A stretch of DNA of 64,000 nucleotides from Comamonadaceae bacterium. GTDB lineage: Bacteria; Pseudomonadota; Gammaproteobacteria; Burkholderiales; Burkholderiaceae_C. The notes beneath the pieces were generated by a model that had not been told where the DNA came from, did not search any database, and was given only the letters and a program-made list of their open reading frames with translations. The stretch is taken from the NCBI GenBank assembly GCA_947372745.1, contig CANBUY010000008.1, positions 1 to 64,000 on the forward strand, given 5' to 3'. Positions 1-64,000 of this stretch are shown here, piece by piece. The first letter of the stretch is position 1, and the number at the start of each line of letters is the position of its first letter. The translations under genes were made by a program, and so were the position numbers.

Positions 1-257
1 ATCGAGCACGGGCCGATGACCACCAGCAGGCGGTCATCCGTGCCAGCCATGATGTCGTGAATACTGTGGCGGGTGTCGCTGATCAGCGTCTCGATCGCGG
101 TGCCGCGAATCGGGAAGAATCGAATCAAATGCTCTGGAGGGGGTAACACGGTGATGTCCTTGATGCGTTCGTCGTCGGTCTGGCTGGTGCGGTCGGTGGG
201 ACGGGCAGCAGTCGCATACCAGGTCTCGGTGCTGGCGACGTTGGCTTGTGATGTCAT
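1..257 (-). CDS. aroG: 3-deoxy-7-phosphoheptulonate (DAHP) synthase, class I, 5' part
   Basis: Catalyses the first committed step of the shikimate pathway, condensing phosphoenolpyruvate with erythrose 4-phosphate in the cytoplasm. Only the first 85 or so codons are in the window. The visible N-terminus carries the family signatures LPPPEHLIRFFPI and LLVVIGPCSI, the latter being the conserved strand that begins the TIM barrel. The ATG at 257 is preceded by GGAG about 8 bases upstream, which fixes the start. It lies downstream of tldD on the same strand but is separated from it by an aromatic leader peptide and an intrinsic terminator, so it probably has attenuation control. Which feedback class (Phe-, Tyr- or Trp-sensitive) it belongs to cannot be judged from this part. 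Confidence 0.9.
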   Translation of the reverse strand, partial: MTSQANVASTETWYATAARPTDRTSQTDDERIKDITVLPPPEHLIRFFPIRGTAIETLISDTRHSIHDIMAGTDDRLLVVIGPCS

Positions 258-300
258 GGTGTATCTCCTAAATTCAAAAAAATTAAGTCAAACAAGCATA

Positions 301-330
301 AAAAAACCGCCGGGGTGGCCGGCGGTTTTT
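301..330 (-). terminator. Intrinsic terminator in the aroG leader (attenuator)
   Basis: Read on the minus strand, a 7-bp GC stem (CCGCCGG at 325-319, CCGGCGG at 313-307) closes a 5-base loop. It is extended by A-T pairs and followed by a run of six T at 306-301. It sits about 45 bases upstream of the aroG start codon, so it stands in front of the gene rather than after one. Together with the leader peptide it forms the classic attenuator layout. It could also end tldD transcription. Confidence 0.85.
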
Positions 331-370
331 GGAAGATCAGGACGTTTTTTTCAGGTACGTTCAGAACTCT

Positions 371-430
371 CTACCGCCGGGGGGCGCTTGAGAACCAAAA
401 ATAGCTAAAGTAAAAACTAACTGACTTCAT
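371..430 (-). CDS. Aromatic leader peptide controlling aroG by attenuation
   Basis: A 19-codon frame on the minus strand reads MKSVSFYFSYFWFSSAPRR and stops at TAG (373-371). Residues 6-13 are F Y F S Y F W F: four Phe, two Tyr and one Trp in eight codons. The last sense codons contain CCGGCGG (380-374), identical to the 3' arm of the downstream terminator, so this segment can pair with the 5' arm (325-319) as an anti-terminator. A ribosome stalled on the aromatic codons would leave 380-374 free, whereas a ribosome at the stop codon would cover it and let the terminator form. No strong ribosome-binding site was seen, and the promoter is not obvious in the 37 bases after tldD. It is too short for ordinary gene calling. 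Confidence 0.8.
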   Translation of the reverse strand: MKSVSFYFSYFWFSSAPRR

Positions 431-466
431 AAGTTGCAATGTAGCACAGTCCAGGCACGCTTTGGC

Positions 467-1927
467 TTACGCCGTGCCGCCCACCGTCAGGCCGTCAATG
501 CGCAGTGTGGGTTGCCCCACGCCCACCGGCACGCTTTGGCCTTCTTTGCCACAGGTGCCCACGCCGCTATCGAGCTTCATGTCGTTGCCGATCATGCTGA
601 CGCGCTTCAAGCATTCCGGGCCGCTGCCCACAATGGTGGCGCCCTTGACGGGGTACAAAATTTTGCCGTTTTCAACCCAGTAGGCTTCACTGGCCGAGAA
701 CACAAACTTGCCCGAGGTGATGTCGACCTGACCGCCACCAAAGTTGGTGGCATACAAGCCTTTTTTGATACTGGCCACAATTTCTTCGGGTGATTTTTCG
801 CCGGCCAACATATAGGTATTGGTCATGCGTGGCATGGGAATCGAGGCATAGCTCTCACGACGACCGTTGCCGGTGGGCTTCACGCCCATCAGGCGCGCAT
901 TCATGGCGTCTTGAATGTAGCCTTTCAAAATGCCGTCTTCAATCAGCACATTGCGCTGGCTGGTGTTGCCCTCGTCGTCCACATTGAGGGAACCTCGGCG
1001 GTCCTTCAAGGTGCCGTCGTCCAGCACAGTGACCCCTTTGGCCGCCACACGCTGCCCGATCATGCCGCTAAAGGCGCTGGAGCCTTTGCGGTTGAAGTCA
1101 CCTTCAAGCCCGTGGCCGATCGCCTCGTGCAACAAAATACCGGGCCAGCCTGGCCCAAGCACCACAGTCATTTCACCCGCCGGGGCAGGACGTGCCTCCA
1201 GGTTGGTCAAGGCGGCCTTGACCGCTTCATCCACGTACTGCGTGATGAGGGCGTCGTCAAAATAATCCAGACCAAAACGACCGCCACCGCCCGCAGACCC
1301 CGACTCACGCCGGCCTTTTTGCTCGGCGATCACGGTGACCGAGAGGCGCACCAAGGGGCGCACATCGGCGGCCAGCGTGCCATCGGCGCGCGCAACCATG
1401 ACCACGTCATATTCGCTGGCCAAACCGGCCATGACTTGCGCCACACGCGGGTCTTTGGCGCGGGCTTGCTTCTCTACCTTTTCAAGCAACTTCACCTTGG
1501 CCGTGCTGCCCAGGGTGGCGATAGGGTCCAGGCCTTGGTACAAAGACCGGGCAGATGCTATTTTTTTAGTAGCTACCTTAACACGGCCCTTCTGGGCTAC
1601 CGACGATATTGACCGCACAGTGCGTGCCGCATCAAGCAAGGAAGCTTCGGAGATATCGTCGGAATAAGCGAAGGCCGTTTTTTCGCCGCAGACCGCCCGC
1701 ACCCCAACGCCTTGGTCGATGCTAAACGAGCCGGTTTTGACAATGCCCTCTTCCAGACTCCAGCCTTCCGAGCGAGTGTACTGAAAATACAGATCTGCCT
1801 CATCGACCTGGTGGGCCTTGATCTCAGCCAGCGCTTTGGCCAGATGAGACTCATCCAGACCAAAGGGGGTCAGCAACAGGGACTTGGCAACGGCCAAGCG
1901 TTCGAGAGTGGGTTCGCGTGAAATCAT
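467..1927 (-). CDS. tldD: Metalloprotease TldD
   Basis: TldD is one half of the TldD/TldE (PmbA) heterodimeric zinc protease that degrades unfolded peptides and matures some modified peptides in the cytoplasm. The 486-residue protein is the usual length. The zinc-binding HEAIGH motif lies at residues 267-272, followed by GLEGDFNRKGSS, typical of TldD; the C-terminal half contains the conserved glycine-rich GGGQVDITSGKFVF segment. The gene lies 15 bases after rodA on the same strand and may share its transcript. The tldE partner is not in the window. Confidence 0.95.
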   Translation of the reverse strand: MISREPTLERLAVAKSLLLTPFGLDESHLAKALAEIKAHQVDEADLYFQYTRSEGWSLEEGIVKTGSFSIDQGVGVRAVCGEKTAFAYSDDISEASLLDAARTVRSISSVAQKGRVKVATKKIASARSLYQGLDPIATLGSTAKVKLLEKVEKQARAKDPRVAQVMAGLASEYDVVMVARADGTLAADVRPLVRLSVTVIAEQKGRRESGSAGGGGRFGLDYFDDALITQYVDEAVKAALTNLEARPAPAGEMTVVLGPGWPGILLHEAIGHGLEGDFNRKGSSAFSGMIGQRVAAKGVTVLDDGTLKDRRGSLNVDDEGNTSQRNVLIEDGILKGYIQDAMNARLMGVKPTGNGRRESYASIPMPRMTNTYMLAGEKSPEEIVASIKKGLYATNFGGGQVDITSGKFVFSASEAYWVENGKILYPVKGATIVGSGPECLKRVSMIGNDMKLDSGVGTCGKEGQSVPVGVGQPTLRIDGLTVGGTA

Positions 1928-1942
1928 GAGTGGATTTTAGGG

Positions 1943-3097
1943 TCAGGACTGAACCAAGCGTTTGGACTTCGCAATTGACATCAATATCCCCAAGCCCATC
2001 CCCAAAGTGACCATCGCGGTGCCGCCGTAGCTAATGAAGGGCAGCGGCACGCCCACCACCGGCAAAATGCCGCTCACCATGCCCATGTTGACGAAGGCAT
2101 AAGAGAAGAAAATCATGCCCACAGCACCAGCCAGCAAGCGCGAAAACAAAGTGGGCGCCTCCATCGCGATCGTGAGGGCACGCAGCACCAGAAATACAAA
2201 GCCGGCAATCAGCAGCAAGTTGCCGATGAGTCCGAATTCCTCTGAAAACGCGGCAAAAATAAAGTCCGTGGTGCGCTCGGGGATAAATTCAAGGTGGGTT
2301 TGCGTGCCTTGCATGAAACCCTTGCCCCAAAACCCGCCCGAACCAATGGCAATCATGCCCTGAATGATGTGAAAGCCCTTGCCCAGCGGGTCACGCGAGG
2401 GGTCAAGCAGCGTGCAAATGCGCTGCTGCTGGTAATCGTGCAGCACCGGCCAGCGCATGCCGTCAGCGCACAACATCGGCTCAAACCCCACCAGTAGTCC
2501 CACCCCGACCACGCCAATCAAGACCGGCGGCACAATCCATTTCCAAGACAGACCCGCGAAAAATATCACTGACAACCCAGCCACCAACACCAATATAGCG
2601 GTGCCCAAGTCGGGTTGTCTGACGATCAGCCCAATCGGCACGGCCAACAGCACCGCGGCCACTGTAAAGTCCAGCGGACGCAACTGCCCTTCCCGCTTTT
2701 GAAACCACCAGGCCAGCATCAAGGGCATGGCGATTTTGAGAATTTCGCTAGGCTGAATGGTCACCCCCAGATTCAGCCAACGCCGGGCACCCTTTTTGGT
2801 CAGCCCAAAAAGCGCAACGGCAATCAGCAAGCTAACCCCCAACACGTAAAGCGGCACGGCCAGCGCCATCAAACGCTGCGGGGGAATCTGCGCCACGACA
2901 AACATGATGGCGCCCGCAATCAGCATGTTGCGCCCGTGGTCCTCAAACCGCGTGCCGTGGTCAAAGCCAGACGAATACATGGTCAGCAAACCCGCGCAGG
3001 CGAGCAAAAACACGGCAAACGCCAGCGGCCCGTCAAAGCCGACAAACCAGGGCGCGATGCGCTGCCCCATCTTGATTTTTCCAAATTTTTGCGCCAT
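1943..3097 (-). CDS. rodA: Rod shape-determining protein RodA (SEDS peptidoglycan glycosyltransferase)
   Basis: RodA polymerises lipid II into glycan strands for side-wall synthesis in the inner membrane, working with PBP2 in the elongasome. The 384-residue protein has about ten hydrophobic helices and the SEDS signatures KKGARRWLNLG, QPSEILKI, RQPDLGTA and GGTAMVTLGMGLGIL. The acidic loop PERTTDFIFAAFSEEFG matches the family's catalytic region. Length and ends are normal. The start used is MAQKFG; an internal Met at residue 10 is possible. The mrdA (PBP2) gene that often precedes it is absent here, since a divergent esterase gene begins 60 bases upstream. Confidence 0.95.
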   Translation of the reverse strand: MAQKFGKIKMGQRIAPWFVGFDGPLAFAVFLLACAGLLTMYSSGFDHGTRFEDHGRNMLIAGAIMFVVAQIPPQRLMALAVPLYVLGVSLLIAVALFGLTKKGARRWLNLGVTIQPSEILKIAMPLMLAWWFQKREGQLRPLDFTVAAVLLAVPIGLIVRQPDLGTAILVLVAGLSVIFFAGLSWKWIVPPVLIGVVGVGLLVGFEPMLCADGMRWPVLHDYQQQRICTLLDPSRDPLGKGFHIIQGMIAIGSGGFWGKGFMQGTQTHLEFIPERTTDFIFAAFSEEFGLIGNLLLIAGFVFLVLRALTIAMEAPTLFSRLLAGAVGMIFFSYAFVNMGMVSGILPVVGVPLPFISYGGTAMVTLGMGLGILMSIAKSKRLVQS

Positions 3098-3157
3098 AGG
3101 GGGATTATCCCGCGAGTGACGTTGGCCTGACGATGGCCATCAATTTATGATGATCGC

Positions 3158-3742
3158 ATGATGCCCACCCACCTCCTCTACCTCCACGGTTTCCGCTCAT
3201 CGCCGCAGTCCGTCAAAGCACGCCTGATGGCGCAGCACATGGCGGCCCAGCACCCAGACATCCATTGGTGGTGCCCGCAGCTACCGCCCTCGCCGCGCGA
3301 GGCGATGGACATGTTGTTGGCGGGGGTTAAAGACTGGCCTCGGGCCAGCATGGCGGTAGTCGGCTCGTCGCTGGGCGGGTTTTATGCCACTTATGTGGCC
3401 GAGCAGATGGGCTGCAGGGCGGCATTGCTGAACCCAGCGGTGGACCCGGCCCGTGATCTGGCCAAGTACATTGGTGAGCAAAGCAGTTGGCACGACGCCG
3501 ATGAGCGCTTTTTCTTCAAACCCGAATTTATACAAGAACTGCGCGACCTGACCCTGACGGGCCTAAGCCAGCCCGATCGTTATTTCGCCCTCATCGCCAA
3601 AGGTGACGAGGTGCTGGACTGGCGCGAGATGACTGGACGCTACGCGGGCGCTCCTATTGAACTACTGGAAGGCGGCGACCACGCCATCAGCGACTTTGAG
3701 GCCCATTTACCCTCGGTTTTATCGTTTCTGGGCCTGAACTGA
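3158..3742 (+). CDS. YqiA/YcfP-family alpha/beta hydrolase (esterase)
   Basis: A small cytoplasmic esterase of the YqiA type with unknown natural substrate. The 194-residue protein starts LLYLHGFRSSPQS, carries the nucleophile elbow GSSLGG (Ser71), a KGDEVLDW segment with a likely catalytic Asp, and GGDHAIS near the C-terminus (His175), which gives a complete Ser-Asp-His triad. It begins 23 bases before the RNase II gene and is probably cotranscribed with it. The first two codons are both Met; either may be used. Confidence 0.85.
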   Translation: MMPTHLLYLHGFRSSPQSVKARLMAQHMAAQHPDIHWWCPQLPPSPREAMDMLLAGVKDWPRASMAVVGSSLGGFYATYVAEQMGCRAALLNPAVDPARDLAKYIGEQSSWHDADERFFFKPEFIQELRDLTLTGLSQPDRYFALIAKGDEVLDWREMTGRYAGAPIELLEGGDHAISDFEAHLPSVLSFLGLN

Positions 3743-3765
3743 GCCGAGACCAATTTGCTGGGACA

Positions 3766-5841
3766 ATGCGCCTCATGTTTTTATTGTTTGAAGAAGCCGG
3801 AAAATTCATGGCCGGTCGGGTGCTGTCGGAGGCGGACGCCTCTGCGCAGGTGGAGTTAGACAGCGGTAAGCGGGTCAAGGTCAAGTCGGCCAATATCCTG
3901 CTGAAGTTTGAAAAACCAGCGCCAGCCGCGCTCTTGGCGGCGGCGCAAGTTGTCAGCCAGTCGATAGAGCTGGAGTTGGCATGGGAGTTTTCGCCTGAGG
4001 ACGAGTTCGGCTTTGCCGACCTGGCGCGCGACTACTTCAGCGACAAAGCTACGCTGGAACAGCAAGCGGGCATGCTGGTCCGCCTGTTTGAGTCACCACA
4101 TTACTTTCGCCGGGCAGGCAAGGGGCGCTTTAAAAAGGCACCCGCCGAGATCATTGCGCTGGCTTTGGCCGCCATAGAAAAGAAAAAGCAAATCGCGCTG
4201 CAAACCCAAGCATGGGTTGAAGAATTGAGCCGGGGCGAGTGCCCGCAGGCCATTCGTGAGCAGTTGTACAAAATTCTGTTCAAGCCCGACAAAAATGCGG
4301 CTGAATACAAAGCCGTGGTCGAGGCCTCGCGCGCCACCCGCCTGGGGCCGCTGGAGTTGCTGATCAAGGCCGGGGCCATTGACTCGCCTTACCAGTTCCA
4401 CTGGCGCCGGTTTTTGCTGGAGAACTTCCCCAAAGGCACGGGATTTCCCAAGCTGGATGCGCCGCTTATTAAAGATGAGTTGCCCTTGTCCAGCGCCCGG
4501 GCGTTTTCCATTGACGACTCGGCCACCACCGAAATTGACGACGCGCTCTCGGTGCAGGGCTTGGGCACCGGCACCGTTCTGCTGGGCATTCACATTGCTG
4601 CACCGGGTCTGGCGATTCAGCCCGGTAGCCCGGTCGATCTGGTGGGGCGCAACCGCTTGTCCACCGTGTACATGCCCGGCTACAAGGTGACCATGCTGCC
4701 CGATGAGGTGGTGCAAAACTACACCTTGATGGAGGGGCGAGACTGCCCGGCGGTGTCTTTGTACGTGACGCTGGATGAGGCCACGCTGGAAATCCAGAGT
4801 ACAGAAACAAAGCTGGAGCGCGTGCACATTGCCGCCAATTTACGCCACGACCAGCTCGACGCCATCGTCACCCTGGACTGGTTGGAAAACCCAGAGTTTT
4901 CACACGATATCGACCCCCAGCCCTTGCTGGACAAGCGAGACCAGCTCTCATTTTTGCACCGCTTAGCCAAAGACCTCAAGGCCAAGCGCGAAGTGGTGCG
5001 CGGCAAGCCCGAGAACTTTAACCGCCCCGACTACAACTTCAAGCTGGTCGGCAATGACGGCGCTGAGCCACAGGGCCACGAGCAAGTGCAGATCAGTGTG
5101 CGCGAGCGCGGGGCGCCGCTGGACTTGATCGTGTCCGAGGCCATGATTTTGGCCAACAGCACTTGGGGCAACTGGATGGCTGAGCTGGGCGTGCCCGGTA
5201 TTTACCGCAGCCAGGCCTCGATGCTGCCCGGCGTCAAGGTGCGCATGGGCACCCGCGCCCTGCCGCACGCGGGCTTGGGCGTCAAAAGCTATGCCTGGAG
5301 CAGCTCTCCGCTGCGCCGCTACACCGACCTGGTCAACCAATGGCAGATCATTGCCTGCGCGCGCCACGGTAAAACGGCCGCTTTGGTGGCCCCGTTCAAG
5401 CCCAAAGACGCTGATTTGTTCTCCATCATCTCCAGTTTTGATGGCGCTTACTTTGCCTACAACGACTACCAGCGCGCCATTGAGCGCTTTTGGACACTCA
5501 AGTTTGTGCAGCAAAACAATATCTCCGAGATCACCGCCACGGTGTTCAAAGAAAACATGGTGCGCGCGGATGACCTGCCGCTGGTACTGCCCGTCACAGG
5601 CGCCAACGGCTTGCCACGCGGCGCCCGGGTGTTGATCAAACTGGGTGATATTGACGAGGTGACTTTGGACATTCACGGCACCGTGATCGAGCGCCTGGAC
5701 ACGCCTGAGATGACAGACGCCGAGGGCGACAGCGGTGAAGACGACGAAGACGCTGGCGCCGGCCCTATCGCCATTGCCGTGGACATGAGCGAGGGCGAAG
5801 CGCCTGCAGTTGAGGCGCCTGTCGAACCCACTTCCTCGTGA
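3766..5841 (+). CDS. RNB-domain exoribonuclease (RNase II/R family)
   Basis: A processive 3'-to-5' exoribonuclease by family. The 691-residue protein holds an RNB catalytic domain starting near residue 245, where SIDDSATTEIDDA supplies the metal-binding aspartates D250, D251, D258 and D259. RSQASMLPG and SYAWSSSPLRRYTDLVNQW form the rest of the active channel. The N-terminal 230 residues lack an obvious pair of cold-shock domains, so it is neither a standard RNase R nor RNase II but a betaproteobacterial variant. A strongly acidic tail follows residue 650. The stop codon overlaps the GTG start of the next gene (TCGTGA), indicating translational coupling. Confidence 0.88.
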   Translation: MRLMFLLFEEAGKFMAGRVLSEADASAQVELDSGKRVKVKSANILLKFEKPAPAALLAAAQVVSQSIELELAWEFSPEDEFGFADLARDYFSDKATLEQQAGMLVRLFESPHYFRRAGKGRFKKAPAEIIALALAAIEKKKQIALQTQAWVEELSRGECPQAIREQLYKILFKPDKNAAEYKAVVEASRATRLGPLELLIKAGAIDSPYQFHWRRFLLENFPKGTGFPKLDAPLIKDELPLSSARAFSIDDSATTEIDDALSVQGLGTGTVLLGIHIAAPGLAIQPGSPVDLVGRNRLSTVYMPGYKVTMLPDEVVQNYTLMEGRDCPAVSLYVTLDEATLEIQSTETKLERVHIAANLRHDQLDAIVTLDWLENPEFSHDIDPQPLLDKRDQLSFLHRLAKDLKAKREVVRGKPENFNRPDYNFKLVGNDGAEPQGHEQVQISVRERGAPLDLIVSEAMILANSTWGNWMAELGVPGIYRSQASMLPGVKVRMGTRALPHAGLGVKSYAWSSSPLRRYTDLVNQWQIIACARHGKTAALVAPFKPKDADLFSIISSFDGAYFAYNDYQRAIERFWTLKFVQQNNISEITATVFKENMVRADDLPLVLPVTGANGLPRGARVLIKLGDIDEVTLDIHGTVIERLDTPEMTDAEGDSGEDDEDAGAGPIAIAVDMSEGEAPAVEAPVEPTSS

Positions 5842-6695
5842 ATCTGCGGTCTTTCAGCGTTCTTCAGTGGGCACTTGCGGGCTCTTTGGCCGTGCACGCG
5901 GTGCTGCTCTCAGTTCGCTTTATAGACCCGGAGTCATTCAACCGCGTGTTCCAGGACACGCCGCTCGAAGTTATTTTGGTCAATGCACGCACGCAGGAAA
6001 AACCTGAAAAAGTCACTGCACTGGCCCAAGCGGCCATGGCCGGTGGTGGCGAAGCAGCGGCGGGGCGGGCAACCAGTCCCCTGCCCCCGGCCATCGTCTC
6101 GGCACCCGGCGAAACGGATGAAGAAGCCGCCCAGCGTCAATTAAAAACGATGGAGGCCCAGCAAAACCTGCTGCTCAGCGAGATCAAAAAGCTGCTGGCT
6201 GCCATGCCCCCCCCTGACCCGCGCGTAGCCCACGCCACCCCTGAGGAGGCCGAGCGCGAACAAAAACGACGTCAGTTGATCGACCTGCTGGCAGAAATTG
6301 AACTGCGCATCAACCAGGAAAACGCCCGACCCAAAAAGCGCTACATCAGCCCCGCCACCAGCGAAGTCGCGTACGCAGTCTATTACGACAATTTGCGCCA
6401 CGCCATTGAAGACAAGGGCACCACCAACTTCCCCCAAGTCAATGGCTCCAAGCTCTACGGCGAGTTGACGATGGTGGTCACGGTTAATTTTGATGGCCAG
6501 ATTTTGGCCACTGACATTGTCAAAAGCTCTGGCAACCGCCAACTTGACCGACGCGCCGAGGCCATCGTGAGAAGTGCTGGGCCTTTTGGCAACTTCAACG
6601 AGGCCATGCGCCGCTCGGCCGAACAAATCAAAGTTGTGTCGCGTTTCAAATTTACCCGCGACGACACGCTGGAAACCAAACTCACGGGCAAATAG
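5838..6695 (+). CDS. TonB C-terminal domain protein (energy transducer-like)
   Basis: By family it would couple the proton-motive force to outer-membrane proteins, but no ExbB/ExbD or receptor gene is nearby, so its partner is unknown. The 285-residue protein has one N-terminal membrane helix (about residues 8-30), an alanine/proline-rich linker, a charged probable coiled coil (about 95-165, rich in E, Q, K and L) and a C-terminal TonB-like fold containing LYGELTMVVTVNFDGQIL and the SSGNRQLDRRAEAIVRSAGPFG segment. The start is GTG inside the stop codon of the upstream nuclease gene. Rather than the long proline-rich span of classical TonB, it has a helical linker, as in TolA-like proteins. 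Confidence 0.75.
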   Translation: MNLRSFSVLQWALAGSLAVHAVLLSVRFIDPESFNRVFQDTPLEVILVNARTQEKPEKVTALAQAAMAGGGEAAAGRATSPLPPAIVSAPGETDEEAAQRQLKTMEAQQNLLLSEIKKLLAAMPPPDPRVAHATPEEAEREQKRRQLIDLLAEIELRINQENARPKKRYISPATSEVAYAVYYDNLRHAIEDKGTTNFPQVNGSKLYGELTMVVTVNFDGQILATDIVKSSGNRQLDRRAEAIVRSAGPFGNFNEAMRRSAEQIKVVSRFKFTRDDTLETKLTGK

Positions 6696-6723
6696 CCCAT
6701 CCAAGGTCAACTAAACTCGTTTT

Positions 6724-7551
6724 ATGGATCAATATTGCGTCATGGGCAACCCGGTAGAACACAGCAGATCGCCGTGGATTCATGCCCGCTTTGCCGAACT
6801 CACCGGCCAGCACCTTCAGTATGGCAAGCGCCAGATTGCGCTGGACCAATTTGCCAGCGCCGTGCGCGACTTCATCGCCCAGGGTGGGCGCGGTTGCAAC
6901 ATTACCGTGCCCTTTAAGTTTGAAGCCGCCGCGCTGGCCACCCACACCAGCGAGCGCGCCCTGTTGGCCCAAGCCTCCAACACCCTGAGCTTCTCAGGCC
7001 TTGAGATTACCGCCGACAACACCGATGGCGCAGGCCTGGTGAACGACATTCAGCGCAACGCCGGTTTTGACCTCTCGGGCAAACGCGTGCTCCTGCTGGG
7101 CGCAGGCGGCGCAGCGGCAGGCGTGCTGGGGCCGCTGATTTTGGCGCACCCGACAAGCATCACCGTGGCCCACCGCACCTTGGACAAAGCCACCACCTTG
7201 GTCACGCGCCATGCGGCTTTGGCGACGCTACATAAAACAGAGCTGCTTAAGAAAGGCCTAGAAGCTTTTGAAGGCGATTTTGATGTGATTATCAACGCCA
7301 CCGCCAGCAGCCTGAGCGGCGCCGGGGTGCCGGTGTCTGCCAGCACCTTGAAGCCGGGCGCTTTGGCCTACGACATGATGTACGGCCCTGCCGCCCAAGG
7401 CTTTTTAAGCTGGGCTGCTGAGCATGGCGCACAGCCCCGTGACGGCCTGGGCATGCTGGTCGAGCAAGCCGCTGAGTCCTTTTTAATCTGGCGCGGTGTG
7501 CGTCCGCCCGCCAATGAAGTGCTGGCCGAGTTGCGGGCATTGATGGGATGA
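6724..7551 (+). CDS. aroE: Shikimate dehydrogenase
   Basis: Reduces 3-dehydroshikimate to shikimate with NADPH. The 275-residue protein is full length. The substrate-binding N-terminus reads [14 protein letters not shown], the catalytic lysine is K65 in NITVPFK and the catalytic aspartate is D101 in ADNTDGAG. The nucleotide-binding loop [11 protein letters not shown] (about 123-133) follows, and the C-terminus has [19 protein letters not shown]. The stop overlaps the mtgA start by 4 bases (ATGA). The other aromatic gene in the window, aroG, is on the opposite strand and separately controlled. Confidence 0.97.
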
Positions 7552-8315
7552 AGGCCGTATTTCGCTGGCTCATGCTGGTGGCGACCGCCATATTGGCTTT
7601 GCAACTTTTCTTTGTGGCGCGTATTGCCGTGATGGCGGTGGTGGCACCTCAGTCCACCGCGTTTGAGCGATCAGAGGCTTGGCGCATATTTGCCGACAAA
7701 GGCCACTTGCCCTGGCGCCAGCAATGGGTCGCCTACCCACAAATTTCTGACAACCTCAAACGCGCCGTGATCGCCAGTGAAGACGATGGCTTCAGCAACC
7801 ACGACGGCGTGGACTGGGATGCGCTGGAAAAAGCCTGGCAAAAAAATTCACAAGCGCAAGATAAAGCCGACGCGCAGGCCGCCAAGGCACAGGGCAGCAA
7901 AAAGCCGGGCGCAGCGCCTGCCAAAGGCAAAACACCCAAGCCCCCCAAAGTGGTAGGCGGCTCCACTATCACGCAGCAGTTGGCCAAAAACCTGTTTTTA
8001 TCGGGTGAACGCACGCTGCTTCGCAAAGGTCAGGAGTTTGTCCTCACCCTGCTGTTGGAGGCCTTGCTCAGCAAAGAGCGTATTTTGGAAATCTACCTCA
8101 ACAGCGTGGAATGGGGCGAAGGCGTTTTTGGAGCCGAGGCCGCCGCCCAGCACTACTTCCGCAAACCCGCTTCCAAGCTCACGCCTTTTGAAGCCGCGCG
8201 TTTGGCCGTGATGCTGCCACGCCCCAAGTATTTCGAGAAACTGCCCAACTCAGAGTACCTCGCCCACCGGGCTGGGGTGATTGTGGGCCGCCTGCCAAAC
8301 GCAGAATTACCTTGA
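7548..8315 (+). CDS. mtgA: Monofunctional biosynthetic peptidoglycan transglycosylase
   Basis: A membrane-anchored GT51 enzyme that polymerises lipid II into glycan. The 255-residue protein has one N-terminal transmembrane helix (about 8-33), the catalytic glutamate E78 in [10 protein letters not shown] and the second GT51 motif [27 protein letters not shown] (137 onward), followed by [21 protein letters not shown]. Between these two motifs lies a low-complexity Lys/Ala/Pro-rich insert of about 35 residues (100-134), inside the catalytic domain. It is translationally coupled to aroE, and ruvC follows 8 bases later. Confidence 0.95.
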
Positions 8316-8322
8316 ACCGCGC

Positions 8323-8871
8323 ATGAGAATTCTTGGCATTGACCCTGGCCTGCGCACCACTGGTTTTGGCGTGATTGACGTCGACGGCTCCAACCTGAGC
8401 TATGTCGCCAGCGGCACCATCAGCACGCAGCACCTGGACATTGGTCTGCTGCCTGCCCGCCTCAAGGTGCTGTTTGACGGCATCCGCGAAGTGGTGGCCC
8501 GGTACGAGCCCGATTGCGCGTCGGTAGAAATTGTGTTTGTCAATGTCAACCCGCAGTCCACCCTGCTCTTGGGCCAAGCGCGGGGTGCCTGCATCACCGC
8601 GCTGGTGTCCAACGACTTGCCGGTGGCCGAATACACCGCGCTGCAAATGAAGCAAGCCGTGGTGGGCTATGGCCGCGCCGACAAAACCCAGGTGCAAGAA
8701 ATGGTGCGCCGCCTGCTCACCCTGCCCGGCTTGCCCGGCAGCGACGCCGCCGATGCGCTGGGCCTGGCCATTACCCACGCCCACGCCGCCAAAGCGATGG
8801 CCCGCTTGGCTCAGGCCGACGGCGCCCTCGGTGCGGGCAGCGGCAAGTACAAAGCCGGGCGCAGCCGCTAA
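8323..8871 (+). CDS. ruvC: Crossover junction endodeoxyribonuclease RuvC
   Basis: Resolves Holliday junctions by symmetric cleavage as a dimer with RuvAB. The ATG at 8323 gives a 182-residue protein starting [16 protein letters not shown]; an upstream TTG in frame would add 14 non-conserved residues and is not used. The acidic active site is visible as D7, E69 ([10 protein letters not shown]) and the DAAD group at 141-144. The basic C-terminus ends KYKAGRSR. ruvA and ruvB are not adjacent. It converges on ccmI with a 13-base gap in which no terminator was seen. Confidence 0.96.
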
Positions 8872-8884
8872 AGGGCCTGAAACC

Positions 8885-10234
8885 TTATTTTTTGACCGCG
8901 CCCAGTGGCGACAAGCCCCCTTTGGCCCGGGCATCGGCAATGCTGGAGGCCAACCACTGCGCATCACGGGAACCCGGTTCAAGCACGGGCAGCAGTTTTT
9001 CCCAAGTCTGCACGGCGCCGGCGTAATCACCACGCTTGAGGGCCGCTGATCCGGACAGCATCAAGGCCATGGGATGGCGCGGGTTAAGCACCAGCGCCTT
9101 GTTCACCAAGGCCAGTGGCTTGCCTTCTAGGTTGCCACTGGCGCGGGTGGCCAGCAGGTCAGCAAAATCGGCCATGACATCGGGGTTGGTTTCCAGCAGC
9201 TTGCCGGTCTTGGCATACGCCGCTTCGGCCTCATCCACACGACCCATCACCTTGTAAGAACGCCCTAAACGCGCCCAGCCGTCCAAGTCTCCGGGGTTGG
9301 CTTTCAGGCGAGCCGCCAGGCCTTCAACCATCTTGGCTATTTCCTCAGTGCTGGGCTTTTGAGGTGCTGCCGATGTCAATGGCGATGAAGATGAAGCTTT
9401 CATCCCTGCCTTGGCACGCGCATCCTCAATATCCGATTGCAACTGCGCCATGTCTGGCGATTCGGGGTCCATCATGGGCAGCAGTTTTTCCCAATAATTC
9501 ACAGCGGCGGCATAGTTGCCTTGCCGGTAAGCCCCAGTGGCCGCCAGCATCAAGGACATCGGGTGAAGGGGATTCAAAGCCAGCGCCTGCTTGACCAATT
9601 CCAGCGGCTTGCCATCCAGATTGCCACCGGCACGTACTGCCAGCAAGTCGGCATAGTCGGCCAGCAAATCAGGGTCGGTGTCGATGACTTTACCCGCCTT
9701 GAGGTAGGCCTCCTCGGCCTCCTGCATGCGGCCCAGCACCTTGTAAGAGCGCGCCAACATGGCCCAGCCTTTGGGGTTATCCGGGTTGGCTTTCAACTTG
9801 GCCGCCAGCCCGGCCACCATACTGGAGATCTTGTCTTCATCCTGCTTTTGGGCGCTCACAGGATCAATCGCCTGAGGGGCCCCCAGCGCATAGTAAAAAC
9901 CAACGCCCCCCAAAGGAATGAGCACGGCAATCATCAAAGCAACACGCTTGGCGGTCAAAAACTCAGTATGCGGGCTCACGGTTGCAGAGGCAGACTCATC
10001 GGTATCGTCCAGCAGGCGCAATTGCAATTCGTCACGGGTCGATTCGTAGTCAGCAGGGCTGATGCCGCCACGCGCCAGGTCACGCTCCAGGGCTTCGAGT
10101 TGGTCACGGTAAATATCGGCATTCAGGCGCTGGCTGGACACACTGGCCGGCGGCACTGAGCGAAGCAGGGGGCGCACCAACCAAACCACCACCAAAAAAG
10201 TGAGCAGCGTTGCAAGGGAGTAAAAAACGGTCAT
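8885..10234 (-). CDS. ccmI: Cytochrome c biogenesis protein CcmI with duplicated TPR module
   Basis: CcmI is the chaperone that presents apocytochrome c to the CcmF/CcmH haem-ligation complex. The 449-residue protein starts with a membrane helix, continues with the CcmI signature NADIYRDQLEALERDLARG (38-56) and has a second membrane helix near 97-117. Two tandem copies of a roughly 145-residue TPR module follow, at about 134-277 and 297-441. Both contain the run LKANP...GWA.L.RSYKV.GR..EAE.AY and both end in WEKLLP...DARAK. It is the last gene of the ccm operon and overlaps ccmH by 4 bases. Confidence 0.93.
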   Translation of the reverse strand: MTVFYSLATLLTFLVVVWLVRPLLRSVPPASVSSQRLNADIYRDQLEALERDLARGGISPADYESTRDELQLRLLDDTDESASATVSPHTEFLTAKRVALMIAVLIPLGGVGFYYALGAPQAIDPVSAQKQDEDKISSMVAGLAAKLKANPDNPKGWAMLARSYKVLGRMQEAEEAYLKAGKVIDTDPDLLADYADLLAVRAGGNLDGKPLELVKQALALNPLHPMSLMLAATGAYRQGNYAAAVNYWEKLLPMMDPESPDMAQLQSDIEDARAKAGMKASSSSPLTSAAPQKPSTEEIAKMVEGLAARLKANPGDLDGWARLGRSYKVMGRVDEAEAAYAKTGKLLETNPDVMADFADLLATRASGNLEGKPLALVNKALVLNPRHPMALMLSGSAALKRGDYAGAVQTWEKLLPVLEPGSRDAQWLASSIADARAKGGLSPLGAVKK

Positions 10235-10698
10235 GTGGGACTTTTCGGTTCTTGGAGTAAGGACTTTGCTTTGGCGCGTTGCTCAGGGTTCAAGACCGGC
10301 GCTTGTGCACCGCGCTGGTGGCTGCGCACCATGCGGAACAAGACGAACAAGCCGCCCATCAGCAATAAAAAGGGGCCAAACCAGAGCAGCCAGGTCACCG
10401 GGTTGACCGGCGGGCGATAGCGCACAAAATCGCCATAGCGGCTGACCATGAAGTCCATGATTTCAGCATCGGTTTTACCCGCCCGGATAAGCGTTCGGAT
10501 TTCACGACGAAGATCCTGCGCCAAATCGGCCCGCGAACCGGCCAATGATTCGTTTTGGCAGACCAGACAGCGCAGCTCTTCCGAAATCACAATCAGGCGC
10601 TGCTCCACCACCGGGTCTTCGGCCAGGGGCGGGGCTTCGCCTGCATAACTGGCCGTCACGAGGTGCAGCGCCATCCATAAAGCGATCAAAAACTTCAT
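10231..10698 (-). CDS. ccmH: Cytochrome c maturation protein CcmH (CycL-type)
   Basis: A periplasmic, membrane-anchored thiol oxidoreductase that keeps the CXXCH cysteines of apocytochrome c reduced for haem attachment. The 155-residue protein has a signal/anchor at the N-terminus, the redox motif LRCLVCQNESLAGS (Cys44 and Cys47), AQDLRREIR after it and a membrane helix around residues 100-122. It lacks the C-terminal TPR region of E. coli CcmH because that part is the separate ccmI gene. Four-base overlaps tie it to ccmG and ccmI. Confidence 0.95.
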   Translation of the reverse strand: MKFLIALWMALHLVTASYAGEAPPLAEDPVVEQRLIVISEELRCLVCQNESLAGSRADLAQDLRREIRTLIRAGKTDAEIMDFMVSRYGDFVRYRPPVNPVTWLLWFGPFLLLMGGLFVLFRMVRSHQRGAQAPVLNPEQRAKAKSLLQEPKSPT

Positions 10699-11219
10699 TT
10701 TTGCAACTCCCGTATCAAGGGCAAAATTTTGTCGCGCAGCGCCTCATCGGTCACCGGGCCAATTTGCTTGTAACGAATGACGCCTGCCTTGTCGATCAAA
10801 AACGACTCGGGCACGCCATAGACGCCGAAGTCAATACCAATGCGGCCGTCCTGGTCCGTGATGGTTTGGTCGTAGGGGTTGCCATAACGGGCCAGCCACT
10901 TCATGCCCTCGGTGTTTTGGTCTTTGTAATCCAGCCCGATGATGGGCAGGGTTTTGGTTTTGGCAAACTCCATCAGTATGGGGTGCTCTTGCCGACAAGC
11001 CACGCACCACGAGGCCCAGGTGTTGAGCAGCCAAACCTTGCCCAACATGTCTTTCGCAGAGAACTTCTCAGCAGGTGTTTGCAAAATGGGGGCGATGAAC
11101 AGGGGCGCCGGTTTGTTGATCAGCGGCGAGGGGATTTCGTGCGGATCCCGCGTCAGGCCGATGGCAAGAAAAACCACCAGCACGGCAAAAATCACCAAGG
11201 GAATCAGTGCCTTTTTCAT
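10695..11219 (-). CDS. ccmG: Thiol:disulfide interchange protein CcmG/DsbE
   Basis: A membrane-tethered periplasmic thioredoxin that reduces apocytochrome c and CcmH. The ATG at 11219 gives 174 residues starting MKKALIPLVIFAVLVVFLAIG, a single anchor helix; the frame is open further upstream but only as an antisense-like extension into ccmF. The redox site WCVAC lies at 71-75, and the cis-proline region reads YGVPESFLIDKAGVIRYK. It overlaps ccmF and ccmH by 4 bases each. Confidence 0.95.
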   Translation of the reverse strand: MKKALIPLVIFAVLVVFLAIGLTRDPHEIPSPLINKPAPLFIAPILQTPAEKFSAKDMLGKVWLLNTWASWCVACRQEHPILMEFAKTKTLPIIGLDYKDQNTEGMKWLARYGNPYDQTITDQDGRIGIDFGVYGVPESFLIDKAGVIRYKQIGPVTDEALRDKILPLIRELQK

Positions 11220-13180
11220 GCAGGCACACCCTTGCCTGCGTGAGGCTTGCTTGAAGTCCGCTTTTTGCGGTAGCGACGGTCCAGTGCCGCAATGCCGCCA
11301 CCCAACGCCATCAGCAGGCAGCCACCCCAAATCCAGCTCACGAAGGGTTTGTGGTACACCCGCATGGCCCAAGCCTGACCGTCGCCGCCTTCAAGCCGCT
11401 CGCCCAGCGACACGTAAACGTCGCGGGTCCAACCAGTGTCAATGGCGGCTTGCGTCATGGGCATGGTGGAGGAGAAATAGGTTCGCTTCTCGGGGTTCAG
11501 GGTTCTGAGCAACTGGCCATTGCGGCTCAACTCAACATCGCCCACATCGGCCTTGTAATTGGGGCCGGGCTCAGCGCGAATACCGGTCAGCTTGAAGGTA
11601 TAGCCGCCCACCGAGACTGTGTCACCCACCGCCATGCGCACGTCTTTTTCAGTCTCATAGCCTTTGACCAGGGTGACGCCCACCACAAACACTGCAATGC
11701 CGATGTGCGCCACATGCATACCCCAGAACGCCGCAGGGGTCGATTTCCAGTGGGCCGTGTCTTTGATTTGACGAACAATTTGAACCGCAGAACCCAACAC
11801 AATCCAAAAGGCCAAAGACAGCGAGAGCGCCACCAGCCAGGACCACTCACCCGCCAAAAATGGTGCCATGCAGCCCAATAGCACGGAGATGACCGCCACC
11901 GAGCGCAACTTCTTCGTCAACTCGGCCACACTGTCACTCTTCCACCGAGCGTAGGAACCAATCACCATAAAGGCCAGCACAGGCATCATGATGGGCGTAA
12001 ACACCGCATTGAAATAAGGGGGACCGACCGAGAGCTTGCCCAGATTGAGGGCATCCACAATCAAGGGGTACAAGGTGCCCAGCAACACGGCTGCTGCAGC
12101 TGTGGCCAGCAAGACGTTGTTGACTAGCAAAAACGTTTCACGCGACACCAAAGCAAACGAGCCCCCCGACTTCACCTTGCTGGCACGCACGGCAAACAAG
12201 GCCAAAGAGCCACCCACCACCACCGACAGAAACAGCAAGATGAACACGCCCCGCTTGGGGTCCGTAGCAAAAGCATGGACCGAAGTCAGCACGCCTGAGC
12301 GAACCAGGAAGGTTCCCAGCAAGCTCAAAGAAAATGCAGTAATGGCCAGCACAATCGACCAGTTGCGAAACAAGCCACGCTTCTCGGTAACTGCCAGCGA
12401 GTGAATCAAAGCCGTGCCGACCAGCCAAGGCAGGAAGGAGGCGTTTTCCACCGGGTCCCAAAACCACCAGCCGCCCCAACCCAACACGTAATAAGCCCAC
12501 TCAGAGCCCATCGCAATACCAATGGTCAGGCAGATCCAGGCCGCAGTGGCCCAAGGGCGCGACCAGCGCGCCCAAGCGGCATCCAGACGGCCATTCAGCA
12601 AGGCGGCAATCGAGAAGGCAAAGGGAACAGCCATGCCGACATAACCCATGTAGAGCATGGGCGGGTGAAACACCAGACCGGGGTCTTGCAGCATCGGATT
12701 CAAATCGCGGCCATCCGCCGGAATTTCACTCAGGCGCAGAAACGGATTGGAGGTGATCAGCATAAACAGCAAAAAGCCCACCGCCACCAAGCCCAAGATG
12801 CCCAGCACCCTTGACACCATCACATCGGGCAACTGACGCGAAAAAATGGACACGGCCATCATCCAGGAGGTCAACATCAAAAGCCACAGCAAGAGCGAGC
12901 CTTCATGCCCACCCCAGACTGCTGCGATGCGGTAAATATCAGGCAACTTGGAGTTGGAGTGAGCCGCCACGTACACCACCGAAAAATCGTTGGAATAAGA
13001 AGCGTAAGTGAGGCAGGCGAAAGACAGCGCGGTCAACAACCACATCGCCTGCGCGCCGGGACGGGCGATCGCCATCCACTCAGCGCGCCCTTGTTGTCCG
13101 CCGACGACACTTACCGCCCCCATCGCCAGCGCCACAAAGAGCGCCAGGATCAAAGAAAAATGGCCAATTTCAGGAATCAT
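11216..13180 (-). CDS. ccmF: Haem lyase subunit CcmF
   Basis: The integral membrane core of the cytochrome c haem lyase, which transfers haem from CcmE to apocytochrome c. The ATG at 13180 gives 654 residues starting MIPEIGHFSLILALFVALAMG, the typical CcmF N-terminus; a longer open frame upstream is not conserved. The tryptophan-rich WWD signature reads GWGGWWFWDPVENASFLPWL, preceded by HPPMLYMGYVG. A periplasmic domain near the C-terminus precedes a final membrane helix. Only 7 bases separate it from ccmE. Confidence 0.97.
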   Translation of the reverse strand: MIPEIGHFSLILALFVALAMGAVSVVGGQQGRAEWMAIARPGAQAMWLLTALSFACLTYASYSNDFSVVYVAAHSNSKLPDIYRIAAVWGGHEGSLLLWLLMLTSWMMAVSIFSRQLPDVMVSRVLGILGLVAVGFLLFMLITSNPFLRLSEIPADGRDLNPMLQDPGLVFHPPMLYMGYVGMAVPFAFSIAALLNGRLDAAWARWSRPWATAAWICLTIGIAMGSEWAYYVLGWGGWWFWDPVENASFLPWLVGTALIHSLAVTEKRGLFRNWSIVLAITAFSLSLLGTFLVRSGVLTSVHAFATDPKRGVFILLFLSVVVGGSLALFAVRASKVKSGGSFALVSRETFLLVNNVLLATAAAAVLLGTLYPLIVDALNLGKLSVGPPYFNAVFTPIMMPVLAFMVIGSYARWKSDSVAELTKKLRSVAVISVLLGCMAPFLAGEWSWLVALSLSLAFWIVLGSAVQIVRQIKDTAHWKSTPAAFWGMHVAHIGIAVFVVGVTLVKGYETEKDVRMAVGDTVSVGGYTFKLTGIRAEPGPNYKADVGDVELSRNGQLLRTLNPEKRTYFSSTMPMTQAAIDTGWTRDVYVSLGERLEGGDGQAWAMRVYHKPFVSWIWGGCLLMALGGGIAALDRRYRKKRTSSKPHAGKGVPA

Positions 13181-13187
13181 ATTTTTA

Positions 13188-13631
13188 TTACTTGAGTGTC
13201 TTGATGGTTTGCTGGGCTTTGGCCTGGTCCATGGCGCTCTGGGCCTCGGGGGGCATGTAGTTTTCATCGTGCTTGGCCAGCACTTCGCTGGCCACCATCT
13301 GGCCATCAGCGCCAAGTTTCCCTTGGGCTACCACGCCTTTTCCTTCACGAAACAGATCAGGGAGGATGCCGGTGTAGGACACGTTGACTTCCTTGACCGT
13401 ATCGGTCACCACAAAATGAACGGTGAGGTCTTTGCGCTGGACAGAGCCGGCCTTGACCATGCCGCCAATGCGAAACGTGCGGTTCTTGGGCGCTTCACCG
13501 GCGGTTACCTGCGTGGGGGTGAAGAAAAAAACCAGGTTGCTTTGAAAAGCGTTCAGCACCAGATACGCTGCCAAGCCCAAGGCCGCCAAGCCCGCCACGA
13601 TGATGGCGGCACGTTTGTGACGAGGTTTCAT
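13188..13631 (-). CDS. ccmE: Haem chaperone CcmE
   Basis: A periplasmic haem chaperone anchored in the inner membrane that binds haem covalently and hands it to CcmF. The 147-residue protein has an N-terminal helix (about 8-28), an OB-fold beta barrel with FRIGGMVK and [14 protein letters not shown], and the haem-binding site [10 protein letters not shown] with His121 and Tyr125. Length is normal. It overlaps ccmD by 4 bases. Confidence 0.97.
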
Positions 13632-13807
13632 GACGATGCGCTTTCCAAAAGAAGTTCGGTACGAAGATGGCGAATGAGTTCAGCACGTTGCTTGCGAATC
13701 ACCAAAGCCTCGCCCAACATCACGACCGCCGTCAGCCCAAAGCTGCCCCACACATAGAAGGCATAGCCCCCCATGGCGAAAAAATCAGAAATACTATTCC
13801 ACTGCAT
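13628..13807 (-). CDS. ccmD: Haem exporter accessory protein CcmD
   Basis: A small single-pass membrane protein needed to release holo-CcmE from the CcmABC complex. The ATG at 13807 gives 59 residues starting [24 protein letters not shown]; the [18 protein letters not shown] pattern is characteristic of CcmD. A longer open frame upstream lies inside ccmC and is not used. It overlaps the end of ccmC by 14 bases. Confidence 0.9.
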
Positions 13808-14534
13808 GTTGCACCCACTCTGTATGACGTTCGCGTTCAAGAATAATGTTGCGCACCCGAGCCAGCGCCACCGCAACGGTGTACATCCAGAAGGCAGCGA
13901 CCATGATGAGCATGCCCCACAACATGGGCGCCGCCATGGAGGGCGACTTCGTCATGGAGACCGAGGCGCCTTGGTGCAGCGTGTTCCACCACTTGACCGA
14001 AAAATAGATGATAGGAACATTCACCACACCCACCAGCGCCAGCACCGCACAGGCCTTGTCAGCGCGGCGTGGGTCGTCAATGCTGGACTGCAAGGCTAAA
14101 AAGCCCAGGTATAAAAACAACAAGATCAACTCGGAAGTCAGGCGGGCGTCCCACACCCACCAAGCGCCCCACATCGGCTTGCCCCACAGGGCGCCAGTGA
14201 CCAAAGACAACAAGGCAAACAGCGCGCCCGTAGGCGCCAACGCCGAGGCCATCATGCTGGAAAGGCGGGTATTGAACACCAAGCCCACCCCGGCCCAAGC
14301 TGCCATGATGAGGTAAATGAACATCGACATCTGCGAGGCCGGCACATGCACAAAAATAATGCGGTAGCCCTCGCCTTGTTGGGCATCGGTGGGCGCCACA
14401 AAAAATGAAATCCACAAACCCACCGACAGCAGCAAGATCGCCAACGCGGTAAACAAGGGCTGCAAACGGCCGGCCAAAACATAGAAGTTTTGTGGCGAAG
14501 AAAATTTAAACCAGTGAATCAAGCGTGTTTTCAT
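13794..14534 (-). CDS. ccmC: Haem handling protein CcmC
   Basis: An inner-membrane protein of six helices that loads haem onto CcmE. The 246-residue protein has the WWD signature GKPMWGAWWVWDARLTSELIL and the conserved histidine-containing loops (FVHVPASQMS; SVKWWNTLHQG). Length is normal for the family. Overlaps of 4 bases with ccmB and 14 bases with ccmD support translational coupling. Confidence 0.97.
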   Translation of the reverse strand: MKTRLIHWFKFSSPQNFYVLAGRLQPLFTALAILLLSVGLWISFFVAPTDAQQGEGYRIIFVHVPASQMSMFIYLIMAAWAGVGLVFNTRLSSMMASALAPTGALFALLSLVTGALWGKPMWGAWWVWDARLTSELILLFLYLGFLALQSSIDDPRRADKACAVLALVGVVNVPIIYFSVKWWNTLHQGASVSMTKSPSMAAPMLWGMLIMVAAFWMYTVAVALARVRNIILERERHTEWVQHAVE

Positions 14535-15214
14535 TCAAGTGAAATCTTTAGAGCGGCCGTGGTGGCCAGAGGCGCAAAAAATACAGACAACACCAGCAGT
14601 GCCGCCAACAAAGAGAGGTGACCGCCGGCGCCCAGCCCTGCGGCGTCCGCTTCCACCGCGCCGGCCCCAAATATCAGCACCGGGATGTAGAGGGGCAGAA
14701 TTAAAAGCGACAGCAAGACGCCAGCACCCCGCACACCCAATGTCAGGGCCGCACCTATGCCGCCAATGAGGCTCAGGGTGGGCGTACCCAGCAGCAAGGA
14801 CAACATCAACATACCCAAGGCCCGGCCTTCCAATCCAAACTGGAGTCCCAAAATGGGCGCCATCAACACCAAGGGCAAGCCTGAGAGCATGAAATGCGAC
14901 AAAGCCTTGGCCAGGACGAGTAAAACCAAGGGCGCTGGCGACAAGGCCATTTGCTCCAAAGACCCATCGGCGTAATCCACAGCAAACAATCGCTGCAATG
15001 ACAACATGGCCGCAAGCAAGGCGCTGACCCACAGCACGCCCGGCGCCATGCGCAGCAACAGCGCCGACTCAGGCCCAATGCCCAAGGGAAACAAACTGGT
15101 CACTACAACAAAGAAAAACAAGGGTGTGAGCACCTCGCCTTTTTGCTTCATGCTCAGCGAAACCTCGCGCCGAACCACCGCAAAAAAAACAGACGACCAA
15201 CTCAAAGCACTCAT
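14531..15214 (-). CDS. ccmB: Haem exporter permease CcmB
   Basis: Membrane subunit of the CcmAB ABC complex that drives release of haem-loaded CcmE. The 227-residue protein has about six hydrophobic helices, with VNRREVSL-like residues near the N-terminus (AVVRREVSLSMKQKGEVLTPLFFF) and the GSLEQMALSP loop typical of CcmB. It overlaps both ccmA and ccmC by 4 bases. Confidence 0.95.
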   Translation of the reverse strand: MSALSWSSVFFAVVRREVSLSMKQKGEVLTPLFFFVVVTSLFPLGIGPESALLLRMAPGVLWVSALLAAMLSLQRLFAVDYADGSLEQMALSPAPLVLLVLAKALSHFMLSGLPLVLMAPILGLQFGLEGRALGMLMLSLLLGTPTLSLIGGIGAALTLGVRGAGVLLSLLILPLYIPVLIFGAGAVEADAAGLGAGGHLSLLAALLVLSVFFAPLATTAALKISLE

Positions 15215-15828
15215 GCGCGAAGTTCCAATACTTGCGGCGTCTGGGTGCCAATGGTGACCGACTGATGACTGGTGATAACGGCCAGACCGCCTTGGCTTAA
15301 ATGCCCTGCGATCAAATTGGCCAGCAGTTCGATCGCCGCGTGGTCTAGCGCCACAAACGGCTCGTCAAGCACCCACAATTTAGCGCGCGTCAGCAGGAGA
15401 CGCGACAAAGCCACGCGGCGTTTTTGCCCTTGTGACAAGTGGCGCACCAATCGATTTTGGCAAGCCCGCAGACCCAACTGACTCAAGGCGTGGCTGGTTT
15501 CTGCCAAACTGGGCACAGCACCAGCAAGTGTTGCATAGAACGAAAGATTTTCATTCACGGTGAGGGCTTCTTGCAGGGCATTGTGATGACCCAGATAGAA
15601 CAGGTCTTGGCGGTAGGCCTCACCCAACTCAGCGATGGGTTGCCCGTTCCAGAGAATCTGCCCTGACTCAGCGGGCGACAAACCGCACAAAATGCGAAGC
15701 AGACTGGTTTTGCCCGCCCCATTCGCGCCCCGCAGGAACAGCAACTTGCCACTTTCCAGCCGAAATCCAACGCCATCGAACAAAGGCCGCTCGCCGCGTA
15801 CGCATTTCAACTGAGAGACTTCGAGCAT
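15211..15828 (-). CDS. ccmA: Haem exporter ATP-binding protein CcmA
   Basis: ATPase subunit of the CcmAB complex. The 205-residue protein carries Walker A (RGANGAGKTSLLRIL), the ABC signature LSQGQKRRVALSRLLL and Walker B LWVLDEP. It is the first gene of the ccm operon. The 163 bases upstream hold a candidate promoter and the terminator of the mtrB operon, so the maturation genes probably have their own start of transcription although they follow the cytochrome genes on the same strand. Confidence 0.96.
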   Translation of the reverse strand: MLEVSQLKCVRGERPLFDGVGFRLESGKLLFLRGANGAGKTSLLRILCGLSPAESGQILWNGQPIAELGEAYRQDLFYLGHHNALQEALTVNENLSFYATLAGAVPSLAETSHALSQLGLRACQNRLVRHLSQGQKRRVALSRLLLTRAKLWVLDEPFVALDHAAIELLANLIAGHLSQGGLAVITSHQSVTIGTQTPQVLELRA

Positions 15829-15874
15829 TTTTGAGACAAGAGTGAAGGGATAACCCTCAGTATTGTGACTGCCA

Positions 15875-15902
15875 ATTCTTAACTGGGCATGACTTAAGTC
15901 AA
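15875..15902 (-). promoter_or_regulatory. Candidate ccm promoter with FNR-like palindrome
   Basis: On the minus strand, TTGACT (15902-15897) and AAGAAT (15880-15875) are spaced by 16 bases, fitting a sigma-70 promoter about 50 bases upstream of ccmA. The -35 overlaps the palindrome TGACTTAAGTCA (15890-15901). Read with its flanks it is TTGA-N6-TCAT, one base off the FNR core TTGA-N6-TCAA. This is a weak match; the assignment is tentative. Confidence 0.35.
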
Positions 15903-15935
15903 TAAACCTCAGGCAGATGAACTGACTGAGGTCAG

Positions 15936-15970
15936 AAAAAAGGCCCGGTGCCTTTGAAGAGCACCGGGCC
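15936..15970 (-). terminator. Terminator of the mtr operon
   Basis: A 10-bp perfect stem (GGCCCGGTGC / GCACCGGGCC, 15961-15970 with 15942-15951) with a 9-base loop is followed on the minus strand by six T residues (15941-15936). It lies 22 bases after the mtrB stop and ends the electron transfer operon before ccmA. Confidence 0.88.
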
Positions 15971-15991
15971 AGTTAGTTGACTTGACAGAAA

Positions 15992-18361
15992 TTAAAACTT
16001 GTAAAGGTAAGCAACCCCAAGGAATGTCAAAGTCTGATTCGGATTGCTGACAGTGGTGTTGTCAGAATACAAGAATGGCACACCGTTGTAACCCCATTGC
16101 CAGTCGTCGGTTTTGAACTCTTGGTAAACCAAGTTCACTTTGATCGCTGATTTTTTATCTACATCATAGATTCCGAACAAATTCAGCTTTCTTGTGTTGT
16201 AGTTGATGTTGGGGAGGATGTTCGCCGCCAACGTTGGAAGTCCATTTGTCGTGTTGTTGGTAAAACTAGTCACGTCATCTGCCGCCAAGAGATCCATGCC
16301 GACATTCAACTTTGGTGCAAGTTTTCCTTTGATGCTAAAACCAACCGTATTGGTCGCATTTTTAGTGTCATCGCCAACAGCTGCTTTATTCGCATTCCAG
16401 CGGTTTTCACTGCGAGTGAAGTATCCATTAAGGCGCCAATCATCCGAGAGGAAATAACTTCCATCCAAGGTCACTGAGTCATTGCTGATAACGCGCGCAC
16501 CACCTTCAAATGCGGTTGAGGCGAGTGTTGCAGGGTAAATGCGTTTAAAGTCATCCTGACCATGTTCAACAGTTACTTCCAACGTTAGCTTGTCAGTGGC
16601 CGTCCAGTCAAGAGAGCCTCGAACCTTTGAACGGTCCCTGTCCATATAGAGGTTCGGCAACACGTTATTCGTCAACGCTGGATCAAATGCCTTCAACGGA
16701 TTGTTAGCCAAACCGCTTGCAGTCACCCAAGCGTTGTCATCACCACGACGTTGCTTCAACTCTAAACTTATCGCGCCATTAAGCGTCTCAGACATTGCCT
16801 TGCGAAGTCCGGCATGTACGCCATACTCATCAAGCGAAGGTCGGAAGTAGACTTGTCCACTGAACAATCCCGTATTGACGATAGGGAGTGGCGTTACTTT
16901 TCGTTCCCAGTCCATGCCCACGTTTGCTGTGTAGCCGGCTGAAAAGCGATAAATACCATCGACCTTCCCTGTTGTCCGCGTCTGAGAACCAGAACCCCAG
17001 TTAGTGGTGTTGTAAAGTGCATTTACAGCACCGGTAGTTGGATTGACAGTCGAAATTCCGTTGGTGTTGTAAACGGCGATTGGTGTTTTGTCATTCCGAT
17101 CCTCATAACGCAAACTGGCATTAACCGACAAATCCTTTATTGGACGCATAGTTAAACCAACTTGAGCCAAGGTGCTATCCACGACGCCGCCTAAGTCGAC
17201 AGGTGCTGTACCAGGATTTAACCCCATGCCAGCAAAATTTTCGTTTTGTGTAGCATGTGTATATGACAACTTAAAGTTTGTGCGTGTCGTATCTGAGTAG
17301 GCATAGGTGCCACTGGCGTACAACTGATGCGCCTGGTTGTCAGGTGGTAAAGCCACGGCTGAAGATGCGTTTTGCTGGATCGTACAGGCAGCAGTACCAT
17401 CAAGACAGCCTGACGAACTGGCACCACTTGTCCACAAAGCCCCACGATTTAATGTACCGGGAACAATGGGCGTCAAGCTTCCATTGTTATTGATGTAAAA
17501 CGAACCATAGTAGCCGCCTGTAAGAGCCAGATTGCCACGATTGAAATTGAGCTTTGCGTCAATTGTCCGTATCACTGAGTCAATTGGCTCTGGCGTTAAC
17601 AGCAACGCGCCACCACCACCAACTTCACCCACCACGCCAGTTGTTTTAACTGGACTGTATTTAATGTCACCGGAAGTCAGCCCAACGCGACCAAACAAAC
17701 GGGCGCCCTTCTTTTCTTCATTTTTGAAATTCAATTCAAGCTGAAGCTCTGGTGAAATCCATTTTTCACCACTGGCACCAAATGCCGTGCGTTTTAACTT
17801 AAGCTCGACCTCGTTTGCCTGAGCCGGGCTAATTGGCGTAACAAGCCCATTTGGGTTTGTACCAAGGTAAACCCCGGCATTTGATCCCGTTGAATTTGAA
17901 GTGCCCACACCGGCCGGCGTAGCGATCAAATTTATTTGTGGTGACGTGGAGCCTATACCTGTCATACCCGTATTGATGACGTAGGGGTCGTTTCGAACAA
18001 TCTCGTTGTAATCGAGGTTGTATTTCCAATCTCCTTGCTTTTGCTGGCCAAAGCCTAACTCACGGGTATCCAGACCGAGGTTTCGACCGGTCAAGGTGGT
18101 CCAGGTTCCCGTGGCCTCATCGCGTTTGATCCACTCAAAATCAACCAAGGCTGAAGCATCTTTGTTCAATCCAGTGTATTGACCAAAACGTTTCGCATCC
18201 CGGGCTGTGTTAACAACGCCAACACCAACACTTACGGTGCTTTCAGGACTGACCAAAGCTTGAACCTCGGCACTTTGCTGCGCCTGTGCGGAACCAAAGG
18301 CCAGCAGCAGAGCTGCAGCAACAGGCGCCAACTTAAATTCACTATATGTTTTATTACTCAT
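15992..18361 (-). CDS. mtrB: MtrB/PioB-family outer-membrane porin of a porin-cytochrome conduit
   Basis: MtrB-type proteins are large beta-barrels that sheath a decaheme MtrA cytochrome so that electrons cross the outer membrane. The 789-residue protein has a signal peptide (LAPVAAALLLAFGSAQA, cut near residue 28), alternating amphipathic strands throughout (for example ALTGGYYGSFYINN, DWRLNGYFTRSENRW) and a C-terminal aromatic end, GVAYLYKF, as expected for BAM-assembled barrels. The two cysteines seen lie within one loop (GCLDGTAAC); the N-terminal CXXC of Shewanella MtrB is absent, as in some PioB/MtoB-type proteins. Whether the conduit exports electrons or imports them from Fe(II) cannot be read from sequence. 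Confidence 0.93.
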   Translation of the reverse strand: MSNKTYSEFKLAPVAAALLLAFGSAQAQQSAEVQALVSPESTVSVGVGVVNTARDAKRFGQYTGLNKDASALVDFEWIKRDEATGTWTTLTGRNLGLDTRELGFGQQKQGDWKYNLDYNEIVRNDPYVINTGMTGIGSTSPQINLIATPAGVGTSNSTGSNAGVYLGTNPNGLVTPISPAQANEVELKLKRTAFGASGEKWISPELQLELNFKNEEKKGARLFGRVGLTSGDIKYSPVKTTGVVGEVGGGGALLLTPEPIDSVIRTIDAKLNFNRGNLALTGGYYGSFYINNNGSLTPIVPGTLNRGALWTSGASSSGCLDGTAACTIQQNASSAVALPPDNQAHQLYASGTYAYSDTTRTNFKLSYTHATQNENFAGMGLNPGTAPVDLGGVVDSTLAQVGLTMRPIKDLSVNASLRYEDRNDKTPIAVYNTNGISTVNPTTGAVNALYNTTNWGSGSQTRTTGKVDGIYRFSAGYTANVGMDWERKVTPLPIVNTGLFSGQVYFRPSLDEYGVHAGLRKAMSETLNGAISLELKQRRGDDNAWVTASGLANNPLKAFDPALTNNVLPNLYMDRDRSKVRGSLDWTATDKLTLEVTVEHGQDDFKRIYPATLASTAFEGGARVISNDSVTLDGSYFLSDDWRLNGYFTRSENRWNANKAAVGDDTKNATNTVGFSIKGKLAPKLNVGMDLLAADDVTSFTNNTTNGLPTLAANILPNINYNTRKLNLFGIYDVDKKSAIKVNLVYQEFKTDDWQWGYNGVPFLYSDNTTVSNPNQTLTFLGVAYLYKF

Positions 18362-18373
18362 GATCTGCTCCGT

Positions 18374-19375
18374 TTAACGCAAGAAGAAGGCTGGTGGCAA
18401 CAAATTTTTACCGCCGTTGGGGTTGTTGCTTCCGTGGATCTCTGTATGGCAATTGAGACAACCACGAGCTTGCTCGATGTTGGTATTGGCTTTCCCTACG
18501 GAAGTCGAACCAGCAACTATTCCAGCAATACCAGGTGTACCGTGACCACTGTGGCACTGGTAACAAACCATCGGTGGACGTGCTTTGAGCAAGTTGTCAG
18601 CGGTAGTACCGTGAGGCATGTGGCAATTGGAGCAGTCGTCACTCACCGGACGGTGGTTGTGAACGAATGGACCACGTTTTTCCATGTGGCAGGTGTAGCA
18701 AGTTTCAACCACACTGTCGCGCTTCATCAGTTTAGGACCCGCAGAGCCGTGCGCATTGTGGCAATCAGAGCACGACACTTTGCCTTCTGGCGTAGGGTGG
18801 TGTGACTGTTTATTAAACTGGGTGCGCTGCTCTTTGTGGCAGGTGTAGCAAACTTCAGGCTGAGTGCGTTTGTCGCGGACTTTGTCATGCGGCGCATGCA
18901 CAGAGTGGCATGAGGAACAAGCAACGTCATTGGTCTCATGCGCGCTGCCAGCCCACAGATGGCGCTTGGCATCCTTCTGATGGCAAGAAAGGCAAGCCTC
19001 ATTTTTGGCAAGTGCAGGCGTTTTTGAATTCTTGTCAAATGTACGATCTGGTTTTGGCGGTTTGTCCTTGCCTTTGTAGCCCAGATGTTTTTCGCTATCG
19101 CCGTGGCAACTGGTGCAGGTCGGCGTGCGGCCATCGGCTTTCACACCATGCTTGGTTTTACCAATGGCCAATAAATTCGGGGAATCTGCTTCGTCATGAC
19201 ACGCCGTGCATTTGGCATCGCCATTCAGCACCAGGTCTTTTGCGCTGGCGGACGCCAGCACCGGCGTCTTCACCACATCAGCTGCATACGCAGCGCCTCC
19301 CAAGAGGGCCGCCCCCAAGGCCGCTGCATGCAGCGCAACCAAGACGAGTCGTTTGACTTCAATATATTTTTTCAT
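18374..19375 (-). CDS. mtrA: Decaheme c-type cytochrome, MtrA/DmsE/MtoA family
   Basis: The periplasmic, haem-wire half of the porin-cytochrome complex. The 333-residue protein has a signal peptide ending AAYA (about residue 31) and ten CXXCH motifs in order: CTACH, CTSCH, CLSCH, CSSCH, CYTCH, CSDCH, CYTCH, CSNCH, CYQCH and CLNCH. The count, spacing and length match MtrA. It sits 12 bases before mtrB and 45 bases after the nonaheme-b fusion gene. No MtrC/OmcA surface cytochrome is present, so the module resembles MtoAB or PioAB more than the complete Shewanella set. Confidence 0.95.
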   Translation of the reverse strand: MKKYIEVKRLVLVALHAAALGAALLGGAAYAADVVKTPVLASASAKDLVLNGDAKCTACHDEADSPNLLAIGKTKHGVKADGRTPTCTSCHGDSEKHLGYKGKDKPPKPDRTFDKNSKTPALAKNEACLSCHQKDAKRHLWAGSAHETNDVACSSCHSVHAPHDKVRDKRTQPEVCYTCHKEQRTQFNKQSHHPTPEGKVSCSDCHNAHGSAGPKLMKRDSVVETCYTCHMEKRGPFVHNHRPVSDDCSNCHMPHGTTADNLLKARPPMVCYQCHSGHGTPGIAGIVAGSTSVGKANTNIEQARGCLNCHTEIHGSNNPNGGKNLLPPAFFLR

Positions 19376-19420
19376 ATCCAGACTTTCTTTATAGTTGAGT
19401 AGCGTTTGGGCAAAGTGCCA

Positions 19421-21418
19421 TCAGCCACCCGTCAAGAACCCATTAATCACCAAAACCAGTAGCGTGAGTCCGACTGCAATCAGTGTCAGACCCAGAATCT
19501 TGGAACCCCTGCGCATGGGCTGCGAAGGCGCATCTACCAAAAACTTCTCTAACTCACCAGACTCCATCAAGCGCTGGTATTGCGCGGGATGATCAGCACG
19601 GAACTCTTCCAGTGACTGCGTGCCGGTGAACATCACGATGTCCGGTGGTGGCAACTTGTCAGGCCGGAAATGGTTGTTGAAGAAGTGCACCGTAAAGAGG
19701 AACACTGCAGCCAGGAAGGCTTCTTCACCATGAACCACCGTGGCTATGTTGAACACCCAACCTGGTAGGTACTTGGCTGTCACGGTTGGGAAGGCCAACA
19801 TCAAGCCGCTGCAGCCGATGATGCTCACGCCCCAGAACACGGCCCAGTAATCAAACTTCTCGTAGTAAGCCCAACGCTCGAAGCGGGGTTTTGGACCTTT
19901 ACCCAGGAACCACTTGAACATACCAATGCAATCAGCCAGGTCTTTCCAGTTGGGAATCAAAGAGTCGGGACCAAACCAGCGGAAGTTCTTGTCACGCAGC
20001 AGGCTTTGCATCACATACACGAAGTGGATGAAGAAGATGCCGACAAACATCGTCGCAGCGATGCGGTGAATATAGGCGAGGCCCTTCGCGCCACCCAATA
20101 AACCTGCAACTACTGGTGCCCAGGCTGTTTGTGAGAACAGCGCGGAGGTTCCGGTCAGCACCAGCGTCATGGTGATCAAGGCGAAGGCCAAGTGAGCCAC
20201 GCGCCAACCGATGGGGAACCGCTTAAAGACTTTTTCAGGCTCAGCTGGCAAGCCTTCTGTACGGATATGGGGTATCGCTTTGCGCTCTTTGCGGTCTTTC
20301 CACTCGCGGAAATACCACAAGCCAGAATGCAACCAGAAGAAGGCAAACACACCAACCAGCAAGGCCTGCATGAATTTGGTGGCGATCCACATTTGTGGGT
20401 ACTTGGCGAAATCATGGCTATTGGCGTGCGGGCCAAAGGTGATGAAACCATCAGTGGCCAGTTCGCGCTTTTTGCCGTCATGGCAAGTCTGGCAAGTTTT
20501 CAGCCGGTTGGCCACATTCACTTTTGACTTGGGATCATTCGCAGGCAAGATGCCATGGCTGCCGTGACAGTTGAAACACTTGGCTGTATCAGTCCCACCC
20601 AGACGGGTGACTTGGCCGTGGTAGGTATCACGGTAGGAGCTTAGTTTTTCTTTATGGCAACTACCACAAGCATCAGTTACCAGGAGCTTGAAGGAGGACA
20701 AGGATGTGTTGGTGATGTCGTGGGTTGTATGGCAATTCACACAGGCAGGTGCCTTGGTATTGCCCTTATCAAGCAGCTCTTTGCCATGCACTGAAGCTGT
20801 GAATGTTTCGAGTTGTTCGTCGTGGCAAGTGCCACATTGATTGGGGATATCTTTGCGCCATGCCGCGTATTCAGGGCTCTTTTTATCGGCCGGCACATTA
20901 AACGCATGTGTGTCGTGGCACTGCGTACAGGTAGCTTTAGGCTGCGTTGGGTGATCTTTATCAGCCTGAGCGTGAAACGACTTGCCATAGGCCTCTATAT
21001 TTTTTACAACCGTTTCAAGCCTTGGCTTTTGTGCCCCAGCGCCTGCGGCCTTGGCTTTATCCCAAAGCGCTTGATGGCAGCTTGCGCAGTCTGGGGCTTT
21101 GGCAGTGCTGCGCTTGTGCTGGCTTGTGCTGTCCACGATGTCGGTATGACAGGCCACGCATTCCATCTTGCCGTGAACGCTCTTTGCATATTTATCTGGG
21201 CTTACAGAATGCACAGCATGCTTTTCGCCCGCGACACCCGGCATTTCAAGCTTGCCTTTTTTACCGTCATGGCAGGTCTGACACGTCGCGTTATCCAGCT
21301 TCTCAGCAGGTGGCTCTATTTTTGTTTTATTTGCCGCTGCAGCAGGCAATGCCGTGAGGGCACTTGACAGGCAGACTGCGGCGGCCACGATCCACTTGGA
21401 GAGTTGACTGGTACGCAT
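19421..21418 (-). CDS. Nonaheme cytochrome c fused to a membrane cytochrome b
   Basis: Probably the inner-membrane quinone-linked partner of the MtrAB conduit. The 665-residue protein has a signal-like N-terminus (to AAAA, about residue 28) and nine CXXCH motifs: CQTCH, CVACH, CASCH, CTQCH, CGTCH, CVNCH, CGSCH, CFNCH and CQTCH. Six membrane helices follow from about residue 345, several carrying histidines suited to b-haem ligation (WLHSGLWYF, RVAHLAF, YIHRIA, FIHFVYV, VHGEEAF, VHFFNNHF). The fusion of nine c-haems with a FdnI/HydC-like b domain recalls Geobacter CbcL, although the domain order may differ. No NapC/CymA-type gene is in the window, so this protein may fill that role. Its direction of electron flow is unknown. 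Confidence 0.85.
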   Translation of the reverse strand: MRTSQLSKWIVAAAVCLSSALTALPAAAANKTKIEPPAEKLDNATCQTCHDGKKGKLEMPGVAGEKHAVHSVSPDKYAKSVHGKMECVACHTDIVDSTSQHKRSTAKAPDCASCHQALWDKAKAAGAGAQKPRLETVVKNIEAYGKSFHAQADKDHPTQPKATCTQCHDTHAFNVPADKKSPEYAAWRKDIPNQCGTCHDEQLETFTASVHGKELLDKGNTKAPACVNCHTTHDITNTSLSSFKLLVTDACGSCHKEKLSSYRDTYHGQVTRLGGTDTAKCFNCHGSHGILPANDPKSKVNVANRLKTCQTCHDGKKRELATDGFITFGPHANSHDFAKYPQMWIATKFMQALLVGVFAFFWLHSGLWYFREWKDRKERKAIPHIRTEGLPAEPEKVFKRFPIGWRVAHLAFALITMTLVLTGTSALFSQTAWAPVVAGLLGGAKGLAYIHRIAATMFVGIFFIHFVYVMQSLLRDKNFRWFGPDSLIPNWKDLADCIGMFKWFLGKGPKPRFERWAYYEKFDYWAVFWGVSIIGCSGLMLAFPTVTAKYLPGWVFNIATVVHGEEAFLAAVFLFTVHFFNNHFRPDKLPPPDIVMFTGTQSLEEFRADHPAQYQRLMESGELEKFLVDAPSQPMRRGSKILGLTLIAVGLTLLVLVINGFLTGG

Positions 21419-21474
21419 ATTTTTTAAAAACCTAAGAGCGGTGTGTTAATTAACCAGGGCAATCAGGTGCGTGA

Positions 21475-21843
21475 TTACTGGGAAAGAATCCATTGCGCCA
21501 AATTTTTCAACTCTTTCGCGTCTTTGGTATCAATGATCTTGTGCTCTTCTTCGGTGCCGTCTTCCAGTTTGACTTTAGGGCCCGTGGTGAAATTTTTGAT
21601 GAGTTTTTCTTCGCCGTCTGCTTTGCCTTTGTATTTGGCTGCCACCTTCTTGTAAGAAGGTCCCTTTTTTGTCTTGTCTATGGCATGGCATTTAAAACAG
21701 TCGTTCTTTTTGGCCAGAGCATTCGCCGCATCGGCATTGATGTCGGCTGCCATGACGTTTGCGGACAGGCTGAACAAGGCGGTCATGCCAATAGCGAACG
21801 CTATTTTGGAGAGTGCTGTGCTGGCGATGGAGGTGAGCTTCAT
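21475..21843 (-). CDS. Periplasmic monoheme cytochrome c lacking methionine
   Basis: Likely an electron shuttle between the nonaheme-b protein and the outer-membrane conduit, comparable in position to MtoD of Fe(II) oxidisers. The 122-residue precursor has a signal peptide cut at VMA-AD (about residue 32) and one haem site, CFKCH, in the class I context NDCFKCHAIDKTKKGPSYKKVAAKYKG. The mature chain contains no methionine, so the usual Met sixth ligand is missing; the only other histidine after the haem motif is in EEEHKII. The upstream sequence AAAGGA serves as ribosome-binding site. It is the first cytochrome gene of the operon. Confidence 0.9.
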   Translation of the reverse strand: MKLTSIASTALSKIAFAIGMTALFSLSANVMAADINADAANALAKKNDCFKCHAIDKTKKGPSYKKVAAKYKGKADGEEKLIKNFTTGPKVKLEDGTEEEHKIIDTKDAKELKNLAQWILSQ

Positions 21844-21870
21844 ATCAAAAGTCCTTTAGGTGTGAGTTTG

Positions 21871-21922
21871 GTCACTAATAACAATTTCTTTATCCATGGC
21901 ACTTAAAGCGAAACTTAGTGAC
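21871..21922. promoter_or_regulatory. Spaced inverted repeat in the cytochrome operon leader
   Basis: An 8-bp inverted repeat, GTCACTAA (21871-21878) and TTAGTGAC (21915-21922), is separated by 36 bases and lies 28 to 79 bases upstream of the monoheme cytochrome start. It could be a regulator site or a weak RNA stem. No function is recognised. Confidence 0.3.
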
Positions 21923-21999
21923 GCACATAAGCTATGGACTTACTCAGATTTTCAAGGCTTTGGTCATTTATAGATATAGGATGCCGATGAAATTAGGCA

Positions 22000-22013
22000 T
22001 AGGACTATTCCTA
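22000..22013. promoter_or_regulatory. Candidate response-regulator operator upstream of the cytochrome operon
   Basis: The palindrome TAGGACTATTCCTA (5-bp arms, 4-base centre) lies about 160 bases upstream of the monoheme cytochrome start. Its heptad ATTCCTA resembles heptads bound by NarL/FixJ-family regulators such as BvgA. A related palindrome lies at 22648-22664. Assignment to the nearby regulator is inference. Confidence 0.4.
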
Positions 22014-22034
22014 CATCAGATCAGAATCACCCTA

Positions 22035-22475
22035 TCATCCGTCTAATGGATATCCACTCAACGCCGTCGGCGTAAAAAATGGAAGCAAATCGTGGCTGAA
22101 AAATGAGCCTCCATTTGCGACCAACCGGATAGCGCTCAGAAATAAATCACTGTCGTCATCTTTTAATAAATATCCCGTAGCGCCAGCACGAATGGCACGA
22201 ATGACTTGATACGCTTCATGGTGCATACTGAAAATAAGTATGGGAATTTGTGGGCGTACAGTTTTGATTCGGCGAATTAGCTCAATACCGGCTTGCCCGG
22301 GCATGGACAGATCAAGAATGACGAGACTCCACGTCCGCTCATTGATTTTCTGCATAGCCGACTTATCATCAAAAGCTTCACCCGCGACGATCAGGTCATG
22401 CGTATCAGCCAGGATTCTCCTCAATCCATCCCTGATAAACGGGAAGTCGTCGACAACCAAAACCTCAAGTTTCAT
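22035..22475 (-). CDS. Receiver-only paralogue of the NarL-family response regulator
   Basis: A stand-alone phosphoacceptor domain. The 146-residue protein is closely similar to the N-terminal 125 residues of the regulator encoded at 22685-23332. Both start MKLEVLV.DD, both have the acceptor Asp55 in LDLSMPG, and both have IFSMH and the conserved lysine region (GYLLKDD here). It then diverges and ends after FTPTALSGYPLDG with no helix-turn-helix. The 190 bases downstream hold no recognisable HTH remnant in any minus-strand frame, so this looks like a terminal truncation and not a simple frameshift. The phosphorylation site is intact, so it could act as a phosphate sink or competitor for the same kinase. 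Confidence 0.8.
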   Translation of the reverse strand: MKLEVLVVDDFPFIRDGLRRILADTHDLIVAGEAFDDKSAMQKINERTWSLVILDLSMPGQAGIELIRRIKTVRPQIPILIFSMHHEAYQVIRAIRAGATGYLLKDDDSDLFLSAIRLVANGGSFFSHDLLPFFTPTALSGYPLDG

Positions 22476-22647
22476 GGATCCCCCTTATCTCGAGAAGAAA
22501 GGGGCACTTCAAGGCGGCCCACGGACAAAGAAGCCACAGATACCGACCTGCTTACCCTGCCAGAGGGAAGTTCGCGTCCGTTCTCAATGACTTTTTTTCA
22601 GTGTGAGCAATGAATGAGGAAATAGCTATCAGCGTTTGCTGAAAATA

Positions 22648-22664
22648 AGGATAAGAATTATCCT
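22648..22664. promoter_or_regulatory. Second candidate response-regulator operator
   Basis: A 17-base palindrome, AGGATAA-GAA-TTATCCT, lies between the two regulator genes. On the minus strand its neighbourhood contains the heptad ATTCTTA, again like NarL/BvgA-type half-sites. It stands about 175 bases upstream of the receiver-only gene. Confidence 0.4.
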
Positions 22665-22684
22665 AATCAAACCAAGGATGTTGC

Positions 22685-23332
22685 CTAGTTGCTTGTCAAA
22701 TCAAGCAAGTTTCGGTCTATGGCATAACGCACCAAGTCAACATGGGTCGCCATATTCATTTTCACGAGGATGTGTGATTTGTGTGTACTGACGGTTTTGA
22801 TGCTGAGTGAGAACTCTTCGGCAATAGCCGTCAGGCTCGTACCGCGAACGATTCTGCTGAACACCTCGAATTCCCGATTGGTGAGCAGCGTGTGCGGTTG
22901 GTTATTGGTATTGGGTGAAACGTCTGCGGCCAATAGCTCTGCCAGTTTTGGGCTAATGAAAACGCCTCCGGCAGCTACCCTGCGTATGGCTGGCAAAAGT
23001 AACTCTGTATCACCTTCCTTGGAGAGATAACCTGAGGCGCCAGCGCGTATGGCGCGGACTGCATACTGCTCTTCCTGATGCATGCTAAAAATAAGAATCG
23101 GAAGTTTGGGTCTTTCGAGCTTGATGAGTTTGATGAGCTCAAGCCCATTGCGCCCCGGCATGGAGAGGTCAAGAACCACAAGATCCCAATCACGCTCTCG
23201 CACCTTTTCCAAAATTACATTGCCATTACCTGCCTCACCCGAAACCACCAGATCATCCGTATCTGCCAATATTTTCTTGAGTCCATCGCGAATAATAGCG
23301 TGGTCATCGGCCACTAAAACTTCTAGCTTCAT
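22685..23332 (-). CDS. NarL/FixJ-family response regulator
   Basis: A DNA-binding response regulator, presumably phosphorylated by the kinase whose gene it overlaps by 4 bases. The 215-residue protein has a receiver domain (1-125) with the acidic pocket VADDH (D9, D10), acceptor Asp55 in VVLDLSMPG and the conserved Lys in GYLSKEG. A LuxR-type HTH follows (about 148-210, LTNREFEVFSRIVRG...AEEFSLSIKTVSTHKSHILVKM). Given its position immediately upstream of the electron transfer operon and the nearby palindromes, those genes are its most likely targets. Confidence 0.92.
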   Translation of the reverse strand: MKLEVLVADDHAIIRDGLKKILADTDDLVVSGEAGNGNVILEKVRERDWDLVVLDLSMPGRNGLELIKLIKLERPKLPILIFSMHQEEQYAVRAIRAGASGYLSKEGDTELLLPAIRRVAAGGVFISPKLAELLAADVSPNTNNQPHTLLTNREFEVFSRIVRGTSLTAIAEEFSLSIKTVSTHKSHILVKMNMATHVDLVRYAIDRNLLDLTSN

Positions 23333-25359
23333 GCGACCTCCTCACTCAAGTTAATCTCAGTTTTAGGAAAATTGACCTCAACTGTCGTACCCTTGCCAAA
23401 GACACTGCTGATACTGAATTGTGCATCTATCGAATGCGCACGCTCTCGCATGCTCACCAAGCCGATGCCACCCAATTTTGCCGAATCACTCATGCCTTTG
23501 CCATTGTCGCGCACCGTCAAGATCATCTTTTTCCCACTAGCGACAAGGTCAATCTGCACTTGCGTTGCGCCCGCGTGCCGTACAACATTGGTTAATGACT
23601 CCTGCACGATCCGATAGAGAGCGGTTGTCAACGCCTCTCCTTTAATTTGTTCAGCAAACTGAAGATCCAGGACAACCGTCAAACCGCTGCGTTTATAAAA
23701 CTCAGACGCCATCCAGGAGACGGCGTCACCAAAGCCAAGATCATCGAGTATGGGTGGCCTGAGTTCGGTGGAAATGCGCCTGACAGAGGCGATGGCAGCA
23801 TCCAGAAGGTGACGCATTTCATCCACTGTATCGGGCGTTGCGGATCGACCGTCTTTCAAGCGATTTCCAAGCCAGGAAAGGCTCAACTTCAAACCGGTCA
23901 ACTGCTGGCCCAGTTCGTCATGTAATTCACGCGAAAGCCGTGCTCGCTCTTGCTCACGTACAGACTGCAATGAGGTCGACAAGTTTCGTAACTGCTGATT
24001 AACTTCACGTAATTCAACAACAACACGGCGATGCTCCGTGACATCGCGCAAAACGGCAGTCATTTGCAGTTTGCCGCCAATCATCGATTTTGAGATTGTT
24101 GATTCAATTGGGAACTCTGCCCCATCCGCTCGCCTGCCTGTTATTTCAAGCTGCGGAGCCATGGTTCTAGAAATAGATGGCGTATTTGAAAATGTCTCTA
24201 CATGGCCTTGATGTCTGGCGCGTGCACGCTCAGGGATTAACCTATTAAAGGATTGACCAACGACATCACACTCCTTCAGTCCAAACATGTGCTCTGCCGC
24301 AGGATTAAAGAGGACAATTTTTTGCGAGTCGTCAATAGCCACAATGGCATCCATCACGGAATTTACCGTATGCTGGTAGAGATCATTGGCGGCACGTAAC
24401 TCTTGTGAAAGTTCTTCTTTTCTAATGAGTTTTCGAATCAAAAATACAGAAACAGAAGCGGTGAATACGATCACCATGAAAGCCCCAATCAGGATGGGCA
24501 CTATCGTCTCCCGCCAAGTGGCCAGACTTTGGTAGAGGTCATCCGTGACACCAACCATGACTGCGTATTTTGGCAAACTGTGCAATGACAGTGTTTTTTT
24601 ATTGCCGTCTTTTTCTGAGTAAACTTTTGGGTAAACACCGCTTTTCTGTTGCGATAAATTTACGCCTGCAAGCTCACCGGCAAATTTACCGATATCGTCA
24701 TCGCGGTGAGGCAGACTGGCGATCAGTGTGCCGTCAGCCATGTAGAGCGATATCTGACGCTCATAGTGAAGCTTCACGACTGTGTACATCAACTCAAATT
24801 TCGCAATGCTCATGGCGGCAACCACTACACCTCTAAACCTCATATTGACGTCGAACAGCGGACGCGCCATATGCAGCGTCCAAGAATTATCAAGGCGATT
24901 GCGAACCGGTTTATCAAGGACGAAAGTTTTCGTTGGGTCTTGTGATATTGCCTTGTAGTATTCGCGATCAGCCACGGATATCATTGCGACAGGAAACTCA
25001 CGAGACGAGTTAACCACCCTGCCCTGTGCATCCACCAAAAAGAGTGCACTTAGTTGCCGCATTCCAGACGCACGGGCACTGAGCAACAAGTGTGTTTGCG
25101 GACTATCGAGTGAGAACTGACTTCCGTAAACATTCGACAAGCGCTCTTGAACACCGATCAGCAAGGTGTCTGCCCCCTCGAAATTCTGGAGCATTTGCTC
25201 CAGCACCACATTCGAGATGGTTGCAGTTTCTGTTTGCGCTTGCGCCAACTCTCGTTGCTTCAATTGCCAAACAAGGAAAGTCACACTCAGTACGATCGCC
25301 GCAATAGTCAGTGCGGCAAGTAGGCCTACTGAGTGTGTTTGTCGAATCTGAAGTCGCAT
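23329..25359 (-). CDS. Membrane sensor histidine kinase (Cache-PAS-HisKA_3)
   Basis: A sensor for an unidentified extracytoplasmic signal. The 676-residue protein has membrane helix 1 (about 10-32) and a periplasmic double-Cache-type domain (about 36-280) with the typical segments LSALFLVDAQGRVVNSS and DREYYKAI. Membrane helix 2 (285-308) is followed by a PAS domain (about 325-440), a HisKA_3 dimerisation helix with phosphoacceptor His480 in SRELHDELGQQLTGLKL, and an ATPase domain with YRIVQESLTNVVRHA, DNGKGM and GGIGLVSMRERA. The PAS domain could bind haem or flavin, but no ligand residue is diagnostic. A perfect FNR box precedes the gene. Confidence 0.92.
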   Translation of the reverse strand: MRLQIRQTHSVGLLAALTIAAIVLSVTFLVWQLKQRELAQAQTETATISNVVLEQMLQNFEGADTLLIGVQERLSNVYGSQFSLDSPQTHLLLSARASGMRQLSALFLVDAQGRVVNSSREFPVAMISVADREYYKAISQDPTKTFVLDKPVRNRLDNSWTLHMARPLFDVNMRFRGVVVAAMSIAKFELMYTVVKLHYERQISLYMADGTLIASLPHRDDDIGKFAGELAGVNLSQQKSGVYPKVYSEKDGNKKTLSLHSLPKYAVMVGVTDDLYQSLATWRETIVPILIGAFMVIVFTASVSVFLIRKLIRKEELSQELRAANDLYQHTVNSVMDAIVAIDDSQKIVLFNPAAEHMFGLKECDVVGQSFNRLIPERARARHQGHVETFSNTPSISRTMAPQLEITGRRADGAEFPIESTISKSMIGGKLQMTAVLRDVTEHRRVVVELREVNQQLRNLSTSLQSVREQERARLSRELHDELGQQLTGLKLSLSWLGNRLKDGRSATPDTVDEMRHLLDAAIASVRRISTELRPPILDDLGFGDAVSWMASEFYKRSGLTVVLDLQFAEQIKGEALTTALYRIVQESLTNVVRHAGATQVQIDLVASGKKMILTVRDNGKGMSDSAKLGGIGLVSMRERAHSIDAQFSISSVFGKGTTVEVNFPKTEINLSEEVA

Positions 25360-25399
25360 ACGATTTTTTTGCCATAGACGGCCATTCCCTGATGGGGTG

Positions 25400-25405
25400 A
25401 CTATA
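25400..25405 (-). promoter_or_regulatory. Candidate -10 element of the kinase promoter
   Basis: On the minus strand the hexamer TATAGT matches the -10 consensus at five of six positions. Its expected start site, near 25393, places the centre of the FNR box (25434.5) at -41.5, the class II activation position. No good -35 hexamer is needed at such promoters, and none is seen. Confidence 0.5.
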
Positions 25406-25427
25406 TTTTTTATACGGCTACAAATTC

Positions 25428-25441
25428 TTGATGTACATCAA
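25428..25441. promoter_or_regulatory. FNR/ANR (Crp-Fnr family) box
   Basis: The sequence TTGATGTACATCAA is a perfect match to the FNR consensus TTGAT-N4-ATCAA and a full 14-base palindrome. It lies in the 135-base divergent region between the sensor kinase (minus strand) and the tlpA-like gene (plus strand). Spacing favours control of the kinase; no -10 was recognised at the matching distance toward tlpA. Confidence 0.75.
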
Positions 25442-25494
25442 GCCTTGCCAAGTTACCCGGCATCGCCAACCATGCACTGCTAGACTTCGGCCCC

Positions 25495-25998
25495 ATGCAT
25501 GCCTTTCTCCTGGTCCTTCTTCTTGCCTTGGCCAGCATAGCCAACCTGGCTTCTGCAACCACACCCGGTGAGCTTGCCATTGGAAGCACGCTGCGCGAAG
25601 CGACCCTGCAGAGCCTGACTGGCCCCAGTCGAAAACTATCGAATTTCAGAGGCTCCCCCCTGATCATCAATGTATGGGCGAGTTGGTGTGGACCCTGCCG
25701 GGAGGAGATGCCTTCGCTGGAACGACTCAACCAACGCAAGGGCGCTCTGCCCTTTGAGATGATCGGCATCTCCACAGACGACTATCCCGATGCCGCCAAG
25801 GGATTTTTGAAAAAAACAAAAACTACTTTTAGCCACTTCATCGATCAGCGCCTATTGCTGGAAAACATGCTGGGTGCCGACCGACTCCCCTTGACGCTGC
25901 TGGTGGATTCCAAGGGGCGCGTGCTGGCCAGGTTTTACGGCGCCAAGGAGTGGGACACCCCTGAGGCGCGTGCCCTCATCGACAAAGCCTTTCGCTAG
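25495..25998 (+). CDS. TlpA-family periplasmic thioredoxin
   Basis: A thiol-disulfide reductase, possibly helping to keep cytochrome cysteines reduced. The 167-residue precursor has a signal peptide (LLVLLLALASIANLASA, about residue 21) and a redox centre WCGPC (W64-C68) in NVWASWCGPCREEMPSLERL. The cis-proline segment reads DRLPLTLLVDSKGRVLARFYGAKEW. It is transcribed divergently from the kinase gene and shares its upstream region with the FNR box. It is distinct from ccmG by its cleavable signal and active-site residues. Confidence 0.9.
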   Translation: MHAFLLVLLLALASIANLASATTPGELAIGSTLREATLQSLTGPSRKLSNFRGSPLIINVWASWCGPCREEMPSLERLNQRKGALPFEMIGISTDDYPDAAKGFLKKTKTTFSHFIDQRLLLENMLGADRLPLTLLVDSKGRVLARFYGAKEWDTPEARALIDKAFR

Positions 25999-26003
25999 CC
26001 CAA

Positions 26004-26660
26004 TCAAGCGCCGCGCAATTGGCGCAGCTTGATGAATGCCAACCCGGCCATCACCGCATCGTTCAAGGCGTCGTGGGCGTCGCGCTGGGGCAGGTTCAGG
26101 TCGCGCATCAAGGTGGCAAAGCGCAAATCAATGTCGGGGTTGGCCTGTTGCTGGTAGGGCGGCAACTGCTTTAATTTGTAGTCGTAATACAGCGCGGAGA
26201 CTTCCAACTTTTCTTGGGGCAGACCTTGCCCCAGAATCGGCCAAATGGCGCGGTTGAGCATTGCCACATCAAACTCCAGGTAGTAGCCCACCAGTGGGCG
26301 GCTGCCAATGAACTGCATCAGGCGCTTCATGGCCTCGTCGATCGGCAAGCCTTGGGCCACATCGGTTTCGCGCAAACGGTGAATGCGCACGCTGTCCGGG
26401 GAGATGCCGCGCTCTGGGCGCACCAGCAACTCCAGGCGCTCGCTGGTCATCAGTCGGTTGCCCACGATGCGCACGGCGCCAATAGAAATGATCTCGTCGC
26501 TGCGCACATTGAGCCCTGTGGTTTCGCAGTCCAGCGACACCCATTCGTTCTCAGGCGGGGCCTCGAACATGAAACGAAAAGCGGGGTCGCCCAAATGGTA
26601 GATCAACCACGCCCGCTTGAGTCGTGCCCACAAGCGGGACGGTGACCACCACGCGCTCAA
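26004..26660 (-). CDS. DnaQ-like 3'-5' exonuclease
   Basis: A DEDD-family exonuclease related to the proofreading domain of DNA polymerase III. The 218-residue protein has the first motif as SLDCETTGLNV (D44, E46), a middle motif around LVGYYLEFDVAMLN and the third as HDALNDAVMAGLAF. It overlaps the start of translation signals of the upstream cNMP/CBS protein gene by 4 bases. This pairing of a DnaQ-like exonuclease with a nucleotidyltransferase-like signalling protein recurs in proteobacteria, but its joint role is not established. Confidence 0.85.
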   Translation of the reverse strand: MSAWWSPSRLWARLKRAWLIYHLGDPAFRFMFEAPPENEWVSLDCETTGLNVRSDEIISIGAVRIVGNRLMTSERLELLVRPERGISPDSVRIHRLRETDVAQGLPIDEAMKRLMQFIGSRPLVGYYLEFDVAMLNRAIWPILGQGLPQEKLEVSALYYDYKLKQLPPYQQQANPDIDLRFATLMRDLNLPQRDAHDALNDAVMAGLAFIKLRQLRGA

Positions 26661-28483
26661 GCGATGGCGTCCAGATGAAAGCGGTGGCGCAGCAAAACTT
26701 TAAAGCGTTTCACCACGCCCAGCGTATCTTTGAGCAAGTCGCGGTCCAGGCTACTCAGGCGCGCCACGCTCACGGTGCCGGTCACGGCTTTGCCGGTGTC
26801 CAACTCCGCCAGGCCCGCTTTGAGTTTGAGCCCCATAAAGAAATACAAGCTGTCGGTCAGATCAGTGCCCATGTCAGATTCCAACCAACCCTCGCGCACC
26901 AGAGCGGCAATCCTGTCGGCTGTGCTGACCACCTGAATACGGTGCGCCAAAGCCAAGCTGCGCACACCGTGCACCAGCGGGAAGATGCCTTCTTTTTTGA
27001 GGTTGAGAAACTGGTCGCCCTCCCCCAAACCGAGCAAGCGGTTCCACCAGCCAAAGCTGGTGGTGAAGGCGTCAATGGCGGCGGCAAAACGGTTGAGCAA
27101 AACATCGTTGTCAGTGGCTATTTTCATCAACCGAAGCTGCACGTCTTCCAACAAATGGGTGTCGCCACACACGGTGTGCGCGTCCATAAAAATGGCCAGA
27201 TTCATCAGACTGTCGGCATCCGGCAGCAGGAGCCATTGCCGCGTCATTTGCCCAAACTCTTGTGACGGTTTGCACCACTGCGGGTTGCTGAGCATGATGC
27301 GGCCGGGGCATTCGGGGTAGCCAAAACTAGCCAAAGCGTTGGAGAAGTTTTGGCATAGTTCGCCCAGGTTGTCGGGTGGTACAAAGCCATCACGCAAAAT
27401 CAGGCCGTTGTCCTGGTCGGTTTTAAGCAACTGCTCGCCGCGCCCCTCGCTGCCCATCACAAACAGGCAACTGTTGGCGACCAGATCGGCGGGGGCGATC
27501 AGCTGCCAGGCGCGTTCAAACAAGCGGGCGTTGAGCTGCTGCACCAGCTTGGCAATCAAATTCACCCGCGAGCCGCTGCGGTACAGCAGCGCCATCATGC
27601 GGGTGATGCGGGCGGCGGCCTGGCTCAGACCCGCCAGGTCTTTGGCTTCTTCAATTTCCACCGTGATCAGGTGCGACTGGTTGGACAGGAAACTGAACAA
27701 ATCCAGCGCCTCCAAAATACCCAGCACCTGCTCACCCTCAGCCACCACCACGCGGTGCACCCGGCGTTTGAGCATCACCGCCATGGCATCGCCCAACTGG
27801 TCAGACGGGCGCACGGAAATCAGGGAAAAGTTGGACAACTCACCCACCGCCAGTTGGTCCAGCGGGCGGCCATCCAGAATGGCGCGCTGCAAGGCGGTGG
27901 CGGTAAAAATACCCAGTCGGGGCGGCTCGGTTTGCGCATCGCGCACCAGCACGCTGGAGGTGCGTTGTGTTTGAAACACCTTCACCACCGACAAAATATC
28001 AAGTCCGGCATCCACAAAATGGGCGGGGCGTAAAAATGCCTCATCGACCCGCGAGAGCGTGAGCGACTGCAACTCATGCTGCGTGCGCCGCTGTGACAAG
28101 GCGCTGAGTTTGTTGCTCAAATCTGAAAACAAGAGCGCGCCAAAGGTGGCGTTGGAGGCGATCAGGTCGCTCACGGCTTGGTGCGCCAGCTGGTAAGCCA
28201 CCACCTCTTCAGCCGCCACAAAGCGGCTGCTGACCTTGCCCGCGACCAGTCCCCGGCCATCAAAACAATCCTCTGGCCCAAACGTGGTGATGACCTCGTC
28301 ACCCTCGGACTGGGTCACAAAACCCTTGATGATGACAAACAGATGCGTGGGGGCAATGCCCACATCGAGAATGGTTTCGCCTTGCGGGAAGTAAGCCACG
28401 TCCACGCTGTGGCGCACCAGGCTTTGCTCGTCGGGGGTCAGGCAGTCAAAAGGCGAGGCTGAAAAATTAAACGCATTGGGCAT
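26657..28483 (-). CDS. Cyclic-nucleotide-binding / CBS / DUF294 nucleotidyltransferase-like protein
   Basis: A cytoplasmic signalling protein of unknown output. The ATG at 28483 gives 608 residues; the frame is open upstream without conserved sequence. Domains in order are a cNMP-binding fold (about 12-125, with FPQGETILDVG and ITTFGPEDCFDGRG), two CBS repeats (about 150-280, for example TSSVLVRD and VHRVVVAEGEQVLGILEALDLF), a GlnD-like nucleotidyltransferase domain (about 300-450, with the signature LFVMGSEGRGEQLLKTDQDNGLIL) and a DUF294 C-terminal helical domain. The G-S-E-G-R...D-x-D pattern is intact, so nucleotidyl transfer is conceivable. Confidence 0.88.
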   Translation of the reverse strand: MPNAFNFSASPFDCLTPDEQSLVRHSVDVAYFPQGETILDVGIAPTHLFVIIKGFVTQSEGDEVITTFGPEDCFDGRGLVAGKVSSRFVAAEEVVAYQLAHQAVSDLIASNATFGALLFSDLSNKLSALSQRRTQHELQSLTLSRVDEAFLRPAHFVDAGLDILSVVKVFQTQRTSSVLVRDAQTEPPRLGIFTATALQRAILDGRPLDQLAVGELSNFSLISVRPSDQLGDAMAVMLKRRVHRVVVAEGEQVLGILEALDLFSFLSNQSHLITVEIEEAKDLAGLSQAAARITRMMALLYRSGSRVNLIAKLVQQLNARLFERAWQLIAPADLVANSCLFVMGSEGRGEQLLKTDQDNGLILRDGFVPPDNLGELCQNFSNALASFGYPECPGRIMLSNPQWCKPSQEFGQMTRQWLLLPDADSLMNLAIFMDAHTVCGDTHLLEDVQLRLMKIATDNDVLLNRFAAAIDAFTTSFGWWNRLLGLGEGDQFLNLKKEGIFPLVHGVRSLALAHRIQVVSTADRIAALVREGWLESDMGTDLTDSLYFFMGLKLKAGLAELDTGKAVTGTVSVARLSSLDRDLLKDTLGVVKRFKVLLRHRFHLDAIA

Positions 28484-28509
28484 AGTGTGGGCTCTTGTTG
28501 CCCTTTTAT

Positions 28510-29142
28510 TTAGCGCTTGACGCCTTGCGCCACGCTTGCAGGCGCGTCCCAATTGGCGTCAAACCAGGGGTCCTTGTTCAAGTAGGCAGTGAGCATGGGC
28601 AGCGCATCAAAGCCCCAAAACAGCTTGTCGTCCACGGCAATAGTGGGTACACCAAAGACACCCAGAGCCAGGGCTTCTTCGGTGTTGGCTTTGAGCTGGG
28701 CCTTGACTTCATCACTGGCTACCGCGCGCTGCGGGGCCAAGAGCTGGGTCAGTTGCTGCAGGCGCTCGGGGTCATCCGCCGGGGCACCGCCTTGCCAGAC
28801 GTGCTTGAACACGGTCTCGCACACATAGCGGTTGGGCGCACCCTGCGCGCTGCAGGCCAGCGCCAAGCGCAAGAGCGAGAGAGGATTGAACGGGTGACTG
28901 GCTGGCATTTGCAAATCCACCGCCTGGGTGTGCGCCTGCCACAGCACCTGGCGGTAAGTCCAGTCGCGCTTGCCCGGCATTTCGGCCGGTCCGAGTTGGC
29001 CGTGGTGCTTGAGCAGCGCGGCAAAGAGGATGGGTTTGTAGCTGACGCTGACACTGTGGCCCATCAGGGCTTGGGGCAGTTTCTCAAACGCCAGGTAGGC
29101 GTAGGGCGAGATGAAATCGAGGTAAAAGGTCAGGTGTTTCAT
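28510..29142 (-). CDS. 2-hydroxychromene-2-carboxylate isomerase-like protein (GST kappa/DsbA fold)
   Basis: A thioredoxin-fold protein. The family includes the naphthalene-pathway isomerase, but many members act in unknown reactions. The 210-residue protein begins LTFYLDFISPYAYLAFEKL, where the serine of ISPYAY occupies the usual active-site position, and contains GVFGVPTIAVDDKLFWGFDALPML near the C-terminus, the cis-Pro region. No naphthalene genes are near, so a role in that pathway is not supported. It overlaps the DUF1289 gene by 4 bases. Confidence 0.8.
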   Translation of the reverse strand: MKHLTFYLDFISPYAYLAFEKLPQALMGHSVSVSYKPILFAALLKHHGQLGPAEMPGKRDWTYRQVLWQAHTQAVDLQMPASHPFNPLSLLRLALACSAQGAPNRYVCETVFKHVWQGGAPADDPERLQQLTQLLAPQRAVASDEVKAQLKANTEEALALGVFGVPTIAVDDKLFWGFDALPMLTAYLNKDPWFDANWDAPASVAQGVKR

Positions 29143-29393
29143 GTCGTACTTTGCGCTGCGCGCTGCTCAATAAGTTCCCACATGGCCCGCTTGGCAGCAT
29201 CATCCGACTGGCTCCACAGCCGAATTTCGTCAATGGTGCGAAAGCAGCCTTCGCACAAGCTCGAGCTCGTGCTTTTGCTCATGCGGCACACTGACAAGCA
29301 GGGCGAAGGCACTTTATCGCCTCCAGCCCTTACCTGACGGGCTAAAGCAGCTATCAACTCAGGAGCATTCACCGCAGACTTAACTTCACTCAT
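29139..29393 (-). CDS. DUF1289 domain protein
   Basis: A small cysteine-containing protein of unknown function. The 84-residue sequence has the domain's core PCLSVCRMSKSTSSSLCEGCFRTIDEIRLWS, whose cysteines suggest metal or Fe-S binding. It begins 1 base after the mvaB-like gene ends and overlaps the isomerase gene, so these form one operon. Confidence 0.85.
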   Translation of the reverse strand: MSEVKSAVNAPELIAALARQVRAGGDKVPSPCLSVCRMSKSTSSSLCEGCFRTIDEIRLWSQSDDAAKRAMWELIEQRAAQSTT

Positions 29394-29394
29394 A

Positions 29395-30303
29395 TCAGCT
29401 TGTTCGCTTATTGAGCAAGGCCGTTGCCGCGCGTGAGCCTGATTTTCGGTTCAAAAAGTCGCTGATGAATTGCCCGGCATCAATCAGCTTGTCCAGGTCA
29501 ATGCCGGTCTCAATCCCCATGCCGTGCAGCAGGTACACCACGTCTTCAGTGGCGACATTGCCGGTGGCGCCTTTGGCGTAAGGGCAACCGCCCAAACCGG
29601 CCACCGAGGTGTCAAACTGCCAGACGCCCATTTGCAAACTGGCCAGCGTGTTGGCCACCGCTTGGCCATACGTGTCATGAAAATGCCCCGACACATCGGC
29701 CAGGTCATAGTGCTTGAGCGTGGCCTCAATGGCGCGCTGCACCTTCAAGGGCGTGCCCACGCCAATGGTGTCGGCCACGCCAATGTGCTGCACGCCAATG
29801 CCGCGCATGAGCCCGGCCAGATAGCCCACGCGTTCGGGCGCAATCTCGCCCTCATACGGACACCCCACCGTGCACGACATGGCGCCGCGCACATAAACGC
29901 CCGCCGCGCGGGCCGCAGCCACCACCGGCGCAAAGCGCTCAATGCTCTCGGCAATGGAGCAGTTGATATTTCTTTGGCTAAAGGCTTCACTAGCAGCGGC
30001 AAACACCACAATCTCGTCAGGCCGCGACTTGAGCGCCGCCTCAAAACCCTGCGCATTGGGCGTCAGCACCGAGTAGCGCACACCGGCTTTGCGCGCAATG
30101 CCCGCCATCACCTCGGCGTTGTCCGCCATTTGCGGCACCCATTTGGGGGATACATAGCTGGTGACTTCAATCTCGGTCAAACCCGCGTTTTGCAGGCGGT
30201 GTACCAACTCGATCTTGACGGCGGCCGGAACCGGCTGTTTTTCGTTTTGCAAGCCGTCACGGGGGCCGACTTCAACCAGTTTGACACGGGAGGGGAGATT
30301 CAT
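29395..30303 (-). CDS. mvaB: Hydroxymethylglutaryl-CoA lyase
   Basis: Splits HMG-CoA into acetoacetate and acetyl-CoA, the last step of leucine degradation. The 302-residue protein starts VKLVEVGPRDGLQNE, the HMGL signature with catalytic Arg and Asp. It contains SCTVGCPYEGEI, DTIGVGTP, HFHDTYGQAVAN and the C-terminal GLGGCPYAKGATGNVATEDVVYL with the active-site cysteine loop. It lies downstream of the methylcrotonyl-CoA carboxylase genes, which make its substrate precursor. Confidence 0.96.
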   Translation of the reverse strand: MNLPSRVKLVEVGPRDGLQNEKQPVPAAVKIELVHRLQNAGLTEIEVTSYVSPKWVPQMADNAEVMAGIARKAGVRYSVLTPNAQGFEAALKSRPDEIVVFAAASEAFSQRNINCSIAESIERFAPVVAAARAAGVYVRGAMSCTVGCPYEGEIAPERVGYLAGLMRGIGVQHIGVADTIGVGTPLKVQRAIEATLKHYDLADVSGHFHDTYGQAVANTLASLQMGVWQFDTSVAGLGGCPYAKGATGNVATEDVVYLLHGMGIETGIDLDKLIDAGQFISDFLNRKSGSRAATALLNKRTS

Positions 30304-30335
30304 TTTTAGTTCCTATTCAAGTGCAAGCAGTCGGT

Positions 30336-31256
30336 TCAATACCCGCGAACGGCGTCAACGATTCCGGCGATGGGCGCTCCTTGCTCAAGCGCGAGTATTT
30401 TCCCCACAATTTGCGCAATGCTGGTTTCGCGCAAGGTGCGGGCTGAGGTGTGGGGGGTGACGGTTATTTTTGGGTGGCGCCAGAAGGGGTGCTCAGGCGG
30501 CAGGGGCTCGACTCTGAACACGTCCAGCGTGGCACCGGCCAGGTGACCCTCGTTCAGCAGCGCCAAAAGGTCGTCTTCTACCAAGTGCGCGCCACGGGCC
30601 ACGTTGATGACAAAGGCACCGGGCTTGAGCTGCGAGAGTGTGGTCCGGTTCAGCAGATCCTGAGTGTCGGGTGTGAGCGGCAACAGGTTGACCAGCACCT
30701 GGCTTTTTGACAAAAACTCGTTGAATTGCGCCTCGCCGCAAAAGCTCTGCACGCCCTCGATAGTTTTGGCACTGCGGCTCCAGCCGTTCACCGGAAACTC
30801 AAAAGCCCGCAAGGACTTGGCTACCCGCTCGCCCAACACGCCCAGGCCCATAACGCCTACAGAAAAATCATCCCGCTGGGGCGATTTTCGATACGCCCAT
30901 TTGCCGTTTTTGGCGTCAAGAGCGTAGCCTTCAAATTCCCGAAAATACCGAATCACGGCATGGCACACGTACTCGGCCATTTGCACCGACATGCCCGCAT
31001 CATCCAAGCGCACCACCAGCGCACCTGGGGGCAGGCGAAGCTTAAGCAGCGCATCCACGCCCGCACCTATGTTGAAGACGCCTTTGAGTTGAGTTTGCTC
31101 GTCAAAAAATTGCTGGGGCGGCGCCCAGACCACCGCGTGGTCAGCGGGCGGCGTGCCGGGTTGCCATAAAGAAACCTCGGCCTGAGGCAAAGCGGCCTGG
31201 AGGCCAGATAACCAAAGATCGGGTTTGGTGTCGGTGCAGCAAAAAGTGATTTTCAT
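30336..31256 (-). CDS. ghrA: Glyoxylate/hydroxypyruvate reductase A-like 2-hydroxyacid dehydrogenase
   Basis: An NAD(P)H-dependent reductase of 2-oxo acids. The start at 31256 gives 306 residues beginning MKITFCCTDTKPDLW; six codons upstream there is an alternative ATG, and neither has a clear ribosome-binding site. The Rossmann motif GVMGLGVLGERVAKSL is present, with the catalytic Arg in FVINVARGAHLVEDDLL, Glu in VEPLPPEHPFW and His in ITVTPHTSA. It sits inside the leucine-degradation cluster between mvaB and mccA without an obvious metabolic link. Confidence 0.85.
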   Translation of the reverse strand: MKITFCCTDTKPDLWLSGLQAALPQAEVSLWQPGTPPADHAVVWAPPQQFFDEQTQLKGVFNIGAGVDALLKLRLPPGALVVRLDDAGMSVQMAEYVCHAVIRYFREFEGYALDAKNGKWAYRKSPQRDDFSVGVMGLGVLGERVAKSLRAFEFPVNGWSRSAKTIEGVQSFCGEAQFNEFLSKSQVLVNLLPLTPDTQDLLNRTTLSQLKPGAFVINVARGAHLVEDDLLALLNEGHLAGATLDVFRVEPLPPEHPFWRHPKITVTPHTSARTLRETSIAQIVGKILALEQGAPIAGIVDAVRGY

Positions 31257-31301
31257 GGAGGGCGAGGTTAGCATTTTTGCCTTCCCCCCTGTTCGTCACC
31301 T

Positions 31302-33335
31302 TTACGCCAAGGCTTGTGTCACCAGTTTGAGCAACTCCGCGCCTTCAGTCACCTGGTCGCCGGGGGCGTAGAGCAATTCGGCCACCACGCCGTCCATCGG
31401 GGCGGCAATGGTGTGCTCCATTTTCATGGCGTCCATCACGGCCAGGGTTTGGCCTTTGGTGACTTTGTCACCGGCCTTGACCGAGAACGACACGACCTTG
31501 CCCGGCATCGGCGCGGTCAGGCGCCCGCCCTCCACTTGGGCATCTCCGGCGTGGGCCAGGGCGTCGATAGCAATGATTTGCGTCGCGCCTTGGGCCGTAA
31601 ATACATGGGCGACAGCCCCGTTTCTGTACACGCTAACAATTTGGCGCTGTGCGCCCAAGCGCACATCCAGACCTTTGATGACCGGCGCAAATGAGAACAC
31701 CTCACGCTCGCCCGCCACATCCAGCTGCAAGGCGCCATCGTGCAAGGTGGTCATTTGCACCACTTGCACGACACCGGCAAACTCAAAGTCAAACCGACGA
31801 GCGCTAGGCCCGTGCGAACGCCAGCCATCCTGCCGTGACCACGGGTCTTGCCAAACCGCTTGGCTGGCCAAAGTGGCTTCAGCTGTTTTCTCTTGCTGCA
31901 AGGTATGCGCAATCGCACCGGCCACGGCCAGATTCAAACCGACTTTTTCCTGGTTAAACAGCACCGCTTCTTCGCGGGGGATCAAACCGGTGTCCAGGTC
32001 GGCGCTGGCAAACGAGCGGCTTTGCACCACGTTGCGCAAAAACTGCACGTTGGTGTTGAGGCCCACGATGTGGGTTTGCGCCAGCGCCGCGTCCAGACGC
32101 GAGAGCGCCTGTTCGCGCGTGTCGCCGTGCACGATCAGCTTGGCCACCATCGAGTCGTAAAACGGCGAAATCACATCGCCCTCACGCACACCCGAGTCCA
32201 CGCGCACGCCGCCGTTGCAGCGCTCAAAAGTCACGCAATCGGGCAAGCCGTAAACGTGCAGGGCACCGGTGGCGGGCAAAAAGTTGTTGTCCGGGCTTTC
32301 CGCGCAAATACGCGCTTCAATGGCGTGGCCGCTAATTTTGAGTTGGTCTTGGCGCAGCGGCAAAGCCTCGCCCGAGGCCACGCGCAGCTGCCATTCCACC
32401 AGGTCTTGCCCGGTGATGGCTTCGGTAACCGGGTGCTCTACTTGCAGGCGGGTGTTCATTTCCATGAAAAAGAAAATCATGGAGCCATCGGGCTTTTGCT
32501 CCACGATGAACTCCACTGTGCCCGCGCCCACATAAGCAACGGCACGGGCGGCGGCCACAGCAGCCTCGCCCATTTGCTGGCGAAACGCCTCGGTCATGCC
32601 AGGTGCAGGCGCTTCTTCCAGCACTTTTTGGTGGCGGCGCTGCACCGAGCAATCGCGCTCAAACAGGTAAACGTAGTTGCCCTGTGTGTCGCCAAACACC
32701 TGAATCTCGATGTGGCGCGGGCGCTGCACATATTTCTCAATCAGCACCGAGTCGTTGGCAAAGCTGTTGATGGCCTCACGCTTGCAGGAGGCCAGCGCTG
32801 CCGCGAAGTCGGCTGAAGCGTCCACCACCCGCATGCCCTTGCCGCCGCCGCCCGCGCTGGCTTTGATGAGCACGGGGGAGCCGATGCTGTCGGCCTCGCG
32901 TTGCAACAAGGCGGGGTCTTGGTCTTCGCCGTGGTAGCCGGGCACCAAGGGCACACCGGCCAGGTTCATCAGGCGTTTGGACTCGGCCTTGAGCCCCATG
33001 GCCTGAATGCTCGACGGCAGCGGGCCGATAAACACCAGCCCCGCGTTGGCACAGGCTTGGGCAAACTCGACGTTTTCGCTCAGAAAACCGTAGCCAGGGT
33101 GTACCGCTTGTGCCCCCGTAGCCAGGGCGGCGGCAATGATGTTTTCCCAGCGCAAGTAACTGTCTTTAGGCGCACTGCCGCCAATGTAAACCGACTCGTC
33201 ACACACACTGACGTGTTTGGCGTTGGCATCCGCATCAGAGTAAACCGCCACGGTTTTGATGGCCATGCGTTTGGCCGTCGCCGCCACGCGGCAAGCAATT
33301 TCGCCCCGGTTGGCAATGAGAATTTTGTTAAACAT
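31302..33335 (-). CDS. mccA: Methylcrotonyl-CoA carboxylase, biotin-carboxylase (alpha) subunit
   Basis: Carboxylates its own biotin with ATP and bicarbonate for transfer to 3-methylcrotonyl-CoA. The 677-residue protein has a biotin carboxylase domain (about 1-450, with ASAGGGGKGMRVV, ERDCSVQRRHQKVLEEAPAP and EMNTRLQVEHPVTE), a BT-like linker and a C-terminal biotinyl domain with the attachment lysine in VMDAMKMEH. The neighbour is a carboxyltransferase of the LiuB/MccB type and HMG-CoA lyase follows, so the leucine pathway fits better than acetyl- or propionyl-CoA carboxylase. It lies 15 bases after mccB. Confidence 0.92.
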   Translation of the reverse strand: MFNKILIANRGEIACRVAATAKRMAIKTVAVYSDADANAKHVSVCDESVYIGGSAPKDSYLRWENIIAAALATGAQAVHPGYGFLSENVEFAQACANAGLVFIGPLPSSIQAMGLKAESKRLMNLAGVPLVPGYHGEDQDPALLQREADSIGSPVLIKASAGGGGKGMRVVDASADFAAALASCKREAINSFANDSVLIEKYVQRPRHIEIQVFGDTQGNYVYLFERDCSVQRRHQKVLEEAPAPGMTEAFRQQMGEAAVAAARAVAYVGAGTVEFIVEQKPDGSMIFFFMEMNTRLQVEHPVTEAITGQDLVEWQLRVASGEALPLRQDQLKISGHAIEARICAESPDNNFLPATGALHVYGLPDCVTFERCNGGVRVDSGVREGDVISPFYDSMVAKLIVHGDTREQALSRLDAALAQTHIVGLNTNVQFLRNVVQSRSFASADLDTGLIPREEAVLFNQEKVGLNLAVAGAIAHTLQQEKTAEATLASQAVWQDPWSRQDGWRSHGPSARRFDFEFAGVVQVVQMTTLHDGALQLDVAGEREVFSFAPVIKGLDVRLGAQRQIVSVYRNGAVAHVFTAQGATQIIAIDALAHAGDAQVEGGRLTAPMPGKVVSFSVKAGDKVTKGQTLAVMDAMKMEHTIAAPMDGVVAELLYAPGDQVTEGAELLKLVTQALA

Positions 33336-33350
33336 GAGGGTGTCTTTCCG

Positions 33351-34972
33351 TTACATCCGAAACACGCCAAACTGCGTGTCGGCGATGGGGCTGTTCATGG
33401 AGGAGCTGAGGCCGAGGGCCAGGACGCGGCGGGTGTCCACGGGGTCAATAATGCCGTCGTCCCACAGGCGGGCGGTGGCGAAATAAGGGTGGCCTTGCAC
33501 TTCGTATTGGTCACGAATGGGGGCTTTGAAGGCGTTTTCTTCGTCTGCACTCCAGGCGCCGCCTTTGGCCTCAATGCCGTCGCGCTTGACCGTGGCCAGC
33601 ACGCTGGCCGCTTGTTCGCCGCCCATGAGGAGATGCGGGCGTTGGGCCACATCCACAAAAAGCGCGGGCTGAAAGCGCGCCCGCACATGCCGTAGTTGCC
33701 CGCACCAAAGCTGCCGCCAATGATGATGGTGAATTTGGGGACCGAGGCCGTGGCCACAGCCGTGACCATCTTGGCGCCGTTGCGCGCAATGCCCTCGTTT
33801 TCGTACTTGCGCCCAACCATGAAGCCGGTGATGTTTTGCAAGAAGATCAGCGGAATTTTGCGCTGGCAGCACAGCTCAATAAAGTGCGCACCCTTCAAGG
33901 CCGACTCGCTGAACAAAATGCCGTTGTTGGCAATGATGCCCACCGGCATGCCTTCAATATGCGCAAAGCCGGTCACCAGCGTAGTGCCAAAGCGGGGCTT
34001 GAACTCGTGAAACTCGGAGCCATCCACGATGCGGGCAATGATTTCGCGCACATCAAAGGGCTTGCGGGTGTCGGTGGGGATCACGCCGTACAACTCTTTT
34101 GCTTCAAATTTAGGAGCTACCATAGCACGCACAGCGTGCTCTACAGCCTTCTTTTTATTCAAATGCGACACCGCCAAGCGTGCCAGCGCCAGCGCATGCA
34201 AATCGTTTTGCGCCAAGTGGTCGGCTACACCCGAGAGCCGGGTGTGCACGTCGCCACCGCCCAAATCTTCAGCCGTGACCACCTCGCCCGTGGCGGCTTT
34301 CACCAGCGGGGGGCCACCCAAAAAGATGGTGCCCTGGTTTTGCACAATGATGGCCTCGTCGCTCATGGCCGGCACATAGGCACCGCCTGCAGTGCAACTG
34401 CCCATGACCACAGCAATTTGTGAAATGCCCTGGGCACTCATATTGGCTTGGTTAAAGAAGATGCGCCCGAAATGGTCGCGGTCCGGAAACACCTCGTCTT
34501 GGTTGGGCAAATTGGCACCGCCCGAGTCCACCAAATAGATGCAGGGCAAGCGGTTTTGCTGGGCCACTTCTTGCGCCCGCAAGTGCTTTTTGACCGTCAT
34601 GGGGTAGTAGGTGCCGCCCTTCACGGTGGCGTCATTGCAAACAATCATGCAATCCACCCCGCTCACGCGGCCAATGCCGGCAATCAGCCCGGCGCCGGGC
34701 GCGCTGTCGGTGCCGTCGCGGTCGGGGTACAAGCCCAAAGCAGCCAGCGGCGACAACTCCAAAAACGGCGTGCCGGGGTCCAGCAACATCTGCACGCGGT
34801 CACGCGGCAGCAGTTTGCCACGCCCGGTGTGCTTGGCGCGAGCAGCCGCACCACCACCCAGATTGGCCTTGGCGATTTGGGCATTCAGATCATCCACCAG
34901 CCCCCGCATAACGGCCGCGTTAGCCAGAAAATCGGCAGATCGGGCATTGAGTTTGGTATCCAGAACGGGCAT
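33351..34972 (-). pseudogene. mccB: Methylcrotonyl-CoA carboxylase carboxyltransferase (beta) subunit, frameshifted
   Basis: The carboxyltransferase partner of mccA, about 540 residues if repaired. The first frame runs from ATG 34972 ([15 protein letters not shown]) through the conserved [40 protein letters not shown] and [30 protein letters not shown]. It then reads nonsense because one base is missing near 33627-33631. The next frame resumes exactly with [23 protein letters not shown] and continues to the normal C-terminus FGVFRM at 33351. This is either a recent mutation or a sequencing/assembly error; the rest of the gene shows no decay. If real, the last 90 residues, including part of the CoA-binding half, are lost. 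Confidence 0.85.
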
Positions 34973-35133
34973 GGGCTTCTTTCTAAAGTTCTTGAGCAGA
35001 CGGTTCGAGCCGCCATTGTCACGCCCAAAGCATAAAAGCGCATCAGGATTTACGTGGGCCACGAAGGTTGCAAATCGTGCCAAAATTAACAAATGCAAAT
35101 CTTCAGCTTTAGCACACCACCTCGCTACGCCCC

Positions 35134-35216
35134 CGTCACTGCGAGCGCAGCGCGGCAGTCCATGGCTTCATTTTTCGCACGGCACGATGGACTGCCGCGC
35201 TACGCTCGCAGTGACG
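35134..35216. repeat. Dispersed palindromic repeat, copy A
   Basis: Two inverted arms of about 30 bases begin CGTCACTGCGAGCGCAGCG and end with the complementary GCTCGCAGTGACG, around a short centre. It occupies the divergent region between mccB and the araC-type gene and could fold into a long hairpin. Related copies lie near 39.1, 41.8, 57.6 and 61.4 kb. Confidence 0.85.
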
Positions 35217-35226
35217 GGCTGCCGTT

Positions 35227-36237
35227 ATGAGCACCGCGATTACCCCTATCGCCTATGTCAACGCTATTGTTCAGGCCTACAGTGCCCAAGGAAAAAGTCC
35301 GTTCCAAGCCCTGGCACTGGCACAAATTGCGCCAGAGTTATTGGAAAATACCACCGCGCGCATTACCGCCGAACAGTTTGAGCGACTCTCGGGTGCGGCC
35401 ATGCAGGAGCTTGACGACGAGGGGCTGGGGTGGTTCAGTCGCCGCTTGCCTTGGGGGAGCTACGGCATGCTGGCGCGCGCCTCCATTAGCGCGCCAACTT
35501 TGGGAGTGGCGCTAAAACGCTGGTGCCGCCACCATGGGCTCATCACCGCCGACATCTCGCTCACACTCACCACCAGCGGTGACACGGCCACATTGCGACT
35601 GACCGAGTCGAGCGACCTGGGCGTGCTGCGCGAGTTTTGTCTGGTCTCGGTGCTGCGCAACATCCACGGGCTGGCCTGCTGGCTGATTGATTCGCGTCTG
35701 AGCCTGCAAAGTGCCCAATTCCCCTTCACCGCCCCCGCGCACGCCGATGTGTATGGCGTGCTGTTCTCCGGCCCCACCACGTTCGAGGCGCCGTCTGCCG
35801 CTCTGCACTTTGACGCCCGCTACCTCGCACTGCCCTTGCGCCGGGATGAGCCCGCGCTGCAACACATGCTGCAACGCGCCCTCCCCCTGACCGTGCTGCA
35901 GTACCGGCGCGACCGCCTGCTGGTGCAGCGCGTGCGGCTGGCGCTAAGCGCACACCCGGCGCAAACCCACAATGCCGAAGCCTTGAGCGCTTTGCTCAAT
36001 GTTTCACCCCGCACCTTGCACCGACAGCTCAAAGACGAAGGCGCCTCATTGCAAGCCCTAAAAGACGAGGTGCGCAAAAACCGGGCACTTGAACTGTTGC
36101 TTCGCACCGCCCGCCCTATCAAGCAAGTGGCAGAGGCCGCAGGCTTCTCTAATGAGAAAAGCTTTATGCGGGCGTTTCGGAATTGGACCGGCACGTCACC
36201 CGCTGAATTCAGGCGCTTGGGCGCACCACCGGTTTAA
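35227..36237 (+). CDS. AraC-family transcriptional regulator
   Basis: The 336-residue protein has an N-terminal ligand-binding domain of the Arabinose_bd type (about 25-210) and a C-terminal double HTH (about 235-330). The latter is recognised from LLNVSPRTLHRQLKDEGASLQALKDEVRKNRALELL and IKQVAEAAGFSNEKSFMRAFRNWTGTSPAEFRR. It is divergent from the leucine-degradation cluster (mccB first), which is the most likely target by position. No ligand can be named. Confidence 0.88.
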   Translation: MSTAITPIAYVNAIVQAYSAQGKSPFQALALAQIAPELLENTTARITAEQFERLSGAAMQELDDEGLGWFSRRLPWGSYGMLARASISAPTLGVALKRWCRHHGLITADISLTLTTSGDTATLRLTESSDLGVLREFCLVSVLRNIHGLACWLIDSRLSLQSAQFPFTAPAHADVYGVLFSGPTTFEAPSAALHFDARYLALPLRRDEPALQHMLQRALPLTVLQYRRDRLLVQRVRLALSAHPAQTHNAEALSALLNVSPRTLHRQLKDEGASLQALKDEVRKNRALELLLRTARPIKQVAEAAGFSNEKSFMRAFRNWTGTSPAEFRRLGAPPV

Positions 36238-36290
36238 TTAAGCCCTGATTTGATCTAGCACAAATTAAAGCATCGACACTGCACAAATTT

Positions 36291-36299
36291 TGTGGATAA
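36291..36299 (-). promoter_or_regulatory. DnaA box 1 (TTATCCACA)
   Basis: Perfect nine-base match to the R1-type DnaA box, followed on the plus strand by CTTTGTG. Confidence 0.6.
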
Positions 36300-36429
36300 C
36301 TTTGTGTACCCAACCCGGTACAAGCCCTTGAAAGTGAGTGTTCATGCGGTTTTCAAGCGGGTGCACAAATTTCGGGCACAGCCCTTTTCAGGGCTAAAAA
36401 ATAATCCAGAGCATTCAACCCACAAGTTC

Positions 36430-36438
36430 TGTGGATAA
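36430..36438 (-). promoter_or_regulatory. DnaA box 2 (TTATCCACA)
   Basis: Perfect nine-base match, followed on the plus strand by CATTGTGG, similar to the flanks of the other two boxes. Confidence 0.6.
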
Positions 36439-36684
36439 CATTGTGGAGTAGCCCCACGAAAACAACTTGAATCCAATACCAGCAAGGGTTCCAACACGCT
36501 GCCTAAAAAATAAGCACAGGGTATAAGTCATTAATCAGCTTAAATAAAGTCCAGATTGCATACCAGAAAGCTCACAAAAATCGGCTTTGAATATATTTAT
36601 ATATAAATTTCTCAGCGGAAATTAACGCTGTTTTTGTGCTGGCAAGGTGACTTGCAAAATCATCTAATTTTCATTCACAAAAAA

Positions 36685-36693
36685 TGTGGATAA
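36685..36693 (-). promoter_or_regulatory. DnaA box 3 (TTATCCACA)
   Basis: Perfect nine-base match with the longer flanking similarity to box 1 (CTTTGTGGACCCAGCCC versus CTTTGTGTACCCAACCC). Confidence 0.6.
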
Positions 36694-36778
36694 CTTTGTG
36701 GACCCAGCCCTTAACAAGCCGCCAAACCGTTGACTGGTGCGGCTTGTAACAAGATGCTCAAAAAACAGGCAGTCTGGC

Positions 36779-37432
36779 TCAGGCCAACAAGCCCGGCAAG
36801 TCGGCCATGCTGCCAAACAAGCGACTGGCCCCCGCCCGGAGCAAAGCCGGGCCTCGGTCTGGCGTGGGGCAATAAGCCCACACCGTGGCGCCCGCAGCCA
36901 CACCCGCCGTGATCCCGATGGTGGTGTCTTCAATGACCAAACACTGCGTGGGGGCTGCGTTCAGGTGATGCGCGGCAGCCAAATAAACATCAGGTGCGGG
37001 TTTGGAGCGAGGCATTTCATGGCCACTGAAAATGCGGCCTTCAAAAAACCCGAACAAGCCCACTTGGGTGAGTTGCATTTCTACCTTGAACCGGTCGGCG
37101 CCTGAGGCGCAGGCAATGCGCGACAGCGTGTGCGTGTGCGCAGCATCCACGGCCGCGTGTGCACCGGTGATGATCTCCAGGCGCACGCTCAGTTCGGCGT
37201 TGCGGCGCTCGTAAAAAAGCGCCATCCAGTCCTCGGTCAATGCCTGCCCTGTGTGGGCTTCAATCGCCACGCGTTCATCGCGCACCGCCTTGCCGACAAA
37301 GTAGTCCATGCAGTCTTGGGCGCTCATGACCCAACCCCGTTCTTCCAGCATATCGCGCAAAACGCCGTTCACAATCGGCTCGCTGTCGACCAAGACCCCA
37401 TCACAGTCAAACAATATTGCTTCAAATTTCAT
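36779..37432 (-). CDS. HAD-superfamily phosphatase (beta-phosphoglucomutase/GPH-like)
   Basis: A cytoplasmic phosphohydrolase with unknown substrate. The 217-residue protein has motif I as FDCDGVLVDSEP near the N-terminus, a helical cap with EERGWVMSAQDCMDYFVG, motif III around KPAPDVYLAAAHHL and motif IV as CLVIEDTTIGITAGVAAG. These place it in HAD subfamily IA. It is transcribed away from the glycine riboswitch gene and converges on the araC-type gene. Confidence 0.85.
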   Translation of the reverse strand: MKFEAILFDCDGVLVDSEPIVNGVLRDMLEERGWVMSAQDCMDYFVGKAVRDERVAIEAHTGQALTEDWMALFYERRNAELSVRLEIITGAHAAVDAAHTHTLSRIACASGADRFKVEMQLTQVGLFGFFEGRIFSGHEMPRSKPAPDVYLAAAHHLNAAPTQCLVIEDTTIGITAGVAAGATVWAYCPTPDRGPALLRAGASRLFGSMADLPGLLA

Positions 37433-37540
37433 AGCTGGTTACGCACAATGCGCATGGTTAATAGGTTGATTTATTCAAAATACCGACGAAGCACCTTTTC
37501 TAAAAAGGCGAATTTTGAATGCCATAATAGCGGCTTGGAA

Positions 37541-37622
37541 CCGGGAGAGACTTTGAACAATCTCCTTGTAAAAAGCGCCGAAGGAGCAACCGCCCCGGAA
37601 TCTCTCAGGCAAAAGGACCGGT
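37541..37622 (+). ncRNA. Glycine riboswitch, first aptamer
   Basis: The signature GGGAGAGACT begins at 37543, CGCCGAAGGAGCAA follows in the middle and CTCTCAGGCAAAAGGACCG closes at about 37602-37620. These are the conserved P1/P3 elements of the glycine aptamer. A -10-like CATAAT at 37523-37528 lies just upstream. Confidence 0.92.
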
Positions 37623-37745
37623 ACCAAGCAACACACTCTGAAGAGTGATTGGGTTTCGTCACCCGGTCCACCGCAGGAGCAAGCGACCTTCCGGTTTAAC
37701 CCGGCTGCGTCGTGAATCTCTCAGGTCCAAAACAGAGGGGGCGAT
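37623..37745 (+). ncRNA. Glycine riboswitch, second aptamer
   Basis: A second aptamer repeats the pattern, with CCGCAGGAGCAAGCGACC near 37671-37688 and AATCTCTCAGGTCCAAAACAG near 37715-37735, followed by GGGGG. The tandem arrangement is typical of cooperative glycine sensors. A small hairpin (37746-37765, GGTTTTGA/TCAAAACC) follows with no U-tract, so the expression platform may act on translation or by another route. Confidence 0.88.
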
Positions 37746-37797
37746 GGTTTTGAATGCTCAAAACCGTCCACAACCCTGACTCATTTGGACTTCTCTC

Positions 37798-39024
37798 ATG
37801 AAAAATATAGCTGTTATCGGTGGTGGTATCACGGGCGTCACCACGGCCTATGCGCTGGCCAAACGCGGTTTTGCCGTCACCTTGTTTGAAAAACACCGCT
37901 ACGCCGCCATGGAAACCTCGTTTGCCAACGGCGGGCAACTCTCTGCCTCAAATGCCGAGGTCTGGAACCACAGCTCAACCATCTACAAGGGCATCAAGTG
38001 GATGCTCAAGAGCGACGCCCCCCTGCTGGTGAACCCCAAGCCCAGCTGGCACAAGATTTCGTGGTTTGCCGAGTTCATGGCAGCCATGGTGAACTACGAA
38101 AAAAATACGATTGAGACCGCGCGCCTCAGCATTGCCGCTCGTGAGCACCTGCTGGGTTGGGCGGCGCAAGAAGGCATCGACTTTGACCACAAACCCAAAG
38201 GCATCCTCCACATCTACCGGGACAAGGCCGACTTTGACCATGCAGGCAAAGTCTCGCGCCTGTTGGCGCTGGGCGGCTTAAGCCGTCAGGCGGTCACGCC
38301 CACAGAGATGCGCGCCATTGAACCCACGCTGGCGGGCGACTATTACGGTGGCTACTTCACACCCAGCGACTCCACCGGCGACATCCATAAGTTCACCACC
38401 GGACTGGCCGCTGCGGCTGAGCGCTTGGGTGTGGTGACTTTGTACGGGCAAGACATCAGCAAGGTGGCCAGCGGTGCACAAGGCGTGCACATCACCGCCA
38501 CAGAATCAGGCATTGAGAACACGCATCAGTTTGACGGCGTGGTGATCTGCGCTGGCACCGCCAGCCGCCAGCTGGCTGCCCAACTGGGCGACCGCGTGAA
38601 TGTGTACCCGGTCAAGGGCTACTCCATCACCGTCAACCTGCGCGACGCCCAAAGCCGGGCCAGCGCGCCTATTGTGAGCTTGCTGGACGACGCGACCAAA
38701 CTGGTCAGCAGCCGTTTGGGTGACGACCGCTTTCGGGTGGCAGGCACCGCTGAATTCAATGGCTTTAACCGCGACATTCGCGCCGACCGCATCCGCCCTC
38801 TGGTGGAATGGGTGCAGCAATGCTTCCCCGGCGTCAAGACCGACAGCGTGGTGCCTTGGGCCGGCCTGCGCCCCATGATGCCCACGATGCTACCCCGCGT
38901 GGGCAAGGGCAACAAGTCCAATGTGTTCTATAACACCGGCCACGGCCACTTGGGCTGGACGCTCTCCGCCATCACCGCCGAGATGATCAGCGAAGTGGTC
39001 AGCGGCGCTTACCCGGCGCAGTAA
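37798..39024 (+). CDS. dadA: D-amino-acid dehydrogenase (DadA-type FAD oxidoreductase)
   Basis: Oxidatively deaminates D-amino acids, passing electrons to the respiratory chain. Glycine control suggests that glycine or a related amino acid is its physiological substrate. The 408-residue protein starts with the dinucleotide-binding loop IAVIGGGITGVTTAYALAKRGFAVTLFEKH. It has the DadA segment ETSFANGGQLSASNAEVWNH and a C-terminal FAD loop VFYNTGHGHLGWTLS. It stands alone behind the riboswitch, with no dadX or glycine cleavage genes adjacent. Confidence 0.92.
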   Translation: MKNIAVIGGGITGVTTAYALAKRGFAVTLFEKHRYAAMETSFANGGQLSASNAEVWNHSSTIYKGIKWMLKSDAPLLVNPKPSWHKISWFAEFMAAMVNYEKNTIETARLSIAAREHLLGWAAQEGIDFDHKPKGILHIYRDKADFDHAGKVSRLLALGGLSRQAVTPTEMRAIEPTLAGDYYGGYFTPSDSTGDIHKFTTGLAAAAERLGVVTLYGQDISKVASGAQGVHITATESGIENTHQFDGVVICAGTASRQLAAQLGDRVNVYPVKGYSITVNLRDAQSRASAPIVSLLDDATKLVSSRLGDDRFRVAGTAEFNGFNRDIRADRIRPLVEWVQQCFPGVKTDSVVPWAGLRPMMPTMLPRVGKGNKSNVFYNTGHGHLGWTLSAITAEMISEVVSGAYPAQ

Positions 39025-39036
39025 ACAGAACTAGGC

Positions 39037-39105
39037 CACTGCGAGTGCTTTTGCCTCGTCACTGCGAGTGCTTTTGCCTCGTCACTGCGAGCGCTTTTAC
39101 CTCGT
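39037..39105. repeat. 23-bp tandem repeat, three units
   Basis: Three consecutive units starting at 39037, 39060 and 39083 read CACTGCGAGYGCTTTTRCCT followed by CGT. Each unit starts like the arm of the dispersed palindrome that follows at once, so the array looks like an amplified fragment of that element. Confidence 0.85.
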
Positions 39106-39207
39106 CACTGCGAGCGAAGCGCGGCAGTCCATCTTTGCGATTCAATGGTTTTTTCAGGAGCGGGCTTGGCGCGGCAACATGGACTGCCGCGCTTCGCTCG
39201 CAGTGAC
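39106..39207. repeat. Dispersed palindromic repeat, copy B
   Basis: Left arm CACTGCGAGCGAAGCGCGGC and right arm ending GCTTCGCTCGCAGTGACG flank a centre of about 45 bases. It lies between convergent dadA and the acyl-CoA dehydrogenase gene. Confidence 0.85.
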
Positions 39208-39209
39208 GG

Positions 39210-39281
39210 GGCTGAAGTGCTGCGTTTCTTTAAGGCTGAAGTGCTGCACCTCCTTAAGTCTGAGGCACAGCGTTTGCTTAC
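39210..39281. repeat. 24-bp imperfect tandem repeat
   Basis: Two good units (GGCTGAAGTGCTGC plus ten bases, at 39210 and 39234) and a degenerate third (39258) run into the 3' end of the acyl-CoA dehydrogenase gene. No function is recognised. Confidence 0.6.
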
Positions 39282-40408
39282 GCCAGCGCCCGCTGGATGA
39301 TGATTTTCTGGACGTCGGAGGTGCCTTCGTAGATTTGGCACACCCGCACGTCGCGGTAAATGCGCTCTACGGGGAAGTCGCTCACGTAGCCGTAGCCGCC
39401 CAGCGTCTGGAGGGCGGCGCTGCACACTTGCTCGGCCATTTCACTGGCAAAGAGCTTGGCCATGGCGGCTTCTTTCAGGCAAGGGCGCCCGGCATCGCGC
39501 AGGGCGGCAGCGTGCCAGATGAGCTGACGTGCTGCTTCTAACTGAGTGGCGCAGTCAGCCAACCGGAAGCCCACGGCTTGGTGGTTGAAGATAGGCTGTC
39601 CAAAGCTCTGGCGGTCTTTGGAGTACGCCAAGGCCACTTCAAACGCGCTGCGGGCCATGCCCACACTTTGGGCTGCGATGCCAATGCGTCCGCCCTCTAA
39701 AGCGCCCAAAGCAATTTTGTAACCCTCGCCCTCATGGCCAATCAGGTTCTCTGCGGGGATGCGGCAATCGTCAAAATTGATCTGCGCAGTGTCGCTGCTG
39801 TGCTGGCCGAGCTTGTCTTCCAGACGCGCCACCACGTAGCCGGGCGCGTTGGTGGGCACCAAAAAGGCGCTCATGCCTTTTTTGCCGGCCCCTTTGTCGG
39901 TCACCGCAATGACCACCGCCACGTCGCCGTTTTTACCGCTGGTGATGAACTGCTTGACGCCATTGATGACGTACTCATCGCCCTCTTTCACCGCGGTCGT
40001 GCGCAGACTGGAGGCATCAGAGCCCACATGCGGCTCGGTCAGGCAAAACGCCCCCAGCATCTGGCCTTGGGCCAGCGGCGTGAGCCATTGTTTCTTTTGG
40101 GCGGCATTGCCGTAGGCCATCAAAATGGCGTTCACAGGGCAGTTGGTCACGCTGATTGCCGTGCTGGTGCCACCGTCACCGGCGGCGATTTCTTCCAACA
40201 CCAGCGCCACCGTCAGGTAGTCAAAATTGGCGCCGCCAAACTCTTCGGGCACACAAATACCATAAGCGCCCAGCGCAGCGAGCCCTTGGTGGGCGGCCTT
40301 GGGGAAGGTGTGTGCCTTGTCCCACTCGGCGGCGTGCGGCCACAACTCGGTTTGGGCAAAGTCGCGCACGGCGTCACGGATCATTTCCTGGTCTGGGGTT
40401 AAGAGCAT
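39278..40408 (-). CDS. Acyl-CoA dehydrogenase
   Basis: A flavoprotein that desaturates acyl-CoA at C2-C3. The 376-residue protein is of usual length, with FCLTEPHVGSDASSL (FAD/substrate signature 1), the FITSGKNGD segment, ALGALEGGRIGIAAQSVGMARSAFEVALAYSKDRQSFG and the C-terminal IYEGTSDVQKIIIQRAL, whose Glu is the catalytic base of short-chain enzymes. Short- or branched-chain substrates are likely, but the chain length cannot be fixed. It follows the thiolase gene across an intervening terminator. Confidence 0.9.
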   Translation of the reverse strand: MLLTPDQEMIRDAVRDFAQTELWPHAAEWDKAHTFPKAAHQGLAALGAYGICVPEEFGGANFDYLTVALVLEEIAAGDGGTSTAISVTNCPVNAILMAYGNAAQKKQWLTPLAQGQMLGAFCLTEPHVGSDASSLRTTAVKEGDEYVINGVKQFITSGKNGDVAVVIAVTDKGAGKKGMSAFLVPTNAPGYVVARLEDKLGQHSSDTAQINFDDCRIPAENLIGHEGEGYKIALGALEGGRIGIAAQSVGMARSAFEVALAYSKDRQSFGQPIFNHQAVGFRLADCATQLEAARQLIWHAAALRDAGRPCLKEAAMAKLFASEMAEQVCSAALQTLGGYGYVSDFPVERIYRDVRVCQIYEGTSDVQKIIIQRALA

Positions 40409-40443
40409 TTTGGCGTTCCTGCGGCCACTTGGCCGAATTTATG

Positions 40444-40466
40444 AAAAAACGGGCTACAAGGCCCGT
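40444..40466 (-). terminator. Terminator between thiolase and acyl-CoA dehydrogenase genes
   Basis: On the minus strand the stem ACGGGC/GCCCGT with a 6-base loop is followed by six T (40449-40444). It lies about 30 bases after the thiolase stop, so the acyl-CoA dehydrogenase may depend on read-through or its own start. Confidence 0.7.
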
Positions 40467-40492
40467 AGAGATAGCTAGACTAGCTATTTTAT

Positions 40493-41686
40493 TTATAGCA
40501 TTTCAAGCGCCACAGCGGTACCTTCGCCACCACCAATACAGAGCGTAGCCACCCCTTTTTTCAGACCACGGGCTTGCAGCGCGTACATGAGGGTGACCAT
40601 GATACGGGCACCGGACGCGCCGATGGGGTGGCCTAAAGCACAGGCGCCGCCATTCACGTTGACGATGTCGTGGCTCAGGCTCAGGTCGTGCATCAGCGCC
40701 ATCGGCACCACCGCAAAGGCTTCATTGACTTCCCACAAATCCACGTCTTTCACGGCCCAACCGGCTTTGGCCAGCGCCTTGTTCACCGCGCCAACGGGGG
40801 CAGTGGCGAACCAGTTGGGTTCTTGCGCGTGCACGGCGTGGCTGACGATTTTGGCCAGGGGTTTGAGGCCCATCTTGGCGGCGGTGGAGGCGCGCATCAT
40901 CACCAACGCGGCAGCGCCGTCGCTGATGCTGGAGCTGCTGGCGGCAGTGATGGTGCCGTCTTTTTTGAACGCAGGCTTGAGCGATGGGATTTTTTCCAGC
41001 TTCACTTTGCCGGGGGCTTCATCGGTGGCGATGACGGTATCGCCAGCGCGGCCTTTGACCGTGACCGGGGTGATCTCGGCCGCAAACGCGCCCGACTGGG
41101 TGGCCGCCTGAGCGCGCTTGACGCTGGTGATGGCGAAGTTGTCTTGTTGCTCGCGGGTGAAGCTGTATTTGGCAGCGCAATCTTCGCCAAAGGTGCCCAT
41201 CGAGCGACCCGCTTCATAAGCGTCTTCCAAGCCATCGAGCATCATGTGGTCAAACATGCGGTCGTGCCCAATGCGGTAGCCACCGCGCGCTTTTTGCAGC
41301 AAATACGGCGCGTTGGTCATGCTTTCCATGCCACCGGCCACCACCACATCGGCGCTACCGGCCAGCAGCATGTCGTGGCCAAACATGGCCGCGCGCATGC
41401 CGGAGCCGCACATTTTGGACAAAGTCACCGCGCCTGCGCTGATGGGCAAGCCGCCTTTAAAACCGGCTTGACGCGCAGGTGCCTGGCCTTGACCGGCCAT
41501 CAGGCAGTTGCCAAACAACACCTCGTTGACCGCATCGCCAGAAATTCCAGCGCGCTCTACCGCCGCTTTGATAGCGGCACCGCCCAAGTCATGCGCGGCC
41601 AAACTGGAGAAGTCGCCCTGAAAACTGCCCATAGGCGTGCGCGCAGCACCGACGATAACGATGGGGTCTTGGATAGATGCTGTCAT
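40493..41686 (-). CDS. Acetyl-CoA acetyltransferase (thiolase)
   Basis: Condenses or cleaves acyl-CoA with acetyl-CoA. The 397-residue protein has the nucleophile cysteine in VTLSKMCGSGMRA, the covering loop VAGGMESMTNAPYLL, the catalytic His in NVNGGACALGHPIGASGAR and the second Cys in VATLCIGGGEG. A biosynthetic (PhaA/AtoB) or degradative role cannot be separated by sequence; the neighbouring acyl-CoA dehydrogenase favours fatty- or amino-acid breakdown. Confidence 0.93.
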   Translation of the reverse strand: MTASIQDPIVIVGAARTPMGSFQGDFSSLAAHDLGGAAIKAAVERAGISGDAVNEVLFGNCLMAGQGQAPARQAGFKGGLPISAGAVTLSKMCGSGMRAAMFGHDMLLAGSADVVVAGGMESMTNAPYLLQKARGGYRIGHDRMFDHMMLDGLEDAYEAGRSMGTFGEDCAAKYSFTREQQDNFAITSVKRAQAATQSGAFAAEITPVTVKGRAGDTVIATDEAPGKVKLEKIPSLKPAFKKDGTITAASSSSISDGAAALVMMRASTAAKMGLKPLAKIVSHAVHAQEPNWFATAPVGAVNKALAKAGWAVKDVDLWEVNEAFAVVPMALMHDLSLSHDIVNVNGGACALGHPIGASGARIMVTLMYALQARGLKKGVATLCIGGGEGTAVALEML

Positions 41687-42000
41687 GGAAATAGTTCCTG
41701 ATTAGTTGTTAAAAATTAAAACCACTATTGTGCAAGATGGCGCCATTCCCGTCACTGCGAGCGCAGCGCGGCAGTCCATCATGCCCAGCAACAAGACATG
41801 GATCGCCGCGCTTCGCTCGCGATGACGGAAATAGGTGCACGCGATGCGGGGATAGGGGCTCGCGGCAACGGACTGGGGCCTCAACAAAGAACACGCCCGT
41901 TTGCATTAAACCAACCCCTACTTTAGGGCTTATCGCTTACGAAGAATTGACGCTCATCAGGATGGACTCAGTTTCGACCTGGCCTCAAGATGCCTGAATA
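41687..42000. other. Intergenic region carrying repeat copy C
   Basis: This 314-base gap holds the palindromic repeat at 41750-41827. The remaining bases, including those after 41830, show no convincing gene, terminator or known RNA. Short frames here are translations of the repeat. Confidence 0.6.
41750..41827. repeat. Dispersed palindromic repeat, copy C
   Basis: Left arm CGTCACTGCGAGCGCAGCG and onward to CAT, right arm ATGGATCGCCGCGCTTCGC and onward to GATGACG. It sits upstream of the thiolase start. Confidence 0.85.
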
Positions 42001-42660
42001 TCAGGCACGTTTTGCTTGAGCCACCCGTGAAATCGCATCCCGGTAAAGCACATCCAGACCTTCAGCATTGTTCACATTCATGGCCAGGTCTTGCAGCAAG
42101 CCGTCATGAACGCCGTACACCCAGCCATGCAGCGTCACGGTTTGGCCCCGGCTCCAGGCGTCTTGCAGCACGGTGCTTTGCGAAACATTGACCACCTGCT
42201 CAATCACATTCAGCTCCACCAGCGCATCGTGGCGGGCATGTTCGGGAATGGCGTCCAGCAAAGTGCGGTGGCGATCCCGCACGTCTTGAATATGGCGCAG
42301 CCAGTTATCGGCCAAACCGATACGGGCACCTTCCAGCGCAGCTTGTACGCCGGAGCAGCCGTAGTGCCCCACCACCATGACGTGCGCTACTTTGAGGCGC
42401 TCCACGGCAAACTGGATGGTGGACAAGGCATTCAAATCCGAGTGCACCACCACATTGGCCACGTTGCGGTGCACAAACACTTCACCCGGCTCCAAGCCGG
42501 TGATCTGGTTGGCTGGCACACGGCTGTCGGAGCAGCCAATCCACATGTATTTGGGCGACTGCTGGCTTTTTAAATTGGTAAAAAAACCAGGGCGCTCCAG
42601 TTCCATTTGCGCAGCCCATGCGCGGTTGTGGGCAAAAAGGTCTTTAAAGGGTGTGGTCAT
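42001..42660 (-). CDS. can: Beta-class carbonic anhydrase
   Basis: Interconverts CO2 and bicarbonate; bicarbonate feeds carboxylases such as MccAB. The 219-residue protein has the zinc ligands Cys43, Asp45 (with Arg47) in GCSDSRVP, then His99 and Cys102 in VVGHYGCSG. Length and motifs are those of the E. coli Can type. A perfect 18-base palindrome lies just upstream of the start. Confidence 0.95.
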   Translation of the reverse strand: MTTPFKDLFAHNRAWAAQMELERPGFFTNLKSQQSPKYMWIGCSDSRVPANQITGLEPGEVFVHRNVANVVVHSDLNALSTIQFAVERLKVAHVMVVGHYGCSGVQAALEGARIGLADNWLRHIQDVRDRHRTLLDAIPEHARHDALVELNVIEQVVNVSQSTVLQDAWSRGQTVTLHGWVYGVHDGLLQDLAMNVNNAEGLDVLYRDAISRVAQAKRA

Positions 42661-42676
42661 GGAGAGCTATCTTAAA

Positions 42677-42694
42677 CAATTGAAATTTCAATTG
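42677..42694. promoter_or_regulatory. Perfect palindrome upstream of can
   Basis: CAATTGAAATTTCAATTG is an 18-base perfect palindrome 17 to 34 bases upstream of the carbonic anhydrase start codon. Its position suits an operator or a 5' untranslated structure. No known regulator site was recognised. Confidence 0.4.
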
Positions 42695-42787
42695 AATTCG
42701 ACGCTACTTGAAACCCCTACAAGTGCCAAGGTGCCTTGTCGCCGACGGGGCGAGCCCAAGCACTTACCCCGAGGCAGCAAGCGTCTG

Positions 42788-43693
42788 TCAAGCAAACGCG
42801 GTCGAGGGCAGACCGGGGCCGTCCAGCTCGACACAAAAAAGTCCTCCAGCCAAGGGTGAACGGGCCAGTTGTACGGCATCCAAGCCGACACGGGCACTGC
42901 TGATGAACAGGGTTTTCAGGTCTGCCCCGCCAAAGGCACAGTTCGTGATTTGCGACGCGGGCAATTTGATCCGGGCCAACTCAAGGCCAGTCTCAGGATC
43001 GTGGCAGGTCACGCAGGCGCCACCCCAATGAGCCACCCAGAGGCGACCCGCAGCGTCAGTAGTCATCCCATCGGGAAATCCATCATCAGCACCCAGCACC
43101 AACCAAATGCGCTGCCGACTCAGCGAGCCATCCACCGGATCGAAATCAAAAGCATGAATGTTCGCCTGCACCGTGTCATTGAAGTACATGGTGCGGCCAT
43201 CCCGCGACCAAGTGGGCCCATTGGTCACCACAAAGCCATCAAACATACGCGTGCACTCGCCGTCAGACGTGTAACGGTACAGGGCGCCCGTGGCTTCCTT
43301 GCAATCAAAATCCATCGTACCGGCCCAAAAACGCCCCTGAGCGTCACATTTACCATCGTTAAAGCGGTTGCCTGGGCGCTCAGGCTCAGGGTTGAGCAAG
43401 CGCTTCAGGGCACCGGTTTGCGTGTTGAATAAAGCCCAGCTTTTCCGCAACGTGACCAGCAACTCGTCGGCGCCAGCAACTTCAGCCACCGCCGTTATTT
43501 CCTCCTCAAAGGCCCAGCTTTTTTGAGCTTGTGTCGCCGGGTAGTAACGGTGAAGTTGCCGGCCCAAAATATCCACCCAAAACAGCGCCTGGTGGCGAAC
43601 CGACCACAAAGTGCCCTCACCCAGCTCGGCGCCCGCTGGCCAAACGCAACGAGGACTCCCGATCTGAGTGGGCGCTGGGATGGATGGATTCAT
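42788..43693 (-). CDS. SMP-30/gluconolactonase-family sugar lactonase
   Basis: Probably opens L-arabinono- or D-galactono-lactone to the acid. The ATG at 43693 gives 301 residues; an upstream in-frame extension overlaps the preceding gene and is not conserved. The beta-propeller signatures are CVWPAGAELGEGTLWSVRHQALFWVDI (metal-binding Glu), NRFNDGKCDAQGRFWAGTMDF (Asn and Asp) and the C-terminal TNCAFGGADLKTLFISSA. It follows the dehydratase gene by 4 bases, so they are cotranscribed. Confidence 0.88.
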   Translation of the reverse strand: MNPSIPAPTQIGSPRCVWPAGAELGEGTLWSVRHQALFWVDILGRQLHRYYPATQAQKSWAFEEEITAVAEVAGADELLVTLRKSWALFNTQTGALKRLLNPEPERPGNRFNDGKCDAQGRFWAGTMDFDCKEATGALYRYTSDGECTRMFDGFVVTNGPTWSRDGRTMYFNDTVQANIHAFDFDPVDGSLSRQRIWLVLGADDGFPDGMTTDAAGRLWVAHWGGACVTCHDPETGLELARIKLPASQITNCAFGGADLKTLFISSARVGLDAVQLARSPLAGGLFCVELDGPGLPSTAFA

Positions 43694-43697
43694 GGGT

Positions 43698-45422
43698 TCA
43701 ATGCGAGTCGCGTGGCACCAAAGCGCCGCTGCCGCCGACCAAAAAGTCAAGGTCAGCGCCAAGGTGCGCTTGCTGCACATGGTCGACATAGATTTTTTGA
43801 TAGCCCCGTGTTGGGTGCACCGGTGGTTTCCAGTTCAGGCGACGGCGGGCCAACTCTTCATCGGTGACTTCCAGGTGAATACGACGCCCGGCCACATCTA
43901 ACTCGATCATGTCCCCGTTTTGCACCAAAGCCAGCGGTCCGCCTGCGGCGGCCTCGGGCGAGGTGTGAAGCACCACCGTGCCATACGCTGTACCGCTCAT
44001 GCGACCATCCGAGATTCGGACCATATCGGTGATCCCTTTTTGCAGAATTTTGGGGGGAAGCGGCATATTACCCACCTCGGCCATGCCGGGGTAACCTTTG
44101 GGACCGCAGTTTTTCAACACCATGATGCAGTGCTCATCAATGTCGAGATCATCCGTGTCGATGCGGGCGTGAAAATCTTCAATATCTTCAAACACAACGG
44201 CCCGCCCCCGATGCTGCAACAAGTGCGCCGAAGCCGCCGAAGGCTTGATCACGGCGCCATCTGGTGCCAGATTTCCACGCAGAACCGCAATACCGGCGTC
44301 CTTCATGAAGGGCGCCTCGGGCGTCATGATGACGTCGCGGTTGTAGCAAGGGGCTTTTTCAATGTTTTCACCCAAGGTTTTACCGTTGGCCGTGAGCGCA
44401 TTGAGGTGCAAGATCGGCTTGATTTCCCGCAGCACGGCAGGCAGGCCGCCAGCGTAGTAGAAATCCTCCATTAAATATTTGCCTGATGGCTGCAAGTTAA
44501 GCAGGCAAGGCACCTCAGCGCCCAAACGATCCCAATCATCCAAGTTGAGTTTGATCCCCATGCGTCCGGCAATGGCGATCAAATGGATGACCGCATTGGT
44601 CGAACCGCCAATGGCCGCGTTGGTACGAATAGCGTTCTCGAATGCTTCGCGGGTCAGGATTTGCGACATGCGCAGGTCCTCTTTGACCATTTCCACAATG
44701 CGCCGCCCACTCATCTGCGCCAGACGGTTGCGTCGGGTATCGGCGGCAGGGATGGCCGCGTTCTCGGGCAATGACATCCCCAAGGCTTCTACCATGCTGG
44801 CCATCGTGCTGGCCGTGCCCATCGTCATGCAACTACCTTTTGAGCGATGCATGCACGACTCGGCTTCGGTGAAATCCTCCTGGGTCATTTCACCAGCGCG
44901 CACCATTTCACTCATTTGCCAGACGCCGGTGCCGGAGCCAATGTCTTTGCCACGGAATTTGCCATTCAACATAGGGCCGCCTGACACGCCAATTGTGGGC
45001 AAGTCACAACTCGCAGCACCCATCATCAGGGAGGGGGTTGTTTTGTCGCACCCCATCAGCAGCACCACCCCATCGATCGGGTTGCCACGAATCGACTCTT
45101 CCACGTCCATGCTCGCCAGATTTCTGAACAGCATGGCGGTAGGACGCAACTGCGTTTCGCCCAAGGACATCACGGGAAACTCCAAAGGAAAGCCGCCCGC
45201 CTCGTAAACCCCACGCTTCACGAATTCCGCAATTTCACGGAAATGCCCGTTGCAGGGCGTTAATTCGCTCCAGGTGTTACAAATCCCGATGACGGGACGG
45301 CCGTCCAGCTCATCGTGCGGGTAACCCTGATTTTTGATCCAACTGCGGTGCACAAAGCCGTCGCGGTCATCTCTGCCAAACCAGGCTTGACTGCGGCGAA
45401 AGGGGTGTTTTTTTGAATCCAT
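43698..45422 (-). CDS. IlvD/Edd-family sugar-acid dehydratase (L-arabonate/D-galactonate type)
   Basis: Dehydrates an aldonic acid to its 2-keto-3-deoxy derivative. The 574-residue protein has the family cysteines for the Fe-S cluster in SELTPCNGH and LMGCDKTTPS, GSCMTMGTASTMASMVEALG and, near the end, KNCGPKGYPGMAEVGNMPLP and RISDGRMSGTAYG. It begins HPFRRSQAWFGRDDRDGFVHRSW, as sugar-acid dehydratases do, and unlike the branched-chain amino acid IlvD. Given the neighbours it may serve L-arabonate, D-galactonate or both. It is divergent from the SDR gene. Confidence 0.88.
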   Translation of the reverse strand: MDSKKHPFRRSQAWFGRDDRDGFVHRSWIKNQGYPHDELDGRPVIGICNTWSELTPCNGHFREIAEFVKRGVYEAGGFPLEFPVMSLGETQLRPTAMLFRNLASMDVEESIRGNPIDGVVLLMGCDKTTPSLMMGAASCDLPTIGVSGGPMLNGKFRGKDIGSGTGVWQMSEMVRAGEMTQEDFTEAESCMHRSKGSCMTMGTASTMASMVEALGMSLPENAAIPAADTRRNRLAQMSGRRIVEMVKEDLRMSQILTREAFENAIRTNAAIGGSTNAVIHLIAIAGRMGIKLNLDDWDRLGAEVPCLLNLQPSGKYLMEDFYYAGGLPAVLREIKPILHLNALTANGKTLGENIEKAPCYNRDVIMTPEAPFMKDAGIAVLRGNLAPDGAVIKPSAASAHLLQHRGRAVVFEDIEDFHARIDTDDLDIDEHCIMVLKNCGPKGYPGMAEVGNMPLPPKILQKGITDMVRISDGRMSGTAYGTVVLHTSPEAAAGGPLALVQNGDMIELDVAGRRIHLEVTDEELARRRLNWKPPVHPTRGYQKIYVDHVQQAHLGADLDFLVGGSGALVPRDSH

Positions 45423-45554
45423 CGGTCAGTTCTCAGTCTCTGTTGTTTTTCAAAAGGGCTTGACAGAATATATCGTATCAAGGCACAGTGATAATAGAAA
45501 GTACTTAATTAGCCAATTGATATATACAAATTGCAATACCAGAAAGAGAAATCA
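45423..45554. promoter_or_regulatory. Divergent sugar-operon promoter region
   Basis: The 132-base AT-rich gap between the dehydratase and SDR genes contains the inverted pair ATATATC (45468-45474) and GATATAT (45519-45525), 44 bases apart. This is a possible site for the LysR-type regulator encoded nearby. No confident -10/-35 pair was assigned. Confidence 0.35.
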
Positions 45555-46325
45555 ATGAAATCCACTTTAGCCACCTTTCCAAGCCTTCAGGGCCAGCGTG
45601 TTTTCGTCACCGGAGGGGGTACCGGCATTGGTGCCGCCATCGTGACCGCCTTTGCCGAACAGGGCGCGCAAGTCGCCTTTATTGACATTGCGGCAGAAGA
45701 AAGTGCCGCGCTGGTGAAGCTGCTGACAGAACGCGGCCTGCAAGCCCCTTGGTGGCATCCCTGTGATGTGCGTGACGTCGCCGCGCTGCAAGCCACCATC
45801 GCCCAGGCCGAGAGTGAGTTAGGTGATTTCTCCACACTGGTGAACAACGTCGCCCGCGATGACCGGCATACGTTGGAGTCCGTCACCCCCGAGTACTGGG
45901 ATGAGCGCATGGCGGTCAACCTTCGGCCCGCTTTTTTCGCCATACAGGCCATCGTCCCCGGTATGCGCCGCTTGGGTGGCGGCTCGGTCATTAATTTCGG
46001 CTCCACAGGCTGGCAACGCAAAGCCAGCGAGTACCCCTGCTACGCCATCGCCAAATCGTCTGTTAACGGCTTGACACGCGGCATGGCCGATAGTTTGGGG
46101 GCCGACAGAATCAGGGTCAACACGGTATCTCCCGGCTGGGTCATGACCGAGCGACAGATCAAACTTTGGCTGGATGATGCCGGTGAAGAAGCCATCAAAC
46201 GCAACCAATGCCTGCCCGACAAACTGCAACCCTCCGATGTGGCCCGCATGGTGCTTTTTTTGTCCTCAGCCGATGGGGCGATGTGCACAGCCCAGGAATT
46301 CAAGGTAGACGCCGGCTGGGACTAA
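45555..46325 (+). CDS. Short-chain dehydrogenase, probable L-arabinose/D-galactose 1-dehydrogenase
   Basis: Likely oxidises the sugar to its lactone as the first catabolic step. The start at 45555 follows the ribosome-binding site AGAAAGAG and gives 256 residues. The nucleotide loop is TGGGTGIG, the NNVAR segment follows, and the catalytic tetrad includes the Ser in INFGSTG and Tyr/Lys in YAIAKSSVNGLTRG. The C-terminus (FLSSADGAMCTAQEFKVDAGW) is typical. Substrate assignment comes from the gene neighbourhood. Confidence 0.82.
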   Translation: MKSTLATFPSLQGQRVFVTGGGTGIGAAIVTAFAEQGAQVAFIDIAAEESAALVKLLTERGLQAPWWHPCDVRDVAALQATIAQAESELGDFSTLVNNVARDDRHTLESVTPEYWDERMAVNLRPAFFAIQAIVPGMRRLGGGSVINFGSTGWQRKASEYPCYAIAKSSVNGLTRGMADSLGADRIRVNTVSPGWVMTERQIKLWLDDAGEEAIKRNQCLPDKLQPSDVARMVLFLSSADGAMCTAQEFKVDAGWD

Positions 46326-46334
46326 CCCCCCAAA

Positions 46335-47312
46335 CTAGACAGGTGCGTCGTCTAAATCTACGCTCATTTGCTTGCCGTAAACCGTCATGATCGAAGCCTT
46401 GAGCGCGCGGACCATCACTTGTGCCGCTGGCGAGAGCAGCCGATCGCGGCGGGTGATGAGGCCAAACGCATCCATCTGACAGGGCAGCACAATGGGCAGA
46501 ATGGACATCATGCCGTGGTCGGCGTAGTAACGTGCCACGTCAGTGGCCACCACGCTCAGCATGTCGCTTTGCTGAAGCATTTTGGTTATAAACATCAGCG
46601 AAGATGTCTCGGTGATATTGGCTGGCGCCGGCAAGCCGGCTTCTTGAAACATCAAGTCAAATCGGTGCCTGAGCACACTGCCACTGGGCGAAAGTATCCA
46701 GCCTGAGTCCACAAAGTCGCTCAGGCTTAACGCCTTCTCACCAAACAAGGGGTGACCGGGCCGGGCAATCACACACACGGGTTCATCCGTGATCATTTCG
46801 TAGCGCAACTCCGATTTATCATGCCGTGCAAACAGGCGCGCAATCAAAATATCAAGCTTTCCCTGGTTGAGTCGTTCAATCAGCACATCGCTGGTTTCTA
46901 CCTCCAACACAATTTGCAAGTTGGGGTGCTCCCGCTTGACCAAGGCCACCGTAGGCGGCAGCAAGGCGAGTCCGGGGGCTGTAATTGCGCCCACATTAAC
47001 TTTTCCAAATTGCCCGTTTTTAGCAGCGACCAACTCCTCATGCGCCTGATTCAGACTGCTCAGGGCGACACGGGCATGACGAATCATGGTTTCGCCATAC
47101 CAAGTGGGGCGCATGCCTCGGGGTAGGCGCTCAAAGAGGGAAACTTCAAGCGCATCCTCCAGGTCTTTCAAGAGCTTGGAGGCTGCAGGCTGCGTCATAT
47201 TCAAGACCTGCGCTGCCCTGTGAATATTGCCCTCTTCCGCCACAGCCACTAAAAGCAATAGTTGCCGTGTTTTAAGTCTTGCCCGCAAAAACCAGTGCAT
47301 GTAATTTGCCAT
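46335..47312 (-). CDS. LysR-family regulator, GbpR-like
   Basis: Presumed regulator of the sugar regulon. The 325-residue protein has an N-terminal winged HTH (about 14-75, LLLLVAVAEEGNIHRAAQVLNMTQPAASKLLKDLEDALEVSLFERLPRG) and a periplasmic-binding-protein-like effector domain. It is divergent from chvE and convergent with the SDR gene, the arrangement of gbpR beside sugar transporter genes in other proteobacteria. Met5 (MHWFLRARLKTRQ) is an alternative start. Confidence 0.85.
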   Translation of the reverse strand: MANYMHWFLRARLKTRQLLLLVAVAEEGNIHRAAQVLNMTQPAASKLLKDLEDALEVSLFERLPRGMRPTWYGETMIRHARVALSSLNQAHEELVAAKNGQFGKVNVGAITAPGLALLPPTVALVKREHPNLQIVLEVETSDVLIERLNQGKLDILIARLFARHDKSELRYEMITDEPVCVIARPGHPLFGEKALSLSDFVDSGWILSPSGSVLRHRFDLMFQEAGLPAPANITETSSLMFITKMLQQSDMLSVVATDVARYYADHGMMSILPIVLPCQMDAFGLITRRDRLLSPAAQVMVRALKASIMTVYGKQMSVDLDDAPV

Positions 47313-47458
47313 TTCGGGTTTTCCCTAATTCCAGTTTAGATATGACAGAGTGGATAAATTCTATTAGAAGATTATCAATCAACTACGTATGATGGCAACT
47401 CGGCGCCCAAGGGCAAAGAACTCAGATGACCCCTAACAATCCTTAATGGAGACAACAC

Positions 47459-48535
47459 ATGAATTCACGTAGAACCACACTCAAGGCGCTTGCCGCAGGC
47501 ATCACACTGGGCTTCGCCTTGGGATCTCCAGTTGCCAACGCGCAAGACAAAGGTTTGGTCGGCGTCTCCATGCCCACAAAAACATCCACGCGCTGGGTCA
47601 GTGATGGCAACAGCATGGTGAGCTCCCTCGCTGCTTTGGGCTACAAAGCCGATTTGCAATACGCCGATGACGACATCCCGAATCAGTTGGCCCAAATCGA
47701 AAACATGATCACCAAAGGGGTCAAGGTTCTCGTGATTGCCGCTATTGATGGCTCAACCCTTTCCAACGCGCTGCAAAAAGCGGCCGACAAAGGCATCAAG
47801 GTTGTCGCCTATGACCGCCTGATTGTGGGCAGCAAAAACGTTGATTACTACGCCACCTTTGACAACTTCCAAGTAGGCGTCTTGCAAGCGCAGTCGCTTG
47901 AAAAAGCACTGGGCTTGAAAGAGGGCAAAGGCCCATTCAACATCGAACTCTTCGGCGGTTCGGCTGATGACAATAATGCCTTTTTCTTCTATGACGGCGC
48001 CATGTCCGTTTTGCAGCCCTACATCGACAAAGGCAAATTGGTTGTCATGAGCAAGCAAATTGGCATGAACAAGGTTTCCACCTTGCGCTGGGATGGCGCT
48101 GTGGCCCAAGCCCGTATGGACAACCTGCTGAGCGCCTTCTACGGCAAAGCCAAAGTCAACGCCGTACTGTCACCCTATGATGGTCTGAGCATCGGTATTT
48201 TGTCTTCACTCAAAGGTGTTGGCTACGGCAGCGCTGGCCAGCCTTACCCTTATGTTAGTGGTCAGGATGCTGAAGTTCCTTCCGTCAAATCGATCATTCG
48301 CAAAGAGCAGTACTCCACCATTTTCAAAGACACCCGCGAACTGGCTAAAGTCACCGCCAAAATGGTGGATTCGATGATGGCAGGTAAAACCGTCGAAATC
48401 AACGACACCAAAACCTACAACAACAAGGTTAAAGTGGTCCCTTCGTACTTGCTCAAGCCCGTCAGCGTTGACCTGAGCAACTACAAAGCGGTCCTGGTCG
48501 GTAGCGGCTACATCAAAGAAGAACAGTTGAAATAA
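47459..48535 (+). CDS. chvE: Multiple-sugar-binding periplasmic protein ChvE
   Basis: Binds monosaccharides such as L-arabinose and D-galactose for the GguAB transporter. The 358-residue precursor has a Tat-like or Sec signal ([27 protein letters not shown]). It continues [55 protein letters not shown] and KVVAYDRLI, the ChvE signatures. GGAGA precedes the ATG. It is the first gene of the transporter operon, followed by a terminator-like hairpin that should raise its dose over the membrane components. Confidence 0.93.
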
Positions 48536-48553
48536 TCACTCACGTCATGCAAG

Positions 48554-48586
48554 AGGCTCTGTGACGAAAAGCACAGAGCCTTTTTT
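48554..48586 (+). terminator. Intra-operon terminator after chvE
   Basis: The stem GGCTCTGTG/CACAGAGCC with an 8-base loop is followed by six T at 48581-48586. It stands 20 bases after the chvE stop and 46 bases before gguA. Partial termination here is the usual way to make more binding protein than permease. Confidence 0.85.
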
Positions 48587-48631
48587 CATGGTTTGATCAT
48601 GAATATGACGACATAAAAGGCACGAGAACCC

Positions 48632-50164
48632 ATGACCAACCCCATTCTTGAAATGCGTGGAATGAAAAAGTCGTTCAACGGCGTCACGGCGTTAAGCGAT
48701 GTAAACCTGACCGTCTACCCCGGGCAAATTCATGCCATTGTGGGCGAAAACGGGGCCGGAAAATCCACTTTGATGAAGGTGCTCAGCGGCGTCTACCCTC
48801 ATGGGGAATATGAAGGCGAGATCAAATACCTGGGTGAAGTTTGCCAATTCAAGGGCATCGCTGACAGCGAAGAAAAAGGCATCATCATCATTCACCAGGA
48901 ATTAGCCCTGGTGCCCCTGCTGTCTATCACCGAAAACATCTTTCTCGGCAATGAGCAATCCCGCTTTGGTGTGATTGACTGGTCAAGCTCATTTTTAAAA
49001 ACCCAGGCGCTTTTGAAAAAAGTGGGTTTGAATGAGTCCCCCAGCACCCTGATTACAAATCTGGGGGTGGGCAAACAACAACTTATAGAGATTGCAAAGG
49101 CCCTGTCCAAAGAAGTCAAACTATTGATCCTGGATGAACCCACGGCCAGCCTGAATGAAACTGACAGCGACGCCTTGCTGGAGTTGCTATTGGGGCTCAA
49201 GCGCCAAGGCATATCGTGCATTTTGATTTCTCACAAGCTCAACGAAATCTCGAAGGTGGCGGACGCCATCACTATTTTGCGCGACGGTGCGACCGTCGCG
49301 TCATTGGACTGCAGCACCGAACCCGTCAGCGAAGACCGGGTCATCAAACACATGGTGGGCCGCGAAATGGCTGACCGCTACCCCAAGCGCACCCCAAAAC
49401 TGGGTGAAACCGTTTTTGAGGTCAAAAACTGGAAGGTTCATCACGAACTACACCCCGAGCGCCAGGTCATCAAAGGCATTGACCTTCATGTCAAACGTGG
49501 CGAAATTGTCGGCATTGCCGGTTTGATGGGCGCTGGGCGCACCGAACTGGCCATGAGCATTTTTGGCAGCACCTATGGCCAAAATATTAGCGGCGAGGTG
49601 TATTTGCACGGGCAGGTGATTGACACCAGCACCGTCAAAAAAGCCATTGCGCATGGCATTGCCTACGTGACGGAAGACCGCAAGGGCTATGGTCTGGTTC
49701 TGGATGAAACCATTGCCTGGAATACCACCCTGGCTAACCTGGACGGCGTTTCAAGACGCGGGGTGATCGACGAAGGCCGTGAATTTCAGGTGGCCGAAGA
49801 ATACCGCCAAAAACTCAACATCAGGAGCCCTGATGTATTTTCCAAAACTGTGAATTTATCGGGCGGCAACCAGCAGAAAGTTGTCCTCAGCAAATGGCTG
49901 TTTTCAAACCCGGAAGTCCTGATCCTTGACGAACCCACCCGGGGCATTGATGTGGGCGCCAAGTATGAGATTTACAACATCATTGCCCAACTGGCCAGCG
50001 AGGGGAAATGCGTCATCATGATTTCCTCGGAAATGCCTGAGTTGCTGGGCATGTGTGACCGGATATGCGTCTTGAACGAAGGTACTTTTGTCGCTGAATT
50101 TACAGCTGAGGAAGCTTCCCAGGAAAAAATTATGCGCGCTATTGTTACCTCTGGATTGAACTGA
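48632..50164 (+). CDS. gguA: Sugar ABC transporter ATP-binding protein GguA
   Basis: A double ABC ATPase that energises sugar import. The 510-residue protein has two nucleotide-binding domains. The first has Walker [17 protein letters not shown], a [25 protein letters not shown] signature and Walker B. The second has the degenerate Walker [17 protein letters not shown] typical of monosaccharide (CUT2) ATPases, then [15 protein letters not shown] and [13 protein letters not shown]. It ends 1 base before gguB. Confidence 0.95.
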
Positions 50165-50165
50165 T

Positions 50166-51359
50166 ATGACTACTCAAAAAACAACACTGGCCCCGCAAAA
50201 ATCGGGCAACACCACCGGCTTCATCGGCAAAGCCTTGCGGGAATACGGCCTGCTGATCTCGCTGGTCGTCATCATGGTGTTTTTCCAGATCATGACGAAT
50301 GGCACGCTGTTTCAGCCGCTCAACCTGACCAACCTAATTCTGCAAAACAGTTACATCATTGTCATGGCACTTGGCATGCTGCTGGTGATCGTGGCGGGAC
50401 ACATTGACCTGTCCGTGGGCTCTGTGAGCGGGTTTATTGGTGCGGTGGCGGCCGTTTTGATGGTGGAGTACAACATGCACTTTGTGCCTGCCACTATCAT
50501 TTGCTTGATTTTGGGTGGTGTGATTGGCGCAGCGCAAGGCTACTGGGTGGCCTTTTACAAAATTCCTTCTTTCATTGTGACGCTGGCGGGCATGTTGGTC
50601 TTCAAAGGCTTGGCTTTGGCCGTTTTGGGCGGCTCCTCGGTGGGCCCATTCCCCTCGGATTTCCAGTTGTTGAGCACCGGCTTTATTCCTGATCCCTTTC
50701 AAGGTGAAACCATTCGGATTGCTTCTTTGGCACTGGGACTCCTGATGGCGCTGGTCTTGCTCATCAGCAGGGTGCGTGAGCGAGCTGATCGGGTGAAGCA
50801 TGGCATGGGCAATGAGCCGATGTTTTTTTTCGTTCTGATTAATCTCATTTTTGCCGGAATGATTGCCGCTTTCAGCTTCATGCTGTCTTCGTACAAAGGC
50901 TTGCCCAATGTTCTGATCGTCATGTTGCTGCTGATGTTTGTTTACGACTTTGTGACCAGTCAAACCACGGTGGGGCGGCGCATTTATGCGTTGGGCGGCA
51001 ATGAGAAGGCCGCACGTTTGTCGGGCATCAACACGGAGCGACTGACTTTTTACACCTTCATCAACATGGGGGTACTGGCAGCATTGGCAGGGCTTATTTT
51101 TGCTGCCCGGCTCAACACCGCAACCCCAAAAGCCGGCTTGGGTTTTGAGCTGGACGTGATTGCCGCCTGCTTCATTGGCGGTGCATCGGCGTCTGGCGGT
51201 GTGGGCAAGGTGCTGGGGGCGGTGATTGGCGCCTTCATCATGGGCGTGATGAACAACGGCATGTCCATCATGGGCATTGGCATTGATTGGCAGCAGGTCA
51301 TCAAAGGCTTGGTGCTGTTGGCCGCCGTTTGCGTGGACGTTTACAACAAAAAGAAATGA
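50166..51359 (+). CDS. gguB: Sugar ABC transporter permease GguB
   Basis: Membrane permease of the CUT2 family. The 397-residue protein has about ten hydrophobic helices and the family motifs IVMALGMLLVIVAGHIDLSVGSVSGF and YALGGNEKAARLSGINTERLTFYTFINMG. The C-terminal section has AACFIGGASASGGVGKVLGAVIGAFIMGVMNNGMSI. The stop is followed at once by the KDA dehydratase gene. Confidence 0.95.
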   Translation: MTTQKTTLAPQKSGNTTGFIGKALREYGLLISLVVIMVFFQIMTNGTLFQPLNLTNLILQNSYIIVMALGMLLVIVAGHIDLSVGSVSGFIGAVAAVLMVEYNMHFVPATIICLILGGVIGAAQGYWVAFYKIPSFIVTLAGMLVFKGLALAVLGGSSVGPFPSDFQLLSTGFIPDPFQGETIRIASLALGLLMALVLLISRVRERADRVKHGMGNEPMFFFVLINLIFAGMIAAFSFMLSSYKGLPNVLIVMLLLMFVYDFVTSQTTVGRRIYALGGNEKAARLSGINTERLTFYTFINMGVLAALAGLIFAARLNTATPKAGLGFELDVIAACFIGGASASGGVGKVLGAVIGAFIMGVMNNGMSIMGIGIDWQQVIKGLVLLAAVCVDVYNKKK

Positions 51360-51368
51360 TTGACTGAC

Positions 51369-52298
51369 ATGTACTCTGCAAAAAATGCACGCTTCAAAGG
51401 CGTCTTCCCAGTGGTGCCGAGCATTTTCACAGCCACTGGTGAAATAGACCTCGTTAGCCAAAACCGTTGCGTGGACTTCATGATTGATGCAGGCGCCAAT
51501 GGCTTGTGCATTTTGGCCAATTTCTCTGAACAATTTGTGCTATCCGATGCGGAGCGTGAGATCTTGACCCGCGCGATCCTGGCGCACGTTAAAGGGCGGG
51601 TTCCAGTGATCGTCACCACCACCCACTTCAGCACGCAAGTGTGCACGGCACGCAGCCTACAGGCCCAGCAGCTGGGCGCTGACATGGTGATGGTGATGCC
51701 GCCCTACCACGGCGCCACGATTCGGGTGTCAGAAGACAGAATTTACGAGTTCTACGCGCACCTGTCTGATGCGATTGACATCCCCATAATGATCCAGGAT
51801 GCGCCGGTCAGCGGGACGGCTTTGTCGGCTAAATTTCTGGCCCGCATGGCCCAGGAGATCGAACAAGTGGCCTATTTCAAAATTGAAACGCCGGGCGCTG
51901 CCTCCAAATTGCGCGAACTCATCCAACTGGGAGGTGATGCGATTGAAGGCCCGTGGGATGGAGAGGAGGCTATTACCCTTTTGCCCGATCTCGATGCGGG
52001 CGCCACCGGCGCTATGACAGGGGGAGCGTACCCGGATGGCATTCGAAAAATTATGGATGCCTTTGCCGCAGGTCACCGCAATCTGGCGCTTGATCTGTAC
52101 CAACAGTGGCTGCCCCTGATCAATTATGAGAACCGGCAAGGCGGCATTTTGACCGCCAAGGCCCTGATGAAAGCGGGCGGCATTATTGCCTGCGATGCCC
52201 CCAGGCATCCCTGGCCGTCTATGCCCGATGCCGTGCGTACCGGACTGATTGAAACTGCGCAACGCCTGGACCCGCTGGTCTTGCGCTGGAACACTTGA
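51369..52298 (+). CDS. DapA-family L-2-keto-3-deoxyarabonate dehydratase
   Basis: Probably dehydrates L-2-keto-3-deoxyarabonate to 2-oxoglutarate semialdehyde in non-phosphorylative L-arabinose breakdown; a 2-keto-3-deoxy aldolase is the alternative. The ATG at 51369 gives 309 residues; a TTG 9 bases upstream is possible. The TIM-barrel protein has FKGVFPVVPSIFTATGEID, the dyad loop VTTTHFSTQVCTARSLQAQQLGADMVMVMPPYH and the Schiff-base lysine in VAYFKIETPG. It lies 9 bases after gguB. Confidence 0.82.
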   Translation: MYSAKNARFKGVFPVVPSIFTATGEIDLVSQNRCVDFMIDAGANGLCILANFSEQFVLSDAEREILTRAILAHVKGRVPVIVTTTHFSTQVCTARSLQAQQLGADMVMVMPPYHGATIRVSEDRIYEFYAHLSDAIDIPIMIQDAPVSGTALSAKFLARMAQEIEQVAYFKIETPGAASKLRELIQLGGDAIEGPWDGEEAITLLPDLDAGATGAMTGGAYPDGIRKIMDAFAAGHRNLALDLYQQWLPLINYENRQGGILTAKALMKAGGIIACDAPRHPWPSMPDAVRTGLIETAQRLDPLVLRWNT

Positions 52299-52708
52299 GA
52301 GTTGAAAAAAGAATGCCTCTGAACCCTGTTATTTCGATGCTGGGGCGTCGGCTTCGGTTGGCGGTGATGGGCGGCGGTCCCGGCTCTTTCATCGGCGCCA
52401 TACACCGTCAGGCAGCACGCCTTGATGACCGTTATGAACTGGAGGCAGAAGCGCTGTCGTCGGACCCATTACGGGCCGTGACCGCAGGGCTTGAGATCGG
52501 CCTGAGCCGAGAGCGTGCTTACGCCTGCGGACTGAACCTTATCACCGTCGAGGCGATTGCGGCAAGAAGATCAGGGCAAGCGCCTGACCCGCGCTGTCTG
52601 CACATTCCCAATTCGTGGGACGGGTTGATAGGGTATCGTTTTGCAGACAGCGTCATCCAATCGAGCCAAGCCAACGGCCAATGGACCGACTGTTCTCTCC
52701 TCGCTTAA
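52295..52708 (+). pseudogene. Collapsed Gfo/Idh/MocA-family oxidoreductase
   Basis: A 137-residue frame that overlaps the previous gene by 4 bases. Residues 17-90 read as the N-terminus of a Gfo/Idh/MocA dehydrogenase (RLRLAVMGGGPGSFIGAIHRQAARLDDRYELEAEALSSDP, with a GGGPGS dinucleotide loop), and residues about 100-135 (HIPNSWDGLIGYRFADSVIQSSQANGQWTDC) as its extreme C-terminus. About 250 residues, including the catalytic domain, are missing. The remaining frame is open, so an in-frame internal deletion is the simplest reading. It is unlikely to be an active enzyme. Confidence 0.7.
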
Positions 52709-52735
52709 TCAGACCAATTTTTTTACACCTATTTA

Positions 52736-53650
52736 ATGAAACCATTAATAGCGATTGATTGGGGCACCACGTCCCTGCGCGGCGCCAGGCTGGACGCCAG
52801 CGGGAAAGTGCTTGAAGAGCGTGCCTTTCAGCGAGGCATCCTGAGCGTTAACCCCGGTGGATTCAATGCTGTCTTTGACGAGTGTTTTGGCGACTGGATG
52901 CAAAGCGATGACGCGCTCTGCCTGATGTCCGGCATGGTTGGCAGCAAGCAAGGCTGGCTGGAGGCGCCCTACTGCCCATGCCCCGCAGGTTTTGGCGACA
53001 TCGTGAAGCGTTTGGTCTGGGTAGACCCGGGTCGGATCGCCATCGTTGCGGGGCTCAATACCGAACACCAATCCATTGACCACGGCATGGCGCCTGCCGA
53101 GCCAGGCTTGCCCGATGTCATGCGGGGCGAAGAAACCCAAATCTATGGCGCCTTGCAACTGCTGGGCTTGAAGGATGCTGTTTTGGTGTTGCCCGGCACG
53201 CACAGCAAATGGGTTCAGGTGCGTGGTGGGCTCATTCAGTCATTCACCACCTTCATGACCGGCGAACTGTATGCCTTGCTGCGCACGCACTCCATCCTGG
53301 CAAAAACACTCCCCGCGCACGATGGTGATTTCATTGAAGCCGCCTTCATCCAGGGGGTGGCAGTTTCACAACAGGGCAGCAGCCTGCTCTCAACCATTTT
53401 CAGTGTCCGTACGCTATCTTTGTTTGATCGTCTGCCTGCAGCTGCGCTGCCAAGTTATTTGTCTGGCCTGTTGATTGGCGAGGAACTGCGCACCCAACAA
53501 TTACCGACCTCCAGCACCGTTCTGGTGATTGGATCAACCGCCTTGACCGCACGCTATCGCCTCGCACTCGGGCAGTTTGATCAACCCGCCCAAACGCTGG
53601 GTTCTGAAGCGACCTGGGCTGGCTTGTGGGCGATTGCCCAAAATATCTGA
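52736..53650 (+). CDS. dgoK: 2-keto-3-deoxygalactonokinase
   Basis: Phosphorylates 2-keto-3-deoxy-D-galactonate in the De Ley-Doudoroff pathway. The 304-residue protein starts IAIDWGTTSLRGARLDASGKVLEER, the phosphate-binding loop of the family, and contains CLMSGMVGSKQGWLEAPYCPCPAGF, VMRGEETQIYGAL and VLPGTHSKWVQVRGG. Length is normal. It precedes dgoA by 12 bases. Confidence 0.94.
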   Translation: MKPLIAIDWGTTSLRGARLDASGKVLEERAFQRGILSVNPGGFNAVFDECFGDWMQSDDALCLMSGMVGSKQGWLEAPYCPCPAGFGDIVKRLVWVDPGRIAIVAGLNTEHQSIDHGMAPAEPGLPDVMRGEETQIYGALQLLGLKDAVLVLPGTHSKWVQVRGGLIQSFTTFMTGELYALLRTHSILAKTLPAHDGDFIEAAFIQGVAVSQQGSSLLSTIFSVRTLSLFDRLPAAALPSYLSGLLIGEELRTQQLPTSSTVLVIGSTALTARYRLALGQFDQPAQTLGSEATWAGLWAIAQNI

Positions 53651-53662
53651 ACTGTAAAAACT

Positions 53663-54286
53663 ATGAACTTGAACACCAAATTTGAAACTACCCTAAAGCA
53701 GAACCCCTTGATTGCCATTCTGCGAGGCCTTCAGCCGCATGAGGCCCTCGCGGTCGGTACCGCGCTCACCGAGAGTGGTTGGGCGATCATCGAAGTTCCC
53801 CTTAATTCACCAGATGCCTTGGTCAGCATCGGCTGGCTGGCTGAAAAATTCCCAAGCGCTTTGGTGGGTGCCGGCACGGTGCTGACCGTCGAAGATGTCC
53901 GCCGCGTGCACCAGGCCGGTGGTGAGCTCATTGTTTCACCCAACTTCAATCCAGTCGTTGTTTTGGAAGCTGTGCGGCTTGGCATGATCTGCCTGCCCGG
54001 AGTAATGACGGCCACCGAGGCTTTTGCCGCATTGGCCGTCGGCGCCACCGGGCTCAAACTCTTCCCCTCAGAAATGATCAGCCCTGCGGTGGTTCGGGCC
54101 TTGCGGGCGGTGATGCCCGCATCAACACGCCTGTTTCCGGTCGGCGGCATAACCCTGGAAAATATGGGCAATTACCTGGCGGCCGGAGCCAGTGGTTTTG
54201 GCATTGGCTCTTCACTGTTCAAGCCCGGCATGACGCCTTCAGAGGTCAGAGCCCATGCCGTGTCCTTCAAAGCGGCGCTGGCTTGA
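53663..54286 (+). CDS. dgoA: 2-keto-3-deoxy-6-phosphogalactonate aldolase
   Basis: Cleaves KDPGal to pyruvate and glyceraldehyde 3-phosphate. The 207-residue TIM-barrel protein has PLIAILRGLQPHEA, VGAGTVLTVEDVRRVHQAGGELIVSPNF, the catalytic lysine in TGLKLFPSE and the phosphate-binding PVGGI and FGIGSSLF segments. It ends the plus-strand sugar operon and converges on ligC with a gap of 46 bases, in which no clear terminator was seen. Confidence 0.94.
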   Translation: MNLNTKFETTLKQNPLIAILRGLQPHEALAVGTALTESGWAIIEVPLNSPDALVSIGWLAEKFPSALVGAGTVLTVEDVRRVHQAGGELIVSPNFNPVVVLEAVRLGMICLPGVMTATEAFAALAVGATGLKLFPSEMISPAVVRALRAVMPASTRLFPVGGITLENMGNYLAAGASGFGIGSSLFKPGMTPSEVRAHAVSFKAALA

Positions 54287-54332
54287 TCGCTTCGAGCGAA
54301 ACAAGCCACACTGTCTACCCAGGCTTTTGCGC

Positions 54333-55292
54333 TTAGCCCGCGTTGAGCTGCTGCTCCAGGTCGTGCAGCACCTGGTAGCAAGGCAGCACACTGGCCACGC
54401 TGCTGTTGGGCTGGTGGCCTTCGCGGATGGCGGCGAAGAATTCGCGGTCTTGTAGCTCAATGCCGTTCATGGACACATCCACCTGGCTGACGTCGATTTT
54501 TTCGTCTTTGCCGTTGTAGAGGTCGTCGTAGCGCGCCAGATAGGTTTGCGTGTCGCCGATATAACGGAAGAACGCACCCAGCGGGCCTTCGTTGTTGAAG
54601 CTCAGGCTCAGAGTGCAAATAGCGCCGTTGGCGGCTTTGAGCTGAATGCTCATGTCCATCGCAATACCCAGCACCGGGTGAATCGGCCCTTGAATGGCGT
54701 TGGCTTTGACGATGGGACTACCCGCTTGGTAGGCAAACAAATCGACCGTGTGCGCCGCGTGATGCCACAGCAAATGGTCGGTCCAGCTGCGCGCTTGGCC
54801 CAGCGCGTTCATGTTGGTGCGGCGGAAAAAGTAGGTTTGCACATCCATCTGCTGAATGTTGAAGCGCCCGGCGGCAATTTCCTTCCTTACAAACTGGTGG
54901 CTGGGGTTGAAGCGGCGGGTGTGACCGCACATCGCCACCAGCCCGGTTTGCTCTTGCATAGCCGCCACATCCATGGCGCCGCGCAAGGTGTCAGCCAGCG
55001 GGATTTCCACTTGCACATGCTTGCCGGCTTTCATGCAGGCAATGCTTTGCGCGGCGTGCATTTGGGTGGGCGTGCACAAAATCACGGCGTCCACCTCAGG
55101 CAAAGCCAGGCTGTCCTCCAGATTGGTGGTGACGTGGCCGATACCGTACTTGGCAGCCACCTCGCGGGTTTTTTCCAAATCACGGCTGATCAGCGAGACG
55201 ACTTCGACGCCGTCAATGTTTTTGATGCCGTCCAGGTGTTTGATGCCAAAGGCACCCGCGCCCGCGAGGGCGACTTTGATGGGCTTGCTCAT
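54333..55292 (-). CDS. ligC: 4-carboxy-2-hydroxymuconate-6-semialdehyde dehydrogenase
   Basis: Oxidises the protocatechuate 4,5-cleavage product to 2-pyrone-4,6-dicarboxylate with NADP. The 319-residue protein is of the Gfo/Idh/MocA family, with KVALAGAGAFGIKHLDGIKNIDGVEVVSL at the N-terminus, CTPTQMHAAQSIACMKAGKHVQVEIPLADT (catalytic lysine region) and MCGHTRRFNPSHQFVR. It is the last gene of the lig operon and begins 1 base after ligB ends. The equivalent of pmdC. Confidence 0.93.
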   Translation of the reverse strand: MSKPIKVALAGAGAFGIKHLDGIKNIDGVEVVSLISRDLEKTREVAAKYGIGHVTTNLEDSLALPEVDAVILCTPTQMHAAQSIACMKAGKHVQVEIPLADTLRGAMDVAAMQEQTGLVAMCGHTRRFNPSHQFVRKEIAAGRFNIQQMDVQTYFFRRTNMNALGQARSWTDHLLWHHAAHTVDLFAYQAGSPIVKANAIQGPIHPVLGIAMDMSIQLKAANGAICTLSLSFNNEGPLGAFFRYIGDTQTYLARYDDLYNGKDEKIDVSQVDVSMNGIELQDREFFAAIREGHQPNSSVASVLPCYQVLHDLEQQLNAG

Positions 55293-56619
<1,327 letters not shown>

Positions 56620-56621
56620 AG

Positions 56622-57527
56622 TCAGCTCCAGTAAAGGCGGGTTGGGTTGTCGACCAGCAGCTTGTGCTGCAACTCGGGCGTAGGGGCAATGTGCGGAATG
56701 AAGTCCACCAGCAGACCGTCATCGGGCATGTGGTCTTTCAAATTGGGGTGCGGCCAGTCGGTGCCCCACAGCACGCGGTCAGGGAACTCTTGTACCAAGC
56801 GCTTGGCAAAAGGCACCACATCGGCGTAGGCGTTTTGCTCGCCATTCAGGGCTTTGGGGCCGCTCACGCTCAGGCGCTCGGGGCAGCTCACCTTGCTCCA
56901 GATGTTGGTGTGCTCACGCATCATCTTCACAAACAACTCAAACTCGGGGCCATCCACGGGCTTGCTCACATCGGGGCGGCCCATGTGGTCCACGACGACG
57001 GTGGTCGGCAGTGCAGTGAAGAAGTCGTACAGCTCGGGCAGGTCAACCGCCTCGAAATAAATGACCACATGCCAGCCCAAAGGCGCGATGCGGTGGGCAA
57101 TCTCCAGCAAGACGTCACGCGGGGTGAAGTCGGCCAGTCGCTTCACAAAGTTAAACCGCGTGCCACGCACCCCGGCGGCGTGCATGGCTTGCAACTCGGC
57201 ATCGGTCACGTTGCGGTTGACGGTGGCCACGCCGCGTGCTTTGTTGTTGGACGCGTTGAGCGCATCGACCAAAGCACGGTTGTCCGAGCCATGGCAGGTG
57301 GCCTGCACGATCACGTTTTTATCGAACCCCAAGTGGTCCCGCAGGGCAAAAAGCTGCTCTTTGGACGCATCACAGGGCGTGTACTTGCGCTCAGGCGCAT
57401 AGGGGAATTGATCGCCGGGGCCAAAGACATGGCAATGCGCGTCCACGGCGCCTGCGGGCAGCTTGAAGCGGGGTTGGCTGGGGCCTGTGAACCAGTCGAG
57501 CCAGCCGGGGGTTTTGGTAAATTCCAT
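56622..57527 (-). CDS. ligI: 2-pyrone-4,6-dicarboxylate hydrolase
   Basis: Hydrolyses the pyrone made by LigC to 4-oxalomesaconate. The ATG at 57527, preceded by AAGGAAC, gives 301 residues starting MEFTKTPGWLDWFTGPSQPRF. The upstream open frame merely translates the repeat element and is excluded. The amidohydrolase signature is AVDAHCHVFGPG (His-x-His), followed by GLKFDKN-like QATCHGSDN, VDHMGRPD and LWGTDWPHPN. The equivalent of pmdD. Confidence 0.94.
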   Translation of the reverse strand: MEFTKTPGWLDWFTGPSQPRFKLPAGAVDAHCHVFGPGDQFPYAPERKYTPCDASKEQLFALRDHLGFDKNVIVQATCHGSDNRALVDALNASNNKARGVATVNRNVTDAELQAMHAAGVRGTRFNFVKRLADFTPRDVLLEIAHRIAPLGWHVVIYFEAVDLPELYDFFTALPTTVVVDHMGRPDVSKPVDGPEFELFVKMMREHTNIWSKVSCPERLSVSGPKALNGEQNAYADVVPFAKRLVQEFPDRVLWGTDWPHPNLKDHMPDDGLLVDFIPHIAPTPELQHKLLVDNPTRLYWS

Positions 57528-57568
57528 GGAGTTCCTTAGGGTACTAATAGATGAAGTGGGAAGCGACG

Positions 57569-57748
57569 ATGGATTGCCACGTCGCCTTGCTCCTCGCAAT
57601 GACGAGGAAGCTCCGTCATTGCGAGCGAAGCGCGGCAATCCATCGTGCCGAGCCAAACCCGCGCCAGAAAAGAAAACTCTAGCAACACGAAGATGGACTG
57701 CCACGCTGTCTTCGTCACTGCGAGCGTAGCGCGGCAGTCGCAGTGACG
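57569..57748. repeat. Dispersed repeat cluster, copy D, inside the lig operon
   Basis: At least three arm units lie head to head: ATGGATTGCCACGTCGCC... ending GACG (57569-57604), CGTCATTGCGAGCGAAGCG... to CAT (57614-57653), and a third pair from about 57691. It occupies most of the 284-base gap between ligK and ligI, where the other lig genes have almost no gaps. Confidence 0.85.
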
Positions 57749-57811
57749 AGACAAGAGACTCGCCGTAACGGGTTTGGTGTTCATATTGAGTGCCACGTTT
57801 TACACGTTGAA

Positions 57812-58507
57812 TCAGTCGATGTACTTCAAGCCCGCTTTTTCCAGCGGCTCGCGCATTTTGTACATATCCAGACCCAACACACCGGCGGCCAGTTTGGCGC
57901 GCTTTTCGCCTTCGAAACTTTCGCGGTGTTCCGCTGCATCGGCCACTTGGGCGGCAATGGCGGCGGGCACGACGACCACGCCGTCAACATCGGCAACAAC
58001 GACATCACCGGGGTTGACGATGGCGCCGGCGCAGACGATCTGAATATTGACCGAACCGAGGGTGGCTTTGATCGTGCCTTTGGAGTTAATGGCTTTGCTG
58101 AACACCGGGAAACCCATTTTTTCCAAGTCCGCGACATCACGCACGCCACCGTCGATGATCAAGCCTTTGGCGCCGCGCGCCTGGAAACTGGTGGCCAAGA
58201 GATCACCAAAAAAGCCGTCTTCGTTGTCGGTGGTGCAGGCGGCCACGGCCACATCACCCGCTTGCAACTGCTCGGCGGCCACATGCATCATCCAGTTGTC
58301 GCCGGGTTGCAGAAGAATGGTGACGGCGGTGCCACAAATTTTGGCGCCGTTATAAACCGGGCGCATATAGGGCTTCATCAAACCGACGCGCCCCATGGCC
58401 TCGTGGATGGTGGCCACGCCGAGTTTGGACAGGCGTTCGACGGCAGCTTTGTCGGCGCGCACGATGTTGCGTTTGACGATGCCGAGTTGGTTCATGGGGG
58501 TGCTCAT
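57812..58507 (-). CDS. ligK: 4-carboxy-4-hydroxy-2-oxoadipate aldolase / oxaloacetate decarboxylase
   Basis: Cleaves the C7 intermediate to pyruvate and oxaloacetate. The 231-residue protein belongs to the RraA-like class II aldolases, with [33 protein letters not shown], the substrate loop [14 protein letters not shown] and [16 protein letters not shown]. Either MSTPMNQLG or the internal MNQLG may be the start. It lies 3 bases after ligJ. The equivalent of pmdF. Confidence 0.93.
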
Positions 58508-58510
58508 GGT

Positions 58511-59551
58511 TTACAGGCCTTTGGCGGTGAGTTGGGCGTCCAGACGCGGAAAGACGCGGCGGGCGTTGCCCTCATAAATCTGGAAACGGTCGTCGTTGCT
58601 CAGAATTTTTGAGGCTTCGATATAGCGCTTGGTATCGTCGAAATAATGCCCAGTCTCCGGGTCAATACCGCGCACGGCGCCAATCATCTCGCTGGCAAAC
58701 AAGACGTTTTTCACCGGAATAACGGTGTTGAGCAAGTCAATGCCCGGTTGGTGATAGACGCAAGTGTCAAAGAATATATTGTTCAGCAAATGGTCTTGCA
58801 GCAAGGGTTTTTTAAGCTCTTGCGCCAAGCCCCGGAAACGTCCCCAGTGGTAAGGCACCGCGCCGCCGCCATGGGGAATCAAAAACTTGAGCGTTGGGAA
58901 TTCTTTGAACAAATCACTGGTCAGGCACTGCATGAAGGCGGTGGTGTCTGCGTTCAAATAATGCGCACCGGTGGTGTGAAAGCAGCTGTTGCAGCTGGTG
59001 GAGACGTGAATCATGGCCGGGATGTCGTACTCCACCATCTTCTCGTAAATCGGGAACCAGGCTTTGTCGCTCAATGGCGGCGAGGTCCAGTGGCCACCGC
59101 TTGGGTCCGGGTTGAGGTTGATGCCTACGTTGCCAAATTCCTTGACACACTTTTCCAGCTCGGGGATGCAACTCGCGGGGTCCACGCCCGGACTTTGCGG
59201 CAGCATGGCCGCAGGCACAAAGTGGTCGGGAAACAGTTGCGCCACGCGAAAGCAGAGCTCGTTGCAAATGGCCGCCCAAGTGGCGGACACATTGAAGTCG
59301 CCAATGTGGTGGGCCATGAAGCTGGCGCGGGGCGAGAAAATAGTCAGGTCACTGCCACGCTCTTTCATCAGGCGCAGCTGGTTTTGTTCGATGGTCTCAA
59401 TCAGCTCGTCGTCGCTGATTTTGAGGTCGGACACTTTGGGCATCATGGCGGCGTCTTTGATGCCGGCAATTTGTTGGTTGCGCCAGTTTTCCAGCGCTTT
59501 GGGCGCAGTGGTGTAGTGCCCGTGGCAGTCGATGATCATTGGTTTTTTCAT
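58511..59551 (-). CDS. ligJ: 4-oxalomesaconate hydratase
   Basis: Hydrates 4-oxalomesaconate to 4-carboxy-4-hydroxy-2-oxoadipate. The 346-residue amidohydrolase-fold protein starts MIIDCHGHYTTAPKALENWR, with the first metal-binding His pair as CHGH, and contains DLTIFSPRASFMAHHIGD, MIHVSTSC and FLIPHGGGAVPYHWGRFRG. First catabolic gene of the operon. The equivalent of pmdE. Confidence 0.93.
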   Translation of the reverse strand: MKKPMIIDCHGHYTTAPKALENWRNQQIAGIKDAAMMPKVSDLKISDDELIETIEQNQLRLMKERGSDLTIFSPRASFMAHHIGDFNVSATWAAICNELCFRVAQLFPDHFVPAAMLPQSPGVDPASCIPELEKCVKEFGNVGINLNPDPSGGHWTSPPLSDKAWFPIYEKMVEYDIPAMIHVSTSCNSCFHTTGAHYLNADTTAFMQCLTSDLFKEFPTLKFLIPHGGGAVPYHWGRFRGLAQELKKPLLQDHLLNNIFFDTCVYHQPGIDLLNTVIPVKNVLFASEMIGAVRGIDPETGHYFDDTKRYIEASKILSNDDRFQIYEGNARRVFPRLDAQLTAKGL

Positions 59552-59595
59552 AGTCTTCTCAGTGTTTCGTGTCAGGTTTTTTTAAGTGGATGCGC

Positions 59596-60333
59596 TCAAG
59601 TGGGCGCCATGCCGAGTTGTTGCTTGGTAGTCGCCGCCTCTGGCCCGGCCATGAAGTCGAGCAAAGCCTGCACCGCAGGGGCTTGGGTTGAGGTAGTGCA
59701 GCAAGCCGCTGAAAAAGTGGTGGTGATTTGAATCGCAGGCGGCAAAGGCCCCAGAACGGTGATGCCCTCCACATCCATGAGTTCGCTGTGTTGCTGAAAA
59801 CCCAGGGCCACCAAGCCTTGGGCAATCAGGGACCCCACGGGAACGCCGGGTGGCGGCACCACAATGCGCTCTTTGATGGCGTCGAAAATGCCCCAGCGCT
59901 CAAACAATTGTTGCAAAGCCACGCCACTGGGGCCGGTGGAGTAGCTCAAACTGGGCGCCTCCAGCACCGCCTGACGCACAGCCGCTTCCGTGCTGATGTC
60001 TAGCCGAGGCGCACCCGAGCGCACGGCGACCGCCACGCCAGAATGTGCCAAATCACGCTTAGTATTCGCAATGAGTTGACCACTTGCCACCAGCTTGTCG
60101 ATCGCCTCAGAGGCCAAGAACACGACGTCAAACGGTTCACCCGATTGCACCCGCCGCGCGGCATCCACCCCGCCCACAGACTCAAGCGCAAGCACCCAGC
60201 CAGTTTGCTGCGTAAACATAGTGGTCAATTGCCCCAGCAATTGGCGCGTCGCCATGGACGAGATACCCCGAAGGCGGCCCACAGGCGAGGCGGCCAAAAC
60301 TTGGGCAGAGGACGTAAGAACGGCAGGTTTCAT
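59596..60333 (-). CDS. ModA-like substrate-binding-domain protein without signal peptide
   Basis: Heads the lig operon, with no transporter genes beside it. The ATG at 60333 gives 245 residues; the long open frame upstream is antisense to the LysR gene and is dismissed. The fold is a type 2 periplasmic-binding protein as in ModA: SSMATRQLLGQLTTMFTQQTGWVLALESVGGVDAARRVQSGEPFDVVFLASEAIDKL, then LSYSTGPSGVALQQLFERWG. The N-terminus (MKPAVLTSSAQVLAASPVGRLRG) is not a Sec signal, so the protein may be cytoplasmic. It begins about 105 bases from the divergent LysR gene. No function is assigned. Confidence 0.75.
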   Translation of the reverse strand: MKPAVLTSSAQVLAASPVGRLRGISSMATRQLLGQLTTMFTQQTGWVLALESVGGVDAARRVQSGEPFDVVFLASEAIDKLVASGQLIANTKRDLAHSGVAVAVRSGAPRLDISTEAAVRQAVLEAPSLSYSTGPSGVALQQLFERWGIFDAIKERIVVPPPGVPVGSLIAQGLVALGFQQHSELMDVEGITVLGPLPPAIQITTTFSAACCTTSTQAPAVQALLDFMAGPEAATTKQQLGMAPT

Positions 60334-60438
60334 GGGGTGTATTTTGGCGTCAATGACCCGATGAGTTAAGGCATGGGCGCGACTAGCAGCTATTGCATTT
60401 AGGCATAATGAATTCACAGCTATTACAAATACAGCAGC

Positions 60439-61350
60439 ATGGACCTCAAACAACTCGAATATTTTGTACGCGTGGCCGAAATGGGCAGCTTCACCCGGGC
60501 CGCCTTGGCGCTGGACATTGCGCAACCGGCGTTGAGCCGACAAGTGCGCTTGTTGGAGGTTGAATTGCACCAAAACTTGTTGACCCGCAACGGCCGAGGC
60601 GCCGTGCCCACTGAGGCCGGCCAACTGCTGCTGGCGCATGGGCGCGGCATTTTGCACCAAGTGGAACGTGCGCGCGAAGAGTTGGGCCGGGTGCGTGGAT
60701 CGCTCGCGGGCCGTGTGGCGGTGGGCCTGCCCACCAGTTTGGCGCGCGTGCTCACCGTGCCCCTCACCCGCGCTTTTCGCCAAAAAATGCCCGACGCGAC
60801 CATTTCTATCAGCGAGGGTTTGTCGGTAGCGATGCAGGAATCTCTGGTGAATGGCCGGCTCGACATTGCCGTGCTTTACAACGCACAACACGGATTTGAG
60901 ACCGAAATAACGCCGCTGCTGGAAGAAAACTTGCTGTTGGTGCAGGCCCGTCCCCCTGGCCTGCCCGAAGACCCGGCAGCGGGCCCTGTTTCATTGAAAG
61001 AAGTGTCCGAACTGCCCTTGGTGATTCCCAGCCGACCCAACGCCATTCGCATGCATGTGGAGTCGGAAATGGCCAATATTGGCTGTCGCTTGAAGATTGC
61101 GCTGGAGATTGATGGCGTCTCGGCCATTCTCGATTTGGTGGCCGATGGCGCAGGCAGCGCCGTCTTGTCGCGCAACGCGGTGGACAGCTCGGTGCGGCCC
61201 TCGGCCTACACCGTGCGGGCCATTGCCACCCCGGCGCTGCGCACCAAAGTGTCACTGGCCACCAGTTCGCAGCGCCCCACCACACTCACCCAACAAGCCA
61301 CCCTCGCCCTCATCAAAGAGACCGTAGCCCGCATCATCAAGCCTGATTAG
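60439..61350 (+). CDS. LysR-family regulator of the lig/pmd operon
   Basis: Probable regulator of the divergent protocatechuate operon. The 303-residue protein has an N-terminal HTH (MDLKQLEYFVRVAEMGSFTRAALALDIAQPALSRQVRLLEVELHQNLLTRNGRG) and an effector domain. It is shared with aromatic-type LysR proteins of betaproteobacteria. Repeat copy E follows directly. Confidence 0.88.
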   Translation: MDLKQLEYFVRVAEMGSFTRAALALDIAQPALSRQVRLLEVELHQNLLTRNGRGAVPTEAGQLLLAHGRGILHQVERAREELGRVRGSLAGRVAVGLPTSLARVLTVPLTRAFRQKMPDATISISEGLSVAMQESLVNGRLDIAVLYNAQHGFETEITPLLEENLLLVQARPPGLPEDPAAGPVSLKEVSELPLVIPSRPNAIRMHVESEMANIGCRLKIALEIDGVSAILDLVADGAGSAVLSRNAVDSSVRPSAYTVRAIATPALRTKVSLATSSQRPTTLTQQATLALIKETVARIIKPD

Positions 61351-61358
61351 GGGACTTA

Positions 61359-61562
61359 GTCATTGCGACTGCCGCGCTGCGCTCGCAGTGACGAAGACAG
61401 CGCGGCAATCCATCTCGCCCTGCTACGCTATGAATTCAGGAGCTGGTTAAGCATGATCCCAAATGGTCAGAGGCTTGTATGGCAACATGGATTGCCACGT
61501 CGCTTCGCTCCTCGCAATGACGAATAAGCTCCGTCATTGCGAGCGTAGCGCGGCAATCCATG
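61359..61562. repeat. Dispersed repeat cluster, copy E
   Basis: Several arm units in both orientations (for example GCTCGCAGTGACGAAGACAG at 61381, CTCCTCGCAATGACGAATAA at 61508, CGTCATTGCGAGCGTAGCG at 61532) fill the gap between convergent lysR and parC. Nothing else was seen in the gap. Confidence 0.85.
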
Positions 61563-61575
61563 TGGGCTTGAGGCG

Positions 61576-63939
61576 CTATTCGACCCGAGTGACTGACGAG
61601 GGCTTGAAGCCCAAGTCGGCGGCCTTGCCTTTGCGGCCGCGCACCGCACGGGCGTTGTTCAGGCTGCGAATCTCCAGGGTTTCGTCTCTGGGTTTGGCGC
61701 CCCGGCCGATGCCTTCTATTTTGATGCTGCGGGTGTAAGCGGCTGCCCCGGCCAGACTGTCTTTGTCTTCCAGATCAATCAGCATCAAACCCCGCCCGCC
61801 ATTGGGCATAACTTTCAGGTCTTTGATCTCAAAGGTCAGAATACGCCCGCCTACCGAGGCACAGGCCACATGGGTCGCAGCAGGCCAAGGCGTGGTGCCC
61901 GAGCCCCCTGCCACTGGAGAAGGTTGGCATAAAACCTCGCCCTCGTTGCAGGTCACAAAGGCTTTACCGGCCTTGAACTTGGAGGTCATGTTCTCCACCG
62001 AGGCGATGAACCCATAGCCGCCCGAGCTGCTCAGTAGCAAGGTGGCGCTGGCCGGACCGGCAAAGTAAGACGACAACTGCGTGCCCGCTTCCAGCTCCAG
62101 CAAAGAGGTGATCGGTTGGCCATCACCACGACCGCCCGGCAACAAGGACACCGCCACCGAATACACACGCCCGTTGCTGCCAAAGGCCAGCAGCATGTCG
62201 ACGGTGCGGCACTCAAAGGTGTCATACAGCGCGTCACCCGCTTTGAACGCGAAGCTGCCGGCCTCCAGCCCGTGCCCTTTTTGCGCACGCACCCAGCCTT
62301 TTTCACTGACCACCACCGTCACGGGTTCGTCCACTACCTTGATCTCAAGCACGGCTTTTTTCTCGGCTTGAATCAGGGTGCGGCGCGGGTCAGCGAAAGT
62401 TTTGGCATCCGCCTCAATTTCCTTGATCATCAGGCGGCGCAGGGCGGTCGGGTTGCCCAGAATTTCTTCCAATGCTTTTTGCTCAGTGCGCAGCGCGGCC
62501 AACTCTTGCTCAATCTTGATGGCTTCCAGCCGAGCCAATTGGCGCAGACGAATCTCAAGAATGTCTTCAGCTTGGCGGTCAGACAAATTAAAGCGCGACA
62601 TGAGCGCCACTTTGGGGTCGTCCGACTGGCGAATGATGGCAATCACTTCATCAATATTGAGCAGCACCAACTGGCGCCCCTCCAATATATGAATGCGAGC
62701 CAGCACCTTGTTGAGCCGGTGCGTAGAGCGGCGCTCGATGGTGATTTGGCGGAATTCAATCCACTCAGACACCATTTGCCGCAGTGACTTTTGCGTGGGC
62801 CGGCCGTCCAGCCCCACCATCGTTAGGTTGATGGGGGAGGTGGTCTCCAGGCTGGTATGGGCCAGCAAGGTGGTGATGAGTTCAAGTTGCGCAATGCGGC
62901 TGGTTTTGGGCTCACACACCAGGCGCACGGCGGCGTCTTTGCTGGACTCATCGCGCACCACATCGAGCACCGATAGTACCGTGGCTTTGAGCTGGGTTTG
63001 CTCCAGGGACAGCGCTTTTTTGCCAGTCTTGATTTTGGGATTGGTCAGCTCGTCAATTTCTTCCAGCACGCGCTGGGTACTGACACCGGGCGGCAACTCA
63101 GTCACCACCAGTTGCCACTGGCCACGGGCGAGCTCCTCAATCTTCCAGCGGGCACGCACTTTGAGCGAGCCACGGCCGGTGCGGTAAGCTTCGGCGATTT
63201 CACCCGAGGTACTGGTAATTTGACCACCGCCGGGATAGTCCGGGCCGGGAATCAACTCAAACAATTCCTCGTGCGTGAGCTTGGGGTTTTTGATCAGCGC
63301 CACGCAGGCATCGGCCACTTCGCGCAGGTTGTGGCTGGGGATTTCTGTGGCCAGGCCCACTGCAATGCCGCTGGCGCCGTTCAGTAGCGCAAAGGGCAGG
63401 CGGGCGGGTAGTTGGCGCGGTTCTTCGGTGGATCCGTCGTAATTCGGTGAAAAATCTACCGTGCCTTCATCGATCTCATCGAGCAACAAGCTGGTAATTT
63501 TGGCCAAACGCGCTTCGGTGTAACGCATGGCGGCTGCACCGTCGCCATCGCGGCTGCCAAAGTTACCCTGGCCGTCAATCAGAGGGTAGCGCTGGCTGAA
63601 ATCTTGCGCCATGCGCACCAGCGCATCGTAGGCAGCCTGGTCGCCGTGAGGGTGAAACCGGCCCAATACATCGCCCACCACGCGGGCGCATTTAACGGGT
63701 TTGGCACCGGTGTTGCCATTGGCCCCACCAAAGCCCAGCCCCATGCGGGACATGGAATAAAGAATGCGCCGCTGCACCGGTTTTTGGCCATCGCACACAT
63801 CTGGCAAGGCCCGCCCCTTGACCACGCTCAAGGCGTATTCAAGGTAGGCGCGTTGGGCGTAAGCGGCCAGATTGGGGGCGTCGCCGCTGTCCTCGGGTTC
63901 AGCGCCTGGGGGTAAATCGAGTGTTGTTTGGTCGTTCAT
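61576..63939 (-). CDS. parC: DNA topoisomerase IV subunit A
   Basis: Decatenates daughter chromosomes with ParE. The 787-residue protein has the N-terminal [30 protein letters not shown], the HPHGD motif and the catalytic Tyr140 in [10 protein letters not shown]. The quinolone-determining position after HPHGD is Gln (GDQAAYDA) where E. coli ParC has Ser. The C-terminal domain is a beta-pinwheel of repeated blades (for example [23 protein letters not shown]). Length and the HPHGD...RYTEARL spacing identify ParC rather than GyrA, helped by the upstream neighbour. Confidence 0.93.
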
Positions 63940-63945
63940 AAAAAA

Positions 63946-64000
63946 TCAAATGTCGATATCGACCGTGTCGCCGTGTAATTCCATCAACTCGCGGCGTGCC
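63946..64000 (-). CDS. parE: Probable DNA topoisomerase IV subunit B, 3' end
   Basis: Only the last 17 codons are in the window, ending ARRELMELHGDTVDIDI before TGA. The RR..ME..G..V..DI end resembles the C-terminus of type IIA topoisomerase B subunits, and the position 6 bases upstream of parC fits parE. The call rests mostly on context. Confidence 0.65.
   Translation of the reverse strand, partial: ARRELMELHGDTVDIDI

Follow-up and report, generated by a model that had tools for sequence, protein, structure and literature searches.

The window, that is, the whole stretch of 64,000 nucleotides that was analysed, opens with the first part of aroG, the gene for DAHP synthase, on the minus strand. 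The gene is cut after 85 codons because the window begins contig C8; the genome is fragmented into 217 contigs, with a completeness of 85.78% and a contamination of 6.41%. The 85 AroG residues match the NCBIfam AroG and aroFGH models with E values of 4e-14 and 4e-13; these scores are below the curated cut-offs because the protein is cut by the contig end. AroG residues 81-376 are found on another contig (G000:C76), and that AroG is 90% identical to a relative's. Upstream, on the same strand, is a tldD-like gene with PmbA/TldD domains (467-1927), whose end lies 36 nt before the ATG of a short leader open reading frame. A candidate attenuator element spans positions 299-448 of the minus strand, and the parts from the leader to the aroG start lie between 448 and 255:

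438-448, minus strand: predicted extended -10 promoter TGTGCTACATT, with the hexamer TACATT at 443-438, 7 nt before the leader ATG
371-430, minus strand: leader open reading frame MKSVSFYFSYFWFSSAPRR*, 19 codons, no Shine-Dalgarno sequence seen
392-415, minus strand: regulatory codons F-Y-F-S-Y-F-W-F
390-394, minus strand: region 1, UUCUC, comprising the last Phe codon and two bases of a Ser codon; pairs with 367-371
374-380, minus strand: region 2, CCGGCGG, 5′ strand of the antiterminator, within the leader open reading frame
367-371, minus strand: region 2′, GAGAG, partner of region 1
361-363, minus strand: UGA that closes the leader in the frame of the same-genus relative L150 (...GGREF*), out of frame in the window
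319-325, minus strand: region 3, CCGCCGG, 5′ arm of the terminator and partner of region 2 in the antiterminator
307-313, minus strand: region 4, CCGGCGG, 3′ arm of the terminator
300-306, minus strand: T7 tract of the intrinsic terminator
265-269, minus strand: Shine-Dalgarno sequence AGGAG of aroG
3-257, minus strand: aroG (DAHP synthase), first 85 codons, ATG at 257-255, cut by the contig end

The initial annotation had pointed to a 19-codon frame upstream of aroG in which seven of eight consecutive residues are Phe, Tyr or Trp, and this frame is present (430-371, with FYFSYFWF at 415-392). A run with at least seven aromatic residues in eight codons occurs at exactly one place in the six frames of the window and in none of 30 first-order Markov simulations. 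The CCGGCGG of the leader (380-374) is, as had also been noted, identical to the terminator 3′ arm (313-307). The terminator behind the leader was equally well placed, although its details are corrected here: the leader stop is 40 nt and not 41 nt from the first base of the stem when A-T pairs are counted, the tract is T7 and not T6, and the stem has 12 pairs, 7 of them G-C. A 136-nt piece of the leader folds at -49.1 kcal/mol, compared with -29.7 (sd 3.35) for shuffled sequences (z -5.8; none of 200 shuffles as low). The complementarity of regions 2 and 3 is weak for a single locus, as 8.8% of shuffled leaders reach it.

AroG was found in 195 of 200 family genomes, a count that includes the genome of the window. 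Among the other 194, upstream DNA was taken at the best hit in 69, those that scored highest (125 were left out), and 80 named loci, the best 80 of 588 candidates, were added. This gives 150 loci (the window and L003-L151), picked as close AroG matches, some of which represent the same or nearly the same genome twice (L011/L055, L060/L147). L041, with 7 nt of upstream DNA, was left out of the counts, and 149 loci were testable. With a leader defined as a short open reading frame in which four or more of ten residues are aromatic, an aromatic-run leader precedes aroG in 142 of the 149, and a terminator follows it in all 142, as detected by a lenient finder that was run without a shuffle control. 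Among the named loci 72 of 80 carry the leader, distributed over Comamonadaceae (34), Sphaerotilaceae (13), Burkholderiaceae (2), Alcaligenaceae (1), Nevskiaceae (1) and records without a named family (21). The leader of L150 reads MKSVSFFFSYFWFSSATGGREF.

The seven testable loci in which no leader was found are four from Polynucleobacter, two from Cupriavidus, and L110. The four Polynucleobacter loci (L090, L091, L094 and L097) display a -10-like TAAAAT a few bases before the ATG of aroG itself; their appearance would fit a deletion of leader and terminator that left aroG leaderless. The attenuator is retained in two further loci of this genus, L077 and L083. The leader is also present in L079, from a record titled Solimonas sp. 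SE-A11 (Nevskiales) with an AroG 82% identical to the query, which may reflect transfer, or else an assembly that is contaminated or wrongly labelled.

Covariance model R1 was trained on 50 of the 142 close loci; of the named ones among these, some may lie outside the family of the window. It matched 64 of the 250 order genomes searched, and 56 of these 64 belong to other families than the window's. The gene next downstream is aroG at 63 of these 64 matches, L219 being the exception. Model R2, trained partly on the order matches of R1 and built without the UUCUC:GAGAG helix (1:2), matched 64 of the 250 order genomes at E<=1e-7, in 14 families, and had no match in the other 186. A search of the class with R2 gave 107 of 370 genomes at E<=0.01, many with terminator-only matches. 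When 16 of the 27 new loci were checked, four strong matches were before aroG and 12 weak ones were not, and weak matches were for that reason left uncounted. Four strong matches of the class search are outside the order, all before aroG.

In a phylum search with R1 there were matches in 26 of 299 genomes, including four of other classes at E<=1e-4, all four before aroG; nine of nine loci fetched from this search are before aroG, and leaders in the other classes include TASFWYFYSS and ATNYFWYFSY. Model R3, applied to the class of genome G945, matched 9 of 241 genomes at E<=1e-6, one of which (G945) was in the training set. Six of the other eight are before aroG, among them L267, whose aromatic run is poor; of the remaining two, one ends at a contig edge and the other, probably a false match, is without aroG. 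In the window's own class R3 matched 5 genomes of the 232 searched, of which three are from the family and the other two, already known, from family f60. Among the loci of other classes (L251-L254 and L261-L266), several have runs of the YFWYF type, and in some a TATA-like element directly precedes the leader ATG. The patchy distribution would be consistent either with vertical loss or with transfer together with aroG.

Within the source genome R1 found no second copy; four further matches all have E>1, of which three were inspected and are not at aroG, and the fourth (L154) overlaps the aroG terminator on the opposite strand. A second AroG paralog (L221, G000:C3:27686-28681), 58% identical to the query, is situated close behind another open reading frame, and no attenuator is visible by eye at this paralog.

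The pairing between leader and terminator was followed through the same loci. When the whole leader is scanned, 141 of the 142 loci have their best 7-nt complement of region 3 at a distance of 6-16 nt behind the final aromatic codon; the sole exception is L020, where the finder misplaced the terminator arm. In ten loci region 3 is CCGUCGG, and nine of these carry a compensating A in region 2 (CCGACGG or CCGACGA), the tenth having a G.U pair. The compensating A is found in none of the other 132 loci, and region 4 stays G. On a quick AroG tree, in which some rows have only about 41 residues, this case comprises three arm changes and four leader changes, with one independent arm/leader pair on supported branches and three on all branches.

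Counts of double-changed cells point the same way, with shuffle controls that ignore relatedness: for 2:3 there are 8 versus 1.3 in shuffles on alignment A3 and 24 versus 10.4 on the order-wide alignment A4, and for 1:2 plus 3:4 there are 57 versus 30.9 on A4. For 2:3, 9 and 43 of 500 shuffles (A3 and A4) have as many pairs with a double change; further pair types, counted for 2:3 on A3 and A4 and for 1:2 plus 3:4 on A4, are not above the control (124, 154 and 470 of 500 shuffles as high). RNAalifold on A3 finds 1:2 and 3:4, with four of the five 1:2 pairs recovered unaided and no compensating change in either helix, and 3:4 plus 1:2 hardly vary on that alignment. On A4 the 1:2 helix has double changes in four of five pairs, and 79.1% of its cells are paired. 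Across the order, a CUGGCGG leader, a CCGCCAG arm and a CUGGCGG 3′ arm are in full agreement in 17 of 55 loci; these are the 55 kept of 60, five having been dropped because the arm finder failed (four before aroG and L219, which is not). The leader CCGGCGG, proposed in the initial annotation to form an antiterminator with the terminator 5′ arm, is thus seen to covary with that arm on both A3 and A4, and the close-relative case rests on few independent events.

Aligning the upstream regions of relatives, the check that had been suggested, therefore favours attenuation: aromatic run, terminator and complementary arm recur before aroG in close relatives, in the order and beyond, and the pair covaries. 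In all likelihood aroG is preceded by a ribosome-mediated transcription attenuator, as far as this can be read from sequence comparison. The terminator might instead be an ordinary one that serves the upstream tldD-like gene, with an open reading frame that arose by chance. The end of that gene on the same strand, 36 nt before the leader ATG, fits such an arrangement, and no leader peptide would be needed. It is scarcely credible given that the aromatic run is found in 142 of 149 loci, that the element is before aroG in 63 of 64 order matches, and that the leader arm covaries with the terminator arm.

Where transcription starts was judged from the promoter. With the 142 close loci aligned at the leader ATG, position -9 is T in 100 and position -8 is T in 104, position -1 is a pyrimidine in 135, and no conserved -35 element is seen. 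The best-scoring hexamer, picked without a background control, has the form TAnnnT in 138 of 142, with TGn ahead of it in 137 and a distance of 6-8 nt to the ATG in 137. A two-hexamer scan found no sigma-70 promoter. The extended -10 pattern with up to two mismatches occurs in 27 of 100 window shuffles; the copy in the window has no mismatch. A Shine-Dalgarno match of at least 4 nt precedes the leader ATG in 1 of 142 loci; the rate in random windows is 15%, and for an ATG close to the start of aroG (best of several ATGs) it is 120 of 142. From the position of the promoter, the transcript probably starts at or adjoining the leader AUG. An extended -10 element 7 nt before the ATG, combined with the lack of a Shine-Dalgarno sequence, predicts that the leader peptide is leaderless, as is that of Sinorhizobium meliloti trpL.

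Across the wider order, 28 of 55 loci have a TAnnnT hexamer, at varied spacings, and Shine-Dalgarno matches are absent in 54 of 55. These loci were counted irrespective of start codon, and a small number of model matches (among them L197, L200, L201 and L206) begin without one. The transcript may often start further upstream of the leader ATG in these bacteria.

Start site, stalling and read-through, as we infer them, would be combined as follows. Transcription would begin at or adjoining the leader AUG, and the leader would be read without a Shine-Dalgarno sequence. When charged Phe, Tyr or Trp tRNA is scarce, the ribosome would stall on the aromatic codons and cover region 1; region 2, 6-16 nt past the last aromatic codon, would then be free to pair with region 3, and the 2:3 antiterminator would block 3:4, such that RNA polymerase reads into aroG. 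When charged tRNAs are abundant, the ribosome would be positioned over region 2, 3:4 would form, and transcription would end approximately 42 nt before aroG. With no ribosome present, 1:2 could hold region 2 and 3:4 would form again. The leader thus very probably raises the level of the first enzyme of the aromatic pathway when those amino acids are scarce.

These ribosome states were folded at equilibrium, as short segments, with kinetics left out and the ribosome edge taken at P+16 (regions 3 and 2 of L020 were set by hand). With a ribosome stalled so that the last aromatic codon is in the A site, 2:3 forms in 139 of 142 nascent RNAs that extend up to region 3. In the nascent RNA with no ribosome, 2:3 forms in 40 of 142 and 1:2 in 97, and in the full RNA with no ribosome 3:4 forms in 141 of 142, 1:2 in 134 and 2:3 in none. 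In a looser control of the stalled state, region 3 pairs with some contiguous segment in 241 of 710 shuffles. Stalls at codons 0 to -8 yield 2:3 in 85-98%, and there is no sharp limit on which of the aromatic codons count. A sharp four-codon stalling window (Y-F-W-F), considered on the basis of footprint geometry, was dropped since folding gave no sharp edge.

A short terminated RNA with an AUG at its start would also be compatible with control exerted mainly through translation of aroG, or by the leader RNA in trans, with termination secondary. The terminator found after the leader in 142 of 142 loci argues against this, and such control is considered very unlikely.

In E. coli trpL and pheL, the regulatory codons lie over region 1, and the pairings 1:2, 2:3 and 3:4 exclude one another. 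The aroG leader shares this layout and differs in its target, aroG, and in having codons for three amino acids. The presence of the third, mutually exclusive helix UUCUC:GAGAG makes the predicted layout trpL-like and not a simple two-arm switch. The initial annotation had described a simple ribosome-stalling switch with the arm at the stop codon, and neither the third helix nor the position of the stop codon in most relatives agrees with that description. A stop codon within 11 nt of the region 2 start is found in 11 of 142 loci only, the window included, and the arm-on-stop geometry is therefore not the design. The commonest position of the leader stop is 26 nt past the region 2 start (63 of 142 loci), followed by 20 nt (28 loci); a ribosome resting at a stop 26 nt past the region 2 start would not cover region 2.

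The window belongs to the smallest group of leaders by reading frame. Region 2 is read in frame 1 in 115 of the 142 loci, in frame 0 in 24 and in frame 2, that of the window, in 3. The C run at 379-384 is not of the same length as that of L150, so that the window's leader ends PRR* at the arm and not GGREF* as in L150; this shift may be either a real change or an assembly error. L122 (PRR) and L149 (TRR) end similarly. On the tree the frame after the aromatic codons shows 15 or more changes, and the RNA arm was kept; judging by these loci what is conserved past the aromatic codons is the RNA. A leader with a wandering frame but a fixed RNA arm represents a natural experiment that separates the function of the peptide from that of the RNA.

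This bears on nascent-peptide arrest of the TnaC type, whereby the peptide would stall the ribosome on a free aromatic ligand and not through codon starvation. The aromatic order and a GGRE end are recurrent among many close relatives, as arrest would predict. A conserved C-terminal peptide resembling that of TnaC was nevertheless not found among the 142 loci, given the frame changes and the three frames of region 2: the peptide end is not kept and the RNA is. The aromatic order also drifts across the order of bacteria (FYFYFF, FFFFFYFSY, SYFWYYF). Peptide arrest is thus highly improbable at this locus.

Which amino acids the attenuator senses was approached by a codon survey. From 196 loci, 190 distinct leaders were obtained after removal of duplicates and of L182, where the best region 2 precedes the end of the run. 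In its final four positions the run has mostly Y, F, W and F, in that order. Of the 190 leaders, 142 contain all three aromatic residues, 39 contain Phe and Tyr but no Trp, 6 have no aromatic residue other than Phe, and 3 combine Phe with Trp. Leaders that respond to more than one amino acid are not new in principle, as ilvL and thrL illustrate. A tentative reading, a real possibility that falls somewhat short of probable, is that of a multivalent leaderless attenuator scattered in Pseudomonadota, in which one peptide monitors Phe-, Tyr- and Trp-tRNA and a shortage of any of them would open aroG, which stands at the entry to all three pathways; the terminated RNA could act elsewhere as a small leaderless mRNA. 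The element suggests a directly testable way in which bacteria of this order may adjust the flow into the shikimate pathway to the demand for all three products.

It is also conceivable, if rather unlikely, that attenuation senses essentially Phe and that the Tyr and Trp codons are bystanders, as has been reported for AroR of Corynebacterium glutamicum. Phe is the most frequent residue both in the run as a whole and at its last position (159 of 190 leaders); 48 of 190 leaders miss at least one of the three aromatics in ten codons, and 74 of 190 miss at least one in the last four. According to a review, Tyr availability is without effect on the AroR-controlled operon (PMC11802643). Against Phe-only sensing, the 142 leaders with all three residues include 116 that have them within the last four codons, and W at -1 (113 of 190) and Y at -3 (114 of 190) are kept more constantly than the sensing of Phe alone would require. 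From the codons we infer that the attenuator would respond to all three amino acids and not chiefly to Phe. An argument from rare codons (TTT in 272 of 430 leader Phe codons versus 178 of 857 in aroG, over 100 loci) was dropped because four other genes of the window favour TTT too (53 TTT to 24 TTC).

The class of mechanism is known from trpL, pheL and AroR, and the aroG RNA itself is new to Rfam 15. The Rfam Phe_leader model (RF01859) scores 21.5 bits versus a gathering threshold of 55, and the element is not a member; the Rfam 15 scan of the window at gathering and lax thresholds gave no above-cut-off match to it. NCBIfam and Pfam searches with three leader peptides found no family, and the leader was not matched in phage records. 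The leader had been thought undescribed for aroG in Comamonadaceae. No description for Burkholderiales was found in the open-licence full-text literature searched, although Vitreschak 2004 and Lopatovskaya 2010 could hold prior art; the claim does not extend to DAHP synthase leader peptides in general, which, in the source portions available, are known in Corynebacterium and Acholeplasma.

In C. glutamicum, the aroF operon is preceded by the AroR leader peptide with Phe-Tyr-Phe before the DAHP synthase gene, and stalling raises transcription (PMC4046766, PMC11802643). The available text reports a response to Phe and not to Tyr (PMC11802643). AroR resembles the aroG leader in having Phe-Tyr-Phe in a leader peptide before a DAHP synthase gene; it differs in that it belongs to an actinobacterium and has an F-Y-F run, with no Trp mentioned in the portions available, and the likeness drawn here is one of description. 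The Acholeplasma uORFC-13-1 before aroF is, in the available excerpt, a computed upstream open reading frame with Phe coding next to a terminator (PMC8632094). Compared by description, it differs from the aroG leader in having 24 representatives, from one genus and environmental sequences, and at least one Phe codon (PMC8632094). The same excerpt mentions an earlier attenuation hypothesis for E. coli aroF (PMC8632094).

Leaders of Shewanella aroF and aroH are likewise computed cis-regulatory RNAs before DAHP synthase genes of a proteobacterium, according to the section available, where aroF is given a possible attenuator that senses Tyr-tRNA; this is set beside the aroG leader by description (PMC2659441). 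The RNA of the S. meliloti trp attenuator begins at the ATG of the leader open reading frame, as is predicted for the aroG leader, and differs in its Trp codons, in its trpE(G) target and in having a known 5′ end where that of the aroG leader is predicted (PMC7298713, as partly available). The trp attenuation scheme is also given in PMC1183508, and a survey of aromatic regulons places TrpR and TyrR regulons in gammaproteobacterial lineages (PMC5343134). In Comamonadaceae hosts the element could serve as a usable part with which the production of aromatics is controlled or deregulated.

No T-box match was found in the window, where the sole match at the gathering threshold is a glycine riboswitch aptamer elsewhere (37532-37630, plus strand; RF00504, 67.9 bits). 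It is situated before an open reading frame on the plus strand (37798-39024) that, judged by eye, resembles an FAD-dependent D-amino acid dehydrogenase.
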